NCBI GenBank assembly: GCA_029242715.1
Contig: JAQWTL010000001.1
Coordinates: 1-54,094 of the forward strand
Source: Phycisphaerales bacterium
Lineage (GTDB): Bacteria; Planctomycetota; Phycisphaerae; Phycisphaerales; SM1A02
DNA length: 54,094 nucleotides
Direction of reading: 5' to 3'
Numbering within the stretch: position 1 is the first letter of the stretch; each line of letters opens with the position of its first letter. The translations under genes and the position numbers were made by a program. Below the pieces are notes generated by a model, which made no database searches, had not been told where the DNA came from, and was given only the letters and a program-made list of their open reading frames with translations. This document shows positions 1 to 54,094 of this stretch, in pieces.

Positions 1-378
1 GGCGGTTGGATTTCGAACGTCGATGATCTCGCCGGATTTGCATCCGGCTTGATGGGTGATGAACTCATTTCCGATGAGTCCAAGCAGATCATGTGGGTCG
101 AACAATCAACGATCAATGGGAACGGGACCGGCTACGGTCTGGGATTTGGAGTATCCCATCAGGATGAACCATCTGGCCAAATGGGATCTCAGTCCAATGA
201 GGACAAACTCAAGATTGCTCACAGCGGCGCCCAGGAAAAGACTCGAACGCTCATGGTCATCTACCCAGGCCAAAGGCATGGCATTGTTGTCATGACCAAC
301 TCGGAATACGCCAATCCCAGAAAGTTCATCGCTGCCATTGATCAGGCAATCAAGGATCCGATGAAGATCGCAGAGTAA
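1..378 (+). CDS. Serine beta-lactamase-like hydrolase, C-terminal part (partial)
   Basis: The frame is open from base 1, so only about the last 125 residues are present. The opening 'GGWISNVDDLAGFASGL' matches the 'SGGLxSTxxDLxxFxxxL' stretch of the beta-lactamase-related (class C/PBP4*-like) serine hydrolases. 'HSGAQ' followed by 'LMVIYPGQRHGIVVMTN' matches the end of the fold, where the HxG motif replaces KTG. The catalytic SxxK and YxN motifs must lie upstream of the window. Substrate cannot be told. It ends at a TAA directly abutting the stop of the next gene on the opposite strand (convergent, no spacer). Confidence 0.75.
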   Translation, partial: GGWISNVDDLAGFASGLMGDELISDESKQIMWVEQSTINGNGTGYGLGFGVSHQDEPSGQMGSQSNEDKLKIAHSGAQEKTRTLMVIYPGQRHGIVVMTNSEYANPRKFIAAIDQAIKDPMKIAE

Positions 379-987
379 TCACCGAACCAGGAAGTACTCC
401 GAAATTCTCTGAGCCACCTTGGGTCCCCGCAGCATGCTGACCAGAGCAAGCGCGTATTCAATCGCCGTACCTGGCGTCTGCGATGTCACGATGCAGTTCT
501 CTTCGTCCACGCAGACTCGGGCCTCGCGATCAAACTTATCACCCAGAAGTTTCGTGAATTCATCAGCAGGCCACGATTGATCGGGCGTCTTGATCGGGAG
601 GGGATTGCAGGTCGCACGCTTGGAATTCGCCAAGACACCTGCCGGCTCAAGCACAAGTGCTGGCGAGAGACAGATCGCCCCGATGACTCCCCTCTTGGCA
701 TGCTGTGCCTGGAGGAGCGTACGAAGCGGCTGGCTCTGAGCGAGATTCATCGCCCCCGGTATCCCCCCTGCCATTGCGATCGCATCCCAGGACTGACCCA
801 CCGCATCATCCAGTACCAGGTCTGGAATGATGCGCAAGCCTTTCATGAGGGTCACCTCGGACAATCCCTCGACACTGGCGACCACGACATCCAGTTCTGC
901 GCGGCACAAAACATCACGCAATGCACAGAACTCGATGTCCTCGTTTCCGGAAGCAACCGGTATCAGAACGCGGGAGGACTCAGTCAT
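379..987 (-). CDS. DJ-1/PfpI family protein (deglycase/glyoxalase III-like)
   Basis: A 202-residue single-domain DJ-1/ThiJ/PfpI protein. The nucleophile elbow 'GAICLSPALVLEPAGVL' puts a Cys near residue 106. The acidic partner lies in 'SGNEDIEF' (residues 13-20), aligning with Glu18 of human DJ-1, and the 'MAGGIPGAMNL' stretch (about 72-82) matches the 'LPGGNLGAQNL' loop. Family members act as glyoxalase III, deglycase or stress chaperones in the cytoplasm. I chose the ATG at 987 because it overlaps the upstream stop as ATGACTGA, an 8-base translational coupling. An upstream ATG at 1026 would add 13 low-complexity residues and a long overlap. It is probably co-expressed with the HPPD-like gene. 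Exact substrate unknown. Confidence 0.8.
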   Translation of the reverse strand: MTESSRVLIPVASGNEDIEFCALRDVLCRAELDVVVASVEGLSEVTLMKGLRIIPDLVLDDAVGQSWDAIAMAGGIPGAMNLAQSQPLRTLLQAQHAKRGVIGAICLSPALVLEPAGVLANSKRATCNPLPIKTPDQSWPADEFTKLLGDKFDREARVCVDEENCIVTSQTPGTAIEYALALVSMLRGPKVAQRISEYFLVR

Positions 988-2248
988 AGACGCCGTGGTT
1001 GCCATGGACGAACTGCTCATCAGCACCAGCAGCAGCCGTCAACGCTGCGACATTCTGCTTTGTAAAGAAGCCCTTGAAGTGATGACAACGCTCCACATAC
1101 TCGGTGATCAGAACTGAATACTGGGAGTGCTTCGAGAAGATCTGCTTGAGATCCGGGGTGTCCTTGCATTCACCCACGACGTGAGCCAGGAATTTCGTTC
1201 CTTGATCCATGAGAAGCGCGACAACACGATCGACATTCTTCTCGCCTTTGCCGTCATCGCCATCCTTGACCTCCACGGCCATGTGATGCATTCGGCGTCC
1301 ATAGTTGCGAACAAAGTCCTCCGTTGGCATCGGCAATCCATCAAAGGAATTCAGATAGGACGGCACGTTGTTCGCGGTGAAGACCTTGGCAGGTGAATGC
1401 TTGTCATCCGACACCTTGGGATTTCTGGTCACATTGGTGGAAGAATTCTGATCGCTGATGTTGTAAGCACCCCAGAAGTAATGAGGAGTCAGTGTCAGCA
1501 ATTCGAGGATGGCATGCTCTCGATCACCCATGAGAATTCTGGTCGCCAGGTGATCAAGGCCCATGACCAGATCCATGACATTTGTTCCATCAGCCCATTC
1601 AGCCGCCTTGGTCAACTGATCTTGCTCTGCAGCAGACAACTCGAGCTTCTGGCCCAGATTCAGGGTCGCCAACTCCGGCTTGGAGGCATCCCAATAACCG
1701 ACTTTGTTCCCCGTAAAATCACTGGGGTAAGTAAAGGCCATATGAGGATTGAAGAAGAAACCGTTGGGCGATTCTCCTTCATCGTAGAAACGAATGAACT
1801 GGCTCTCGAGCGTTTCACGAGTAGCCTTGATATCACTCGTCCAGAAGATCTCACCGATGTAACGAGCGTGCCGTTTGTCGCGGGACATCGGGTACAGCAG
1901 ATTCAGACGGACAAGATCATCCATGTAGTCCTTGGATAAAGGCTCGAATACGATAATCTTGGGTGTCTTTGGCCTGTGGGAATTCTTCAGGACATAGACC
2001 TTATGAGTCGCATCAACATGGGCCGAGTGAAACCGATATGGCCCCATCACGGTCAATTCTGCGAGGTACTTGACGCCATCACCGGGATCAACCTGGATCA
2101 TCACAGCAGCCATCGTGCTCAGCATGTCATCCACGCCTGAAGACATCCGACGTTCATAGACCTTGGGCAAGAATTCATGGAAAAACTCGGTGTTCTTCTT
2201 GTCACCTTCGGGCTTGTAACCAATCAGATCAAAAGCAGCGGGGCTCAT
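980..2248 (-). CDS. HPPD-like protein with C-terminal vicinal-oxygen-chelate domain
   Basis: A 422-residue protein. Its C-terminal third resembles the vicinal oxygen chelate (glyoxalase/4-hydroxyphenylpyruvate dioxygenase) fold: 'RMHHMAVEV' at about 319-327 offers a His ligand, 'DLKQIFSKHSQYSVLITEYVER' echoes the HPPD 'LLQIFT...FLEIIQR' segment, and Glu383 would be the second ligand. 'GLDHLATRI' near 230 could be the paired first half. The start at 2248 has a clear GAGGAG ribosome site 7-8 bases upstream. It overlaps the DJ-1 gene by 8 bases. The family match comes from motif reading only. It may be a non-heme iron dioxygenase of aromatic 2-oxoacids, or a divergent relative without that activity. 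Confidence 0.6.
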   Translation of the reverse strand: MSPAAFDLIGYKPEGDKKNTEFFHEFLPKVYERRMSSGVDDMLSTMAAVMIQVDPGDGVKYLAELTVMGPYRFHSAHVDATHKVYVLKNSHRPKTPKIIVFEPLSKDYMDDLVRLNLLYPMSRDKRHARYIGEIFWTSDIKATRETLESQFIRFYDEGESPNGFFFNPHMAFTYPSDFTGNKVGYWDASKPELATLNLGQKLELSAAEQDQLTKAAEWADGTNVMDLVMGLDHLATRILMGDREHAILELLTLTPHYFWGAYNISDQNSSTNVTRNPKVSDDKHSPAKVFTANNVPSYLNSFDGLPMPTEDFVRNYGRRMHHMAVEVKDGDDGKGEKNVDRVVALLMDQGTKFLAHVVGECKDTPDLKQIFSKHSQYSVLITEYVERCHHFKGFFTKQNVAALTAAAGADEQFVHGNHGVYD

Positions 2249-2379
2249 GGATGTCTCCTCTGGAATCGGCCGAACAGGTACGAATAACGCGAATCATGTG
2301 GAGAGTAGCCTCCACAGCCACTTGCCTCAACTGTTCCAAAGAGCAACAAGCCCTCAATGATTGATTTATCCTGACAAAC

Positions 2380-2766
2380 ATGATCCAGAACATTGAGAAC
2401 CAGAATCAACGCAATGTCCTCGGAGGGGATCTGATCCCCTGCTCCATGGATCCTCTGACAGGCTTTTACCGCACTGGATGCTGCGATACCGGGCCAGAAG
2501 ACCAGGGCTCCCACACGATCTGCATCATTGCAACCGAGTCCTTCCTCGCCTTCTCAAGATCGGTCGGCAATGATTTGTCGACTCCCATGCCCCAATGGGG
2601 ATTTCCAGGACTCCAGCCTGGGGATCGATGGTGTCTGTGTGCCCCCCGTTGGCAAGAAGCTCTTGAAGCCGGCGTGGCACCCCAAGTCATCCTTGAGGCC
2701 ACACATGAAGGCGCCCTTGAATATGCGGCAATCAGCGATCTCAAGGCCCATGCTGCTGTTGAGTGA
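2380..2766 (+). CDS. DUF2237 family protein
   Basis: A 128-residue protein that matches DUF2237 over almost its full length. Recognisable blocks are 'RNVLGGDLIPCSMDPLTGFY', 'GCCDTGPEDQGSHTIC', 'GNDLSTPMPQWGFPGLQPGD' and 'RWCLCAPRWQEALEAG', ending in 'VILEATHEGALEYA'. The conserved Cys and His residues suggest metal or redox chemistry, but the family has no settled function. No strong ribosome site is seen before the ATG. It lies divergent from the HPPD-like gene, with a short 5' leader region between them, and about 80 bases before the thioredoxin gene on the same strand. Confidence 0.85.
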   Translation: MIQNIENQNQRNVLGGDLIPCSMDPLTGFYRTGCCDTGPEDQGSHTICIIATESFLAFSRSVGNDLSTPMPQWGFPGLQPGDRWCLCAPRWQEALEAGVAPQVILEATHEGALEYAAISDLKAHAAVE

Positions 2767-2849
2767 AACACAGACCATTGGAGTAACTTGTTGGCTATCC
2801 TGAATCGGGAAAGATCATTGGTACAAATCGGGAGCCTTTGGAGAACAAC

Positions 2850-3710
2850 ATGTTTTCAATCATCTGTCTCGCCTGCAGTCTTGTCACCACAACAGAGTTG
2901 CCCACTGGATGGGAATGGGAAATCAAGCCCACTGAAATTCAAGTGGATCATCAGGAACTTTTTGAACTTGGTGACACAGGTACGCTCCTGGCCACCTGGG
3001 GTGATGGCCGCTTTGCGGCACGCTTTGTCCAAACCATGTCAAGCGATGATGCCGGGGCTGAACAAAATGGACGTGGCAATGCATATCTGTTGGTGCTCGA
3101 GACCCCGAACGGAACCGTTCAACACACATCAAACAGTTCCATGGGCAATCGAAACCAAAAAGTCCACCAGTGGATGTACAACTCCATTGATGCCTCCCAG
3201 GTTTCAACGATTGGATTGATGCTTCGAACCGAAGAAGGTAGTCGCCTGATTTCTGAAGAAGCCCTCGCTCAGGGCCGTTCAGAAGGCATCAATCTGATGC
3301 CTCTGGCAGTTGTCGGCGAGTCGTTTTCCTTCGATCTTCCCAGCCTGGATGGTGGGCGAATCGATAGCGATGAATACCGGGGCAAGTTCGTGCTGATCGA
3401 CAACTGGGCCACCTGGTGTGGACCTTGCATGGAAAAAATGCCGCAATTGCGTGAGCTCAATGACACCTGGAGGTCCAAAGGCCTTCAGGTCATTGGTATT
3501 GACTGGGATCGAGATATTGACAAGGGCAAGAAGGCCATCCAGCGTGAAAGTCAAATCTGGCCACAGGTCAATCCATACACCTTCATCGGCGATCATCTAA
3601 CGCTCTGGAACAAGGCATGCGGAATCGATTCCCTGCCATACCTGGTCCTCCTCGATACAAACGGCGAGGTCAAGGCTGCGGGGGTCGCCCTCATCACGTT
3701 CTTGAAATGA
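2850..3710 (+). CDS. TlpA-like thioredoxin-domain protein, probably frameshifted at its C-terminus
   Basis: The protein has a short hydrophobic N-terminus, an unrecognised N-terminal domain of about 150 residues, then a TlpA/ResA thioredoxin domain. 'GESFSFDLPSLDGGRIDSDE' leads into 'NWATWCGPCMEKMPQLREL' with the redox pair at Cys190 and Cys193, and the cis-Pro is in 'SLPYLVLLDTNGEV'. Such proteins are extracytoplasmic thiol reductases. The ATG at 2850 follows GGAG by 6 bases; an upstream TTG at 2838 is less likely. The reading frame ends abruptly just after a run of five G (3680-3684). The -1 frame continues naturally ('GRPHHVLEMTEKAL') into the next ORF, so the two are probably one gene split by a single-base change. 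Confidence 0.8.
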   Translation: MFSIICLACSLVTTTELPTGWEWEIKPTEIQVDHQELFELGDTGTLLATWGDGRFAARFVQTMSSDDAGAEQNGRGNAYLLVLETPNGTVQHTSNSSMGNRNQKVHQWMYNSIDASQVSTIGLMLRTEEGSRLISEEALAQGRSEGINLMPLAVVGESFSFDLPSLDGGRIDSDEYRGKFVLIDNWATWCGPCMEKMPQLRELNDTWRSKGLQVIGIDWDRDIDKGKKAIQRESQIWPQVNPYTFIGDHLTLWNKACGIDSLPYLVLLDTNGEVKAAGVALITFLK

Positions 3711-4165
3711 CTGAGAAGGCCTTGAATGGCACGCTGCAACCAAAGATGCCGAACTACACCCTGCCCATGATCAAAGGCATGTCAGGTTCCCAGATTCGCC
3801 AGGCACTGGTTGAGGTCTCTCAAGCCCGAAAATTTGCACGAGGCAATCCGCAAATGCAAGATAGCCTCACCTACCAGTTCAACATACTGATGGGCGGCTT
3901 GAAGAATTTACACAACGCCTCCTCATCTCCCCAGGGAATGAATCCACCAGGGCCGCCAACTGTTGATTCACAGCAATCGCCAAATTTCACTCTCGAGCAG
4001 ATTCAGAGCATGTCAACTGCCCAGATTCGCCAGGCACTGGTTGAGGTCTCTCAAGCCCGAAAATTTGCACGAGGCAACCGGCAAATGCAAGACAGCCTCG
4101 ACTATCAGTTCGACATGCTGATGAATACCCTGAAAACAAAGGCTGCACCAAACAAAGACAACTGA
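3707..4165 (+). CDS. Two-repeat protein; likely C-terminal extension of the preceding thioredoxin protein
   Basis: Read from the ATG at 3707, which overlaps the preceding stop as ATGA, this gives 152 residues with two nearly identical 38-residue repeats (bases 3779-3892 and 4010-4123). Each contains 'IRQALVEVSQARKFARGN' followed by 'QMQDSL.YQF..LM'. A Pro/Ser/Gln-rich linker separates them. The repeats are predicted amphipathic helices; I recognise no family. The same frame is open back to 3617, inside the thioredoxin gene, and its peptide there from about 3683 looks like a natural continuation of the thioredoxin fold. So this is either a coupled second gene or, more likely, the tail of a fused protein. 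Confidence 0.65.
   Translation: MTEKALNGTLQPKMPNYTLPMIKGMSGSQIRQALVEVSQARKFARGNPQMQDSLTYQFNILMGGLKNLHNASSSPQGMNPPGPPTVDSQQSPNFTLEQIQSMSTAQIRQALVEVSQARKFARGNRQMQDSLDYQFDMLMNTLKTKAAPNKDN
3779..4123 (+). repeat. Pair of 114-base direct repeats within coding sequence
   Basis: Bases 3779-3892 and 4010-4123 are direct repeats offset by 231 bases. They share a long identical core from 'cagattcgccaggcactggt' through the codons for 'ARKFARGN', with few differences elsewhere. The near identity at the DNA level, including third codon positions, points to a recent duplication or gene conversion. Confidence 0.9.
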
Positions 4166-4205
4166 GTGATCAGACTGCTTCTCGGTCTTGCATCAGTAGC
4201 GTGCG

Positions 4206-5585
4206 CTACGAGGCGTTTTCAATCCCGCTGATTCGATGGTCAATGACCAATCCATGAATCTCGAAGGCATAGTCCTGATAGGTCTTCATGTTGCCGTGTA
4301 ACCACAACAGGATCGTACGGTCCTCATCCCATTGCACCGCAATCGGGCGAATATTGTCCGCACCCGATTGGCTCGTCAACGCCTGCCAATCCCAGGTTCG
4401 CCCCCCGTTCCAACTCTGCCCCTTGAAGATCTCTCGACGCCGCTGGCTGTCCCGCTCCGTGAGCATCGGCTCTCCCGTCTCAGGATGTTCATCTGTTGAT
4501 ACATAGACGATCAGTGGATTGCAGGGATCAATGGCGGCAAGGCCTGTGTAATCATCTTCGCCGGGATACAACCTGAGGCCGGCTCGACCCATTTCCACAT
4601 CAAGCCAACGGCCACCGGCCCAGCGTGCATAGCGAAAACGGTGATCACGCCCCCCCTGTCCACGCGGTCGATCAGCGCCATCCACCTGAACGGTATACAC
4701 GGCAATCGGATTCCCCTTTGAATCAATTGAAAGATCTGCCGGCCAGGCAACACCATCAGGCGACCCCTCGAAGATGCGGGTGTAGGAACGAGGAGATGAT
4801 GAACCCACGGCAAGCGCATTGATCAACTCACCATTTGAATCGTAGAGATAACCATCCTCCAGGTAGCCGTGCCACAGGCTGTTATCCGCATCGCGAGGAT
4901 GCTGTTCCGTTGCTACGAAATGAATGCGGCGGCCATCAGATGCATACTTGACGTATGGCCTGCCAGGCCCCTTCATGAGACTGCCTGCGTGCTCCCACTG
5001 ACCTCTCATGTTCTCCAGAACGATTGCGTTGGGATTCCAGCCCTCTCCGCGATAGAAGTCATAGAGACGCACCTGGCCCTTGTCATCTTCAACTCGATGA
5101 AGATTGGAATACGTCACCCCTGCCGATGCTGCAGGACCGATCTGCACCTTCGTCTCAGCGCCCCAGACAGCTGCTGTTCCTGGCACGATTGATCGACGCA
5201 TGCGAACCAGTCGATCAGTACCGTGACGGGTATAGGCCGCCATATATCGACCGTCATCCAGGACGACCAGAGCTGGTGCTGCATGATCATCCTTCTGGAG
5301 ATTCTCATGAAGAACAGTCCGGCCGTTTTCACCTGTCACCAGGTTGCGCCAGAGAACCTCTACATTTCCACTACGACCTTGATCTTCATGGCCTGAAGCA
5401 ACGGATCCAACGATCAGGAGATCGCCATCGACCAGGGCACGCTCATCCTGGAACCAGCACCACCCACCATCGTCGGTCATCGTAAAACGAACATCTGCTG
5501 GCTCGGAGCGCTTGCCGTGAGCACATCCAGCCAATGCCATCACAGTCCATAGAAGACCTGCACCGGTTTTCAGAACACTCTTCAT
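4206..5585 (-). CDS. BNR_4 repeat-containing lipoprotein
   Basis: A 459-residue protein with a lipoprotein signal ('MALAGC', Cys21). It then opens with 'DGGWCWFQDERALVDGD', the hallmark start of BNR_4-repeat proteins, which form a seven-bladed beta-propeller. Further propeller-like strands include 'YMAAYTRHGTD', 'YSNLHRVEDDKGQVRLYDFY', 'VKYASDGRRIHFVATEQHP' and 'DEHPETGEP'. Relatives are common next to polysaccharide-degradation genes in marine bacteria and include glycan-active enzymes, so a role in binding or cutting an algal polysaccharide outside the cell is reasonable. No catalytic residues can be assigned. It starts 120 bases downstream of the metalloprotease gene on the same strand, behind that gene's terminator. 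Confidence 0.75.
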   Translation of the reverse strand: MKSVLKTGAGLLWTVMALAGCAHGKRSEPADVRFTMTDDGGWCWFQDERALVDGDLLIVGSVASGHEDQGRSGNVEVLWRNLVTGENGRTVLHENLQKDDHAAPALVVLDDGRYMAAYTRHGTDRLVRMRRSIVPGTAAVWGAETKVQIGPAASAGVTYSNLHRVEDDKGQVRLYDFYRGEGWNPNAIVLENMRGQWEHAGSLMKGPGRPYVKYASDGRRIHFVATEQHPRDADNSLWHGYLEDGYLYDSNGELINALAVGSSSPRSYTRIFEGSPDGVAWPADLSIDSKGNPIAVYTVQVDGADRPRGQGGRDHRFRYARWAGGRWLDVEMGRAGLRLYPGEDDYTGLAAIDPCNPLIVYVSTDEHPETGEPMLTERDSQRRREIFKGQSWNGGRTWDWQALTSQSGADNIRPIAVQWDEDRTILLWLHGNMKTYQDYAFEIHGLVIDHRISGIENAS

Positions 5586-5649
5586 GCGTTGCAGGATACG
5601 CGGTGATTGCCTTCTGTGACTAACTGGAAGATCGATACGGCTGAAAGAG

Positions 5650-5681
5650 AACCGCCCAGCTCCTCCAGGAGCTGGGCGGTT
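5650..5681 (-). terminator. Strong hairpin terminator after the metalloprotease gene
   Basis: Perfect inverted repeat: 15-base arms (5650-5664 and 5667-5681, AACCGCCCAGCTCCT and its complement) around a 2-base loop. On the minus strand it is followed by CTCTTTC, a weak U tract. It lies 27 bases past the stop of the minus-strand gene ending at 5708. Confidence 0.75.
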
Positions 5682-5707
5682 GAAAACAAGGGTAGGTCTG
5701 AGGGCGG

Positions 5708-8104
5708 TCAGCAGTCGCTGCCGAAGTCGCCCAAGATCGCCAGGAGATCGTCGACATCGATGTCGTTATCGCCATCGACATCACCCTGTCCGGTGCCTCC
5801 GAAGTTGCCCAGTGCCAGAAGGATGTCATCCACATCGACATCACCATCACCATCAACATCACCGGGGCATCCGCTGTCGCATTCATCCGGAACACCATTG
5901 CCATCCTGATCCTGGCTGGATCCATTGGCAATATCACAGGTATCCGATACACCATTCTCATTGCAGTCCGCGGTGGCCTCGTAACCGAAGGAATAGGACG
6001 CTGTGTCCTGCCAGGTGTTGCCACCTCCGTCACGTCCCTGGATCAACGCCTCGAAACTGATCGTGGAATCCAGCTCGAAGGCTGTCAGTCGTGCGATCAG
6101 AACGCCCTGCTGCTCCGAGCAGTCCTGCGAAGTAAACAACTGGGCTTCGCCCTGCGGCTCGGTAGGCAGCACGTACCATGTACCGTTATCCACCGCGAGT
6201 GTTCCACCGTTCTCGAAGTTGGTCCAGTCAATACCGACACTGCCAAGATTGTTGGCGCCGAATGGATTGCCCGACTGGTCCAGCGCACCGATGGTGACCC
6301 GACTGTCCCATTCAAGATCAGGCACGAACTGGTAGAAGTTGGGGTTCACATCCAATGAAACCGGACCACCACTGTCATTCTGATAGAAGCCAGCCGAACT
6401 TGATAGCACCTTCTGCTGAAGGGTATTGCCTGCAATGGCGTCGACCCGGCTGCCCTGGCCAACTGCAGCAAAGATATCAACGGTCCATGTGTCCTGGCTG
6501 CCACTGACCAGGTTCGTTCCTACGATTGCATGGTGCATCTCTACGAGATCAGATTGCTCATCACAGGTCAGGAATCCACAGTCAGTACTGTCACCCTGCC
6601 AGTTTCCACTAGTGCTGTTGCACTCGGATTCGGTCTGATCGTCAATGCAGTCACCGTTACCCAGGCAACAGGCGCCGACTGGATCAGGCTGTGGGCATTC
6701 CACATCTGAGCAATCCGACTCATCACCCTGGTAACTGCCGCCTGCTGACGCGCAGGTCTCGCTGGTCTGTCCGTTGACGCAAGAACCTGATGCCAGGCAG
6801 CAAGCACCGGAAACATTCGCGCAATTCACATCATCACAATCAACACCATCGCCCTGGTATTCGCCATTAGCATTCAAGCAGGTGTCCTCAGCCACCTGAG
6901 CACACTGGCCCGAAACAGTACAGCAAGCGCCTGTGACCTCGGACAGACAGGACAAGATCGAGTTTCTGAATGAGGCAACGTCACCTCTGGAGTTTGTCGA
7001 GAAATTATTCGCACAGGTCAGCGATGGATTCATCGTGTTGGATGGGCAACTACAGTGATCAGCACCCCAGTTGTGCCCCAACTCATGGTTGGAAAGATCC
7101 GTTGCGCAACCGAAGCTGCCACAACAATCGGATTCCACGACGCTGTACTCGAAACTTGAGCAGACTGCCCCGACATAAGCAAGCCCGATCGTACTGCCAG
7201 AGAAACTGGCACCACTGAAGAGCTGAACAATGTCATGGGGAGGATTGTTGGTGCTGTTCCAGACACTTCTGACCTGTTCAAGACGAGTTTCAATACTGTT
7301 ACTGCTGTACGGATCACTACTGTCAGGCCGTACGACAATGCCTTGCAACTGGTTGATGATCTCATGCTGTTCCTCGTACAGAAGATTGATCGAATTCACC
7401 AGTGAATTGATTCTGTTCTCCACTGCACTGGGACTACCGTAGTCCTGGTAGTACTCGAAATCAGTATCTGCAACGAACTCGGCAACGAGGACCTGACGGT
7501 CCTGGCCAAGCGGCTGGGGATCATCCAGTTCGAATCCAGGAAGCTTGTGATGGTCTTCAACGCCACAGAAGCCTTCTGGTGAAATGATGTCTTCGCCGCG
7601 GTAGACGACATAGTCCCATTCCGTCGCATTTCGTACCTTGCCCTCGAGAGGTTCGATCCACCATTTTTCGCCACTCTCAAGCAGAACGAATACTCGGAAA
7701 CCCTCATCTTCAATAGACAGGGCGGCCTTCATCCCGGGGAAATTGATGTCAGTGCCCCGGTAAGTATTGACAGGGCCCGCTGGAATCTCCAGGAGCGAAC
7801 CATCTGGTTGCTGCTCAAGAAGCTGGTAGGCATCGCCTCGAACCGAGTGCAGGTTGAACCGCATTCGGGTCAGTTGATCACCCAGGTTGACTGAAAGGTC
7901 CAGTGCACCGGTGGGCAATTCCCTGAGAGAGAGTTCCTGGACGGAACTGTCCATCAGACCAAGCGCCTCATTGGCTTGTTCCGAAGTAGCGCCCGTTCCC
8001 CCGATCGAAGCGCTGAAGGCCATCAATGATGTAGAAGCCGCTGCCAGTGCCGTGGTGGCAAACAGGTATTGGGCACGCCGGTGGGGCATGAGTCGAATAT
8101 TCAT
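5708..8104 (-). CDS. Secreted zinc metalloprotease with three Cys-rich repeats and C-terminal dockerin
   Basis: A 798-residue exported protein. The start at 8104 follows GAGGAGG by about a dozen bases and is followed by an Arg-containing signal peptide ('RRAQYLFATTALAAASTSLM'); a longer ORF back to 8266 has no such support. 'NHELGHNWGADH' (about residue 340) is the HExxHxxGxxH zinc site of reprolysin/M12B-type metalloproteases, and a downstream Met in 'NTMNPSL' suits the metzincin Met-turn. Three repeats of the form GACC..G.C....E.C...G..YQGD...C (bases about 6565-6930) follow, then an unrecognised domain. A dockerin/EF-hand pair closes the protein: 'GDVDGDGDVDVDDILLALGN' and 'GDVDGDNDIDVDDLLAILGD'. 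It probably acts outside the cell on proteins. Confidence 0.85.
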   Translation of the reverse strand: MNIRLMPHRRAQYLFATTALAAASTSLMAFSASIGGTGATSEQANEALGLMDSSVQELSLRELPTGALDLSVNLGDQLTRMRFNLHSVRGDAYQLLEQQPDGSLLEIPAGPVNTYRGTDINFPGMKAALSIEDEGFRVFVLLESGEKWWIEPLEGKVRNATEWDYVVYRGEDIISPEGFCGVEDHHKLPGFELDDPQPLGQDRQVLVAEFVADTDFEYYQDYGSPSAVENRINSLVNSINLLYEEQHEIINQLQGIVVRPDSSDPYSSNSIETRLEQVRSVWNSTNNPPHDIVQLFSGASFSGSTIGLAYVGAVCSSFEYSVVESDCCGSFGCATDLSNHELGHNWGADHCSCPSNTMNPSLTCANNFSTNSRGDVASFRNSILSCLSEVTGACCTVSGQCAQVAEDTCLNANGEYQGDGVDCDDVNCANVSGACCLASGSCVNGQTSETCASAGGSYQGDESDCSDVECPQPDPVGACCLGNGDCIDDQTESECNSTSGNWQGDSTDCGFLTCDEQSDLVEMHHAIVGTNLVSGSQDTWTVDIFAAVGQGSRVDAIAGNTLQQKVLSSSAGFYQNDSGGPVSLDVNPNFYQFVPDLEWDSRVTIGALDQSGNPFGANNLGSVGIDWTNFENGGTLAVDNGTWYVLPTEPQGEAQLFTSQDCSEQQGVLIARLTAFELDSTISFEALIQGRDGGGNTWQDTASYSFGYEATADCNENGVSDTCDIANGSSQDQDGNGVPDECDSGCPGDVDGDGDVDVDDILLALGNFGGTGQGDVDGDNDIDVDDLLAILGDFGSDC

Positions 8105-8426
8105 GGCAGCAATAGCCTCCTCGGTCTCTCTCTGTGGGATTTGGGGGGACAGGTCAGTATGACCCCAATGACACGCTGTGAAAGCCCTCAATGGCGTTTT
8201 CACCACACCTAAATACGGATAATCCGACCCTGGGGATCCCCCTCCATGGGGATCCAGCAGCTTCAATTCTGCGTTGAGGCCGTTTTGAGCTCAATAAACC
8301 CGTTCAGGGCCTTATTGGGCCCCTCTACTCAGATTTCAGGTCTGCTTGTCCCCTCAGCGTCCAGAACCGGCAAATGGCCCCAGGCTGAGCACTGATCCGC
8401 CTCGCCTGTGGGACTATTCTTGCCCT
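8105..8426. other. Intergenic region between metalloprotease and small membrane protein genes
   Basis: This divergent spacer of about 320 bases holds the ribosome site of the metalloprotease gene (GAGGAGG on the minus strand). It also has a short direct repeat TGGGGATCC at 8231-8239 and 8247-8255 with a palindromic GGATCC core. I see no convincing promoter consensus, RNA gene or further ORF. Confidence 0.4.
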
Positions 8427-8609
8427 ATGGGAGCGACTCGAAAACCTGCACCTCTCAAGGCGGTCATCTTTCTGCTGCTTGCGATGTTCTGTGGATATGG
8501 GCTGCTGGCGTCATTCGAACCAGGCACATTCATCGCCTGGAAAATCGGATACGGCCTGGGCATCCTGGTTTTTCTGCTGCTGACTCTGAGATCGCTCACA
8601 CGTGGGTGA
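8427..8609 (+). CDS. Small two-helix membrane protein
   Basis: A 60-residue protein read from the ATG at 8427. It has a basic N-terminus ('MGATRKPAPLK'), a hydrophobic helix ('AVIFLLLAMFCGYGLLASF'), a short loop and a second helix ('IGYGLGILVFLLLTL') ending in 'RSLTRG'. Positive charges at both ends suggest both termini in the cytoplasm. An in-frame upstream ATG at 8346 would add a polar Pro-rich extension and seems less likely. No family recognised. It is convergent with the sulfotransferase gene, whose stop is 10 bases away. Confidence 0.5.
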   Translation: MGATRKPAPLKAVIFLLLAMFCGYGLLASFEPGTFIAWKIGYGLGILVFLLLTLRSLTRG

Positions 8610-8618
8610 GTGCAGTAC

Positions 8619-9380
8619 TCAGGAGTACCCCGTGTATTCAACGAGGCCCGGGTAGAGCTCTTCAAATCGCTTTTCAGTTTCTTCGGTAAATGTCCGCTTC
8701 CACTGGTTGGGCTCGGGATTCCGAATATGACTGTTCTTGCCCTGCATCCGGGAGGCTGAATTCCGGATGGCCGCTTTCAATCCTCTGGCCTTGTCCCGGG
8801 GAGACAACTCATAGAAATCGAGCAACTTCGAAAAGATCGCTTCCTCATTGCCAATGATGTCCTCGTAATGAATCACGAGAATGTTGGGATCGTCATTGGG
8901 CCATTCCATCATGCCCTTGAAGTGCTTCTCACGAAACTGCATTTCTGCATAGAGGCCATCCTCAACATCCAATCGCTGAAGCATTTCGCTGTACGACTCC
9001 CCTGGAAGCATGCCGTCTGGTATCCGGCCATTGACCGTCGACCAGTCCTGCTCAGTTGGATCCTTGACCTCGCACCAGGCTTCTGCAGCACGTTTGTGAT
9101 AGTGATAGCCCGAGACAATCATGTCTCGAGGGTCACGTATGAAACGGGTAATGCGATAAGGGGCGACAACTTCCAGATCAAGAACATGGTTGTTGACACT
9201 CGCTGCATCCAGTTTGGTGTATGCCGCCATGAAGCGGTCCATCCAGCTGTTGAAGTGACTGTATCCCTGTTTCCAGGGCCGACGGCGGCGCGAAAAAATC
9301 GCAAGCATCACCTTCGCGTAGTACTTGGTCAGGCACTTGTGGTAAGAGCAGTGAATCAGGTTTGGCTTGCTATCAGGCAT
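8619..9380 (-). CDS. Sulfotransferase family protein
   Basis: A 253-residue protein of the PAPS-dependent sulfotransferase fold. The N-terminal 'HCSYHKCLTKYY' fits the 5'-phosphosulfate loop, 'RFIRDPRDMIVSGYHYHK' the 3'-phosphate-binding Arg/Ser region, and the ending 'GKNSHIRNPEPNQWKRTFTE...FEELYPGLVEYTGY' is typical of this group. Such enzymes transfer sulfate to sugars or other acceptors, and related genes are frequent in marine planctomycetes. The ATG at 9380 follows AAGGA by 5 bases, better than a GTG at 9392. It is divergent from the crcB pair and shares the intergenic region with the palindrome at 9417-9440. Confidence 0.8.
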   Translation of the reverse strand: MPDSKPNLIHCSYHKCLTKYYAKVMLAIFSRRRRPWKQGYSHFNSWMDRFMAAYTKLDAASVNNHVLDLEVVAPYRITRFIRDPRDMIVSGYHYHKRAAEAWCEVKDPTEQDWSTVNGRIPDGMLPGESYSEMLQRLDVEDGLYAEMQFREKHFKGMMEWPNDDPNILVIHYEDIIGNEEAIFSKLLDFYELSPRDKARGLKAAIRNSASRMQGKNSHIRNPEPNQWKRTFTEETEKRFEELYPGLVEYTGYS

Positions 9381-9413
9381 GTTTTCCTTCACTGTTCACA
9401 GATGTAACAGCGA

Positions 9414-9443
9414 CTGATAATGAAGTTTGATCTTCATTATACT
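9414..9443 (+). promoter_or_regulatory. Candidate promoter with overlapping 9-base palindrome before crcB pair
   Basis: A TATACT hexamer at 9438-9443 and CTGATA at 9414-9419, 18 bases apart, resemble -10 and -35 boxes. A perfect inverted repeat ATAATGAAG-TTTGAT-CTTCATTAT (9417-9440) fills the spacer and touches both boxes, the usual layout of a repressor operator. No fluoride riboswitch consensus was found in the remaining leader. Confidence 0.45.
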
Positions 9444-9496
9444 GGCCCCCTAAGAGATGAGAAGATGATGGCACGACAGAATTTGATGAGATCATC

Positions 9497-9934
9497 ATGA
9501 CCTTCATAGCTGGCATGCTGATGGTGATGCTCGGAGGCGCTATCGGCGCCATGCTCCGCTACTTTTCACAGGAAGCAGGCAAGCGATGGACCTCGCTCCC
9601 TGGCTGGACGGCGATATTTGCAGTCAATATCGCCGGCAGCTTCTGCATCGGCCTCAGCTTCGGTTGGATCCAGGCAATTGGTGCTGTAGATTCAAATGAT
9701 CTGCAGCTCTCGACTCTTCAACATTTTCAGGACACTGAATCCATCAGCCTGGCAATGGGCGCATTCGTCACCGGTCTCTGTGGTGGATTCACAACCTTCA
9801 GCACCTTCAGTCTCGACAACCTCTTCCTGCTGTACTCCAAGCGGCGGCAACTGGCATTCAACATCGTGATGAGCGTGATTCTGGCAACCCTGGCTGCCTG
9901 GGGTGGCCTGGAACTCGGAGAGACGTTTGCATGA
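9497..9934 (+). CDS. crcB: CrcB/Fluc fluoride channel subunit 1
   Basis: A 145-residue, four-helix CrcB protein. It carries 'GGAIGAMLRY' in helix 1, the pore Asn in 'FAVNIAGSFCIG', and 'GLCGGFTTFSTFSLD' with the Phe/Thr track and TM3 break that bind Na+ and line the fluoride path. CrcB (Fluc) proteins export fluoride across the inner membrane. The extra loop around 'GAVDSNDLQLSTLQHFQD' is longer than usual. It overlaps the second crcB gene by ATGA, so the two subunits are probably made together and may form a heterodimer. Confidence 0.92.
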   Translation: MTFIAGMLMVMLGGAIGAMLRYFSQEAGKRWTSLPGWTAIFAVNIAGSFCIGLSFGWIQAIGAVDSNDLQLSTLQHFQDTESISLAMGAFVTGLCGGFTTFSTFSLDNLFLLYSKRRQLAFNIVMSVILATLAAWGGLELGETFA

Positions 9935-10470
9935 TGCGTCTACTCCCCATACTTGCCTGTATCAGCATCGGCGGTGGCTTTGGCGCACTTGCTCGTGAAG
10001 GCACCATGAGCCTGATGCACGGGATCATCGGCCTGCCAGTGTTTGTGTCCCTGGGCATCGTCAATGTGCTGGGTTCATTCCTGATCGGAATCGTCTTTGG
10101 TGTTCTGGAAGGTCATTTAAGGCGTGATGGCAAGAGCCGCCTCAAACAAGTCCCCCACTCAAAGCCTCTCGAAGACAAAGTGAACTGGTGGCCTGATGGT
10201 GATCCAACCATGCCCGCGGTAGATGTCCTCCGGGCAGAGCTCTCGCTTCAGATGGCATCAGCCTTGCTGATCACCGGTTTCCTGGGCGCCTACACCACCT
10301 TCAGCGCTTTCTGTCTGCTCACGGTTCAACTGCTGCAGGCCGACCAGATCATGGATGCGGTCATCAGTGTCGTTGGATCAATATCGCTTGGCTTATTAGT
10401 CGTCTGGATTGGACTGCATCTGGGTGTGCGGCTGGTTCCGAAGACAAAATCAGAATCGCTCGCTTCCTAA
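9931..10470 (+). CDS. crcB: CrcB/Fluc fluoride channel subunit 2
   Basis: A 179-residue second CrcB protein starting inside the stop of the first (ATGA). Motifs are 'GGGFGALAREG', 'GIVNVLGSFLIG' and 'GFLGAYTTFSAFCL'. It is longer than the usual 125-130 residues because of a polar insertion of about 45 residues between helices 2 and 3 ('RRDGKSRLKQVPHSKP...MPAVDVL'). Paired crcB genes are known to encode heterodimeric channels in some bacteria. This insertion is unusual and would lie in a loop; its role is unknown. Confidence 0.9.
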   Translation: MMRLLPILACISIGGGFGALAREGTMSLMHGIIGLPVFVSLGIVNVLGSFLIGIVFGVLEGHLRRDGKSRLKQVPHSKPLEDKVNWWPDGDPTMPAVDVLRAELSLQMASALLITGFLGAYTTFSAFCLLTVQLLQADQIMDAVISVVGSISLGLLVVWIGLHLGVRLVPKTKSESLAS

Positions 10471-10493
10471 TCAGACCCACATCGAGCCTGGCC

Positions 10494-11366
10494 ATGTCAA
10501 CTCTCTCACCTGACTTCGATGCGCTCTGGAACTTTGCCAAGCCAAATGAGACCGAAATGGCTTTTCAGAAACTGCTCCCCAAAATCATCGCTACCGGTGA
10601 GGTCGACCAGCACGCTCAACTCCTGACACAGATCGCCCGGACACAGGGATTGCAGCGCCGCTTCGACGATGCGCATGCAACGCTCAACACAGTCGAAGCC
10701 ATGCTGACCGAAGACACGCCAACGGCCCGGATTCGCTATTTGTTGGAGCGAGGTCGCACCCTGAACAGCAGCGGTTCACCTCAGGAAGCCATTGCGTTGT
10801 TCCAGGAAGCCTGGAAGTCTGCACCTGTTCTGGACCTGCATGGCTACGCTGTCGACGCCGCCCACATGCTTGCGATCGTGGACCGGGCACATGCGATGGA
10901 ATGGAATGAGCAGGCCCTTGCCTATGCTGAGTCAAGTGATGACGCGGAGGCCTTGAAATGGCGAGGGTCTCTCTACAACAACATTGGCTGGGATTGGCAT
11001 GATCGAGGTGATCCCGCCAAGGCCTTGGAGTACTTCGAGAAGTGCCTGATGTTTCGCCAGACATCCGGAGATCAGAGCCGGGTCCGCGAAGCGCAATGGT
11101 GTGTCGCCCGAGCCCTGCGTTCCCTGGAACGGTACGACGAAGCCCTGGCGATGCAGCGTGCCCTGGCGAAGGAACTCGACGAGGTTGGTGAGACCGACGG
11201 GTTCGTCCATGTTGAACTGGGTGAACTGGCCCTGGTCCGGGACGATGACGAGGCCGTTCGCCGGCAATTCGCCCGGGCCTGGGAGTTGTTGTCAAAGGAC
11301 CAGAACTATGCAGTTGGCAACGCCGAAGCGTTACAGCGGATGAAAACGCTCGGGGGCATCAACTGA
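10494..11366 (+). CDS. Tetratricopeptide repeat protein
   Basis: A 290-residue, wholly helical protein with several TPR-like units. The clearest is 'RGSLYNNIGWDWHDRGDPAK...ALEYFEKCL' near 165-190; others are 'EAQWCVARALRSLERYDEAL' and 'RGRTLNSSGSPQEAIALFQE'. There is no signal peptide, so it is probably cytoplasmic and acts as a protein-interaction scaffold. It starts 23 bases after the crcB pair and may be cotranscribed, although no functional link is apparent. Convergent with the lipoprotein gene ending at 11420. Confidence 0.75.
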   Translation: MSTLSPDFDALWNFAKPNETEMAFQKLLPKIIATGEVDQHAQLLTQIARTQGLQRRFDDAHATLNTVEAMLTEDTPTARIRYLLERGRTLNSSGSPQEAIALFQEAWKSAPVLDLHGYAVDAAHMLAIVDRAHAMEWNEQALAYAESSDDAEALKWRGSLYNNIGWDWHDRGDPAKALEYFEKCLMFRQTSGDQSRVREAQWCVARALRSLERYDEALAMQRALAKELDEVGETDGFVHVELGELALVRDDDEAVRRQFARAWELLSKDQNYAVGNAEALQRMKTLGGIN

Positions 11367-11419
11367 TTGATCCCGCGAGTGTCTGTCACCCAGTGAGGTC
11401 TTTCAAAGATGGTCGCTGC

Positions 11420-11968
11420 CTACTTGTTGTCGGCAGGCAGTTGACTCTCAATATCTGGCTTGGAATTATCCGCAATCGTCCGCTCTGTCCAGATGATTCC
11501 ATTCTCGATGGCCTTGTCATGGTCGGCGAACAAGAGCCAGATGGCACTCCTCTTACTGTCATTCGTCTGGTGTCTCACGATCTTGTATTGAGTCCGAACA
11601 AAGCTGCCAGCTAGACGCGACCGCAAGTCAATTGTAAGGAGACGGACGTCCCACGACCAAGAACCAGTTTCTGTGAACATGGACTTATGGCGAGAAGAGG
11701 TGGAAAGAGCATCAAGCCCCTGCTTGCTCAAGGTGGTCGAATAATCACTTGCTTTTTTCAATGACCAGGTCGTTCGTTTCAGAATCCCATTTTCTGAAAG
11801 CTCGTAGTAACGCACATAGACAGGTGGGTTCGTAAGATTTTCCCGTGGTTCAATGTGCACCCAGTTGCCAATGAGCTCCGTGTTGGATACTCCGACTCGA
11901 TCACATCCGGCTAGCATCATCCCTAAAGCGGCAAACGACACAACAACAAAGGTTTTCAGGAGTTTCAT
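11420..11968 (-). CDS. Predicted lipoprotein of unknown function
   Basis: A 182-residue protein with a lipoprotein signal ('MKLLKTFVVVSFAALGMM' then 'LAGC'). The rest is a small, strand-rich domain ('ELIGNWVHIEP', 'YVRYYELSENGILKRTTW', 'WSWDVRLLTIDLRS') that resembles lipocalin-like 'G.W' beta-barrel proteins, an uncertain comparison. The ATG at 11968 overlaps the upstream stop by one base (TGATG), so it is coupled to the helix-hairpin-helix gene. Confidence 0.65.
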   Translation of the reverse strand: MKLLKTFVVVSFAALGMMLAGCDRVGVSNTELIGNWVHIEPRENLTNPPVYVRYYELSENGILKRTTWSLKKASDYSTTLSKQGLDALSTSSRHKSMFTETGSWSWDVRLLTIDLRSRLAGSFVRTQYKIVRHQTNDSKRSAIWLLFADHDKAIENGIIWTERTIADNSKPDIESQLPADNK

Positions 11969-12261
11969 CAGCGTTTGTCCTTCCAGTTCCACCACTTCCT
12001 GAGTTCCGGATCGATCTCAGGGTTCTGTGCATAGGCTACAGCGCATCTGTAGACGTACAGCACGCAGCGATCCATGGACCCTCCCGCCAGTCGTTTGGTC
12101 TCCTCGTACATCACCTCTGGATCACCCTTGGCCAGATCGTCCATGGATCGCATGCCAAGCTCCCAGAGATCCACGGACAGGGACTTGCCGACGCCTGGAA
12201 CCGATCCGAACACCTTGAAGGCTTCCCTGGAATCCTCGATTGATGTTGCTGGATAAGCCAC
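11968..12261 (-). CDS. Helix-hairpin-helix protein of the Cdd1/pathogenicity-locus family
   Basis: A 97-residue protein. 'FGSVPGVGKSLSVDLWELGM' is a helix-hairpin-helix motif as found in nonspecific DNA-binding modules. 'GGSMDRCVLYVYRCAVAYAQ' and the terminal 'RKWWNWKDKR' are conserved marks of the Cdd1-like family. Function is unknown; DNA binding is plausible from the HhH motif. AAGGAG precedes both a TTG (12264) and a GTG (12261); the GTG has the better 8-base spacing. It is followed by a coupled lipoprotein gene, an odd pairing. Confidence 0.75.
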   Translation of the reverse strand: MAYPATSIEDSREAFKVFGSVPGVGKSLSVDLWELGMRSMDDLAKGDPEVMYEETKRLAGGSMDRCVLYVYRCAVAYAQNPEIDPELRKWWNWKDKR

Positions 12262-12283
12262 CAATCAAACTCCTTCTCAGACT

Positions 12284-13345
12284 TCAGACGTTAAACAGAT
12301 AATGCACCACGTCGCCATCCTGCATGGTGTAGCCCTTGCCTTCTGAACGAAGTCGGCCCGCTTCCTTGATGGCCTTCTCGGACTTGAGTTCATCCAGATC
12401 GTCAACGTGATAGCACTCGGCCCGAATAAAGCCACGCTGGATATCGCTGTGAATGGCGCCCGCCGCTTCCGGTGCGGTTGCACCTTGCGTGATGACCCAG
12501 GCTCGGACTTCCTTCTCGCCAGCCGTGTAGAAAGTCGTCAGGCCAAGCAAGTCATTCGCTGCACGAGCAAAGGAGCCCAGAGCAGGCTCGGTGATTCCCA
12601 TCGACTCGAGCATGTCTCCACGATCAGCCTCATCCAGTTCTGCAATCTCGGATTCGATGGTGGCGCACAAAGCAACGGACACACCACCACGACTTGCAGC
12701 TGCTTCCACCACTGCCTTGGCCGATGCCGTATCACCAGAGACCCCGTCCTCCCCGACGTTGGCCACGTACATGGTCGGCTTGGCCGTGATCATGCCGTAG
12801 CTCTTGAGGAGCGCCATCTCGGCCACGTCCCAGGTTCCCTGTCTCAGTGGTTTCTCTTCACCAAGCAGTTCGCATGACTTCTCAAGAACTTCAAGCCGCT
12901 GCTTGGCATCACGATCGCCACTGCGAGCTGCACGCTTGGCCTTGTCGGCACCGCCCTCGGCAACGACGAGATCTGCAAGAACCAGTTCCATCTCCAGTGA
13001 TTCAATGTCAGAAACAGGATCTGCCGGCCCCAGACCAACATCATCCCAGCAGCGAACAACCTGGCAGACCGCATCAACCGTACGAATGCTTGAAAGCACG
13101 GCGTTCAATGCCGTAGCGCCTCCACCATCCGGAACACCAGGGATGTCCACGACCTGAAGCATTGCCGGAATGATCTTCTCAGGCGGAATGTGCACGGCCA
13201 GCCGTTGAAGCCTGGGATCAGGAATATCCGCAATGCCCAGATTGGGTTTCATTGAACCAACCTGAACCTCGACTGCATGTGATGTCAACGCCTGAAAAAG
13301 CGTAGTCTTGCCCGAACCCTGTACTCCAATCAGTCCGCATTCCAT
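12284..13345 (-). CDS. YchF/OLA1-type P-loop NTPase, divergent
   Basis: A 353-residue protein with the layout of YchF: N-terminal G domain, coiled-coil insert (about 120-190) and C-terminal TGS domain. 'LLGLTTFYTAGEKEVRAWVI' and 'GYTMQDGDVVHYLFNV' are classic YchF endings. YchF binds ATP and associates with ribosomes. Here the P-loop is 'GVQGSGKTT' instead of the usual 'GLPNVGKST', while 'VVDIPGV' (G3) and 'YVANVGED' (NxxE, explaining ATP preference) remain. So this may be a paralog rather than the housekeeping YchF. The ATG at 13345 begins directly at the first beta strand. Confidence 0.85.
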   Translation of the reverse strand: MECGLIGVQGSGKTTLFQALTSHAVEVQVGSMKPNLGIADIPDPRLQRLAVHIPPEKIIPAMLQVVDIPGVPDGGGATALNAVLSSIRTVDAVCQVVRCWDDVGLGPADPVSDIESLEMELVLADLVVAEGGADKAKRAARSGDRDAKQRLEVLEKSCELLGEEKPLRQGTWDVAEMALLKSYGMITAKPTMYVANVGEDGVSGDTASAKAVVEAAASRGGVSVALCATIESEIAELDEADRGDMLESMGITEPALGSFARAANDLLGLTTFYTAGEKEVRAWVITQGATAPEAAGAIHSDIQRGFIRAECYHVDDLDELKSEKAIKEAGRLRSEGKGYTMQDGDVVHYLFNV

Positions 13346-13412
13346 GGTGCTGTTCTGCCTCCGTTGAGAGGCGCCCATGATACCGACTGTGACCGCAAGA
13401 CCGAATCAAGGC

Positions 13413-15080
13413 TCAGGATGAAGCCGGACCGAAGACGGCCAGACCGATGTCCCGGTCCATGACCGATTCCTGCACTGGTGGCAAAGTGGGATAAGCAAGG
13501 ATGTGCTGCATCCACTCGGTATCCCTCAGCAGAAGAACAACTGGCCTCTGGCTTGCCTGACTCGTGATCAATTCCAGCAAGGCCGGTGCGTCCACCAGCC
13601 GATCGGGCTGCCCCTCGATTCCCCAGGCAACCTCGCCAGGCCCACCGAAGATCACCACGTCATAGCGGTCGTAGAACCAGTTCACTGCATGCATCAGATG
13701 TGAATCGGATATGACCAGCGTGTCCGGATCAGCCATGACCGTTCCATGCTCAAGAAGGAATGCGCCCGGCGCCTTGTAGCCCCCCATCCAGTTCGTGGGA
13801 AGCAACAAGGGCACGAAGGCAAACATGAGCACCGGGGAAAGTGCCATGATCAACACTCGGCGATTTGCCCGTTGTGTTGATACCGCCATCAGATCAAACG
13901 CAGCCCAGATGAAGAAGCCTGCTCCAATCAATCCGAAACGCCAGGATCCCTCTTCTCCCCAAGGGGTTGAATCCAGGAAGCCAAACGCCCATTCAACCAT
14001 GGCTATCGCCCCGATCCCCATCAGGATCAGAGCCGGAATGATGGACTTCAGGGAACGCTTTTCACAACGGAACTCGAATCGTTCAATCAAGCCAACAGCC
14101 AGCAGTAACGCGACTGCCGGCATGCAAGGCAGAATGTACGTTGGCAGTTTGCCTGAAGAGATTGAGAAGAAGACAAGCGGGATCACAAGCCAGCACAACG
14201 CGTAACGCAACCAGGGCTCACGGAGATCCCGGCGCCCCAGGCCCAGAATGGCGAGGATCATTGCAAATGTCCATGGAACCGCTGAGGCAAGAATCACCGG
14301 ACCAAAGAACCAGAATGGCTCGGGATGCTGCGCTTCCTCTCCACCAGTGAACCGGTGGATGTGCTCGACCCAGAAGAAGTAATGCCAGAAATCCGCATCT
14401 GCCATGTGCACCGCAATGCCCCAGGGCGCAATCACGATGGCTGCTGCAAGCATGGGGATCCATGGCATCAGGAAGATGTCACGCCATCGCCACATCCACA
14501 GCAGAAACGGCGCAATGACGATGCAGGGAATGGCCAGACCGAGGAAACCCTTCACCAGAAAGGCCAGTCCACAGAATCCACCAAAGAGGCTCAGCCATCC
14601 AACCCTTGAGCCTGGCGTGCGCGCAGTCCAAGCCATGTAGAAGAACACAATCGCACCCGTCACGGCCCCCGTGAACATCGCATCCAGGATGGCCACCCCT
14701 CCCCCGATCACGACTCCCAGCATCGTGATGTAGATGAGCGCTGCCAACCAGCCTGCCTCAGGCCTGAGCTTCAGACGTCTTGAAAGCAGCACGAGACAGA
14801 GGGCCGCAAATCCCATCGAAAGGGCTGAGGGCAACCGAATGGCCCAGGCGTTCTTCCCAAAGATCTTCTGGGAGGCCGCAATTGCCCAATAGCCGAGAAC
14901 TGGTTTCTCGAAGTATCGAATTCCATTGAGACGAGGTGCCACGAACTCACCGGTTGAAAGCATCTCAGCCGGGATCGCGCCATAACGGGACTCATCCGGA
15001 GTAACAATTGGACGACTCCCAAGTGGCAACAGGTAGATCACCACGAAGACAATGCAGAAGATTGGAAGCAAACGAAGCAT
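13413..15080 (-). CDS. ArnT-like integral membrane glycosyltransferase
   Basis: A 555-residue protein with about 11-12 hydrophobic helices. After the first helix, 'TPDESRYGAIPAEML' supplies the catalytic Asp-Glu pair of GT-C (PMT/ArnT, GT83-like) enzymes, and 'FEKPVLGYWAIAAS' is the usual second block. These enzymes use polyprenyl-phosphate sugars to modify lipid A, proteins or other envelope targets on the periplasmic side. The soluble C-terminal part ('LVISDSHLMHAVNWFYDRYD') also fits ArnT-like proteins. The ATG at 15080 places the first helix at the N-terminus; a GTG at 15176 overlapping the upstream stop is possible. It lies downstream of the GT4 gene. Confidence 0.82.
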   Translation of the reverse strand: MLRLLPIFCIVFVVIYLLPLGSRPIVTPDESRYGAIPAEMLSTGEFVAPRLNGIRYFEKPVLGYWAIAASQKIFGKNAWAIRLPSALSMGFAALCLVLLSRRLKLRPEAGWLAALIYITMLGVVIGGGVAILDAMFTGAVTGAIVFFYMAWTARTPGSRVGWLSLFGGFCGLAFLVKGFLGLAIPCIVIAPFLLWMWRWRDIFLMPWIPMLAAAIVIAPWGIAVHMADADFWHYFFWVEHIHRFTGGEEAQHPEPFWFFGPVILASAVPWTFAMILAILGLGRRDLREPWLRYALCWLVIPLVFFSISSGKLPTYILPCMPAVALLLAVGLIERFEFRCEKRSLKSIIPALILMGIGAIAMVEWAFGFLDSTPWGEEGSWRFGLIGAGFFIWAAFDLMAVSTQRANRRVLIMALSPVLMFAFVPLLLPTNWMGGYKAPGAFLLEHGTVMADPDTLVISDSHLMHAVNWFYDRYDVVIFGGPGEVAWGIEGQPDRLVDAPALLELITSQASQRPVVLLLRDTEWMQHILAYPTLPPVQESVMDRDIGLAVFGPASS

Positions 15081-15172
15081 GGAGGGATCCCTGGTTTGTC
15101 TGGTGTCAGGAACACCACGAGTGAGAGCATGTGAATTGGAACAGGCCAAGCCACACAGATCAACCCATGGAC

Positions 15173-16282
15173 TCACACCGTCGACATGACCTCAGCAAGT
15201 CGGTCGCGAAACCTCTTGAAACCAAATCGATCAATTGATTCGGCCCGAAGAGAGGCTGGATCACTTCTTTCTGGAGGCATCCGCCCCTCCAGGTGCGCCA
15301 GAATGGCTTCAGAAAGAGCCTCCACATCCTCAGGGTCGACCGCCGTACCCAACTTGCCATCACACAGTGGATCCATCGAGCCGTCCCGATTCCCACCGAT
15401 GACCGGCTTCCCGCATCCCATGGCCTCCAGGAACACGATGCCGAAGCCTTCCTTGCGGCTTGGCAGAATGAAGAGGTCGCAGGCATTGAATAGCGGAACA
15501 ATATCTTCCTCAGCAATGAATCCGGGCATGATGAGACGATCCCCCAGCCCGCATTCGTGTGCCACCTCACGCAGGCGTTCCATGTCGTCGCCCTTCCCTG
15601 CCAGGACATAACGGGCATTTGGAATTCGATGACACACTCGGGCCATTGCCTGAATACCTTCGTCGTAGCCTTTCAGTCGTTCCGTTGAAGCGAGGCGGCC
15701 AACCGTCAAGACAACCTTGTCCTCAGGCTTCAGGCCCAGTTTCGCCCTCATGGCTTTCGAATCCTGCGTGGGAGCAAATCGCTCCTCATCAAAGGTGTTG
15801 TGGAACACCAAAACGTTTTCAGGGTCATACTTGCCAAGCAATTCCAGATTGAGTGATCTCGTATACCTGCTGACAGCGAGTACTCGGTGGCTCCGTGCCG
15901 CTGCCGATATCTTGGCAGGTGCCGCGTCCCAGAGTTCCATTCCATGCGTAATCGTTATGAAAGGAACCTTGAACATCCCACAGATCCGGGCGCAGATTGG
16001 GGTGAAATTCAAATGGCCACACAGCACAAGGTCGGGCTTGCTCCGCATGACTTTGCGCAGCAGATGAAAGACTGCCAGCACCTTTCGGATTCTGTTGCCC
16101 CGATTACATCCGATCAAACCTGGCTCGGCATCACATGGCCTGTCATTCAAACCAATGACCGTGACGTCGATCTGCAGATCTCTCAGTGCCCTGAGCACAT
16201 AGTTGTTGAAAACCTGAATACCACCCTTGTAGGCGGGATTCCGGATATCAGGCGCAAGGAAGACGACTCTGCGAGCACTCAT
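15173..16282 (-). CDS. GT4 family glycosyltransferase
   Basis: A 369-residue GT-B fold enzyme. The N-terminal 'KGGIQVFNNYVLRALRD' is the acceptor-domain glycine loop, 'ITHGMEL' and 'VLAVSRYTR' are typical mid-domain segments, and 'LTVGRLASTERLKGYD' opens the donor domain. 'SRKEGFGIVFLEAMGCGKPV' contains the E-x7-E nucleotide-sugar motif. It is cytoplasmic or peripheral to the inner membrane and probably builds a surface glycan or glycolipid. Specificity is unknown. It lies directly upstream of the ArnT-like gene. Confidence 0.88.
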   Translation of the reverse strand: MSARRVVFLAPDIRNPAYKGGIQVFNNYVLRALRDLQIDVTVIGLNDRPCDAEPGLIGCNRGNRIRKVLAVFHLLRKVMRSKPDLVLCGHLNFTPICARICGMFKVPFITITHGMELWDAAPAKISAAARSHRVLAVSRYTRSLNLELLGKYDPENVLVFHNTFDEERFAPTQDSKAMRAKLGLKPEDKVVLTVGRLASTERLKGYDEGIQAMARVCHRIPNARYVLAGKGDDMERLREVAHECGLGDRLIMPGFIAEEDIVPLFNACDLFILPSRKEGFGIVFLEAMGCGKPVIGGNRDGSMDPLCDGKLGTAVDPEDVEALSEAILAHLEGRMPPERSDPASLRAESIDRFGFKRFRDRLAEVMSTV

Positions 16283-16308
16283 ATTGCACTACAGCATAGG
16301 GAATCAGG

Positions 16309-17049
16309 TCAGGGAAGGCCGATCCCCATGGCCTCAAGTTGCTTCTCGATCTGAGGTGCCCAGCCACGATTTGCCGCAGGGCTTGCTGGACTTGGATGGA
16401 GAATGGTCCCGAGTTCGGGCCCGTCATCGCCCAGGACATGCTTGGCCCGTTTGAAAGCAAATCCACCAACACCAATCAGCATTCGAGGCTGCATGGCCTC
16501 GACGATTTCACGCAATGCCTGATCACATCGATCCAGCAGATCACCTCGCTCTGCCACAGGCAACTTGTCTGGTGTCCGGTTACGGCCTTCCAGCTCAAGA
16601 AAGGCAAGAGGACAATGATTCCAGACGAAGAAGCGATCAAAGAACTGATCAGCCGTACCAAAGCGTTCTTCTGCCCATCCCCAGAGGCGACGCCCACTGA
16701 CTTCTCGACGCGTGCACTTGAATCCCAGTATTGGGCGTTTGGGGTGCTCATCAGAAGGACTGTCGACTGGTTCATCAATGCCGAGGAAATCCTTTGTCAA
16801 CTCGACTTCGCCAAATGGAACGCCTGTCTGGACCATCCCCCAGGGCCCGGGGTTCATACCCAGGAAAAGGGCCTCCGTTCCAGAGCGGGCATAACGCTCC
16901 AGGTAACACTCATGAGAACGGCGGGCATACTGCAAGGGGTTGTACACGACATGTACCGGTGCACTGAAACGCATGGGTTCCATGTCCCGGCAAAGAGATC
17001 GCGAAATGGAGATGACATCGTCAGCGATGCCCGCTCGGACCGGAGTCAC
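16309..17049 (-). CDS. SMUG1-type uracil-DNA glycosylase
   Basis: A 246-residue protein of the SMUG1 branch of uracil-DNA glycosylases. 'LGMNPGPWGMVQTGVPFGE' (about 63-81) is the catalytic GMNPGPxGM motif, and 'LHPSPASPAANRGW' (His218) is the HPSPxxPxANxGW motif carrying the second catalytic residue and intercalation loop. 'YNPLQYARRSHECYLERY' is the family N-terminal block. It removes uracil and related bases from DNA. The GTG start at 17049 overlaps the PqiA-like stop as GTGA. Starting at the later Met would delete a helix that aligns with the family. Confidence 0.9.
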   Translation of the reverse strand: MTPVRAGIADDVISISRSLCRDMEPMRFSAPVHVVYNPLQYARRSHECYLERYARSGTEALFLGMNPGPWGMVQTGVPFGEVELTKDFLGIDEPVDSPSDEHPKRPILGFKCTRREVSGRRLWGWAEERFGTADQFFDRFFVWNHCPLAFLELEGRNRTPDKLPVAERGDLLDRCDQALREIVEAMQPRMLIGVGGFAFKRAKHVLGDDGPELGTILHPSPASPAANRGWAPQIEKQLEAMGIGLP

Positions 17050-18119
17050 AGCCCTTCGCCCCCACGTGCAAAGATGACACGCTTGAGCGCCATGGTGCCG
17101 AACATCACGGTGATGTAGTAGATGACCACGGCGACAATGATCGCATACAGACCTTCCTTGATCTGGAATTTGATCAGATTTTCACCCTCGGTCAGGAACA
17201 GCAGCAAGGCAAGTGTGAAGACATCCAGCATCGACCAGGATCCGAGGATGGTTGAAGTCCTGAAGAGGATCCTTCGCCAGATTCGGTTCATGGGAACGAA
17301 GCCCAGGATGATCATGCTCAGAAGTCGCAGGCTTGGTATGACAATCAGAACACCCAGCATGGTGTAACCGAAGATGTAATAGTGCGAACTCAGCAAAGCC
17401 TCGACGCTGTCAAAGACGCTGTAGGAATTCTTGTTCAGGAACCATGCCGTGATCTTGAAATACGAGATGTGAATGGCCTCGTACAGTGAGACCGCCGCAA
17501 GCCCCAGCATCGGGATCATCAACCAGTAGATCCAGCCAGCTGCCCAGTAGACCGGGGTATGTCGGCCCTCCAGGGGATCTCGCTTGCCCTTCACTTCGCC
17601 CTTGTTCAGAAATTCCAGCAGCTCGCAGACCAGCATGCTTCCGAAGATGGCTGCCAGGAACAAGGACACACCGATCTTGGGCACTGCACCAATGAAGAAC
17701 TGGTCATTGGAGAGCACCATGATGATGAGTACGACAAAGACGTCCAGAAGTGACCACCGACCAAGTTGTCGCAGCGTACCCAGGATCTTGTGACGTCCAG
17801 ATCGTGTCGTCGGAATCCAGATTACGCACATAAGCATGCCGATTTTGACAAATGGAAAGGTCAGTGAGAATGCCACAATGAGAATGGCAATCGCATAAAG
17901 CTTCCCTGACCACATCAACTGGATGGTGTGGGGAATGCTGTAGTCACTGTTGTTGAAGGGAATCTCGACGTACAGAAACGGATAGATCAAGGCCGTGATG
18001 TTGGATGCGAGTGCGGCCAGCAGCATGATCATCAGAACTGGCGTCCACCAACGCAGTTCCTTCGCCAGCAAGTGGCGTTGACCGGCTCCCTCCGCCTTGT
18101 CCTTCTTCTTTCTGCTCAT
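17046..18119 (-). CDS. PqiA-like membrane protein with internal duplication
   Basis: A 357-residue protein with eight hydrophobic helices in two similar four-helix halves. 'LGRWSLLDVFVVLIIMV' in the first half and 'LGSWSMLDVFTLALLL' in the second are the GxWSMLDVF motif of paraquat-inducible protein A, and 'TFPFVKIGM' matches its conserved Pro-Lys segment. The usual N-terminal Cys-rich zinc ribbon of PqiA is absent. PqiA works with MCE-type lipid-transport proteins across the envelope, but no mce gene is in this window. The ATG at 18119 is preceded by GGGGGAAG; upstream ATGs lack this. Confidence 0.75.
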   Translation of the reverse strand: MSRKKKDKAEGAGQRHLLAKELRWWTPVLMIMLLAALASNITALIYPFLYVEIPFNNSDYSIPHTIQLMWSGKLYAIAILIVAFSLTFPFVKIGMLMCVIWIPTTRSGRHKILGTLRQLGRWSLLDVFVVLIIMVLSNDQFFIGAVPKIGVSLFLAAIFGSMLVCELLEFLNKGEVKGKRDPLEGRHTPVYWAAGWIYWLMIPMLGLAAVSLYEAIHISYFKITAWFLNKNSYSVFDSVEALLSSHYYIFGYTMLGVLIVIPSLRLLSMIILGFVPMNRIWRRILFRTSTILGSWSMLDVFTLALLLFLTEGENLIKFQIKEGLYAIIVAVVIYYITVMFGTMALKRVIFARGGEGL

Positions 18120-18271
18120 GCTTCCCCCGTGGCTATCGTGGGGCATTCGGACCACTCATTCCACATACATCCGTCAGGACTCAGCGTAACACGGCTTTGA
18201 AGGCCATGTCGCCCAAAGAGCCACCCCGGATCAAGATGCCCAGCGGACCATCACCGGGTAGGCTCACAAGC

Positions 18272-20746
18272 ATGTTCTACGCCCTGATTATTCTGCTGCT
18301 GACCCCAATCGCTCATCCAGATCTCAAGCAGGCCATGCGCGATCCCGACTGGATCGGACAACCTCCAACGGAAGCCTGGTGGGCCGATGATGGCCAGACC
18401 ATTTACTTCAGGCGAGCAAAGCCGGGCGGCATCTCCGATGAGATCGGCAGCCTCGATGTCGAGACTGGTGAGGAAACGCTCTTCACGGATGCTCAACGCG
18501 CTCATGTGCCGCCTGCCGGAGGAGAAATCAACTACGCCCGAACACGTCGAGCCTGGTCACGACATGGGGATCTCTACCTGACAGATCTGTCCACCGGAGA
18601 GATCACGAGGCTGACCAACTCTGAATCATGGGAATCCAGCCCACGATTCATGAACGACAACAGATCCATCCAGTTCTCCCGAGATGGGCGGTTCGTCATC
18701 CGTGATCTTGCCACGAACACTGAAATTGATTTGAGGACTCTGGCGTATCTGGATGAAGAAGATGATTCAGATGAACCGCTGGAAGGAATGGAAGCTCAGC
18801 AGGAACGTCTCTTCAAGACCTTGCGGGAACGTACAGAAAAGTCCGATCAACGTGACGCTTGGCGCGACACTCTTGAGGAACAGGATGCGCTTCGTCGCGA
18901 GAAACCCATTCGACTCGGCAAGAACCGTCAACAGCGGATGGCCAGACTCTCCCCTGCTGGAAGATGGATAGCCGTCAGCACCTCATCCAAGAAATCCGAC
19001 AAGGCAACGCGGGACACGATGCCTCGTTTTGTCACGGATTCAGGATATGTCGAAACCGAGCGTGTTCGGCCGAATGTCGGAGTACCCGAAAGATCCGGCG
19101 AATCGCTGCTGCTGGTTGATCTCGATTCCGGCACGTACTTCGAAATCGATCACTCGATCCTCCCGGGCCTTGCAACCGATCCACTCGCCTGGCTTGATGA
19201 AACTTCCAATGACAACATGACAAAGGAAGTCATCGCTACTGAAGTTGTCAATGACAATGTGACAACTGAAGCAGTCACTTCTGAAGTTGTCAATGGCAAT
19301 GTGACAGCAGAAGCAGTCACTTCTGAAGCCGTCAATGACAATGCGACGGCTCATGAAACAGAGCGTCCACTGCGATTCACGAAGCTTGAATGGTCGCCCG
19401 ATGGAAATCGTCTTGTTGTTCAAGCTCGATCCCAGGATGCCAAGGATCGCTGGATCGCTGAAATCAATTTTGAAGAAGATGGACCAGTCCTGCAGCCCAT
19501 GCATCATCTTCACGATCCTGCATGGATCAGCCGTTCATTCAACGACATGGACTGGCTGCGTGATGGTTCAGGACTTTGGTTTCAATCAGAGGAGAGCGGT
19601 TGGGGTCATATTTACCTCTGGGATGCTGAAACACGGAAAACACGCTCCCTTACTGAAGGAAACTGGGAAGCAACCGGTGTTCGAGAAGGTCCCGTTGACG
19701 GCTTGCTGTGGTTCACTGCTGGACAGCATCAGCCAGTCGTCCGTGATGTCCACGTGGTTGATCCCAGAAGCAGCACCATTCGGCAAGTTACAGATCTGAA
19801 TGGCTCCGTCGACAGCTTCTCGCTTGCACCGGATGGAAGTCAATTGGCCATGCGCTTCTCAAATACCACGCGACCCCATGAGATCGTGCTCCAGAATGTT
19901 GCCCCGGGAAGCCAACCGGAATGGTTGACTGAATCGCGAACAGATGAATACCTTGCAACCGAACTGGTGGAACCTCGCATCGTCCGGATTCCTTCTCCCC
20001 ATTCAACGGATCTCTGGGCCAAGCTCTACCTGCCCCCAGATGGGGTCAAGGCCCCCGCTCCAGCGGTGATCTTTCTGCACGGCGCGGGCTACCTGCAGAA
20101 CGCGGACAACCAATGGTCCTACTACGTACGCGAGGCCCTCTTCAACATGTACCTGGCCAGGCAAGGTTTCGTAGTAGTCGACCTGGATTACCGCGCATCC
20201 TCTGGATACGGCCGTGATTGGCGAACCGCTACTTACCGCAACATGGGTTCACCAGAAGTTGAAGACATCGCCGTGACCATTGACTGGTTGGCTGCCAACC
20301 ACGGCGTTGATCCGGACCGCGTTGGCGCCTATGGCGGTTCCTATGGTGGCTTCCTTGTATTGATGACCATGTTCACACAACCGGATCTGCTGGCCTGCGG
20401 CGCTGCACTTCGTCCAGTGACGGACTGGGCCCATTACGCCGACAGTTGGACCCTTCCGATTCTCAACACCCCTGAACGAGATCCTGAGGCCTATCTCGCC
20501 TCCTCGCCGATCGAGCATGCCGAAGGTCTTGAGGCTCCCTTGCTCATCTGCCATGGGATGGTGGATAACAATGTGCTCTTCAAAGACACGGTGAGACTGA
20601 GCCAAAGATTGATTGAATTGGAGAAGGAAGACTGGGAGGTTGCGATCTATCCGCTTGAAGCGCATGGGTTCCGTGAGGATTCCAGTTGGCTGGATGAATA
20701 CCGACGCATCAATGCCCTCTTCCAGGACATCCTCAACAGTCCTTGA
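18272..20746 (+). CDS. Secreted S9 family peptidase (prolyl oligopeptidase/DPP4-like)
   Basis: An 825-residue exported peptidase with a beta-propeller N-terminal part and an alpha/beta hydrolase C-terminal domain. Signal peptide 'MFYALIILLLTPIA'. The triad is Ser690 in 'GAYGGSYGGF', Asp765 in 'HGMVDNNVLF' and His798 in 'LEAHGF'. 'VVDLDYRASSGYGRDWR' is the usual block before the nucleophile. It probably cleaves peptides after Pro or other small residues in the periplasm. An insertion at residues about 313-360 is made of 14-residue tandem repeats. The start at 18272 is chosen for the signal peptide; upstream ATGs at 18197, 18206 and 18236 exist. Convergent with the MFS gene, stops 1 base apart. 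Confidence 0.88.
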   Translation: MFYALIILLLTPIAHPDLKQAMRDPDWIGQPPTEAWWADDGQTIYFRRAKPGGISDEIGSLDVETGEETLFTDAQRAHVPPAGGEINYARTRRAWSRHGDLYLTDLSTGEITRLTNSESWESSPRFMNDNRSIQFSRDGRFVIRDLATNTEIDLRTLAYLDEEDDSDEPLEGMEAQQERLFKTLRERTEKSDQRDAWRDTLEEQDALRREKPIRLGKNRQQRMARLSPAGRWIAVSTSSKKSDKATRDTMPRFVTDSGYVETERVRPNVGVPERSGESLLLVDLDSGTYFEIDHSILPGLATDPLAWLDETSNDNMTKEVIATEVVNDNVTTEAVTSEVVNGNVTAEAVTSEAVNDNATAHETERPLRFTKLEWSPDGNRLVVQARSQDAKDRWIAEINFEEDGPVLQPMHHLHDPAWISRSFNDMDWLRDGSGLWFQSEESGWGHIYLWDAETRKTRSLTEGNWEATGVREGPVDGLLWFTAGQHQPVVRDVHVVDPRSSTIRQVTDLNGSVDSFSLAPDGSQLAMRFSNTTRPHEIVLQNVAPGSQPEWLTESRTDEYLATELVEPRIVRIPSPHSTDLWAKLYLPPDGVKAPAPAVIFLHGAGYLQNADNQWSYYVREALFNMYLARQGFVVVDLDYRASSGYGRDWRTATYRNMGSPEVEDIAVTIDWLAANHGVDPDRVGAYGGSYGGFLVLMTMFTQPDLLACGAALRPVTDWAHYADSWTLPILNTPERDPEAYLASSPIEHAEGLEAPLLICHGMVDNNVLFKDTVRLSQRLIELEKEDWEVAIYPLEAHGFREDSSWLDEYRRINALFQDILNSP
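19208..19363 (+). repeat. 42-base in-frame tandem repeat in the S9 peptidase gene
   Basis: Units at 19208-19249, 19250-19291 and 19292-19333, followed by a partial unit from 19334. The coding pattern is N-D/G-N-V-T-T-E-A-V-T-S-E-V-V. Units 2 and 3 are nearly identical while the first and last have diverged, as expected for a minisatellite that grows and decays at the edges. Confidence 0.9.
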
Positions 20747-20747
20747 T

Positions 20748-22058
20748 TCAATCTGATCGCAAAGGTGAAAGACCAGTTTCGGGTATTCGCCAGATCAGAA
20801 TGATCGAAATCAAGCCACCGATCCCGAGATACAAGCCAGGCGCAAGACTGTTGCCTGTCATCTGAACAAGCCAGGCGGCAACCAGCGGAAACGTCCCGCC
20901 AAGCACTGCAAAGGACACGTTGTAGGCGATCGATGTTCCCGTGTATCGCGTGGACGTTGGAAACATTTCCGTCAAGGTTGCCGGATAGACCCCCTGCATG
21001 GTGCCCAGCAGAATGGAACCCACCAATGCGGCCAACCAGGCGTAGGCCGGTACGCCCATGCCCGCCAGGAGAAAGAGTGGAATAGCCCAGGCCGTACCAA
21101 TCAGGAAGGCCACCCGGATGAATGGCCGCCTTCCATAGCGATCAGAGGCGGCCCCGATCACAAGTGGCAGAACAGCAGAGATCCCGATTGAAACCGTCAC
21201 GATCAAACCGGCCAACGGTTTGGGTAGATGGCCCTGTGTATACAGGAATTCACTGAAATACACAGTCATCGCATAACAGAGCATCGCGGGAAAACTGATG
21301 AGCAGAATGGCCCGAAAAAGAGAACGCCGTTGCGTTCGAAGGCACTCTCGAACAGGTTGCTTCGATAGGGTGCCCGCAGCCTTTGCCTTTTCAAAATGCG
21401 GCGATACGGGCATCTGCCATCGAAGCCATGCGGCGCACACGAGGATCATCAGGCCACCTGCAAATGCCAGGCGCCAACCCCACGCCAGGAGTACTGCTGG
21501 TTCAAAGATCCATTCCATGACAGTGAAAACCAACGAACCCAACAGGATGCCCAGCATGGCTGAACTCACCGTCATGGCCCCGTGGAATCCTCGCTTTCCC
21601 TGCTCGGAATGTTCAGAGAGATAAGCCGTCGCACCAGTGAACTCTCCGCCAATGGAGATCCCCTGAATGACCCGGAAAAGGATCAACAGAATCGGCGAGA
21701 GGATGCCAACTGATTCCCAGGTCGGGATGAACACCAACCCGAGGGTGGGCATTGCCATGACTCCCAATGAGAACAGGAGAGCCTTCTTTCGACCCAGTCG
21801 ATCACCAATGGATCCAAAGATCACAGCCCCGAGTGGCCTGGCGAAATAACCCACTGCAAAGACGGCAAAGGCCTTCAGCAGGTTCCCGCCATCATGACTG
21901 GGACCAAAAAAGAGAACGGCGATGACAGGAGCGAAGAACCCGTAGACCGTAAAGTCGTACCACTCGAATAGATTCCCGATTACGCTGGCGGCAATGATCT
22001 TGCCACGGCCTGGGGCCTGTTCCTGTTCAGGACTAGTTTGAGTGGCAACTTCGGGCAC
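20748..22058 (-). CDS. MFS transporter, metabolite:H+ symporter (ProP-like) family
   Basis: A 436-residue, 12-helix transporter. 'NLFEWYDFTVYGFFAPVIA' in TM1, 'FAVGYFARPLGAVIFGSIGD' followed by 'RLGRKKALL' (loop 2-3), and 'RVIQGISIGGEFTGATAYLSE' are hallmark blocks of the metabolite:H+ symporter group, which carries osmolytes (proline, betaine) or organic acids (citrate, shikimate, oxoglutarate). Substrate cannot be told from sequence alone. GTG start. It is divergent from the orphan gene at 22158. Confidence 0.9.
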   Translation of the reverse strand: MPEVATQTSPEQEQAPGRGKIIAASVIGNLFEWYDFTVYGFFAPVIAVLFFGPSHDGGNLLKAFAVFAVGYFARPLGAVIFGSIGDRLGRKKALLFSLGVMAMPTLGLVFIPTWESVGILSPILLILFRVIQGISIGGEFTGATAYLSEHSEQGKRGFHGAMTVSSAMLGILLGSLVFTVMEWIFEPAVLLAWGWRLAFAGGLMILVCAAWLRWQMPVSPHFEKAKAAGTLSKQPVRECLRTQRRSLFRAILLISFPAMLCYAMTVYFSEFLYTQGHLPKPLAGLIVTVSIGISAVLPLVIGAASDRYGRRPFIRVAFLIGTAWAIPLFLLAGMGVPAYAWLAALVGSILLGTMQGVYPATLTEMFPTSTRYTGTSIAYNVSFAVLGGTFPLVAAWLVQMTGNSLAPGLYLGIGGLISIILIWRIPETGLSPLRSD

Positions 22059-22157
22059 TCGTGGATGCTACCCAACCTGGAAGCGATCCGACATCTTGGC
22101 CATGCCCTATGCTGTCCAGAATGATCCCCTGCGGGGACTGACAAGGAGATGGATCCC

Positions 22158-22883
22158 ATGAGCTCGACACATATCGATCACGAACGACCCCGTCTCTACT
22201 CCGGTGATGGCGACCGCCTCCTGGAGGCCGATCGCAATACCGACCGAATCGTGCTGTTGCCTTCAAGTGATCCCAAACAAGCCACCATCGGTGGCGGTGA
22301 AATCAGAATCCAATGGGGCCAGAGCCTGCTCAGAGATGTTCTTGCAGGCCGATACCGAACAGTGGTCTGCGGGATCAATGACACGGATAACTCGCATGGC
22401 ATCATCGGCACACTTCTGGAAATGGTGACCACCAGCCAGTGGACCATCGAGTCGGCCACGTCCTATGCCAAGGTATTCCAGGATGCCATTGGCTTGCATG
22501 ATCGTCATGACAATGAGCCCTACGTGCTGAAGTTCGATCTCGACAGCCTGCTGATCCTCGCAATCCTGAGACCTAAGGACAAAGAGCACTTCACGCCAAC
22601 AGATTTGGAACGCGGCTTCAAGACGGTCTCGAAGATGCTTGAGAAACGAAGTGACCGTCAGGCCGTGGCAAGCGTCAGCTTCCTTGGGGCCCATTCGAAC
22701 AAGCTTTGCAACGAGGACGGCAGCGAGCCTCCCTTCGAAACCGTTTTGAAGTGCATGTACAACGCCGGCTACCGTGGCGATGTCTATCCCAGCCTCGCGA
22801 TGTGGCACACCGCTCCTACCGGAGTGTTTGCAACCTATCCATTCCCTGAAAGCCTGGATCGGATGCGAGACGGATCTTCCTGA
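22158..22883 (+). CDS. Protein of unknown function
   Basis: A 241-residue soluble protein that I do not recognise. No signal peptide or membrane segment. It looks like a mixed alpha/beta domain: 'RTVVCGINDTDNSHGIIGTL', 'YVLKFDLDSLLILAILRP', 'RQAVASVSFLGAHSNKLC'. The ATG at 22158 is preceded by AAGGAG with 10-base spacing; the ATG at 22149 lies directly on that site and is less likely. The gene stands alone between two MFS genes on the opposite strand. Confidence 0.7.
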   Translation: MSSTHIDHERPRLYSGDGDRLLEADRNTDRIVLLPSSDPKQATIGGGEIRIQWGQSLLRDVLAGRYRTVVCGINDTDNSHGIIGTLLEMVTTSQWTIESATSYAKVFQDAIGLHDRHDNEPYVLKFDLDSLLILAILRPKDKEHFTPTDLERGFKTVSKMLEKRSDRQAVASVSFLGAHSNKLCNEDGSEPPFETVLKCMYNAGYRGDVYPSLAMWHTAPTGVFATYPFPESLDRMRDGSS

Positions 22884-22892
22884 ATCTGTTGC

Positions 22893-24275
22893 TCAGTCCT
22901 GGACCGCGATTGATTCCTCACGCTGGAATCGACCAAAGGCACGTTGTGCACGCGTTTGATTCACCAGTGGCAGCACCATGACCGCTGCCGTGATGGCCAG
23001 CGCGCACAGAAGATAGATCTGTGAATAGGTCACATCAGCTTCCAGCCAACCCCCGACCTTGTTGCCAATGAGTCGGGAGACATTCAGTAATGCCATGTAA
23101 GCGGTGAACTGGGTCGCTGCAACGAGCTTCCATGAAATGCCCATGAACAGGGCGAAGAGAGACACCGAGAACATGCCGCCAAGTGCCGCCTCCATGATCA
23201 TCATCGTGATCATGGAAGTTCCACAGTCCCAATAAGGCCTGGTGAAAGCGAAGATGATCCAAAGGACCGCTGAACAGAGGCCCGCCACCGCCGCCAGTCT
23301 CCTTGGACCGATCGCATCGGCAAGAAAACCGCCGAGGATGGAACCACCAAGACCGACAAAGGCAATTGATCCGGTTACGGCCGTATAGGTATCGAATTCC
23401 CAGTTGAGTTCTTCAATCATCAGTTTCGGGGCATACACGGCAAAGAGACCGGTACTGATTGACGCCAGTACGGCCAGGAGAATCCCTGCACAGGTTGGCA
23501 GCGTGCAGAAGGCACGAAGGATGTTGATCAGAGTCCACGCCATTCGCTTCAAGCTGAACTGATCAGTGGCCTCCTGGGTATCCACATGATGATCATGTCT
23601 TCTTGTGAAACCAAGCAGACGGTCGCCGGGTCGTTCCCTGAGGAACAGGGGCAGCAGCATGATGAGACCAATACATGCCGCCAAAAGGAAAAAGGCGGCC
23701 TCCATGCCGTTCTTGACAACCACAATGCCCAGAACGGCACTACCAAGTGCCAGTCCCCCATAGTTTGATCCATACATCAGACCATTAACTCGTCCACGCT
23801 CCTCAGGCTTGAGGAGATCAACAGCAAGCGCATCAACGGATACATCCTGGAGTGCAACAAAGCAGTTGAGTAGGAACAGACACCACCCAAGAGTTCTGAT
23901 GTCATCCAGTAGCCCCGGAGTTGATCCCATGATCAGCAATATCACGATGACGATCGACTGAGCCAGGAGGATCCAGGGACGGCGCCTACCCATCGCAGGA
24001 ATTCCCAACAGGTCAATCAGGGGCCCCCACAACCACTTGAAGGACCAGGGCAAGCCGACCATGACCAGGAGTCCACTGATTTCACCCGGGGTAGCGCCTT
24101 CACGTGTCAGAAATGCGATGACCGTGATGGCAATGAAGCCATAGGGCAAACCCTGGGCCATGTAGAGCGCACAGAGTGTGATGAGCCGAAGGAACGAGTT
24201 GGACTTCAGAGTCCACCTGGATCGAACAGGCTCCGGCGTCGCCTCAGGGACCGTTTTTGGAGGCGGCATCGTCAT
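22893..24275 (-). CDS. MFS transporter of the AmpG/PAT family
   Basis: A 460-residue, roughly 12-helix transporter. 'LCALYMAQGLPYGFIAI' in TM1, 'LVMVGLPWSFKWLWGPLID' and 'GRRRPWILLAQ' after it, and 'ALQDVSVDALAVDLLKPEER' are the AmpG/acetyl-CoA transporter (PAT) signatures. AmpG imports muropeptides for wall recycling; other members carry different solutes. Starts at 24275 or 24269, inside the end of the GT4 gene (about 30-base overlap), so probably coupled to it. A fluid polar N-terminus precedes TM1. Confidence 0.85.
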   Translation of the reverse strand: MTMPPPKTVPEATPEPVRSRWTLKSNSFLRLITLCALYMAQGLPYGFIAITVIAFLTREGATPGEISGLLVMVGLPWSFKWLWGPLIDLLGIPAMGRRRPWILLAQSIVIVILLIMGSTPGLLDDIRTLGWCLFLLNCFVALQDVSVDALAVDLLKPEERGRVNGLMYGSNYGGLALGSAVLGIVVVKNGMEAAFFLLAACIGLIMLLPLFLRERPGDRLLGFTRRHDHHVDTQEATDQFSLKRMAWTLINILRAFCTLPTCAGILLAVLASISTGLFAVYAPKLMIEELNWEFDTYTAVTGSIAFVGLGGSILGGFLADAIGPRRLAAVAGLCSAVLWIIFAFTRPYWDCGTSMITMMIMEAALGGMFSVSLFALFMGISWKLVAATQFTAYMALLNVSRLIGNKVGGWLEADVTYSQIYLLCALAITAAVMVLPLVNQTRAQRAFGRFQREESIAVQD

Positions 24276-25404
24276 ACATGGCTTCCAGTTGGGACGCGAT
24301 CCGGTCAACCGCAAGGTGTTCAAGTACCCACTCACGACCCTGACGCCCCATGTCCTCACGTCTTGATGGATCTTCAAGAAGTGGGATCAGACCTTCCACA
24401 ATGGCACCAGCATCCTGATCGACTGCAACACCTCCACCGCTGGAAACGACTTCTCGCCAAGTATCAACGAGATTGGTTGTCATGACGGGTGTCCCGCAAG
24501 CCAGTGCTTCAAACTGAACGAAACCGAAGTTCTCCTGGCTCGTGGGAAGCACGAAGACATCCCCCGCCTGATAAAGAGAGAACTTGAGGCTGCCGTCCAC
24601 ATGTCCAAGGAAGTGCACACGATCCTGAAGCCCTGCTTCAGCTACCTGTCGACGCAGGCGATCCACGTACGCCTCATCACCACTTCCAACAACAGCTACT
24701 TGAACCGGATGACCAGTTTCACAGAGCCTGCAGGCGGCTTCAATCAGATGTTCGATGCCCTTCTTCACATGAATGCGGCTCAGAAAAAGCAGAACCGGTC
24801 CATCCTTGAGAAACGGATAGGCCGCACGAGCCTCTTCCGGACCAGGAAGATCCGCATAAGGCTCCAGATCGATCAGGTTAGGAACGACACGTCCCTGCCC
24901 CCTTGGAAACCATTTCCCTGACTGAGCCAGTTCATCATCCGCAGTGCAGTGCACGAATGCAGCGCCTTCCAGCAGGCGTCTGGCTTTGAGCATCATGTAG
25001 ATTCGTTTCTTCAAGGCACTCTGTGCCATGCTCCAATCATCAAGCATGCCTCGCAGGCTGATCACGTAGGGGACGCCTGCAGACCGAGCCAATCCACCCA
25101 GTTGGCTGTTGGCTCGTTCCCAGGGGCCGTGCAATTGCAATAGATCCAGTTGCTTCATCAGGTCGCCAACCGGTGCCAGCTGAGCACGCTTGAATAGCTC
25201 TCCGGGAAGGGCTGGCCTGGGCAGAACCAGAACCCTTGGCCCATCACCACCGTCAAGCCAATCTCGAGGGACATCACGGCTCACGGTGGTCACCAGGGTC
25301 ACCTCGTGGCCTCTTTCATGCAGGACACGGCTGAGGTCCACGACCGCCCGGGGTGGTCCCCCGTCCTCGAAATCGACGCGATGTATGTACTGCGCAATTC
25401 GCAC
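24244..25404 (-). CDS. GT4 family glycosyltransferase
   Basis: A GT-B fold enzyme with 'DGGPPRAVVDLSRVLHERGH' at the N-terminus, 'LQLHGPWERANSQLGGLARS', the donor-domain opening 'LLFLSRIHVKKGIEHLIEA', and the E-x7-E motif in 'SQENFGFVQFEALACGTPV'. Such enzymes use nucleotide sugars to extend surface polysaccharides; this type resembles WbaZ/RfaG-like transferases. The start is uncertain: the GTG at 25404 fits the first beta strand ('VRIAQYIHR'), while an ATG at 25542 would overlap the divergent gene and add a Cys-rich tail. It overlaps the AmpG-like gene downstream. Confidence 0.82.
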   Translation of the reverse strand: MRIAQYIHRVDFEDGGPPRAVVDLSRVLHERGHEVTLVTTVSRDVPRDWLDGGDGPRVLVLPRPALPGELFKRAQLAPVGDLMKQLDLLQLHGPWERANSQLGGLARSAGVPYVISLRGMLDDWSMAQSALKKRIYMMLKARRLLEGAAFVHCTADDELAQSGKWFPRGQGRVVPNLIDLEPYADLPGPEEARAAYPFLKDGPVLLFLSRIHVKKGIEHLIEAACRLCETGHPVQVAVVGSGDEAYVDRLRRQVAEAGLQDRVHFLGHVDGSLKFSLYQAGDVFVLPTSQENFGFVQFEALACGTPVMTTNLVDTWREVVSSGGGVAVDQDAGAIVEGLIPLLEDPSRREDMGRQGREWVLEHLAVDRIASQLEAMYDDAASKNGP

Positions 25405-25531
25405 GATGATTGGTCTCGTAACGGTGCAAGCCGATGCACACGAGGGACAGGAGCAACAGCCAGACAGAATAGTCTGTGGAGAACTACCTGGGAGCCCGGG
25501 CCCTGAGCCATCGGCCTGATAGTATCCAGAC

Positions 25532-25987
25532 ATGGAATTCAACCCATCAGACGCCGGTCAATCAAGTGGATTCGAACTGCTCCCGGAGGGCACCTACGAC
25601 ATCGAGGTAATCGATGCCGAGGAAAGGACCAGCCAGAAGGGCAATGAGATGATCGCCCTCACGCTTCAGGCCCAGCACCCTGACGGCTACCCCGTTCGGA
25701 TCTGGGACTACCTCGTTTCAGTTGCCGCTGCGACCTTCAAGATTGAGCAGTTCTGCGGTGCAGCTGGTCTTCAGGAGAAGTTCAAGGCAGGTCGACTTCT
25801 TGCAGATGACTGTGTCGGCAAGAAAGTTTCAGCCAAGATCGAGATTGAATCTGGTCGTGACAATTTTTCGGATCGGAACTCGATCCGCGAGTATGTCACT
25901 GCAGGAGCAACTGCGAAGGGCATTGCCACTCAGCCTGGAACAGCCGAGTCACCCAAACCCATCGCTGAAGAAGAGATTCCCTTCTAG
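25532..25987 (+). CDS. DUF669-like protein with SSB-type acidic C-terminal tip
   Basis: A 151-residue protein. 'LLPEGTYDIEVIDAEERTSQ', 'GNEMIALTLQAQHPDG', 'IWDYLV', 'QFCGAAGL' and 'DCVGKKVSAKIEIESGRDNF' fit the DUF669/phage single-strand-binding-like family, an OB-like domain. The tail 'KPIAEEEIPF' closely resembles the acidic 'DDDIPF' tip by which bacterial SSB recruits DNA-repair and replication proteins. So a single-stranded-DNA-binding role is a reasonable inference. No phage genes are adjacent. A strong terminator follows. Confidence 0.7.
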   Translation: MEFNPSDAGQSSGFELLPEGTYDIEVIDAEERTSQKGNEMIALTLQAQHPDGYPVRIWDYLVSVAAATFKIEQFCGAAGLQEKFKAGRLLADDCVGKKVSAKIEIESGRDNFSDRNSIREYVTAGATAKGIATQPGTAESPKPIAEEEIPF

Positions 25988-26010
25988 GTGATCATGGATG
26001 CCAACAAGCA

Positions 26011-26045
26011 ACGCCCCCTGGCCGTTCTGACCAGGGGGCGTTTTC
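26011..26045 (+). terminator. Rho-independent terminator after the DUF669-like gene
   Basis: Perfect 11-base arms ACGCCCCCTGG (26011-26021) and CCAGGGGGCGT (26031-26041) around a 9-base loop, followed by TTTC. It lies 24 bases after the stop at 25987. Confidence 0.92.
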
Positions 26046-26086
26046 ATTGTGCGTTGTTTTCAAGGATGGGATGAAAGATGCCTTGA

Positions 26087-26743
26087 TCAGGCTCGTCTAC
26101 GTCGACGGCTTCCAGCGACACAACCAGCCAGGCCGAGTAGCGCCATGGCGCCAGGTGCGGGAATTGGTGCCGCAACCTCGATGTCAACGAACTCGCCGGT
26201 TGTCAAAGTAATCCTTGCCACTGCGGCGTTCACTGCAAAGGCATTGGCGTCCGTGGAGGCAAACAGCATTCGGGATGTCTCACCCGAGAAAATGCCGGCG
26301 GTGCCACTCCATGGACCGGACCACTCGATCTTCTTGCCATCAACTGTGCGGTCTGCCTGGCTGGGATTCTTGAACCCCATGGCATCTGCACGCCAATCGA
26401 CATCAGTTGCCCAGCCTTCGAAACCGTTGCGACCAATGCTGCCAATGATGCCGTTGAGGCCATCCTCGGAATCAATGACCTGGAGATCAAAGGTCAATTC
26501 GCCGGCGCTGTTCTGGAAGACCAGCGATTCAAGCTTGCCTTGGAACAGAAGAGCACCACTGGAATGAAGAATGTTGAAGTTGTCGACCTGGTTATGGACC
26601 ATCGTGCCATAAGCATGTGGTGAGGCGAAGGCATCCGTTCCCGTAGTTGCCACGGAGGATCCGGAGCTCAATGGGCTTGCCAGGGCTGTACCGGCCATTG
26701 CCAGCGTTGCTGCGATTGCGATTGAGAAAGTATTGCGTGTCAT
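26087..26743 (-). CDS. Exported protein with PEP-CTERM-like sorting signal
   Basis: A 218-residue exported protein. Signal peptide 'MTRNTFSIAIAATLAMAGTALA', then a mainly beta domain ('LTFDLQVIDSEDGLNGIIGS', 'RITLTTGEFVDIEVAAP'). The C-terminal tail is 'IPAPGAMALLGLAGCVAG' followed by SRRRRRA. This is a PEP-CTERM-type tripartite signal (motif, hydrophobic helix, Arg cluster), here with PAPGA rather than PEP. Such proteins are sorted by exosortase and linked to extracellular matrix. No exosortase gene is in the window. The ATG at 26743 follows GGAG. Confidence 0.75.
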   Translation of the reverse strand: MTRNTFSIAIAATLAMAGTALASPLSSGSSVATTGTDAFASPHAYGTMVHNQVDNFNILHSSGALLFQGKLESLVFQNSAGELTFDLQVIDSEDGLNGIIGSIGRNGFEGWATDVDWRADAMGFKNPSQADRTVDGKKIEWSGPWSGTAGIFSGETSRMLFASTDANAFAVNAAVARITLTTGEFVDIEVAAPIPAPGAMALLGLAGCVAGSRRRRRA

Positions 26744-26962
26744 GTGCAGGCTCCTAAATCCGGAATCAAGCAAGCCTGATGCAGCGCGTTCACGAAGGGC
26801 TTCTGATCACGTGGGAGATCGACCCGAGCATGTGCACCAGGAATAGGTTCCGGTCAAGGGGATTGCGATGCCCGAAGGGATCACCTCACACCATGGAGCA
26901 CTATTTGGAATTTTTTAAGCTGATACGCCGCCTGGACCCCTTCAGGGCCCTTGGCACTCACT

Positions 26963-27106
26963 TCAGTCCTGATCAATGATCTTCCGCATCCTGACCTCGG
27001 TTTCTTCCAACTGGGATTGGTATTTCCGAGTGCTGGCAAGGCAGAGAATGAAGAAAAGGGCCATGAAGGCCAGCCAGAGGACATTGGTAATCAGGGTAGG
27101 AATCAT
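26963..27106 (-). CDS. Small single-span membrane protein (47 residues)
   Basis: A short ORF starting 'MIPTLITNVLWLAFMALFF' and continuing 'ILCLASTRKYQSQLEE', then a charged helix ending 'RKIIDQD'. One strongly hydrophobic helix (about 5-25) is followed by a basic then mixed-charge coil, so the C-terminus should be in the cytoplasm. It lies 85 bases downstream of the glycerophosphodiesterase gene on the same strand. Only a weak ribosome site is seen. No family recognised. Confidence 0.5.
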   Translation of the reverse strand: MIPTLITNVLWLAFMALFFILCLASTRKYQSQLEETEVRMRKIIDQD

Positions 27107-27191
27107 GTCGTACTCGCAGCAGACCTTGAAAAGAGGACCTGGGGCTTGCGTGAATCAGTTCATTCACACAGGGATCGTGGCAAACATGATA

Positions 27192-28205
27192 TCAGTCGGC
27201 TGGGCCTCCCGGTTGATTCTGTCTCCTTGGCCAGCAGGCCACCTCGATACCCGCCTCATGGAGCGCCCTGATGATCTTTGGAGGGTCATCAGTCGTGATC
27301 TCCTGAACGCCTGAACGGACCAGGGCCAGGGCTGCAGAGGGATCATTCACCGTCCAGACGCCCAGCAGCAGTCCAGCTGCCTTCATCCGAGCCGCGAGTT
27401 CACCGGGTTGCTTCGCGGTGGTATCCAGACCATCGAACTCATCGCGAACCGCTCTGTCAATCAGTTGTTCCAGGTTCAATAACTGCTCAACGCGTTTTCC
27501 ACGACCACCACCAGAACGCCATGAAACCCACCAGTGAGCCGCTCCGTCCTCCACCGTCCGCTGCTCGAATGACATCAGCCAGAGCAACGCAATCTCCTTG
27601 CATGCCTTTCTGCAAGCCCGAAGAGTGTCAACGTTGAAGCTGATGATCATGAGTCGATCAAGCCCTACGCCACTTGCCTCTATGGCCTTGATGACTGGAA
27701 CGGCTGATTCCTCTCCACTTTTGATCTCGATGACCAGACCACAACCTTCAGGCACAACCTCCAGAGCTTCTGAAAGCGTGGGTATTCGCAATCCAGACCA
27801 TTGCGGTCCTTTCCAGGAACCCGCATCCAGTTTCTGAATGGTCTCGAGGCTGGACGTGTCTAGATTGATTGACTTGTCAGAAATACGCTTTGAAGAAAAG
27901 TCGTGTGTGACGACGGGCACACCGTCTCCTGACAAGATGACATCACATTCAACCCACGGCGCGCCCTGCTCCCAACCCCAAAGCAAGGCAGGTAATGTGT
28001 TCTCCGGTGGTCGATCGGGAAAAGTTTCACCAGCACCAGCACCCCGATGCGCCACGACACCAACCTGCGGCAACTCTGTGGCATGACCACCAGAACCACT
28101 CGGATCCAGGAAAGGGGCCAGCAGCAGGCTCATGATCAGGGCAACTCCCATGGGAAAGGGTTCTCCAGGCCGGTTCCTCTGCCAACGCTTCAGGCATGAT
28201 GCCAT
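27192..28205 (-). CDS. Glycerophosphodiester phosphodiesterase
   Basis: A 337-residue GDPD-family TIM barrel with an N-terminal hydrophobic segment ('MGVALIMSLLLAPFL'), so probably exported or membrane-tethered. 'VVAHRGAGAGE' and 'PPENTLPALL' provide the catalytic His and Glu; 'VECDVILSGDGVPVVTHD' carries the metal ligands and second catalytic His. 'LVIEIKSG' is the next metal-binding strand. The enzyme releases alcohols and glycerol-3-phosphate from phospholipid headgroups. The barrel contains an extra region around 'DGAAHWWVSWRSGGGRGKR'. The start could be 28205 or 28223. Confidence 0.88.
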   Translation of the reverse strand: MASCLKRWQRNRPGEPFPMGVALIMSLLLAPFLDPSGSGGHATELPQVGVVAHRGAGAGETFPDRPPENTLPALLWGWEQGAPWVECDVILSGDGVPVVTHDFSSKRISDKSINLDTSSLETIQKLDAGSWKGPQWSGLRIPTLSEALEVVPEGCGLVIEIKSGEESAVPVIKAIEASGVGLDRLMIISFNVDTLRACRKACKEIALLWLMSFEQRTVEDGAAHWWVSWRSGGGRGKRVEQLLNLEQLIDRAVRDEFDGLDTTAKQPGELAARMKAAGLLLGVWTVNDPSAALALVRSGVQEITTDDPPKIIRALHEAGIEVACWPRRQNQPGGPAD

Positions 28206-28590
28206 GCTGGCAGCCGTGTGCAAGACAGAACGAGTTTAAAGCAACATGAGGGCGATTCCTGGTTAGGCACGGTGATTGCATCACCCTTGTCGACGCCGAA
28301 ATGATACGGCGGACAATTGAATGAACTTCTGGCAAACAATGGAGATCGATACCGCGGCCTGGAGGCGGCTCCCGAACGAAAACTAAAACGACAGCACCGC
28401 CACGTGCACACCATGTTCGGACACTCCAGGACCGCGGATTTCATGCTTCAAGCCATTGACAGGAATGCCGCCGCACGTAGTCACCGTTGACCCATGGGAT
28501 ATCACCCGTCACGGGATACCACGGCAAACCCAATCAAGGGTGCCATCTGGAAGTCACATGATTGGCCTCGAAACCTTATATGGGAGGCAC
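28206..28590. other. Intergenic region before the small ORF and OlsF-like gene
   Basis: About 385 bases between the divergent glycerophosphodiesterase gene and the next plus-strand signals. An in-frame TTG at 28456 would extend the following small ORF to 66 residues, but without a ribosome site. I recognise no RNA gene, repeat or clear promoter. Confidence 0.35.
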
Positions 28591-28656
28591 ATGACATCCA
28601 ACTGGCCAGGCCTGCCTGACAAGCATGACCCTGATATTGCAAATACCTATGTTTGA
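28558..28656 (+). CDS. Possible small peptide gene directly before a strong terminator
   Basis: In-frame ATGs at 28558 and 28591 read 32 or 21 residues, ending 'LPDKHDPDIANTYV'. The second ATG is preceded by GGGAGG but only 3-4 bases away; the first has GGAAG at 4-5 bases. The stop lies 7 bases before a strong terminator, which supports a real short transcript here. Whether the product is the peptide or a small RNA cannot be told. No homolog recognised. Confidence 0.35.
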   Translation: MIGLETLYGRHMTSNWPGLPDKHDPDIANTYV

Positions 28657-28662
28657 GGGGAT

Positions 28663-28702
28663 GGCCCCCGCCGTACGAGTCGGTCGGCGGGGGCCAATTT
28701 TG
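28663..28702 (+). terminator. Rho-independent terminator
   Basis: Perfect 11-base arms GGCCCCCGCCG (28663-28673) and CGGCGGGGGCC (28685-28695) with an 11-base loop, followed by AATTTTG. The U tract is on the plus strand, so it ends a plus-strand transcript beginning within the preceding 450 bases, where no long gene exists. Confidence 0.9.
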
Positions 28703-28772
28703 CCATTTGGAGTGGATTCACAAGGAATGACAGCCGAATCCATGATGGCAAGCCACCCTCGACAGGCTCAGC

Positions 28773-30653
28773 ATGGCACAATGCCTCTGCAGACTGATGC
28801 TCGTCAAACCACCGACATTCAGAGCACTTGATCTACCTGAAGGCAAGAAGCCTCCGGGCTTGGTGCGACGGATCATCTACAGGGTGAGCGCCAAATGTCT
28901 GTGGCTCCATCGCATTGATCGCGTCATGATCAACATGACCCAGCGGTGCCGGACCTGCCCTCATCAATTTGCACTCGATGACCTCCGGATTGACTGGACA
29001 GTTACCGCATCCGATCTTGAACACATCCCCCCAACAGGTCCGGTTCTTGTCGTAAGCAACCATCCCTTCGGCGGGGCAGATGGACTCGTACTCTGCGCTG
29101 CAATCAACAAGGTTCGGCAGGACTTCAGCCTGCTGACCAATTACCTGCTTCTATCACTCCCGATACTGCGGAATGACTACCTGCCGCTGAATCCTTTCGA
29201 CAAGGATGCTTCCACAAACCTCCGTTCACTGAAGACCGCCATCGAGAGACTCAAGGATGGCCAACTCGTGATGACCTTCCCTGCGGGTGAAGTCTCACAC
29301 AGGACCTGGCGGCGGTGGTCGGTCACGGATTCTCCGTGGTCACAATCCGTTGCAACAATGGCAGTCCGTGGAAAAGCAACTGTTATTCCCATCTACTTCC
29401 ACGGGCATAACTCAATCCTATTCCAACTGGCTGGCATGATTCACCCCATGTTCCGCACGATGCTGCTTGCAAGACAACTCGTCAACAAGAATGGCCGGTG
29501 CATACGCGCCTCGATAGGCCGGCCAATCACCCCGGAGAAAATCAAAGAGTTTGATGATCGAGAAACCCTCACCGAATACCTCCGCGGTCGTGTCTACATG
29601 CTCTCCGGCCGCAAAAGGGAAACAGAAACATCCGTTTCCGCTCCAGCCATGGCGCCCAAGACAAATTCTCTCCTTCCGCAAATCACGGTTGCAGATCGGT
29701 GTGCGGATGAAGTGATGGCGCTCTCGGGACGACAACGACTGGTCGACAGTGGAAATCTGTCGGTCTACTTGGCCAAAAGTCGCCAGATCCCGAACATCCT
29801 CCATGAGATTGGTCGGCTCAGAGAGATGACCTTCCGCACGGTAGGAGAAGGAACTGGCAATGATGTGGATCTCGACCAGTTTGATCGCGCCTACCGCCAT
29901 CTCTTTGTCTGGAACCATCAGGAACAGGAAATCGTTGGCGCCTACCGGCTGGGATTGACAGATGAAATCATGCGAACGCGAGGCGTGAAGGGTCTGTATA
30001 CCTGGACGCTCTTCAACTTCGACAAGCGGCTGATGGACTCTCTCGGGCCTGCTGTTGAACTCGGCCGATCGTTCATCCGGCCCGAGTACCAACGCAGCTT
30101 CAAACCCCTGATGCTTCTATGGAGAGGCATTTCCCGATTCATCTGCCTCAAGCCGAAGTATCGCTATTTCTTCGGCACAGTCAGTATCAGTAATGATTAC
30201 TCCGCAGCTTCAAAAAGGCTGATGACTGATTTCGTATCTTCAACCTCCATGGTCAAGGATTTTGAAAGCCTGATCTCTCCAAGAAATCCCCACCAGCCCA
30301 AGCGTGTTCGCCATTGGGATCTTGAGAGTGTCCGCCTTGCATGCACTGATCTCAAGGACGTCGAAGAACTGGTGCGAGACATCGAAAATGGAAAACAAGG
30401 CGTACCGATTCTGCTCAAGCAGTATCTCAAGCTGAACGCCAAGTTGATTTCCGTATTCAATGTCGACAAGGAGTTTTCAGACGTCATCGACGGCTTGATG
30501 CTCGTGGACTTTCTTGATGTCGATCGGCGGATACTCAACTGGTACTTCGGAAAGGAAGAGGCCAGCGATTTCCTCCGGTACTACGGACGAGACGATCAGG
30601 ATCTCTCACCGCTTGACTCACCTGACAGCAGCGATATCTCTGCTTCTGCCTAG
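28773..30653 (+). CDS. OlsF-like bifunctional acyltransferase (PlsC-like + GNAT-like)
   Basis: A 626-residue fusion. The N-terminal part is a lysophospholipid-acyltransferase domain: 'VVSNHPFGGADGLVL' (residues 93-107) is the NHPxGGxDG acyl-acceptor motif and 'LVMTFPAGEVSH' the second motif. The C-terminal part (about 310-500) is an OlsB-like acyl-ACP N-acyltransferase of the GNAT fold: 'LREMTFRTVGEGTGND', 'IVGAYRLGL' and 'PAVELGRSFIRPEYQR'. The same domain order is known in OlsF, which makes ornithine lipids by N- and O-acylation. So the product may be a phosphorus-free amino-acid lipid of the membrane. A start at 28797 is also possible. Convergent with the next gene. Confidence 0.75.
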   Translation: MAQCLCRLMLVKPPTFRALDLPEGKKPPGLVRRIIYRVSAKCLWLHRIDRVMINMTQRCRTCPHQFALDDLRIDWTVTASDLEHIPPTGPVLVVSNHPFGGADGLVLCAAINKVRQDFSLLTNYLLLSLPILRNDYLPLNPFDKDASTNLRSLKTAIERLKDGQLVMTFPAGEVSHRTWRRWSVTDSPWSQSVATMAVRGKATVIPIYFHGHNSILFQLAGMIHPMFRTMLLARQLVNKNGRCIRASIGRPITPEKIKEFDDRETLTEYLRGRVYMLSGRKRETETSVSAPAMAPKTNSLLPQITVADRCADEVMALSGRQRLVDSGNLSVYLAKSRQIPNILHEIGRLREMTFRTVGEGTGNDVDLDQFDRAYRHLFVWNHQEQEIVGAYRLGLTDEIMRTRGVKGLYTWTLFNFDKRLMDSLGPAVELGRSFIRPEYQRSFKPLMLLWRGISRFICLKPKYRYFFGTVSISNDYSAASKRLMTDFVSSTSMVKDFESLISPRNPHQPKRVRHWDLESVRLACTDLKDVEELVRDIENGKQGVPILLKQYLKLNAKLISVFNVDKEFSDVIDGLMLVDFLDVDRRILNWYFGKEEASDFLRYYGRDDQDLSPLDSPDSSDISASA

Positions 30654-30665
30654 AGGGATCTGATC

Positions 30666-31109
30666 TCAGGGCCTTGGTCTGAAATGGACCGTGATTTCTT
30701 GCAAGCTGGCTTCACAAAGCACATGGGATGAGCCATCATGGGGAATCACCGGAATCCTCGCTGTGAAACCTGAATCGACGGCCAGCTTTGCAGGATCCAA
30801 TCGACAGGCCAGTACGCGCCCCGCAGGCAGTTCACGATGTTCGATGAACAAGGTGCCCTGCAGATCAACGGCGCCCCCACCCCATCGTGAGAGCCATTCC
30901 AGATCAAACTCGATCCAGGAACGCCCGTCATGGTCCTGCAGGATCCGGCGATCACGGAGGATGGGAGGATCCAGGACCCGATGCAACCCGTTGAGCTCCA
31001 TCGTGTCCGCCTGGGCCGTATGGGGCGAGAGTCGCCATGACAGGGATGTCAACAAGACGTATGAAATGACAGCACTTGCCATGACAAGCAATTTGAAGAT
31101 GATGCTCAC
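30666..31109 (-). CDS. Small membrane-anchored protein of unknown function
   Basis: A 147-residue protein read from the GTG at 31109, preceded by GGAGCAGGAC. It has one N-terminal hydrophobic segment ('IIFKLLVMASAVISYVLL') and then a beta-rich soluble part ('SWIEFDLEWLSRWGGGAVDL', 'TLFIEHRELPAGRVLACRLD', 'EITVHFRPRP'). The longer ORF to 31328 runs into the divergent lipoprotein gene and has no start support. Not recognised. Confidence 0.6.
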   Translation of the reverse strand: MSIIFKLLVMASAVISYVLLTSLSWRLSPHTAQADTMELNGLHRVLDPPILRDRRILQDHDGRSWIEFDLEWLSRWGGGAVDLQGTLFIEHRELPAGRVLACRLDPAKLAVDSGFTARIPVIPHDGSSHVLCEASLQEITVHFRPRP

Positions 31110-31226
31110 GTCCTGCTCCACCACCGGGAGAGGTGGCTCCCGGGTCAATGTCAGCCATCGACTACTTGGAACACAATCCGAACTCCGGTGCGATATGCTC
31201 AGGTTTCTGCCGACCAGGAAAGATGC

Positions 31227-31604
31227 ATGAGCCTCACAAACCGCATAGTCCTCATCACCTGCTTTGCCACTGCTCTCCTGATGCAGTGTTGCAACGCACC
31301 AGAGCCCGCTTCCTTCGCCCAACTCCACAAGGGCATGAGCAAGGAAGACGTGGTCAAATTGCTGGGGAAACCGTCTTCACAGTGGAAACCGCTTCCTGCC
31401 AGGACCGGGGAACCTGATCCGGAATGGTCTCTTCGATGGCATTACGGAGACAGCCTGAGCACGACCGCCTCAGCAGCCATGGGACCGGATATCGCTCCAG
31501 ATGGTGTCTGGGTAGTCGTATTCAATGAACGGGACACCGTCATGGATTTCCGGCCCCCGATCCTGCCAGATGATTCCTTTCCACTCCAGAAACCGCCCAA
31601 GTAA
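31227..31604 (+). CDS. BamE/SmpA-like small lipoprotein
   Basis: A 125-residue protein starting at the ATG at 31227 behind AGGAAAG. The hydrophobic signal 'NRIVLITCFATALLMQCC' is likely a lipoprotein signal, although the lipobox (LMQC) is atypical. 'FAQLHKGMSKEDVVKLLGKP' is the typical helix pair and 'GxPs' turn of SmpA/BamE-like folds ('I..GMTkeqV..LLG.P'), followed by strands ('WSLRWHYGD', 'VWVVVFNERD'). BamE belongs to the outer-membrane assembly machinery, but this fold is also used by many unrelated lipoproteins. Confidence 0.6.
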   Translation: MSLTNRIVLITCFATALLMQCCNAPEPASFAQLHKGMSKEDVVKLLGKPSSQWKPLPARTGEPDPEWSLRWHYGDSLSTTASAAMGPDIAPDGVWVVVFNERDTVMDFRPPILPDDSFPLQKPPK

Positions 31605-31658
31605 TTTGCTTGAAATGGCCGCTCTCGTTGATATCCAGAACTGTATGCTGATGGAATC

Positions 31659-32010
31659 ATGTCAACTGAATCCCACTCTATTCCAGCCTGGATGACTGAA
31701 ACGTGTTGATGGCAACGGTTTGATTATCCAGCTAACGATAAGCACACTCAATGACCCCGAGGGGCGTGCCATCGCCGAATATCTCAAGGCTCGCTTGGAT
31801 CCTTCCCACAAGCAGGCGGTAACGGGAGTCGCGTTGGACCTTTCCAAGGTCGAACTGATTGCCAGCCCTGCCATCGGTGCCCTGATCACCATTCACAAAT
31901 GAATGGGGGCCTCCGGCCAGAAATTCGTCTTGTTCAACCTCTCGAGCATGCTCTCTCAAGCGTTGTCTTTTCTGAAGCTGGACAATCTGCGGAACTGCCA
32001 AAGAGGCTGA
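31659..32010 (+). pseudogene. Decayed STAS-domain (anti-sigma antagonist-like) gene
   Basis: The remnant encodes a STAS domain: 'VDGNGLIIQLTISTLNDPEG', 'GVALDLSKVELIASPAIGAL' and, after a stop, 'MGASGQKFVLFNLSSMLSQA' and 'LSFLKLDNL'. The reading frame is broken twice. The likely start at 31659 ('MSTESHSIPAWMTE') is out of frame with the domain, needing a +1 shift near 31699. An in-frame TGA at 31900-31902 then interrupts the domain exactly where a positively charged residue is usual (CGA to TGA would do it). The Ser normally phosphorylated in antagonists appears as 'ASPAIGAL'. Intact relatives bind anti-sigma factors or act in transport regulation. Confidence 0.75.
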
Positions 32011-32148
32011 AAAAGCCCTCTCAGACCGCTGAAGAAAACTCTTGAGTTGAAATTGCGAGACCTAGGGACTCGTGCGCGATACCATGGTGTTCTTGGCAAA
32101 TTACCCCGCCCCCAAGGCGTTCCCCTCAGGTCAGCAGGAGAATCAGAC

Positions 32149-32961
32149 GTGACTACGGCCGGCTCAAGCACCCCAACCACTTCATCGATGCCCGACATCC
32201 AGAGTGAACCGGATCGCCGTCGTGTGGCCATTGACAAGGTCGGCGTCAAGGAGATCCAGCACCCCATCACTCTGACGACACCTCATGGCAGGGATCTTGA
32301 AACCGTTGCAGGCATCAACATGTACGTGTCACTCCCCGCGGAGCGGAAGGGCACCCACATGAGTCGATTTTTGGAGGCTCTCAACGAATACCGATCCGGG
32401 CTTCGCCCCGACAAGATCGTCGAGTTTTGCCACAAACTGCGAAATGATCTGGATGCTGAGAATGCACACCTTGAGATGACCTTCCCTTACTTCGTGACCA
32501 AGCCTGCACCCGTCACCGGATTGCCCGGCCTCATGGATTACCCCTGCCGTTTCCTCTGTGATGTCTCAGCGAATCGCGAGGACTTCATCATGAGTGTGTC
32601 CGCGGCTGCAACCAGCCTCTGCCCCTGCTCCAAGGAGATCTCGGAATATGGGGCCCACAACCAGCGGTGCATCATCACCGCTGATGTCCGGTTTGAAGGC
32701 ATGGTGTGGATCGAGGAACTGATCAAGTACATCGAATCGGCCGCCAGCTGCCCGGTCTACGCCGTCCTGAAGCGACCTGACGAAAAACTTGTGACAGAGC
32801 AGGCATTCGAAAACCCCAAGTTCGTAGAGGACATCGTCCGAGATCTCGCCATCGTCCTCGATGACGAGCCCAGGATTTCGTGGTACCACATTCGAAGCGA
32901 GAACTTCGAATCGATCCACAATCACAACGCCTACGCTGAAATCACACGGGACAAGGGCTGA
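32149..32961 (+). CDS. folE2: GTP cyclohydrolase FolE2
   Basis: A 270-residue type IB GTP cyclohydrolase, which opens GTP to 7,8-dihydroneopterin triphosphate, the first step of folate (and queuosine) synthesis. 'AIDKVGVKEIQHPITL' is the N-terminal block, and 'SLCPCSKEISEYGAHNQR' contains the catalytic Cys (about residues 158-160) and metal-binding region. 'VYAVLKRPDEKLVTEQAFEN' and 'PKFVEDIVRD' close the fold. FolE2 uses varied divalent metals and is often kept where zinc is limiting. The GTG at 32149 has GGAG 8 bases upstream; an internal ATG at 32188 resembles the start in other members but lacks a ribosome site. Confidence 0.93.
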   Translation: MTTAGSSTPTTSSMPDIQSEPDRRRVAIDKVGVKEIQHPITLTTPHGRDLETVAGINMYVSLPAERKGTHMSRFLEALNEYRSGLRPDKIVEFCHKLRNDLDAENAHLEMTFPYFVTKPAPVTGLPGLMDYPCRFLCDVSANREDFIMSVSAAATSLCPCSKEISEYGAHNQRCIITADVRFEGMVWIEELIKYIESAASCPVYAVLKRPDEKLVTEQAFENPKFVEDIVRDLAIVLDDEPRISWYHIRSENFESIHNHNAYAEITRDKG

Positions 32962-32970
32962 ATCAAGAAG

Positions 32971-33288
32971 CTACTTCTCGGCAGGAAACGTAGCTTCGAT
33001 TTCCCCTGTGGACCGTTCGTATTGCACACCACATGACTCAGGAAAACGCTCAAGCCCTTCAGCCTGAAGGCTGGGGGCATGGTGTTCCTCGTAGTTCTTG
33101 TACGTGGCTCTGTCAGGAAAGACATAGCGGATCTCAAATGCCGTCACCGCATCATCCAGACGCACGATTTCCGCAGAGGTCGCTCCCGCCGCGAGAACAT
33201 CGTCGATGTGTCCATCCTTCAGCCAATGCAGCCATTCTGTAGCAGTGGCATCAGTCGCGAATTCGGCAGATACGGTGTAGCGGTACAT
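32971..33288 (-). CDS. DUF4286 family protein
   Basis: A 105-residue protein. 'MYRYTVSAEFATDATATEWL', 'WLKDGHIDDVLAAGA' and 'FEIRYVFPDRATYKNYEEHH' followed by 'APSLQAEGLERFP' match DUF4286, a ferredoxin-like alpha/beta fold resembling antibiotic-biosynthesis-type monooxygenases. No function is known. The ATG at 33288 follows GGAG. A much longer in-frame ORF upstream lies antisense-like over the next gene and is not credible. Convergent with folE2, 9 bases apart. Confidence 0.8.
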   Translation of the reverse strand: MYRYTVSAEFATDATATEWLHWLKDGHIDDVLAAGATSAEIVRLDDAVTAFEIRYVFPDRATYKNYEEHHAPSLQAEGLERFPESCGVQYERSTGEIEATFPAEK

Positions 33289-33313
33289 GAATAGCTCCAG
33301 GAGTGGCCTCTGA

Positions 33314-34165
33314 CTACCAGCGTCTGCCGCCGCCCCAGCCCCAGCCGCTGTAACCATTCCAGTTTCCGTTTCGGTACCTCTGGGCGTACTTGAAACGTTC
33401 GGTGTACTGCTCCTGGTTGAACTTGTACTGCTCCCAGGCAAACTTGATTCGCTCGTTGCGCTCATCAGCCAGCTGTTGCTTCCTGTCGACGAACATTTCC
33501 TTCGACTGGGCAACCCTGTTGGCCTCATCATCAACTGCCTGCCTGGATTTTTCGTCGAACTTGGCCTCTCGCTCGGCCTGGATGTCCTGATAGCGATCCC
33601 ATCCCCAATCAATGAAATTCTGGAATTGACCCTTTTCCACAAGGAATTCGGACATGTCCTGGACCTGGGCCATCCTGTCGTTCAAGTTGTCCCAGCTTTT
33701 CTTGACAACACTCTCATAGGCCGTCACACGACGTTGATCAGGTGATTCCTCGACTTCCTCAATCTCACCCTGATGCTGGACAGCAATATCAAGTGCTTCA
33801 TTGAAGTTGAGCTTGAAATCAAGATCCATGGCGTTGATCACGCCATCCTTGTTTCGATCACCGAAGTGCTTCTTGATGTCGGGATTATTGAATTCCCTCC
33901 AGAGATCATGATCTTTGAGATAGGTCTCCATGTACTCAATGATCCTGTTGACCTTCTGCTGATGACTGCCAATGGCAGCATTCATGTCACGAAGGGCGTC
34001 CATTTTCATCTCAAGAGTCGGTAATGCCTCGTACTTGGCACGAGCTTCCTGAGCCTGTTGGTTCATATTCTCCTTCCAGTCTGGATCCAGCCCCTTGTTC
34101 TGGGCCAGGGAGACGGAGCTGATGCCGATCAGGAGAATGCTTGTTGCAAAGATTGAAAGTTTCAT
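33314..34165 (-). CDS. Secreted coiled-coil protein with EF-hand-like motif, paralog A
   Basis: A 283-residue exported protein, signal peptide 'MKLSIFATSILLIGISSVSLA'. It is mostly charged helix with one calcium-loop-like motif, 'GDRNKDGVINAMDLDFKL' (DxNxDGxI, dockerin/EF-hand type). A central block, 'ESPDQRRVTAYESVVKKSW', is followed by a long Glu/Lys/Gln coil. It ends in a striking tail: 'YKFNQEQYTERFKYAQRY', then 'RNGNWNGYSGWGWGGGRRW'. The next gene upstream encodes a protein with the same plan. No known family. Likely periplasmic or surface-located. Confidence 0.75.
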   Translation of the reverse strand: MKLSIFATSILLIGISSVSLAQNKGLDPDWKENMNQQAQEARAKYEALPTLEMKMDALRDMNAAIGSHQQKVNRIIEYMETYLKDHDLWREFNNPDIKKHFGDRNKDGVINAMDLDFKLNFNEALDIAVQHQGEIEEVEESPDQRRVTAYESVVKKSWDNLNDRMAQVQDMSEFLVEKGQFQNFIDWGWDRYQDIQAEREAKFDEKSRQAVDDEANRVAQSKEMFVDRKQQLADERNERIKFAWEQYKFNQEQYTERFKYAQRYRNGNWNGYSGWGWGGGRRW

Positions 34166-34237
34166 TGTTCTGACTCGTGAGTTCGATGCATTACAGATGT
34201 GTTATTCAAACGGTGCCGTCGTGCCCTCGAACAGGGA

Positions 34238-35038
34238 CTACCAGCCGCCGTAGCCGTAGCCACCGCCGTAGCCGTTCCAATTTCCGTTCTTGTACTTCTG
34301 GGAGTACTTGTATCGCTTGGTGTACTCCTCCATATTGAACTTGTAGTGATCCCAAGAGGTCTGCAGGAACTTCTGGTGTTGCGCCTTCATTTCCGCCTTC
34401 TTCTTTTGGGCCTGCATCTTGGCCTTGCTGACCCGGGCCTCTTCGTCATCGACGGCGGCTTTGGACTTGGCATCCTCAGCCTTTGCAGCTGATGCCTTTG
34501 CCGCCGCATCCTGATCTGTAGCCCAACTCTGGAAATCGTCAAACTTGCCCTTCTTGTGAAGGTAGTCGGACATGGAGTTGACCTCTGCCATCTTCTCGTG
34601 AAGATGATTCCAGGATGACTTGACGACGTCCCGATAGGCATCCGCTCGACGCTGATCAGGTGTCTCATCGCTTGCTTCGCGGGCCATGTTCACTTCATGC
34701 TGCTCCGCAAGACCAAGGGCCTTGTCGAAGGGCAACTTGAATGGAACATCGCTGGAGTCAACAGTGCCATCCTGATTGGTGTCACCGTGCGTGCCAGACT
34801 CGTAGTCTGCCAGCATCCCGTTTGTCTTGAGATAATTCTGCATCATCTCAATACGAGCGTTGGTCTTACTCAATGAATCTGCAGTGGCATTGTTCATGTC
34901 CTGCAAAGCATGCATCTCACGCTGAGCGTCGCTCGGCGACCCGTCTTCAGGGGACTGGCCGATGGCCTGCCCCTGAGTAGTGAGGCTGAAACTCAGCAAG
35001 ATGGTTGTGCTGCACAGGAGGACGGTTTTCCGGATCAT
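34238..35038 (-). CDS. Secreted coiled-coil protein with EF-hand-like motif, paralog B
   Basis: A 266-residue exported paralog of the following gene. Signal peptide 'MIRKTVLLCSTTILLSFSL'. It keeps the calcium-loop-like 'GDTNQDGTVDSSDVPFKL', the block 'ETPDQRRADAYRDVVKSSW', an Ala/Lys-rich helical coil, and the tail 'YKFNMEEYTKRYKYSQKY' plus 'KNGNWNGYGGGYGYGGW'. The coil differs (Ala/Lys in B, Gln/Arg/Glu in A) while the ends are conserved, which suggests the ends carry the function. The start at 35038 follows AGG and begins the signal peptide; the longer ORF to 35119 does not. The two genes are 73 bases apart and probably an operon. Confidence 0.75.
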   Translation of the reverse strand: MIRKTVLLCSTTILLSFSLTTQGQAIGQSPEDGSPSDAQREMHALQDMNNATADSLSKTNARIEMMQNYLKTNGMLADYESGTHGDTNQDGTVDSSDVPFKLPFDKALGLAEQHEVNMAREASDETPDQRRADAYRDVVKSSWNHLHEKMAEVNSMSDYLHKKGKFDDFQSWATDQDAAAKASAAKAEDAKSKAAVDDEEARVSKAKMQAQKKKAEMKAQHQKFLQTSWDHYKFNMEEYTKRYKYSQKYKNGNWNGYGGGYGYGGW

Positions 35039-35249
35039 GATCCTGACCTCATTTGACTGGCTGTAGTGGTTGAAAGAAATACGGGCGCCAAACCGATGAG
35101 AGCCTATCTCTACATGCACCTTGGCCCGAGCCTGAGAGTATAGCGATCCCGCTTCAGGAGGTCTTGAACAGCTATTTCGCAGGCCTGGTGATAGTATTTG
35201 GCCCCAGGGAGCCGTTAGATTGCCCCGGAGAAATTAGGTCAAGGATCAA

Positions 35250-36464
35250 ATGAATACAACCACGCTATCACGACGAGGGATGGATGCACCATCCTCACCC
35301 ATCCGAGCCTTGGCCGCAGCAGCCAGGAAGGCTCAGGATTCCGGCAAAACTGTTCACTACATGAACATCGGCCAGCCGGATATCGAAACCCCCAGGGGCA
35401 TGATCGAGGCATATCAGGAATATGACGAGAAGGTGCTGGCGTATGCCCCAAGCGACGGCTTTCAGGATTATCGAGAAGCGCTCGCTTCGAAGTACTACAA
35501 CCGAATCGTCCAGGACCAACCACCAATCACCGCCGAGGACATCGTCGTCACCGTCGGTGGCTCAGAGGCATTGCTGTTCGCAATGGCTGCCATCACCGAT
35601 CCAGGTGATGAACTGCTCGTCTGCGAGCCCTATTACACCAACTACCATGGCTATGCGCACATTCTTGGCATTGATACCTCGCCGGTGACAACGCATGCCA
35701 AAGATGACTATCGAATCAATCCTGCGAACATCGAAGCCGCGATCACTGGTAAAACACGAGGGCTTGTCCTTCCGACTCCCGGCAATCCGACTGGCCTCAT
35801 CCTTTCGCACGAGGAACTCTGTGAGATTGCAGCCATCTGCGACCGCCATGGACTGTTCTTCATATGTGACGAGGTCTATCGGGAGTTCATCTACGACGCC
35901 CCGCATGGAACCCTGGCGCCCTCACTTCTTGCAGTACCCGGTGCACACGAACAGGCGATCATCATTGACTCCGTTTCAAAGCGCTACAGTGCTTGTGGAG
36001 CAAGGATCGGATGCCTGGTCACCCGGAACCGTGAGGTGCGAAAAGCAGCACTTCATTTCGGACAGGCTCGGCTCTCCCCTGCCACCGTCGATCAGCGGGC
36101 CGCCATGGCAGCCCTCGATACTCCACAGGAGTACTTCACCAGGGTCGTCACGGAATACAAGGGACGCCGTGACACATTGGTCTCCGGCCTCAAGGCGATC
36201 GGAATTCCCGTCAACCCGCCAAAGGGGGCCTTCTACCTCGCAGTGCCACTGCCTGTCGAGAACTCTGATGATTTCGCGCACTGGCTTGTCGATGAATTCG
36301 ATGTGGATGGAGAAACCCTCTGCGTAGCCCCGCTTGGTGGCTTCTACAGCACAAAAGGACTTGGGCAGAACGAAGTCCGCATGGCCTATGTGCTTGAACA
36401 ACCCATCATTGAGAAATGCGTCAAAATTCTCGAAGCGGCGCTCAAGGCGTACAAGCCAAGTTGA
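35250..36464 (+). CDS. Class I/II pyridoxal-phosphate aminotransferase (AspAT-like)
   Basis: A 404-residue fold-type I aminotransferase. 'MNIGQPDIETP' is the N-terminal substrate loop, 'PTPGNPTGLILSHEEL' contains Asn179, 'FFICDEVYREF' Asp207 and Tyr210, and 'DSVSKRYSACGARIG' the PLP Lys244 and phosphate-binding Arg252. The C-terminal Arg is in 'NEVRMAYVLE'. This group transfers amino groups between aspartate or other amino acids and 2-oxoglutarate in the cytoplasm; exact substrate is uncertain. The ATG at 35250 is preceded by AAGGATC. Confidence 0.9.
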   Translation: MNTTTLSRRGMDAPSSPIRALAAAARKAQDSGKTVHYMNIGQPDIETPRGMIEAYQEYDEKVLAYAPSDGFQDYREALASKYYNRIVQDQPPITAEDIVVTVGGSEALLFAMAAITDPGDELLVCEPYYTNYHGYAHILGIDTSPVTTHAKDDYRINPANIEAAITGKTRGLVLPTPGNPTGLILSHEELCEIAAICDRHGLFFICDEVYREFIYDAPHGTLAPSLLAVPGAHEQAIIIDSVSKRYSACGARIGCLVTRNREVRKAALHFGQARLSPATVDQRAAMAALDTPQEYFTRVVTEYKGRRDTLVSGLKAIGIPVNPPKGAFYLAVPLPVENSDDFAHWLVDEFDVDGETLCVAPLGGFYSTKGLGQNEVRMAYVLEQPIIEKCVKILEAALKAYKPS

Positions 36465-36477
36465 ACTCGAAGCGCAA

Positions 36478-36999
36478 TCAGGGCTTCACATCCGTTGGAT
36501 CCGTTTGCATTGATTGGTCAGAAGCCGTGTAGAACTCTACACCTGGCTCCTGCTGCCCGGACCATTGCCCTAATCGAGCAATCGTCCGGCCTGCTGCGTC
36601 CGCCAGCCTGAGCAGGCCCTGGCCACTGCCACTTGCAGTCAGGAATGCAATGGCATGACCTTCGCGATCAAGGACTGCGATGGAACCTGATGAGTTGTAT
36701 GCCGCCAAGGCGAGCATCGGCGAACCGTCCTCGCCTCGAAGGAACATGTGCGCGCCCACGCTCGAATCAATGCCCAGATTGATTCTGGGACGGTTCGACT
36801 CATCCACAAGCACAAGCGACCGAGCCACCAGCTTGTCAACGATCGCCGCACTTTTATCCCGTTTCATACTGCCTTGATCAGAACCAGCGCCTGCCAGCAG
36901 GAAGAGCAATGGCAGGACACATAGAAACGGCAACCCCAGCAGTCGGACCACCGTTCGCTCCCTCTCAAGTCGCCGCAGCCTCGCCTCAACATGGTCCAT
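36478..36999 (-). CDS. Membrane-anchored protein with short beta-strand repeats
   Basis: A 173-residue protein. A charged helix ('MDHVEARLRRLERERTVVR') leads into one transmembrane segment ('LLGLPFLCVLPLLFLLAGAG'), then about four repeats of a strand-turn-strand unit: 'ARSLVLVDESNRPRINLG', 'MFLRGEDGSPMLALAA', 'IAVLDREGHAIAFLTA', 'LRLADAAGRTIARLG'. The pattern (hydrophobic-D-x-x-G-x-x-hydrophobic) suggests a small stacked-strand domain. The start at 36999 follows AGGAG. No function known. It is divergent from the phosphoesterase gene. Confidence 0.6.
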   Translation of the reverse strand: MDHVEARLRRLERERTVVRLLGLPFLCVLPLLFLLAGAGSDQGSMKRDKSAAIVDKLVARSLVLVDESNRPRINLGIDSSVGAHMFLRGEDGSPMLALAAYNSSGSIAVLDREGHAIAFLTASGSGQGLLRLADAAGRTIARLGQWSGQQEPGVEFYTASDQSMQTDPTDVKP

Positions 37000-37108
37000 G
37001 GACGTCTCCTGATCCGGAAAGGGGTCGTCAAGTGCAGCCGGCCCGGAATCAACCGCCTGCATAACGTGGATCATCGCGGGAACCGGCCTCTGCGGCTACC
37101 CTCAGGGC

Positions 37109-38725
37109 ATGTACATTCGCCACCCACATGCAGTCCATTCAATAATCCGCCGGACCTCCCTCTGCCTGGCGGTAGCCGCCACACTTGCCGCCTGTGGGCG
37201 AACGGAAGCCCAGACAGATGCAGGGACAACCCAACTTCAGGGCATCGTCTTCGAGGATGAAAACCTCAACGGCGTCCGTGATGGAAAAGAAAAAGGCCTC
37301 GCCAGAGTCCGTGTATCCAATGGAAGAGATGTCGTCATGACGGACGTCCGCGGGCGATGGTTCCTCAATGCCAAGCCCGGCGACACGATCTTCGTGATCA
37401 AACCAAGGCACTGGATACCACCTCTGGACAAGGATGGATTGCCTCAGTTCCATTATGTCCACAACCCCTCCGGCTCACCAGAGGGCCTTGATCATGCCGG
37501 CGTCAAGCCAACACCTGAGGATCCGGGCGTCATCTACTTCGCCTTGTACAGGAACCCGGAAGAAGAACAAGGACATCACAAGGTTGCACTGCTTGGTGAT
37601 CCACAATCCCGCAATCTGACTGAAGTGGATTACCTGGCACGCGATGTCGTTGAGCCCATGGTGGGAACCGATGTGGCCTTTGGAATCGGCCTTGGAGATC
37701 TCGCATTTGATGATCTTGGCGTCTTGCCCGGACACAACGCCGTGATGGGCAGAACCGGGATCCCCTGGTTCAATGTGCATGGCAACCACGACATGAATTT
37801 CGATGTTGACGATGACGCTCTTGCTGACGAAACATGGCAGCGAATCTATGGCCCCGCCACGTATTCCTTCGATTGGGGAACCGCACATTACATCGTGATC
37901 GACAATGTCATCTACGACGGCAATGGCAAGTACCACGGCGGATTCACCGAACAAGACCTGGACTTCATCGAAGCGGACCTTGAGCACATTGGCAAACAGA
38001 CGCTTGTTGTCCTGCTCATGCACATACCGCTTACAGGTGTTGAAAATGCTGATGAACTACTGAGACTGATCGCGGATCGACCGAATACGGTTTCTGTTTC
38101 CGCCCACTATCACATGCAGGAACACCATTTCCTTGACTTCCCCTCGGATACACAGCGAACTGATCCGCACCATCACCTGATCAACGCAACTGCATGTGGA
38201 AGCTGGTGGAAGGGCGCTCCGGATGAATATGGTATTCCTCATGCGATGATGAGTTGTGGTGCACCCAATGGGCACACCCTTCTTGGCGTACGTGATTTTG
38301 ACTACTCATTGCGGTTCGTACCCGCGGGCACTGACCCCCGCCAGCAGATGCATATCTTCCTGCCTGGGTCAATATCGCAATCAATGACAGGTGGAACCGA
38401 GGTCGTCGCCAACATCTGGTCCGGTTCTAAACGCTCCTCTGTAAGGATGCGAATCGATGATGGTCCATGGATCACCATGGCACACGATGTCAGACCGGAT
38501 CCTTACTATGAAATGGCCAAGCTTTCTGAATCACTCGATGGCAAACCTCGAGGCATGCCTCTGCCCAATCCGAGACCATCGCCACATATCTGGGTAGCAT
38601 CCATGCCGTCTGACCTGGCCCCGGGCGGCCACGTGATAGAAGTGGAATCAACAGACATGTTTGGAAACGTGGACACGGGGCATCGGATCTTCCGAGTCAC
38701 GCCTGAGAGTACGACAGGATCGTGA
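37109..38725 (+). CDS. Calcineurin-like phosphoesterase lipoprotein
   Basis: A 538-residue protein. Lipoprotein signal ('LCLAVAATLAACG'), then an SdrD/CNA-B-like strand domain ('GIVFEDENLNGVRDGKEKGL', residues about 44-100, the MetallophosN type), then the metallophosphatase core: 'VALLGDPQSRN', 'GIGLGDLAFDD', 'FNVHGNHDMNF', 'VVLLMHIPL' and 'VSVSAHYHMQEHHF'. These hold the di-metal Asp, Asn and His ligands. A C-terminal beta domain (about 400-530, MetallophosC type) follows. Such proteins hydrolyse phosphate esters outside the cytoplasm; substrate unknown. The stop overlaps the next gene as GTGA. Confidence 0.88.
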   Translation: MYIRHPHAVHSIIRRTSLCLAVAATLAACGRTEAQTDAGTTQLQGIVFEDENLNGVRDGKEKGLARVRVSNGRDVVMTDVRGRWFLNAKPGDTIFVIKPRHWIPPLDKDGLPQFHYVHNPSGSPEGLDHAGVKPTPEDPGVIYFALYRNPEEEQGHHKVALLGDPQSRNLTEVDYLARDVVEPMVGTDVAFGIGLGDLAFDDLGVLPGHNAVMGRTGIPWFNVHGNHDMNFDVDDDALADETWQRIYGPATYSFDWGTAHYIVIDNVIYDGNGKYHGGFTEQDLDFIEADLEHIGKQTLVVLLMHIPLTGVENADELLRLIADRPNTVSVSAHYHMQEHHFLDFPSDTQRTDPHHHLINATACGSWWKGAPDEYGIPHAMMSCGAPNGHTLLGVRDFDYSLRFVPAGTDPRQQMHIFLPGSISQSMTGGTEVVANIWSGSKRSSVRMRIDDGPWITMAHDVRPDPYYEMAKLSESLDGKPRGMPLPNPRPSPHIWVASMPSDLAPGGHVIEVESTDMFGNVDTGHRIFRVTPESTTGS

Positions 38726-40674
38726 AGTTCAACATCGTCATGAAGTTCATTCTCGCCGTGGGCGTGCCCATGGTGGTGATCTACGCCATCATTGGTGTAG
38801 CCCAGTTCCGATCGATGTCTGAACTTGTACAGCGAGAAGGCTCACTTCGTTCGCATGTCTCCGCCGAACTTGTCGCGAATTACCTGGATGGCCGCCTGAT
38901 TACCATTGGCACCGCGACTCGTTCCATAGCCGGTTTCGCAGAACTGGACATGAATGCTGCCATGAAGCAGCAAGTGCCCATTCTGATGAAGCTCCTGGAA
39001 ACCGAGCAGTTGATCAACTCCACTACCGTTGCCTGGGGAGATCCTGAAGGCGCACTGAAGAATGGCCAAAGAGTGCAGCGCCAGCAGAACACGGTGGAAT
39101 CCATCTCACTGACCCGGATGGAGCTTGATGACCTGAAGAAGGATTATGAAAAGTGCCGCAAGCCCAATGGTGGTTGGATCGGTCCACTTCCTGCAACCAA
39201 AGAGCTGGCCCACAGATGCGAATACCTGCACCCCATCCGGAAAAAAGACAAGACCATTGGCCTCCTGTCTGTCGTGATCAACCTCGAAGACCTGCATGAT
39301 CAAGCCGTCAGATCACTTCCGGTCGCTTCCCGCTTCGTGATCATGAATGACCAGTGGATCGTTATGTCCAGCTCCAAGCCAGATGACATTGGCAAATCCG
39401 TATCTGAAATGATCAAGGGACCCGACAAAGAGAGCATGGAGTCATTCCTCACGAGCGTGACGACTGATCGCCGCGCAGGCGCGAGATCGAATTCCAATCG
39501 AGTTCCTACCCAATATGACGGCCAGAAGTACTGGATAGCCTGGTCCGTTGTGGACGAGCCGAACTGGATCCTTGTAGACGCCGTGCCGCAGGCGATCATG
39601 CTTGAGCCCGTCTACTCCCTCCTTCAGCGAGATACGATCATTCGACTGATTGGGGTCGTCATCATCGTCATAGCAATCATCGTCAGCAGTCTCTTGCTGA
39701 CACGGCGTCTCCGCAGACTTCATAACGCCATGGAACAAGCACAAGGAGGCAACCTGGCGGTTCGAGTCAACCCAGGACATGGCAAGGACGAACTCACCCG
39801 GCTTGGCGAGGGATTCAACCGGATGCTTACCGCCTTCTCGAGCAATCTTGATGCGCTGGCGTCAGCAGAAGCTGATCGAATGGCGGTTGATCGAGAACTG
39901 GATATTGCTCGGCATATTCAGGAATCACTTCAACCCCAGTTGCCTCCGACATTCCAGACTGATGCTCATATGGAAATCGCCGCAGTCAACATGGCTGCCC
40001 GGCACGTCGGAGGAGACTTCTATGACTACTGGATCATGGATGATGATCACCTGGCATTCATGCTTGGGGATGTATCAGGCAAAGGCATCCCTGCATCGCT
40101 CTTCATGGCTGTAACAAGAACAACCATCCGAATGATCGCAGGCCGCGAAAAGAATCCCGCCCGAATTCTTGCTCGTACCAATAACCACCTTCTGAAAGAC
40201 AACAGCCAAGGTCTCTTCGTGACCCTGTTTCTCGGTGTTTACAATGTCAAGACGGGGCTGTTGCAATATGCCAACGCCGGTCATCATCCTGCCATCGTGA
40301 AGCCACGTTCCGGATCGATTCGTCTTGAAGGGGAAGCCACGGGGACGATCCTGGGGACTCTTCCAGATGCAGATTGGGAAATGAAGTCGATGCAACTGGA
40401 TCCCGGGGATCACATGATTCTCTACACAGATGGATTGACTGAAGCACACTCTGGTGATGAAAAGATGATCGAGCTCTCCGGCGTGGAAGAACAACTGAAA
40501 AAGGAAACCTGTCAGACCGCGAATGATGTCTGTGAGCACCTTGTACAGTTTGCCGTGCAGGTCCAGGATGGCCATCTCTTTGATGATGTGACCGTCATGG
40601 ACCTTTTCAGACACGCTGACAAGATGCCTTCCGCCGCTTCTGAAGATTCGGATGGGGCTGGAGGGCGGACCTGA
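38722..40674 (+). CDS. RsbU-like PP2C/SpoIIE phosphatase with sensor domain and HAMP
   Basis: A 650-residue receptor-phosphatase. TM1 (about 5-27), an extracytoplasmic Cache-like sensor domain (30-300), TM2 ('LIGVVIIVIAIIVSSLLL'), a HAMP linker, then a PP2C core from about 390: 'DIARHIQESLQPQLPP', 'RHVGGDFYDYWIMDDDHLAF', 'GDVSGKGIPASLFMA', 'YTDGLTEAHS' and 'DDVTVMDL'. The metal-binding Asp residues are present. RsbU-type enzymes dephosphorylate STAS-domain antagonists in partner-switching control of sigma factors. It begins at a GTG overlapping the phosphoesterase stop (GTGA). The STAS remnant near 31.8 kb is the only STAS gene seen here. The ebo cluster starts 15 bases downstream. Confidence 0.9.
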   Translation: MKFNIVMKFILAVGVPMVVIYAIIGVAQFRSMSELVQREGSLRSHVSAELVANYLDGRLITIGTATRSIAGFAELDMNAAMKQQVPILMKLLETEQLINSTTVAWGDPEGALKNGQRVQRQQNTVESISLTRMELDDLKKDYEKCRKPNGGWIGPLPATKELAHRCEYLHPIRKKDKTIGLLSVVINLEDLHDQAVRSLPVASRFVIMNDQWIVMSSSKPDDIGKSVSEMIKGPDKESMESFLTSVTTDRRAGARSNSNRVPTQYDGQKYWIAWSVVDEPNWILVDAVPQAIMLEPVYSLLQRDTIIRLIGVVIIVIAIIVSSLLLTRRLRRLHNAMEQAQGGNLAVRVNPGHGKDELTRLGEGFNRMLTAFSSNLDALASAEADRMAVDRELDIARHIQESLQPQLPPTFQTDAHMEIAAVNMAARHVGGDFYDYWIMDDDHLAFMLGDVSGKGIPASLFMAVTRTTIRMIAGREKNPARILARTNNHLLKDNSQGLFVTLFLGVYNVKTGLLQYANAGHHPAIVKPRSGSIRLEGEATGTILGTLPDADWEMKSMQLDPGDHMILYTDGLTEAHSGDEKMIELSGVEEQLKKETCQTANDVCEHLVQFAVQVQDGHLFDDVTVMDLFRHADKMPSAASEDSDGAGGRT

Positions 40675-40689
40675 CCGTATAGTCGAACT

Positions 40690-41886
40690 ATGGGATCCAC
40701 TCCTCCACCTCCCGAGATACTGGATGGTGACGTGACTCGTCTTGATGTCGATGGCACGTTTTCCGTGTCATGGACACACCGACTCCGGTTCAGTCGCAAC
40801 GTGCTCGCCCCAGGCAATCAGCTGCTTGCCTCCCTGCTGCCGGAAGAGCCTCGCCCGATCAGAGTGCTCCCGGTACTGGATAGCGGCCTGGTGGACGCTC
40901 GACCTGGACTGCCCGAAGACGTTACTGACTGGCTGGACAGGAACGCAGACAAGGTGATCCCCGCTGCTCCACCCTTGATTCTCCCGGGTGGTGAAGACGC
41001 CAAGAACGGATGGGATGCCTATGAGATGACAGCCAGAGCCATTGCCGAGGGTCATGTCTGTCGCAGGTCCCTTGTGCTGATCTTCGGCGGAGGCGCCGTA
41101 CTGGATGCCGCTTCATTCGCCTCGGCAACTGCACACCGAGGCGTCAGAGCCATCCGACTCCCCTCGACAACGCTCTCGCAAGGTGATTCCGGAGTCGGAG
41201 TCAAGAACGCCATCAACGCCTTTGGTTCCAAGAATTTCCTGGGAACATTTGCACCACCACATGCCGTTGTCAATGACACGTCCCTCCTGGACAGCCTTGA
41301 TGACCGTCATTGGAGAAGCGGCCTCAGCGAAGCCGTCAAGGTTGCCCTTCTGAAAGATCCTGATCTCCTGGACAAGATCGAACAGGACACGGTGCCCCTC
41401 ATGGAACGAGACCTGGATTCCATGGAACGCATTCTGATTGAATCAGCCAGACTTCACATGAATCACATTGTTCATGGCGGCGACCCATTTGAAACGAAGC
41501 ATGCCCGACCTCTGGATCTGGGGCACTGGTCTGCACACCGGATGGAATCCCTGTCAAACTGGACACTGCCCCATGGTGATGCCGTCGCACTGGGACTTGC
41601 AATCGATCTGGTCTATGCGATGAAGATCGGCATGCTGCATGGCGGTATTACAGAACGAGTCATTCAATGCCTTCAGTCTCTGGGATTCCTGGGTGAAACA
41701 TCAGTCCTGGATGATTCTGAAGCACTCCTGGTTGGCCTTGAAGAGTTTCGGGAGCATCTGGGTGGGCGGCTTGCGATTCCACTCATCTCCGACATCGGCG
41801 TCGCTGGCGAAGTCGATGAAATCGATCAGAAGACCATGAAGGAATCGATTGATGCCGTCAGGAAAGCAGCCAACCAGTCTGACTGA
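40690..41886 (+). CDS. eboD: EboD-like sugar-phosphate cyclase (3-dehydroquinate synthase family)
   Basis: A 398-residue member of the dehydroquinate synthase superfamily. 'VLIFGGGAVLDAASF' (about 130-143) is the NAD-binding GGG motif, 'PSTTLSQGDSGVGVKNAIN' the substrate loop, and the zinc ligands are expected at Glu214 ('GLSEAVKVALLKD'), His279 ('LDLGHWSAH') and His295 ('LPHGDAVALG'). The shape and the neighbours indicate EboD rather than the shikimate-pathway AroB. EboD is expected to convert a sugar phosphate into a cyclitol-type product; the true substrate is unknown. It opens the cluster, 15 bases after the phosphatase gene, and is 99 bases before the next start. Confidence 0.82.
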   Translation: MGSTPPPPEILDGDVTRLDVDGTFSVSWTHRLRFSRNVLAPGNQLLASLLPEEPRPIRVLPVLDSGLVDARPGLPEDVTDWLDRNADKVIPAAPPLILPGGEDAKNGWDAYEMTARAIAEGHVCRRSLVLIFGGGAVLDAASFASATAHRGVRAIRLPSTTLSQGDSGVGVKNAINAFGSKNFLGTFAPPHAVVNDTSLLDSLDDRHWRSGLSEAVKVALLKDPDLLDKIEQDTVPLMERDLDSMERILIESARLHMNHIVHGGDPFETKHARPLDLGHWSAHRMESLSNWTLPHGDAVALGLAIDLVYAMKIGMLHGGITERVIQCLQSLGFLGETSVLDDSEALLVGLEEFREHLGGRLAIPLISDIGVAGEVDEIDQKTMKESIDAVRKAANQSD

Positions 41887-41887
41887 A

Positions 41888-41914
41888 GATCATGGGCATG
41901 CCGAGGCCATGATC
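41888..41914 (+). other. Inverted repeat between EboD and the small ebo-cluster gene
   Basis: Arms GATCATGG (41888-41895) and CCATGATC (41907-41914) with an 11-base loop, just after the EboD stop. No U tract follows, so it is more likely a processing or partial-attenuation structure than a terminator. Confidence 0.35.
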
Positions 41915-41985
41915 CAACAGTATTTCTGATGAGGTTCGATGATGGCATTACCTCGTCGTATCAAGGTGATTAGAATCTGGTGGCC

Positions 41986-42282
41986 ATGCCAGATCCCATT
42001 CCATGTCCCATGAATCGTGAACAGGTTGCTGATGCCTACTTCCTTGAGCATCGAGCAAAGCTGCTGGACCTTGCAGCCTTCCTGGACCGCATTGACCGTG
42101 CTGACCATGATGGATCAGCCGAAGACTTCCGGCTCATCGTATTTCGATCCTGCATTTCCAAGCTGATTGATGGAGAAGGTGATCGAGCACGACGAATTCT
42201 TGATGAACTGAGTGATCACACCACAGAGCCCATCGAAGCGGCTCCCATGAAGGGAGCCATCGGCGCTCCTCCTCCGGCATGA
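41986..42282 (+). CDS. Small unknown protein in the ebo cluster
   Basis: A 98-residue soluble protein, mostly helical: 'QVADAYFLEHRAKLLDLAAF', 'LDRIDRADHDGSAEDFRLIV', 'RRILDELSDHTTEPIEAAPM'. No signal peptide, membrane helix or recognised domain. It sits between EboD and EboB and its stop overlaps the EboB start (ATGA), so it is made with the cluster. It does not resemble the longer EboA protein, which I do not find in the window. An ATG at 42010 or a GTG at 41980 are alternative starts. The pattern 'HRAKLLDLAAFLDR' plus 'TTEPI' should be useful for searching. Confidence 0.7.
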   Translation: MPDPIPCPMNREQVADAYFLEHRAKLLDLAAFLDRIDRADHDGSAEDFRLIVFRSCISKLIDGEGDRARRILDELSDHTTEPIEAAPMKGAIGAPPPA

Positions 42283-43085
42283 GATACATCGATCCTCACA
42301 TCCACATGGTCTCACGTACCACCGACGATTACAGTCGGATGGCGCTCGCTGGATGCGCTGCAATAACCGAACCCGCTTTCTGGGCTGGATTTGATCGAAG
42401 CTCGCCACAGGGTTTCCATGACTACTACAGGCAGTTGACCGAGACAGAACCTGCCAGGGCCGCCCAATACGGAATCCGCCACCATTGCTGGCTGTGCGTC
42501 AATCCCAAGGAAGCCGAGGACATCGGCTTTGCACGTGAAGTGATGTCGATCATCCCGGAGTTCATGGACCGATCGAATGTACTTGGCATCGGCGAAATCG
42601 GACTCAACAAGAACAGTCGTAACGAACTGGTGATTCTTGAGGAGCACCTCGCTCTTGCAAAGAACATGAAACAACTTGTCCTTGTCCACACACCACACCT
42701 CGAGGACAAGCTCAAGGGAACTCGACTGATCATGGATGCCGTTGCCAATGCCGGCCTCGAACCTGATCGCGTTTTAATCGATCATGTCGAAGAGCACACG
42801 GTCTCAGAGGTTCTTGATCGCGGCTTCTGGGCAGGGATGACTCTCTATCCCGAAACCAAGTGCACTCCACAACGTGCCGTTGACATTCTTGAGACCTACG
42901 GAACGGAACGAATCTGGATGAACTCGGCCGGAGACTGGGGCCCCAGTGATCCACTGGCCGTGCCCAAGGCACAGGTTGAAATGCGTAGACGTGGACACAC
43001 GGAACAGATGATCCGTACCGTGACCTGGGACAATCCCAAGACCTTCCTCTCACGATCACCACGGTTCAACGTGGAAGATGACTGA
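42279..43085 (+). CDS. eboB: EboB-like TatD-family metal-dependent hydrolase
   Basis: A 268-residue amidohydrolase-type TIM barrel. 'YIDPHIHMVSRTTDDY' supplies His7 and His9, 'VLGIGEIGLNK' Glu106, 'VLVHTPH' His137, 'VLIDHVEEHT' His169 and 'NSAGDWGPSD' Asp219, the metal-binding set of TatD-like proteins. In ebo clusters the homolog is EboB. TatD relatives act as nucleases or esterases, but the substrate here is probably a small metabolite. The start overlaps the previous stop by ATGA and the gene overlaps EboE by 8 bases (ATGACTGA). Confidence 0.85.
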   Translation: MRYIDPHIHMVSRTTDDYSRMALAGCAAITEPAFWAGFDRSSPQGFHDYYRQLTETEPARAAQYGIRHHCWLCVNPKEAEDIGFAREVMSIIPEFMDRSNVLGIGEIGLNKNSRNELVILEEHLALAKNMKQLVLVHTPHLEDKLKGTRLIMDAVANAGLEPDRVLIDHVEEHTVSEVLDRGFWAGMTLYPETKCTPQRAVDILETYGTERIWMNSAGDWGPSDPLAVPKAQVEMRRRGHTEQMIRTVTWDNPKTFLSRSPRFNVEDD

Positions 43086-44223
43086 GCGGCCTGCCCCACG
43101 CAAGATCGGCTATTGCACCAACGTGCATTCCGGGGGCACGCTTGAGGAGATGCTTGCCAATCTCCAGAAGCATGTACCGGGCATCCGGGCCCATCTTGGT
43201 GACAAGGATCCCTTGCCGATCGGCCTCTGGATTTCCCGGCACTCACTTGATGATTTGCTCACCAGTGGCGTCCAGTCTCTGAAGGAGAGACTTGATCAGT
43301 TGCAAGTGGATGTCTTCACGATCAATGGTTTTCCGTATGGAAACTTCCATGGCCAACGCGTCAAGCATCACGTTTACGAACCCAACTGGAGCAACTCAAG
43401 CCGGCTTGTCTACACAATGCAACTGGCTCGGGTCCTGGAAGGCTTGCTTCCCCGCGGCTCGAGTGCCGGCATCTCCACCCTGCCCATAGGCTGGTCGGAC
43501 ATCGCACCCGATCTCGTGGAATCCGCCGCCTCCAATTTGAAAGCCGCTGCATCCACGCTGGCTGCACTGGAATCACAAACAGGCATCTGTCTGCATCTCG
43601 ATATCGAACCTGAACCCGGTTGCCTGTTGCAACGTTCTGGTGATGTGGCCTCTTTCTTCGAGAATCACCTGCTTTGCGCTTCCAATGAAAAAGTGATCCG
43701 AAGGCATCTGAGAGTCTGCCATGATGTATGCCATGCTGCCGTGATGTTTGAATCACAGGAAGATGCCATCAAGACCTATGACACAGCAGGGATCGCGATC
43801 GGCAAGGTCCAGGTGTCTTCAGCACTCCAGGCTGATGGAGGCCATCAGAAACAGATGATGGAACTCGCTGAGTACGTCGAGCCGCGTTGGCTTCACCAGA
43901 CATGCATCCGCCAAGATGAAGACATCACGTTCATCGAAGACCTGCCAATAGCGATCAAAGGCAACTCGCCTAAAGAAGGTGAATGCTGGCGAGTTCATTT
44001 CCATGTCCCGGTCCACCAAACCACCATGGGAAGCCTGTCCACAACCCAGACAGACCTTATTGAAGCCATCAATCTCCTGGCAGACCGCCCAGAGATCACG
44101 GCCTGGGAAGTTGAAACCTACGCCTGGAGCGCAATCCCCAGCAGCCAGGACCAGCCTGATCTGGTGACAGGCATCAGCGAGGAAATCGCCTGGACACGCC
44201 AGGCGCTGGACGCCGCATCATGA
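43078..44223 (+). CDS. eboE: EboE-like xylose-isomerase-type TIM-barrel protein
   Basis: A 381-residue protein of the EboE metabolite-traffic family, with the xylose isomerase/AP endonuclease-like barrel. 'IGYCTNVHSGGTLEEML' opens the family signature, 'FTINGFPYGNFHGQRVKHHV' and 'YEPNWS' follow. 'LHLDIEPEPGCLL' (Glu177) and 'VCHDVCHAAVMFE' (His215, Asp216, His219) look like metal and substrate residues. 'WEVETYAWSAIP' is the closing strand. Proposed to isomerise or epimerise a sugar-like intermediate; unproven. It overlaps its neighbours by 8 bases upstream and ATGA downstream. Confidence 0.85.
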   Translation: MTERPAPRKIGYCTNVHSGGTLEEMLANLQKHVPGIRAHLGDKDPLPIGLWISRHSLDDLLTSGVQSLKERLDQLQVDVFTINGFPYGNFHGQRVKHHVYEPNWSNSSRLVYTMQLARVLEGLLPRGSSAGISTLPIGWSDIAPDLVESAASNLKAAASTLAALESQTGICLHLDIEPEPGCLLQRSGDVASFFENHLLCASNEKVIRRHLRVCHDVCHAAVMFESQEDAIKTYDTAGIAIGKVQVSSALQADGGHQKQMMELAEYVEPRWLHQTCIRQDEDITFIEDLPIAIKGNSPKEGECWRVHFHVPVHQTTMGSLSTTQTDLIEAINLLADRPEITAWEVETYAWSAIPSSQDQPDLVTGISEEIAWTRQALDAAS

Positions 44224-45074
44224 CAAGCCGAATCCGAGCCTGGCTTGATCTTCTGCGGGCATCCAACGTGCCTACTTGCATATCGAATGTTCTGGTGGGC
44301 TGGGCCATTGGCGGCGCGCCGGATCGAATCGGTGATCTTGTTTTCATCGCAGGCGTCATCTGCGCGATCTACCTTGCAGGCATGATCCTCAACGATGTGG
44401 CTGATGCACCATGGGATCGCAGGCATCGAGCTGATCGACCGATTGCATGCAACCTGATTCGTCGAGGAACCGCTGGCATCATCGGAGGCCTTGTCCTGGC
44501 AGCCGCAACAGGTTCAACCATCCTTCTTGGACCTGCTGCCTTCACTGCAACAGCATTCCTGGCAGCCCTTGTCCTTCTGTATGACCTGGCACATCGCGCC
44601 TGGCCGATCGCTGTTCTTGGCATGTCCCTGTGCCGTGCAATGGTCTATCTGGTTGCAGCCATTGTCGCGACTGAAGCGCCACCCTCCATTCCCTTGTTTG
44701 TTTCGATGCTGGCATTAGCTCTCTGGATCGCAGGGTTGACGCTCATCGCCAGAAGAGAATCCGTAGGCAAACCCCTGAGATGGCCCGTGATCCTGCTGTT
44801 CATTTCGCCCCTGGCTGCAGCGTTGTGGATCACTGTCGGAAACATGCCGCTGGCCGTACTCACTGGAAGCCTTCTGCTTCTGCAACTTCTCTGGATCGCC
44901 TCCAGGCTGATGCAGCCTGCTGGCGTAGTACCGGCTGTCCTGGCTTCAATCGCAGGGATCGCACTGCTGGACGCCTTCCTGCTGGGATTGATGGGCTTTC
45001 CATTGCTGGCGGTGATCGCCGTATCCTGTTTCCTGTTCGTGACCATCATCCACCGCCCGCTGCCAGGAACCTGA
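44220..45074 (+). CDS. eboC: EboC-like UbiA-family prenyltransferase
   Basis: A 284-residue integral membrane protein with about nine hydrophobic helices. 'GMILNDVADAPWDRRHRADR' (about 54-73) contains the first Asp-rich NDxxDxxxD motif that binds prenyl diphosphate via Mg2+. The second motif is weak ('YDLAHRAWPIAVLGMSLCR'). UbiA enzymes attach prenyl chains to aromatic or polar acceptors in the membrane; EboC is the cluster member. If active, it would link the soluble product of EboD/B/E to a lipid, which fits a traffic role. ATGA overlap with EboE and 1-base gap to EboF. Confidence 0.85.
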   Translation: MTSRIRAWLDLLRASNVPTCISNVLVGWAIGGAPDRIGDLVFIAGVICAIYLAGMILNDVADAPWDRRHRADRPIACNLIRRGTAGIIGGLVLAAATGSTILLGPAAFTATAFLAALVLLYDLAHRAWPIAVLGMSLCRAMVYLVAAIVATEAPPSIPLFVSMLALALWIAGLTLIARRESVGKPLRWPVILLFISPLAAALWITVGNMPLAVLTGSLLLLQLLWIASRLMQPAGVVPAVLASIAGIALLDAFLLGLMGFPLLAVIAVSCFLFVTIIHRPLPGT

Positions 45075-45075
45075 T

Positions 45076-46452
45076 GTGACTGACACGCCAAAGCCCGTAG
45101 CACTGATCAACATCGTCGGATTGACCGCCGACATGCTGGACGAACGGATGCCACGCCTTCGTTCCTTTGCCTCATCATGTTCATCACGAACATTGACACC
45201 TGTGCTGCCTGCCCTGACCTGTTCGGTCCAATCAAGCATGCTGACAGGTGTTCTGCCCGAGGAGCATGGAATCGTCGGAAATGGATGGTACGAACGTGAT
45301 CAGGCAGAGATCCGCTTCTGGAAACAATCGAACCATCTGGTGCAGGCTGAAAAGGTGTGGGAAACCGCCAGGCGGCGTGCCCCAGGACTGACGGTTGCCA
45401 ACTGCTTCTGGTGGTACGCAATGCATGCCAGCACTGATATCGCCATTACTCCACGCCCCATGTACCCGGCCGATGGCCGCAAGATCCCGGACATCTACAC
45501 CACCCCACCTGAACTCAGGGACATCCTCCAGGCGTCACTCGGTCAGTTCCCACTCTTCAATTTCTGGGGACCAACTGCAAACATCGCATCCAGTCAATGG
45601 ATCGCCGAGTCCGCCAGAATGGTTCACGACCAGTATGCGCCCGACCTCCTCATGGTCTACCTGCCCCATTTGGACTATGACCTGCAGCGTTTCGGACCAG
45701 ATGATCCTCGCTGCGATCGAGCCATGTCTGAAATCGACGAGGTTGCCGGCAATCTGATCGAGCGATTACATGCCGATGGAAGGCGTGTCATCATCGTCAG
45801 TGAATACGGAATCGGACCAGTTCGAAACGCGGTGTTCCCAAACAGAATTCTGCGCAAAGCTGGACTGCTGAATTGTCGTGAAGAAATGGGACGAGAACTT
45901 CTCGATCCCGGAGGCAGCACGGCCTTTGCAGTCGCAGATCATCAGATAGCACATGTCTATGTTCAGGATCCCGCCAGGCATGAGGAAGTAGCCGCATTGT
46001 TCGACTCAACAGATGGGATCGCAACGGTTCTCATGGCTGAGTCACGCAAGCAAGCCGGGCTTGATCATCCAAGAGCTGGCGACCTGGTACTACTTTCCGA
46101 ACAGGATCATTGGTTCACATGGGATTACTGGCTTGATGATTCCCGGGCCCCTGATTACGCGAGAACAATCGATATCCATCGCAAGCCTGGCTATGACCCA
46201 AGAGAGTTGCTCTTTGCTCCTGGCTGGGCGGGAAGCACGCCTCGATTGATGTTCAAACTGCTCGCACGCAAACTGGGGCAACGCACGATCATGGATGCCA
46301 TTTCACTTGATACGCAACGGGTTGGTGGCTCCCACGGGCTCACTGGAGATGGAACGGGCGGCATCATCATCCAGGAAGATGGCGACAACCTGCCCGACAG
46401 CGTGCCGTGTACCGCCGTACGCGACATTGTCCTCAGTACCCTGTTTCGTTGA
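45076..46452 (+). CDS. eboF: EboF-like alkaline phosphatase/phosphodiesterase-fold protein lacking several metal ligands
   Basis: A 458-residue protein of the nucleotide pyrophosphatase/phosphodiesterase fold. 'TPVLPALTCSVQSSMLTGVL' and 'PEEHGIVGNGWY' are the catalytic-Thr region (Thr48). Expected metal ligands are mostly changed: 'INIVGLTADML' instead of 'xxxDGLRxDxL' (Val14 for Asp), 'LPHLDYDLQRFGP' with Asp200 kept but Gln204 for His, and 'VSEYGIG' (Glu243, Tyr244) for the usual SDHG. 'VGGSHGL' near the end keeps the last His. So catalysis, if any, differs from true NPPs. No signal peptide seen. GTG start one base after the EboC stop. Convergent with the beta-helix gene. Confidence 0.82.
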   Translation: MTDTPKPVALINIVGLTADMLDERMPRLRSFASSCSSRTLTPVLPALTCSVQSSMLTGVLPEEHGIVGNGWYERDQAEIRFWKQSNHLVQAEKVWETARRRAPGLTVANCFWWYAMHASTDIAITPRPMYPADGRKIPDIYTTPPELRDILQASLGQFPLFNFWGPTANIASSQWIAESARMVHDQYAPDLLMVYLPHLDYDLQRFGPDDPRCDRAMSEIDEVAGNLIERLHADGRRVIIVSEYGIGPVRNAVFPNRILRKAGLLNCREEMGRELLDPGGSTAFAVADHQIAHVYVQDPARHEEVAALFDSTDGIATVLMAESRKQAGLDHPRAGDLVLLSEQDHWFTWDYWLDDSRAPDYARTIDIHRKPGYDPRELLFAPGWAGSTPRLMFKLLARKLGQRTIMDAISLDTQRVGGSHGLTGDGTGGIIIQEDGDNLPDSVPCTAVRDIVLSTLFR

Positions 46453-46461
46453 AGGGTCGTT

Positions 46462-47532
46462 CTAGCGCCAAAGCAGCAGGAGCATCAGCGCATCACGATC
46501 ATCGATTCGACCATCATGATTCAGATCGTTGCCATGAGTAATCTTCTGACCGACTTGCCCATGACAATCAGAACCGTCCATCCGGTAGCTCCCGGCAGCG
46601 TCTTCACATGATTGCCTGCTGGCCACAAGGCAGGATCCATCACCCAGGACGCAAGCGCCCTTGGGAGCAACAGCCGTCACATGTGGCGCAGCCCCTCCTG
46701 CAACATCATCATGATTCGTCAGGTGCTTGCAATCCACGAGGGTGCTGACACCCTTGTATCCGTTGCACACGGCTCCACCTTTGTAGGTGGCACGATTGCG
46801 GTCAAAGATGCAGTTCTTCAATGAGCCCTTGCTGCCGTATTGGTACACACCGCCGCCGTAGTAACTGGCCCGGTTTGATTCAAACCGACATCCGGTGATC
46901 AAAGCCAATGTGCCATCAGCGTTGTAGATGGCGCCCCCGCTGTACCGACCTTCGTTGTTATCAAACATGCAGTCGGCAATGACAGGTTTGCTTTGAACGC
47001 TGTAGATCGCCCCGCCTTTTTCTGCCGCATTGCCCTTGAAGCTGCATTTCTCGAAGCGAGCCTGTGAATTACGAGCCATGTAGATGGCTCCGCCGTTGTA
47101 ATTGACGTTGTTGTTCACGAACTGGCAATTCCGGATGGTCGGAGAGGACTCAAGGAGAAGGAGTCCCCCGCCAACTGCAGACCTGTTGCCATAGAGGTTC
47201 CTGTGGCCAGTGCCGTTGATGATCATGAAACCATCGATGATGGTCTCAGGCCCCTCGCCTTGGATGCACCGCAGGACACTTTCATCCAGTGATGTGCCAT
47301 CAAGCACGGTCTTGCCATCACCCTCACGAGCAAGCAAGGTGATCGGCTTGCCCTTCAAGTCGATGGCCTCATTCCAGGTGCCCATCTTCACGGAGACGAC
47401 GTCACCGGGCTTGGCCTCATCCACAGCCCCTTGAATGGTCGCCACAGCTTCTGGTACCCGTATTTCACGGGCATCAGCAGCATGCGATGCAAGCAGCAAC
47501 GCCGAAGCGATCATGGTCAATGTGAATTTCAT
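46462..47532 (-). CDS. Secreted parallel beta-helix protein with Cys-rich repeat and dockerin
   Basis: A 356-residue exported protein, signal peptide 'MKFTLTMIASALLLASHAADA'. The central part is a right-handed beta-helix (pectate-lyase-like fold) with repeated rungs ending in asparagine-rich turns: 'SPTIRNCQFVNNNVNYNGGA', 'QARFEKCSFKGNAAEKGGAI', 'KPVIADCMFDNNEGRYSGGA'. Next comes a 'GACVLGDGSCLVASRQSCED' unit like the Cys-rich repeats of the metalloprotease at 5.7 kb. The end, 'GNDLNHDGRIDDRDALMLLL', is a single EF-hand/dockerin loop. No catalytic residues can be assigned, so it may bind rather than cut polysaccharide. Confidence 0.8.
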   Translation of the reverse strand: MKFTLTMIASALLLASHAADAREIRVPEAVATIQGAVDEAKPGDVVSVKMGTWNEAIDLKGKPITLLAREGDGKTVLDGTSLDESVLRCIQGEGPETIIDGFMIINGTGHRNLYGNRSAVGGGLLLLESSPTIRNCQFVNNNVNYNGGAIYMARNSQARFEKCSFKGNAAEKGGAIYSVQSKPVIADCMFDNNEGRYSGGAIYNADGTLALITGCRFESNRASYYGGGVYQYGSKGSLKNCIFDRNRATYKGGAVCNGYKGVSTLVDCKHLTNHDDVAGGAAPHVTAVAPKGACVLGDGSCLVASRQSCEDAAGSYRMDGSDCHGQVGQKITHGNDLNHDGRIDDRDALMLLLLWR

Positions 47533-47810
47533 CTGATGGGACTAGAACCAAGGGTTGATGTATGGAAATGCTGGGAAGACCGGGAATTATGGCAGGCTGA
47601 ACCCTCCAGAGCGATAGGAGATCGGCAAGTTGGCCTGTTTCCCTCCTGAGAGAGGAAAAAAAAGGCATAGAACCCATTTAAATCGCACAAACAGACTATC
47701 AACGGACACCTCCAAGACTGGTACTGGTCGGCATACACTCCCGGTTCGTTCCCAATCCAACTCCAGCCCTCATTAACTCATATAGCCCGTGGCTCCAGAG
47801 ACCAACGCCC
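47533..47810. other. Divergent intergenic region before tricorn and beta-helix genes
   Basis: This 278-base region separates two divergent starts, so it should hold promoters for both. It contains an A8 tract at about 47655-47663 and an imperfect TTTCCCTC/GAGAGGAAA hairpin before it. Neither has the form of a terminator. No ORF or RNA gene recognised. Confidence 0.35.
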
Positions 47811-50800
47811 ATGAAACCATTGAAAAGCTTATTCCTGGCACTCATCTGCCTGAGTCTTGCCCTAACTGCCCCTGGGGTAATGGCTGAAGCCCAACCCCAC
47901 GGGATGATGCTCCGATTTCCGGACGTATCCGAAGATCGCATCGTCTTTTCATACGCCAATGATCTTTGGACGGTTCCACGTGAGGGCGGTCTTGCTCAAC
48001 CTCTGGCCAGCCCACCGGGCACTGAGCGGATGCCTCGGTTCAGCCCTGATGGATCTCAGATCGCCTTCTCAGGCAACTATGACGGGAACGTCGACCTGTA
48101 TGTCGTCCCGGTTGAAGGCGGTGTACCCAACCGTGCGACTTATCACCCTGAAGGTGAAATCATGCTCGACTGGACGCCTGAGGGTGACCTCATGTTCCAG
48201 GCTCGCAACTATCAGGGCAATGCCAGGATCTCTCGGCTCTTCACAACCTCTCCTGAGGGAGGCCTCCCCCAGCCACTTCCAGTTCCATACGGAACCAGGG
48301 GCGCCATCAGTGGTGATGGGCAATACCTTGCGTACACGCCCTGGTCGCGTGATGGCAGCACCTGGAAACGGTATCGCGGTGGCATGGCAACCGACCTGTG
48401 GCTCATTCACCTCCCCAGCGGCAAGGCGACACAGCTGACAGATTGGGAAGGCACTGACACCCAACCAATGTGGCACGGCAATGTCCTGTACTACCTCAGT
48501 GATGCCGGGCCTGCTCACCGCAAGAACATCTGGACCATGAACCATGAAACAGGAGATGCTCGCCAGGTCACCTTTTTCAAGGATCATGATGTGCAGTGGC
48601 CGACAGTCGGCCCTGGACCCAATGGGCAAGGCGAGATCATTCTGCAAGCCGGCACCGGTCTTCAACTACTTGATCTCGAAACTGAAAAACTGACACCCGT
48701 GAATGTCACGATTCCAGGCGACCGACCAACTATTCGAACGTATCGATTGCCTGTCGAGGATGAAATCAACAACGTCCACATCTCACCTTCTGCTCAACGA
48801 GTTGTGCTTGAAGCTCATGGTGACATCTGGTCATTGCCCGTAGAAGAAGGGCCTGCTCGAAACCTCACACGAAGCAGCCACCAGGCAGACCGTGATCCGA
48901 ACTGGAGTCCAGATGGACAATGGATCGCATTCTTCAGCGATCGCTCCGGTGAATATGAACTCTGGATGCAGCAATCCGATGGGCGAGACGAACCGCGTCA
49001 AATCACAACTGACGGCGGCGTATTCAAACATGCCTTGGGTTGGAATCCTGACGGAACAATGTTCGCCTTCGGTGACATGACGGGAGCGATCTATCTGTAC
49101 TCGGTCGATGACGAAACCGTGACAACCGTCGACCATGATCCTCTGGCACAATTGCCAAGCATTTCCTGGTCGCCAGATGGTCGGTGGCTTGCCTACCAAC
49201 GAACCCAGGAGGACACGGTTCATGGTGCCCTGTGGGTCTACGACACCATTGATGGAACTCGACATCGATTGACCAGTGGCATGTTCAGCGACAGCGAACC
49301 TGTCTTCGATCGTGATGGCGACTTCCTGTATTTCACTTCCAATCGCTCATTCTTTCCGACGTACTCCAATGTGGACGACACCTTCATCTATGACGATGGC
49401 GGCATGCTGATGATGGCACCCCTTCGGGCAGACATCGACTCTCCATGGCTCGTGGAAGTAAGCGAAGAGGAATGGGAAAATGCGGAAGACGCTGAGGAAC
49501 CATTGGACGCTGACATCCTGGTCGGCCAATGGGAAGGCGGAGATGACGAGACGGAAGTGACGCTGGACATTCAGCGGAACGAAGAAGATGCTCTGGAAGG
49601 CACCTGGACTGCGGGCGATGATGAGTCCATTGAAATCAAGGCTGATCTTGATGACGAAACAGGTGAAGTCCACCTTCGTTCTCTCGAAGTGGAAGGAGAG
49701 GAACCTCTGCTGGAACTGATGTTCAGCCTGGAGGACGACTCCCTCGAGGGGATGGATGAAGACTCTGGCTGGATGCTTGAACGTGCAGCAGAACCCATGC
49801 AGATAGACATCCAGGGATTCGAGTCAAGGTCCATGGCATTGCCGCTGCCACCCGGCTCCTACAGCCAACTTGCCATCACGGACAACGGCCAACTGATCTA
49901 CGTGGACAACAGCAAGGAGTCCATCTTCTCAATCGATACCCATGATCGAGATGCCGAACCTGCGTTCATTGCGGATGGTGACTTCTTCATGCTTACGCCT
50001 GATGGTTCATCCATGCTCCTCAGCAATGGTGAATCACTGGCCGTCGCACCGGCCATGGAAGGGGCCGAACCTTCGCCCGTCGACACCTCCAGAATGGTGA
50101 TTGTCGTCGATCCGCGAGCGGAATGGGAACAGATCTTCGATGACACCTGGCGCATCTTCCGCGACTACTTCTATCTGGAAAACATGCACGGCGTGGACTG
50201 GGAGGCTGTTCGAGAACAATATCGCCCGATGCTTGCCGACTGCACGACCCGGGAAGATCTGAATTTCGTGATTGATCAGATGATCTCGGAATTGAATGTC
50301 GGACATGCCTACAACTTCGGAAGCCCATACGAATATGGAGACTACGAACCCGTTGGAATGCTGGGTGTCGACTTCGAGTCGACCGATGGCGGTTGGCGAA
50401 TCCAGAAAATTCATCGTGGCGGGAGCTGGGATGCAGATGCACGAGGACCACTTGGCATACCGGGACTGAATATCAATGAGGGCGACCATCTGCTTGCCGT
50501 CAATGGCATTCCCCTGGACCCAGCGGTCGACCCGCATGCCGCGCTGGTTGGCACGGCAGGCACCCCGACTGTTCTGACCATCAGTACCGCAGAGGATGAG
50601 CAGGAACGCGAAGTGACTGTTACCCCTGTCGGCTATGACGGAAATCTTCGCTATCGCTCCTGGGTCGAAGACAATCGCAGAGTTGTTGATGAAGCAACAG
50701 ACGGCCGTGTTGGCTACATCCATGTGCCGGACACGGGTGTCAATGGTCAGAACGAGTTGTTCCGACAGTTCTTCGGACAGTCCGGCAAGGACGCGCTCAT

Positions 50801-51332
50801 CATCGATGAACGCTTCAATGGTGGCGGCCAGATCCCCTGGCGTTTCATTGAACTCCTCAATCGACCGGCCACCAACTACTGGGCCGTTCGAAATGGCCGG
50901 GACTGGACCACTCCCTATACCGCCCACCACGGCCCGAAGTGCATGCTCATCAATGGTCTTGCCGGATCTGGTGGAGACATGTTCCCTTGGCTGTTCCGCA
51001 AATCAAACCTCGGCCCGGTCATCGGCGAACGGACCTGGGGAGGACTGGTCGGAATCTCAGGCAATCCCAGTCTGATTGATGGCAGCGGAGTTGCCGTTCC
51101 GACATTCGGTTTCTATGAGACCGACGGAACCTGGGGAGTGGAAGGCCATGGTGTCGATCCAGACATCGAGGTCATCGCCAATCCTGAAATCATGATGAAT
51201 GGAACCGATCCACAACTCCAACGAGCCATTGATGAAATGCTCGCCGCAATAGAGAACAATCCTCCCAACAAACCCCGTCGTCCGGCATCACCGGATCGTC
51301 GTGGCATGGGACTATCTGAGGAAGACCGATGA
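47811..51332 (+). CDS. Secreted tricorn-type protease (S41)
   Basis: A 1173-residue protein with signal peptide ('SLFLALICLSLALTAPGVMA'). It has two beta-propellers with WD40-like 'SPDG' blades (e.g. 'RMPRFSPDGSQIAFSGNYDG', 'DPNWSPDGQWIAFFSD'), a helical C1 domain, a PDZ-like domain (about 848-940) and the S41 catalytic domain. The nucleophile is Ser1053 in 'NGLAGSGGDMFPW' and the general base His832 in 'NVGHAYNFG', as in tricorn. Tricorn proteases degrade peptides released by other proteases. A strongly acidic insertion ('VSEEEWENAEDAEE' to 'MLERAAEP', about 550-665) sits after the second propeller. The stop overlaps the YceI gene (ATGA). Confidence 0.9.
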   Translation: MKPLKSLFLALICLSLALTAPGVMAEAQPHGMMLRFPDVSEDRIVFSYANDLWTVPREGGLAQPLASPPGTERMPRFSPDGSQIAFSGNYDGNVDLYVVPVEGGVPNRATYHPEGEIMLDWTPEGDLMFQARNYQGNARISRLFTTSPEGGLPQPLPVPYGTRGAISGDGQYLAYTPWSRDGSTWKRYRGGMATDLWLIHLPSGKATQLTDWEGTDTQPMWHGNVLYYLSDAGPAHRKNIWTMNHETGDARQVTFFKDHDVQWPTVGPGPNGQGEIILQAGTGLQLLDLETEKLTPVNVTIPGDRPTIRTYRLPVEDEINNVHISPSAQRVVLEAHGDIWSLPVEEGPARNLTRSSHQADRDPNWSPDGQWIAFFSDRSGEYELWMQQSDGRDEPRQITTDGGVFKHALGWNPDGTMFAFGDMTGAIYLYSVDDETVTTVDHDPLAQLPSISWSPDGRWLAYQRTQEDTVHGALWVYDTIDGTRHRLTSGMFSDSEPVFDRDGDFLYFTSNRSFFPTYSNVDDTFIYDDGGMLMMAPLRADIDSPWLVEVSEEEWENAEDAEEPLDADILVGQWEGGDDETEVTLDIQRNEEDALEGTWTAGDDESIEIKADLDDETGEVHLRSLEVEGEEPLLELMFSLEDDSLEGMDEDSGWMLERAAEPMQIDIQGFESRSMALPLPPGSYSQLAITDNGQLIYVDNSKESIFSIDTHDRDAEPAFIADGDFFMLTPDGSSMLLSNGESLAVAPAMEGAEPSPVDTSRMVIVVDPRAEWEQIFDDTWRIFRDYFYLENMHGVDWEAVREQYRPMLADCTTREDLNFVIDQMISELNVGHAYNFGSPYEYGDYEPVGMLGVDFESTDGGWRIQKIHRGGSWDADARGPLGIPGLNINEGDHLLAVNGIPLDPAVDPHAALVGTAGTPTVLTISTAEDEQEREVTVTPVGYDGNLRYRSWVEDNRRVVDEATDGRVGYIHVPDTGVNGQNELFRQFFGQSGKDALIIDERFNGGGQIPWRFIELLNRPATNYWAVRNGRDWTTPYTAHHGPKCMLINGLAGSGGDMFPWLFRKSNLGPVIGERTWGGLVGISGNPSLIDGSGVAVPTFGFYETDGTWGVEGHGVDPDIEVIANPEIMMNGTDPQLQRAIDEMLAAIENNPPNKPRRPASPDRRGMGLSEEDR

Positions 51333-51967
51333 GAAAGACACAACACGTATCACGTTCAATGCTGGCACTCTCAACCACCGCGTTGCTGGTCATGGCAATG
51401 GTGGCTGGTGGACTTGCAAGACAGGATGACTCACCAACCCCCACTACTGCTGATGGCCCTTCAACATGGACAGTTGATTCCGTTCACAGCACTGTTCTGT
51501 TCCGCGTAACGCACATGGGTGCTGGTGCCTTCTGGGGCCGTTTCAATGATCCATCTGGTGAAATCAAATGGGATCACACTGGCCAGGCCTGCCCGACATT
51601 TGATGTGACGGTCCCGGTCAAGAGCGTTGATTCTGGGAATAAAAAACTGGATGGTCATCTTCGAAGCATGGACTTCTTCAATGAGCCCGAACATCCGAAC
51701 ATGACTTTCAAGAGCACCGGATGTACGCCTGATGGCGAGAATCGCTGGGAGATGTCCGGTGAACTCACCCTGCTTGGCAAGACCAAGCCCATCAAGGTCA
51801 AACTGGAATTGATCGGCCAGGCAGATCTTGGCAGAGGTCACCGTAGTGGCTTCGAAGCCACCTTCATCATCAAGCGAAGCGAGTACGGCATGGACTGGGG
51901 TGTTGAACGAGGTTCATTGGGCGATACGGTCAAGATCATCGCATCACTGGAAGTGGTCAAGAAGTAG
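51329..51967 (+). CDS. YceI family protein
   Basis: A 212-residue exported protein. The signal ('LALSTTALLVMAMVAGGLA') is followed by a YceI lipocalin-like domain: 'WTVDSVHSTVLFRVTHMGAG', 'VPVKSVDSGNKKLDGHLRSM', 'DFFNEPEHPNMTFKST', 'GELTLLGKTKPIKVKLELIG' and a YceI-type ending. YceI proteins bind polyprenoid or other lipophilic molecules in the periplasm. The start overlaps the tricorn stop by ATGA, so the two are co-translated. Its last 11 bases overlap the end of the convergent ABC gene. Confidence 0.9.
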   Translation: MRKTQHVSRSMLALSTTALLVMAMVAGGLARQDDSPTPTTADGPSTWTVDSVHSTVLFRVTHMGAGAFWGRFNDPSGEIKWDHTGQACPTFDVTVPVKSVDSGNKKLDGHLRSMDFFNEPEHPNMTFKSTGCTPDGENRWEMSGELTLLGKTKPIKVKLELIGQADLGRGHRSGFEATFIIKRSEYGMDWGVERGSLGDTVKIIASLEVVKK

Positions 51968-53300
51968 GCTTGCCACTTTCGAGCATGGCTTCGCCTGGGC
52001 CGATGTGTTCATCCTCGCTTGAGTAGGCGAGGAGTTCTGCATATCGAGACCAGCCAAGCAGAGTCTTCAAGGTCGGCTTGACATCTGCCTGAGGAAGACG
52101 GCCAACGAGTACCGACTCGAGGTCTTCGCGATCAATTCCATCACCCCGACTTGCCTCAATCTGATCAAGGACGAAACGGGTCAAGTTCAGCCTTTGCAAC
52201 TGCGCCGCCAGAAGTCGCTTTCTGGAGGAGACGTCCTCGTTGATGTATGCCCGACCCTTTGCAGACAACATCACGATTTGCCGCTGTGTGTCGAGGAGAT
52301 CCAGCATCTCCCCTGCCTTCACGATGGTCAGTGTCCGGCCAAGCTCCTGGTCAGTCGCTTCATCAAGATCAAAGAAACTCATTCGATCCTCATGGTCATG
52401 AACGACTTCCATCACACCAACGATCTCTGCAAGCACGACCTGTGGCAGTGACTCCAGGCGACCATCTGCAGCACCTGTAATTCGATCCGTTTCCTCCAGA
52501 TCCTCGCCTGCAACCATGGCATGGTGTACACGATGAACCATTGCCTCGAATTCCGGTGATTTGTATTCGCGAGGATGCGGAACCGGGTTTTCAAGTACGC
52601 ATTCGATCTCGCCGGGATTGCCCGACATGACGACAATGCGATCTGCAAGGAACACCGCTTCCTCAATCTGATGGGTGATGATGAGAACACTCTGAAGCCC
52701 CTGAAGCACGGCATCACCCTCTCCACGATCTGCTTCCACACACAGTCTGTAGATCTCGCTTCTCAATGCCTCGGCCGTAAATACATCCAGCGAAGCAAAT
52801 GGTTCGTCCATGCATAGAAGTTGTGGATCACGTACAAGCGCGCGAGCGAATCCGACTCGCTGCTTCATGCCTCCAGACAGTTCCCGGGGATAGGCCTCCT
52901 CGAAACCATCAAGCCCCACAAGTTCGATGCAGGATTTCACTCGCTCACGGCCCGTCGCATCATCGATGTCCAGGCCATTGAGACCGACAGCCACATTGTC
53001 AATGACGGTAAGCCAGGGCATCAACGCAAAGTTCTGAAAGACGATGCTGACGCCTGGATGGACATCCTGCAGTACAGATCCGTTGGCCAGTACTTCACCG
53101 GTCGTTGGAGACTGCAATCCGACCAGCGTGCGCAGCAAGGTGCTCTTCCCACAACCGCTTGGACCAAGCAGCGCCATGATCTCGCCTTCGTGGACCTGGA
53201 TCGAGGCCTCCTTCAACATCATCCGGGGCGGATGTCCAAAGGCAACGCTGACGTTACGGGCTTCACAGATCACATTTGCAGAAGACATGCTTGTTTCCAT
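51957..53300 (-). CDS. ABC transporter ATP-binding protein, NitT/TauT type with AAA-associated C-terminal domain
   Basis: A 447-residue ATPase: Walker A 'GPSGCGKS' (about 46-53), signature 'LSGGMKQR' (141-148), Walker B 'LLCMDEPFASLD'. It groups with the nitrate/sulfonate/taurine family. After residue about 285 it carries an extra AAA-associated C-terminal domain ('LPQVVLAEIVGVMEVVHDHE', 'LNLTRFVLDQIEASRGDGID'), seen in a subset of these ATPases. The ATG at 53300 precedes 'METSMSSANVICEARNV'; 53288 is an alternative. It is 7 bases after the permease gene in transcription order and its partner is clear. Confidence 0.88.
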   Translation of the reverse strand: METSMSSANVICEARNVSVAFGHPPRMMLKEASIQVHEGEIMALLGPSGCGKSTLLRTLVGLQSPTTGEVLANGSVLQDVHPGVSIVFQNFALMPWLTVIDNVAVGLNGLDIDDATGRERVKSCIELVGLDGFEEAYPRELSGGMKQRVGFARALVRDPQLLCMDEPFASLDVFTAEALRSEIYRLCVEADRGEGDAVLQGLQSVLIITHQIEEAVFLADRIVVMSGNPGEIECVLENPVPHPREYKSPEFEAMVHRVHHAMVAGEDLEETDRITGAADGRLESLPQVVLAEIVGVMEVVHDHEDRMSFFDLDEATDQELGRTLTIVKAGEMLDLLDTQRQIVMLSAKGRAYINEDVSSRKRLLAAQLQRLNLTRFVLDQIEASRGDGIDREDLESVLVGRLPQADVKPTLKTLLGWSRYAELLAYSSEDEHIGPGEAMLESGKPTS

Positions 53301-53307
53301 GGGATGA

Positions 53308-54094
53308 TCAACCGGAAAGGTTGTACCTCGTCTCGCAAAGCTGGTACAGCCGCCGCCAGAAGAGTCGACTGAGAAGAACAACAAAGACTCCGAGAACAAC
53401 CGCACATGCTGCCAGGAGTCCGCTGTTGCCCTCGTTGAGGGCAACCGTAATCAAGGAACCGATCCCGAATACGGTCTCGACACGTTCATGATCTCCAGGG
53501 CCCCCCAAGTTGATGTATTCACTCACGATTGTTGCATTCCACGCCCCACCTACGGCAGTCAACCAGCCTGTGACGAGAAAAGGGAAGACCGCAGGCAGGA
53601 CGATCTTTTTCAGCCGTCGTATTCCCTTGATCTGGTTCACTTTGCCAACCTCGCGGAGTTCAGTAGGAAGCGACATTGATCCAGCCATGACGTTGTAAAC
53701 GATGTACCAGGCTGATGCCGCGCTCATGAGTACCAGGCATGTCAACTCGAATGGAATACTCAGTGACATGAAAACAACGACAAGCGCGATGAAGAACATC
53801 GGCGCAGGAAAACTGGCAACGAGCTGAACTACTGGACCAAGCAGTCGCCTTGCACGTTGTGAACGCCCGATGAGAAGACCCAGAGGAACAGCCCAAAGCG
53901 TGCTTACCCCCACGACTACGACAACACGAAGAAATGAAGCGAACAATCCCAGAATCGCAGTGATCCAACTGGCATCTTCCGTCTTCAGACTGATCGAACC
54001 ACTCCAGAACGGCAATGGGGCCAGCAACTTCACCATGCCCCATCCACCCCAACCCAGCAGACCGAGCATGCAGATGATCACAAACCAACGAAAC
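53308..54094 (-). CDS. NitT/TauT-type ABC transporter permease (partial, C-terminal part)
   Basis: The frame is open to the window edge with no stop, so the gene continues upstream; about 262 residues are present. Several hydrophobic helices and the permease coupling loop 'ELREVGKVNQIKGIRRLKKI' ('EAA' motif; 'LREVARxxGxs.lq.f..V' type) with 'VLPAVFPFLVTGWLTAVGGA' after it. The ending resembles the second half of double permeases of the SsuC/TauC/NrtB family. The operon is permease then ATPase. Substrate unknown; no binding-protein gene is in the window. Confidence 0.85.
   Translation of the reverse strand, partial: FRWFVIICMLGLLGWGGWGMVKLLAPLPFWSGSISLKTEDASWITAILGLFASFLRVVVVVGVSTLWAVPLGLLIGRSQRARRLLGPVVQLVASFPAPMFFIALVVVFMSLSIPFELTCLVLMSAASAWYIVYNVMAGSMSLPTELREVGKVNQIKGIRRLKKIVLPAVFPFLVTGWLTAVGGAWNATIVSEYINLGGPGDHERVETVFGIGSLITVALNEGNSGLLAACAVVLGVFVVLLSRLFWRRLYQLCETRYNLSG

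Follow-up and report, generated by a model that had tools for sequence, protein, structure and literature searches.

A tandem pair of predicted secreted proteins in a Phycisphaerales genome belongs to a family with a conserved aromatic tail motif

A tandem pair of paralogous genes

The window analysed here, a stretch of 54,094 nucleotides of Phycisphaerales DNA, contains two neighbouring genes on the reverse strand. The first of the tandem, P2 (34238-35038), encodes 266 amino acids, and the second, P1 (33314-34165), encodes 283 and is probably a fast-evolved duplicate; a gap of 72 bases separates the two. A first-pass annotation of this DNA had described them as tandem paralogs, with coordinates that proved exact, and the similarity of the products is far above chance (BLASTP 148 bits, E 8e-48, 92/269 positions identical, 34%). 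Promoter- and terminator-like sites around P1 and P2 were not above shuffled sequence, within one standard deviation.

Both proteins begin with a signal-peptide-like N-terminus, spanning residues 1-24 in P2 (34967..35038, reverse strand, as are all features of the pair; hydropathy maximum at residue 6) and residues 1-21 in P1 (34103..34165; maximum at residue 10). By hydropathy, the N-terminal segment is the most hydrophobic stretch in all 43 aligned members of the family described below, consistent with the signal peptide proposed earlier for both proteins. An EF-hand loop follows at residues 86-97 of P2 (DTNQDGTVDSSD, 34748..34783) and 103-114 of P1 (DRNKDGVINAMD, 33824..33859), each a match to the EF-hand pattern. 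Next comes the block PDQRR..AY..VVK.SW, which opens a predicted helix (129-162) in P2 (residues 127-143, 34610..34660; alignment and AlphaFold) and is placed in P1 by alignment of the two proteins (residues 142-158, 33692..33742). The AlphaFold model of P2 then has a helix of 85 residues (166-250, 34289..34543), by composition a polar, alanine-rich rod, whose putative equivalent in P1 occupies about residues 180-263 (33377..33628), judging from composition and the alignment to P2. Both proteins end in a short tail, rich in Gly, Trp and Tyr and predicted to be disordered in P2 (residues 252-266, 34241..34285), and rich in Gly and Trp in P1, where it is assigned by alignment (residues 264-283, 33317..33376).

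The block and the ending YKFN.E.YT.R.KY.Q.Y.NGNWNGY had been noted at first sight, and both were found again in each protein. So was the contrast between drifted coils and conserved ends: P1 and P2 are identical at 17/63 positions (27%) in the long helix versus 11/14 (79%) in the tail.

A family without a curated model

P1 and P2 are members of a protein family that has no curated model. Every match in the Pfam and NCBIfam scans of the two proteins fell below the cut-off (the curated one for Pfam), and in a Pfam scan of the 43 aligned members no family matched more than four of them at E <= 1 (Dockerin_1). A profile search of PDB sequences returned nothing credible (best E 0.17, SIN3), and our literature search, whose coverage left out most subscription papers, found no description of the family. 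The first-pass annotation had recognised no known family and had named a well-described one as the outcome that would speak against it; none emerged from Pfam, NCBIfam or the PDB sequences.

At least one copy is present in all six genomes of the genus, that of the window included. Only the window genome and G002 have a second copy, the other four congeners being single-copy. P2 is 44-47% identical to the proteins of these four and P1 36-40%, making P2 the copy most like the single ones. Searched with the genus alignment, 71 of the 181 genomes of the family-level group gave a match, and 43 proteins from 41 of these 71 make up the alignment (A3) used throughout. The A3 profile matches 82/181 of the same genomes, with a single match in 76 of the 82; once G056 is dropped, the family is present in 81/181 genomes and 18 of 45 genera, usually as one copy.

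Beyond this group the family thins out. With the best five candidates per genome scored, at least 89 of 400 genomes sampled from the order match at E <= 0.01, 78 of them within the family-level group (G056 and G058 weakly) and 11 outside it. Six of the latter carry full-length members (G609, G610, G625, G699, G706, G725), and the other five matches are weak and N-terminal, four being unrelated when read by eye and the fifth being G736. In the phylum sample, scored in the same way, at least 6 of 392 genomes match, five from the family-level group and one weakly (G451). We rejected G056, G566, G602, G182, G682 and G451 as members, as the N-terminal part alone matches and their frames were judged unrelated by eye; G058 and G736, equally weak, lie outside the set of weak matches whose frames were read.

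A tree of 21 near-clade proteins places the P1 proteins of the window genome and G002 within a clade that also holds their P2 proteins, with a support of 97/99 that covers the clade and not the branching order inside it, where the unusual composition of P1 may produce a long-branch effect. The P1 stem in this tree amounts to 1.3 changes per site. Between the window and G002 orthologs, dN/dS is 0.15 for P1 and 0.11 for P2, ratios that are rough since dS is high (1.1 and 1.6). Decay of one copy, the other outcome that the first-pass annotation had held against its own reading, did not appear: both frames are intact and the low dN/dS of each points to purifying selection. From these sequence comparisons, P1 probably diverged fast and then came under constraint, and neither copy looks decaying.

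Gene surroundings

In all 19 near-clade loci (18 and the window) the family gene lies between genes for a class I/II aminotransferase and a FolE2-type GTP cyclohydrolase. The same flanks occur at none of the 22 distant loci, some of which end at contig edges, although a 34%-identical aminotransferase adjoins in one of the 22, and we therefore rejected both genes as operon partners. The distant loci sort into groups with other shared neighbours (grouped by BLAST only). Neighbours are mostly of housekeeping type and differ between clades, and a Pfam scan of ten window neighbours revealed no evident partner.

Several nearby genes are recorded here in their own right. In the genus, P1 is followed by a DUF4286 gene on its own strand (32971-33288, reverse strand, E 3.6e-12); of the three g40 loci, two have this gene on the strand opposite the family gene and the third gave no match. 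A small protein with a BamE-type domain (31188-31604, forward strand) scores just over the cut-off (E 1.7e-5), with a match in 16 of the 18 other near-clade loci. The window also encodes a SpoIIE phosphatase with a HAMP domain and a weak, sub-cut-off dCache match (38722-40674, forward strand), adjoined by a gene for a calcineurin-like phosphoesterase (37109-38725), and one protein combining acyltransferase and GNAT (Acetyltransf_5) domains (28773-30653, forward strand).

The C-terminal tail

The tail, not the calcium loop, is the hallmark of the family. Its consensus across the family is GSYWNGYxDPYYDVxGY, and the sole invariant column of the 43 sequences is a tail tyrosine. Relative to this residue, 37 of the 43 proteins have Asn at -2, and the counts are 34 for Asp at +2, 35 for Tyr at +4 and 33 for Asp at +6. 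Mean relative entropy peaks in the tail, whose 18 columns average 2.66 bits each, the other regions ranging from 1.29 to 1.93; taken singly, the body residues W143, W229, F104 and W172 each score above the best tail residue, and W143 (P2 numbering, in the PDQRR block) is kept in 42/43 members. A C-terminal aromatic residue of the kind that signals outer-membrane proteins was rejected as a general rule, since Trp or Tyr comes last in 19/21 near-clade members and in none of the 22 distant ones, which have 37-92 more residues after the invariant tyrosine.

Outside the family-level group, G609, a farther member of the order, ends in YPYWNTWGDRYPDVYY and is alone among the six outside members in having a clear motif. 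Four members from another family-level group have Trp/Tyr-rich tails of a different pattern, and G625 ends in NYYNW.

A tail profile built from 36 of the 43 tails (L050-L056 left out) found its own family in every one of 20 genomes (E <= 10), and a single extra, weak match came from G066 (E 0.46). A general C-terminal sorting tag would put the motif on unrelated proteins of one genome, and no other protein of the 20 genomes gave a convincing match. On window-type tails the profile scores weakly, with E 0.0018 and 0.032 for the pair in the window genome and 0.13 for G002; the null result therefore bears mainly on the Asp-bearing motif, and weak tags of the window type could escape it.

The two aspartates at +2 and +6, retained by the other four congeners, are missing from P1 and P2 in the window and in G002 alike, and the motif may thus work differently in this lineage. 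What is left in the window is NGNWNGY plus Gly, Trp and Tyr. The main rival to the explanation that we favour below starts from this composition: P1 and P2 would be structural or adhesive matrix proteins, much as the first-pass annotation had tentatively suggested, whose tails self-associate in a gel- or amyloid-like manner, with the calcium loop tying them to the extracellular matrix and no specific partner involved. It is strongest in the window lineage, where the aromatic and glycine make-up alone remains: Gly, Trp, Tyr and Asn account for 16/16 of the last residues in P2 and 80% of the last 20 in P1, and the lineage kept its aromatics when it lost the motif aspartates. The tails are, however, short and unrepeated, most matching genomes give a single match, and over the 43 proteins the Asn at -2 and the Asp at +2 and +6 are fixed in position beyond what composition would need. 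We regard such self-association as unlikely on the whole, though a serious contender.

The helical body and rod

An AlphaFold model of P2, run on A3, has a mean pLDDT of 83.7. Its predicted helices span residues 37-72, 76-81 and 104-117 before the two already described, and pLDDT falls below 50 at residues 1-4, 6-25 and 252-266. For a distant member with 26% identity to P2, modelled on 36 of the 43 alignment rows, the predicted helices match as far as residue 215, after which confidence is low up to and including the tail motif; the tail is below 50 in both models. The rod is 38-40% charged and contains 12-18% Ile, Leu, Val, Met and Phe. With neither model did Foldseek find a PDB match at E <= 0.001, and in a second-look structure alignment the best Z was 6.7 for P2 and 6.8 for the distant member, on assorted helical proteins. 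A missing fold match is weak evidence and no proof of a new fold.

A body of this kind could itself do the work. In a periplasmic coiled-coil chaperone or tether, by analogy with Skp or Lpp, the helices would act and the tail would be accessory, as the all-helical body with its long helix and the placing of the highest single-column conservation at body Trp and Phe residues would suggest. Against this stands the want of a sequence or fold match in the searches just given, itself weak evidence, and we consider this role distinctly improbable.

The segment running from within the long helix of P2 to its C-terminus (residues 179-266) weakly matches the GrrA family (TIGR04260, E 0.47, 11 bits against a cut-off of 31; P1 is absent among the matches listed), and aromatic-x-Asn/Asp triplets recur in the tails. 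The proteins might on these grounds be precursors that, like GrrA-type peptides, receive radical-SAM cyclophane crosslinks on an enzymatically modified aromatic tail. Yet a search for the GrrM-type maturase, which covers the TIGR04261 class, found it in 0/10 genomes (the 14 controls, a set without a true positive, gave eight matches, none over the cut-off), and no modifying enzyme appeared in the Pfam scan of the ten window neighbours, which makes the precursor reading very improbable.

The calcium loop

The EF-hand criterion is a PROSITE-style pattern of 12 loop residues. It occurs once each in P1 and P2; among 20,000 composition-preserving shuffles, 36 and 39 contain it. Across the alignment it is found in 8/8 proteins of the genus and 0/35 others, which have an unrelated linker at this position. 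The loop is thus a feature of the genus and, by parsimony, a gain.

The loop had at first been called dockerin- or EF-hand-like. The second half of that label holds, with a canonical EF-hand loop in both proteins, and the first does not. Type I dockerins are defined by two calcium-loop segments, and each window protein has one; Dockerin_1 (PF00404) scores 15.1 and 15.8 bits (E 0.016-0.028) against a curated cut-off of 22.9; and cohesin (PF00963) was found in 0/6 genus genomes at E <= 0.001, in a search whose 14 control genomes included a match over the cut-off in Methanosarcina acetivorans. A dockerin-like module docking to cohesin through its calcium loop is therefore largely refuted as an account of P1 and P2, which on their sequences are not dockerins, even though Dockerin_1 is a plausible Pfam name for the loop and the genus is rich in such matches.

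Among up to 150 candidates scored, each of the genus genomes (G000-G005) has 23-64 Dockerin_1 matches at E <= 0.01, not all of them over the cut-off. With no cohesin match beside them, these form an orphan dockerin-like repertoire. Cohesin/dockerin complexes have been proposed for freshwater Planctomycetes (PMC6461901); with no cohesin in the genus genomes, that proposal does not explain P1 and P2.

Proposed role of the family

Based on these observations, we suggest that the P1/P2 family consists of exported helical spacers that present a short aromatic docking motif, with a calcium loop that came later and is structural, and with P1 as a fast-evolved duplicate. We put the probability of this explanation at roughly 0.4. 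The protein would leave the cytoplasm by predicted Sec-type export and, we infer, remain in the periplasm or at the cell surface. A helical bundle would make up its body and lead into a long, polar, stiff helix that serves as a spacer; the rod drifts in sequence and is polar, as expected of a spacer. Through the short and flexible aromatic tail, a docking peptide on this view, the protein would bind a conserved envelope partner, a reading consistent with a tail that is conserved yet predicted to be disordered, as docking motifs are. In the genus, the EF-hand loop between the first two helices, a later addition, would bind calcium and stiffen the head. In the lineage of the window and G002, the gene may have been duplicated in place, P1 diverging fast and coming under constraint later.

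A more ambitious version would see here an envelope tether of the order Phycisphaerales unlike any described: a secreted stiff helical spacer, a disordered YWNGYxDPYYDV tail recognised by a conserved partner, a calcium-dependent head acquired by one genus and a specialised second copy in the window lineage. As a whole we hold this to be unlikely.

To our knowledge, the cell envelope of the Phycisphaerales is poorly understood and their secreted proteome little characterised. The family is compact and mostly single-copy, with a strikingly conserved disordered motif, and a single pull-down with that motif could expose an envelope partner. The origin of a calcium site can also be followed in it as a natural series, from relatives without the loop through a genus with it to a duplicated pair.

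Comparison with known systems

Type I dockerins (PF00404) resemble the window proteins in the canonical 12-residue loop, one per protein, and in the weak Dockerin_1 score, and EF-hand_5 (PF13202) matches 2/43 family members (best E 0.13). Unlike in either, the loop of P1 and P2 is single, sits between two helices of a bundle and is confined to one genus; its scores are below cut-off, and the genus has no cohesin match. The glycine-rich GrrA/OscA1 peptides (TIGR04260) share with P2 a C-terminal stretch rich in aromatic residues, glycine and asparagine, and are set apart from it by the sub-cut-off score and the lack of a GrrM match in the ten genomes.

Spectrin repeats enter the comparison through predicted structure. 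Five PDB chains (nesprin, plectin, dystrophin, alpha-spectrin and alpha-actinin) align with the modelled body of the distant member at Z 5.0-5.8 over 98-104 residues, with an rmsd of 4.7-6.6; unrelated bundles reach equal Z, and values of this size are expected of any helical bundle. The resemblance of the models is one of shape only: it comes with no sequence match, and the body of this family continues into a long helix and its tail.
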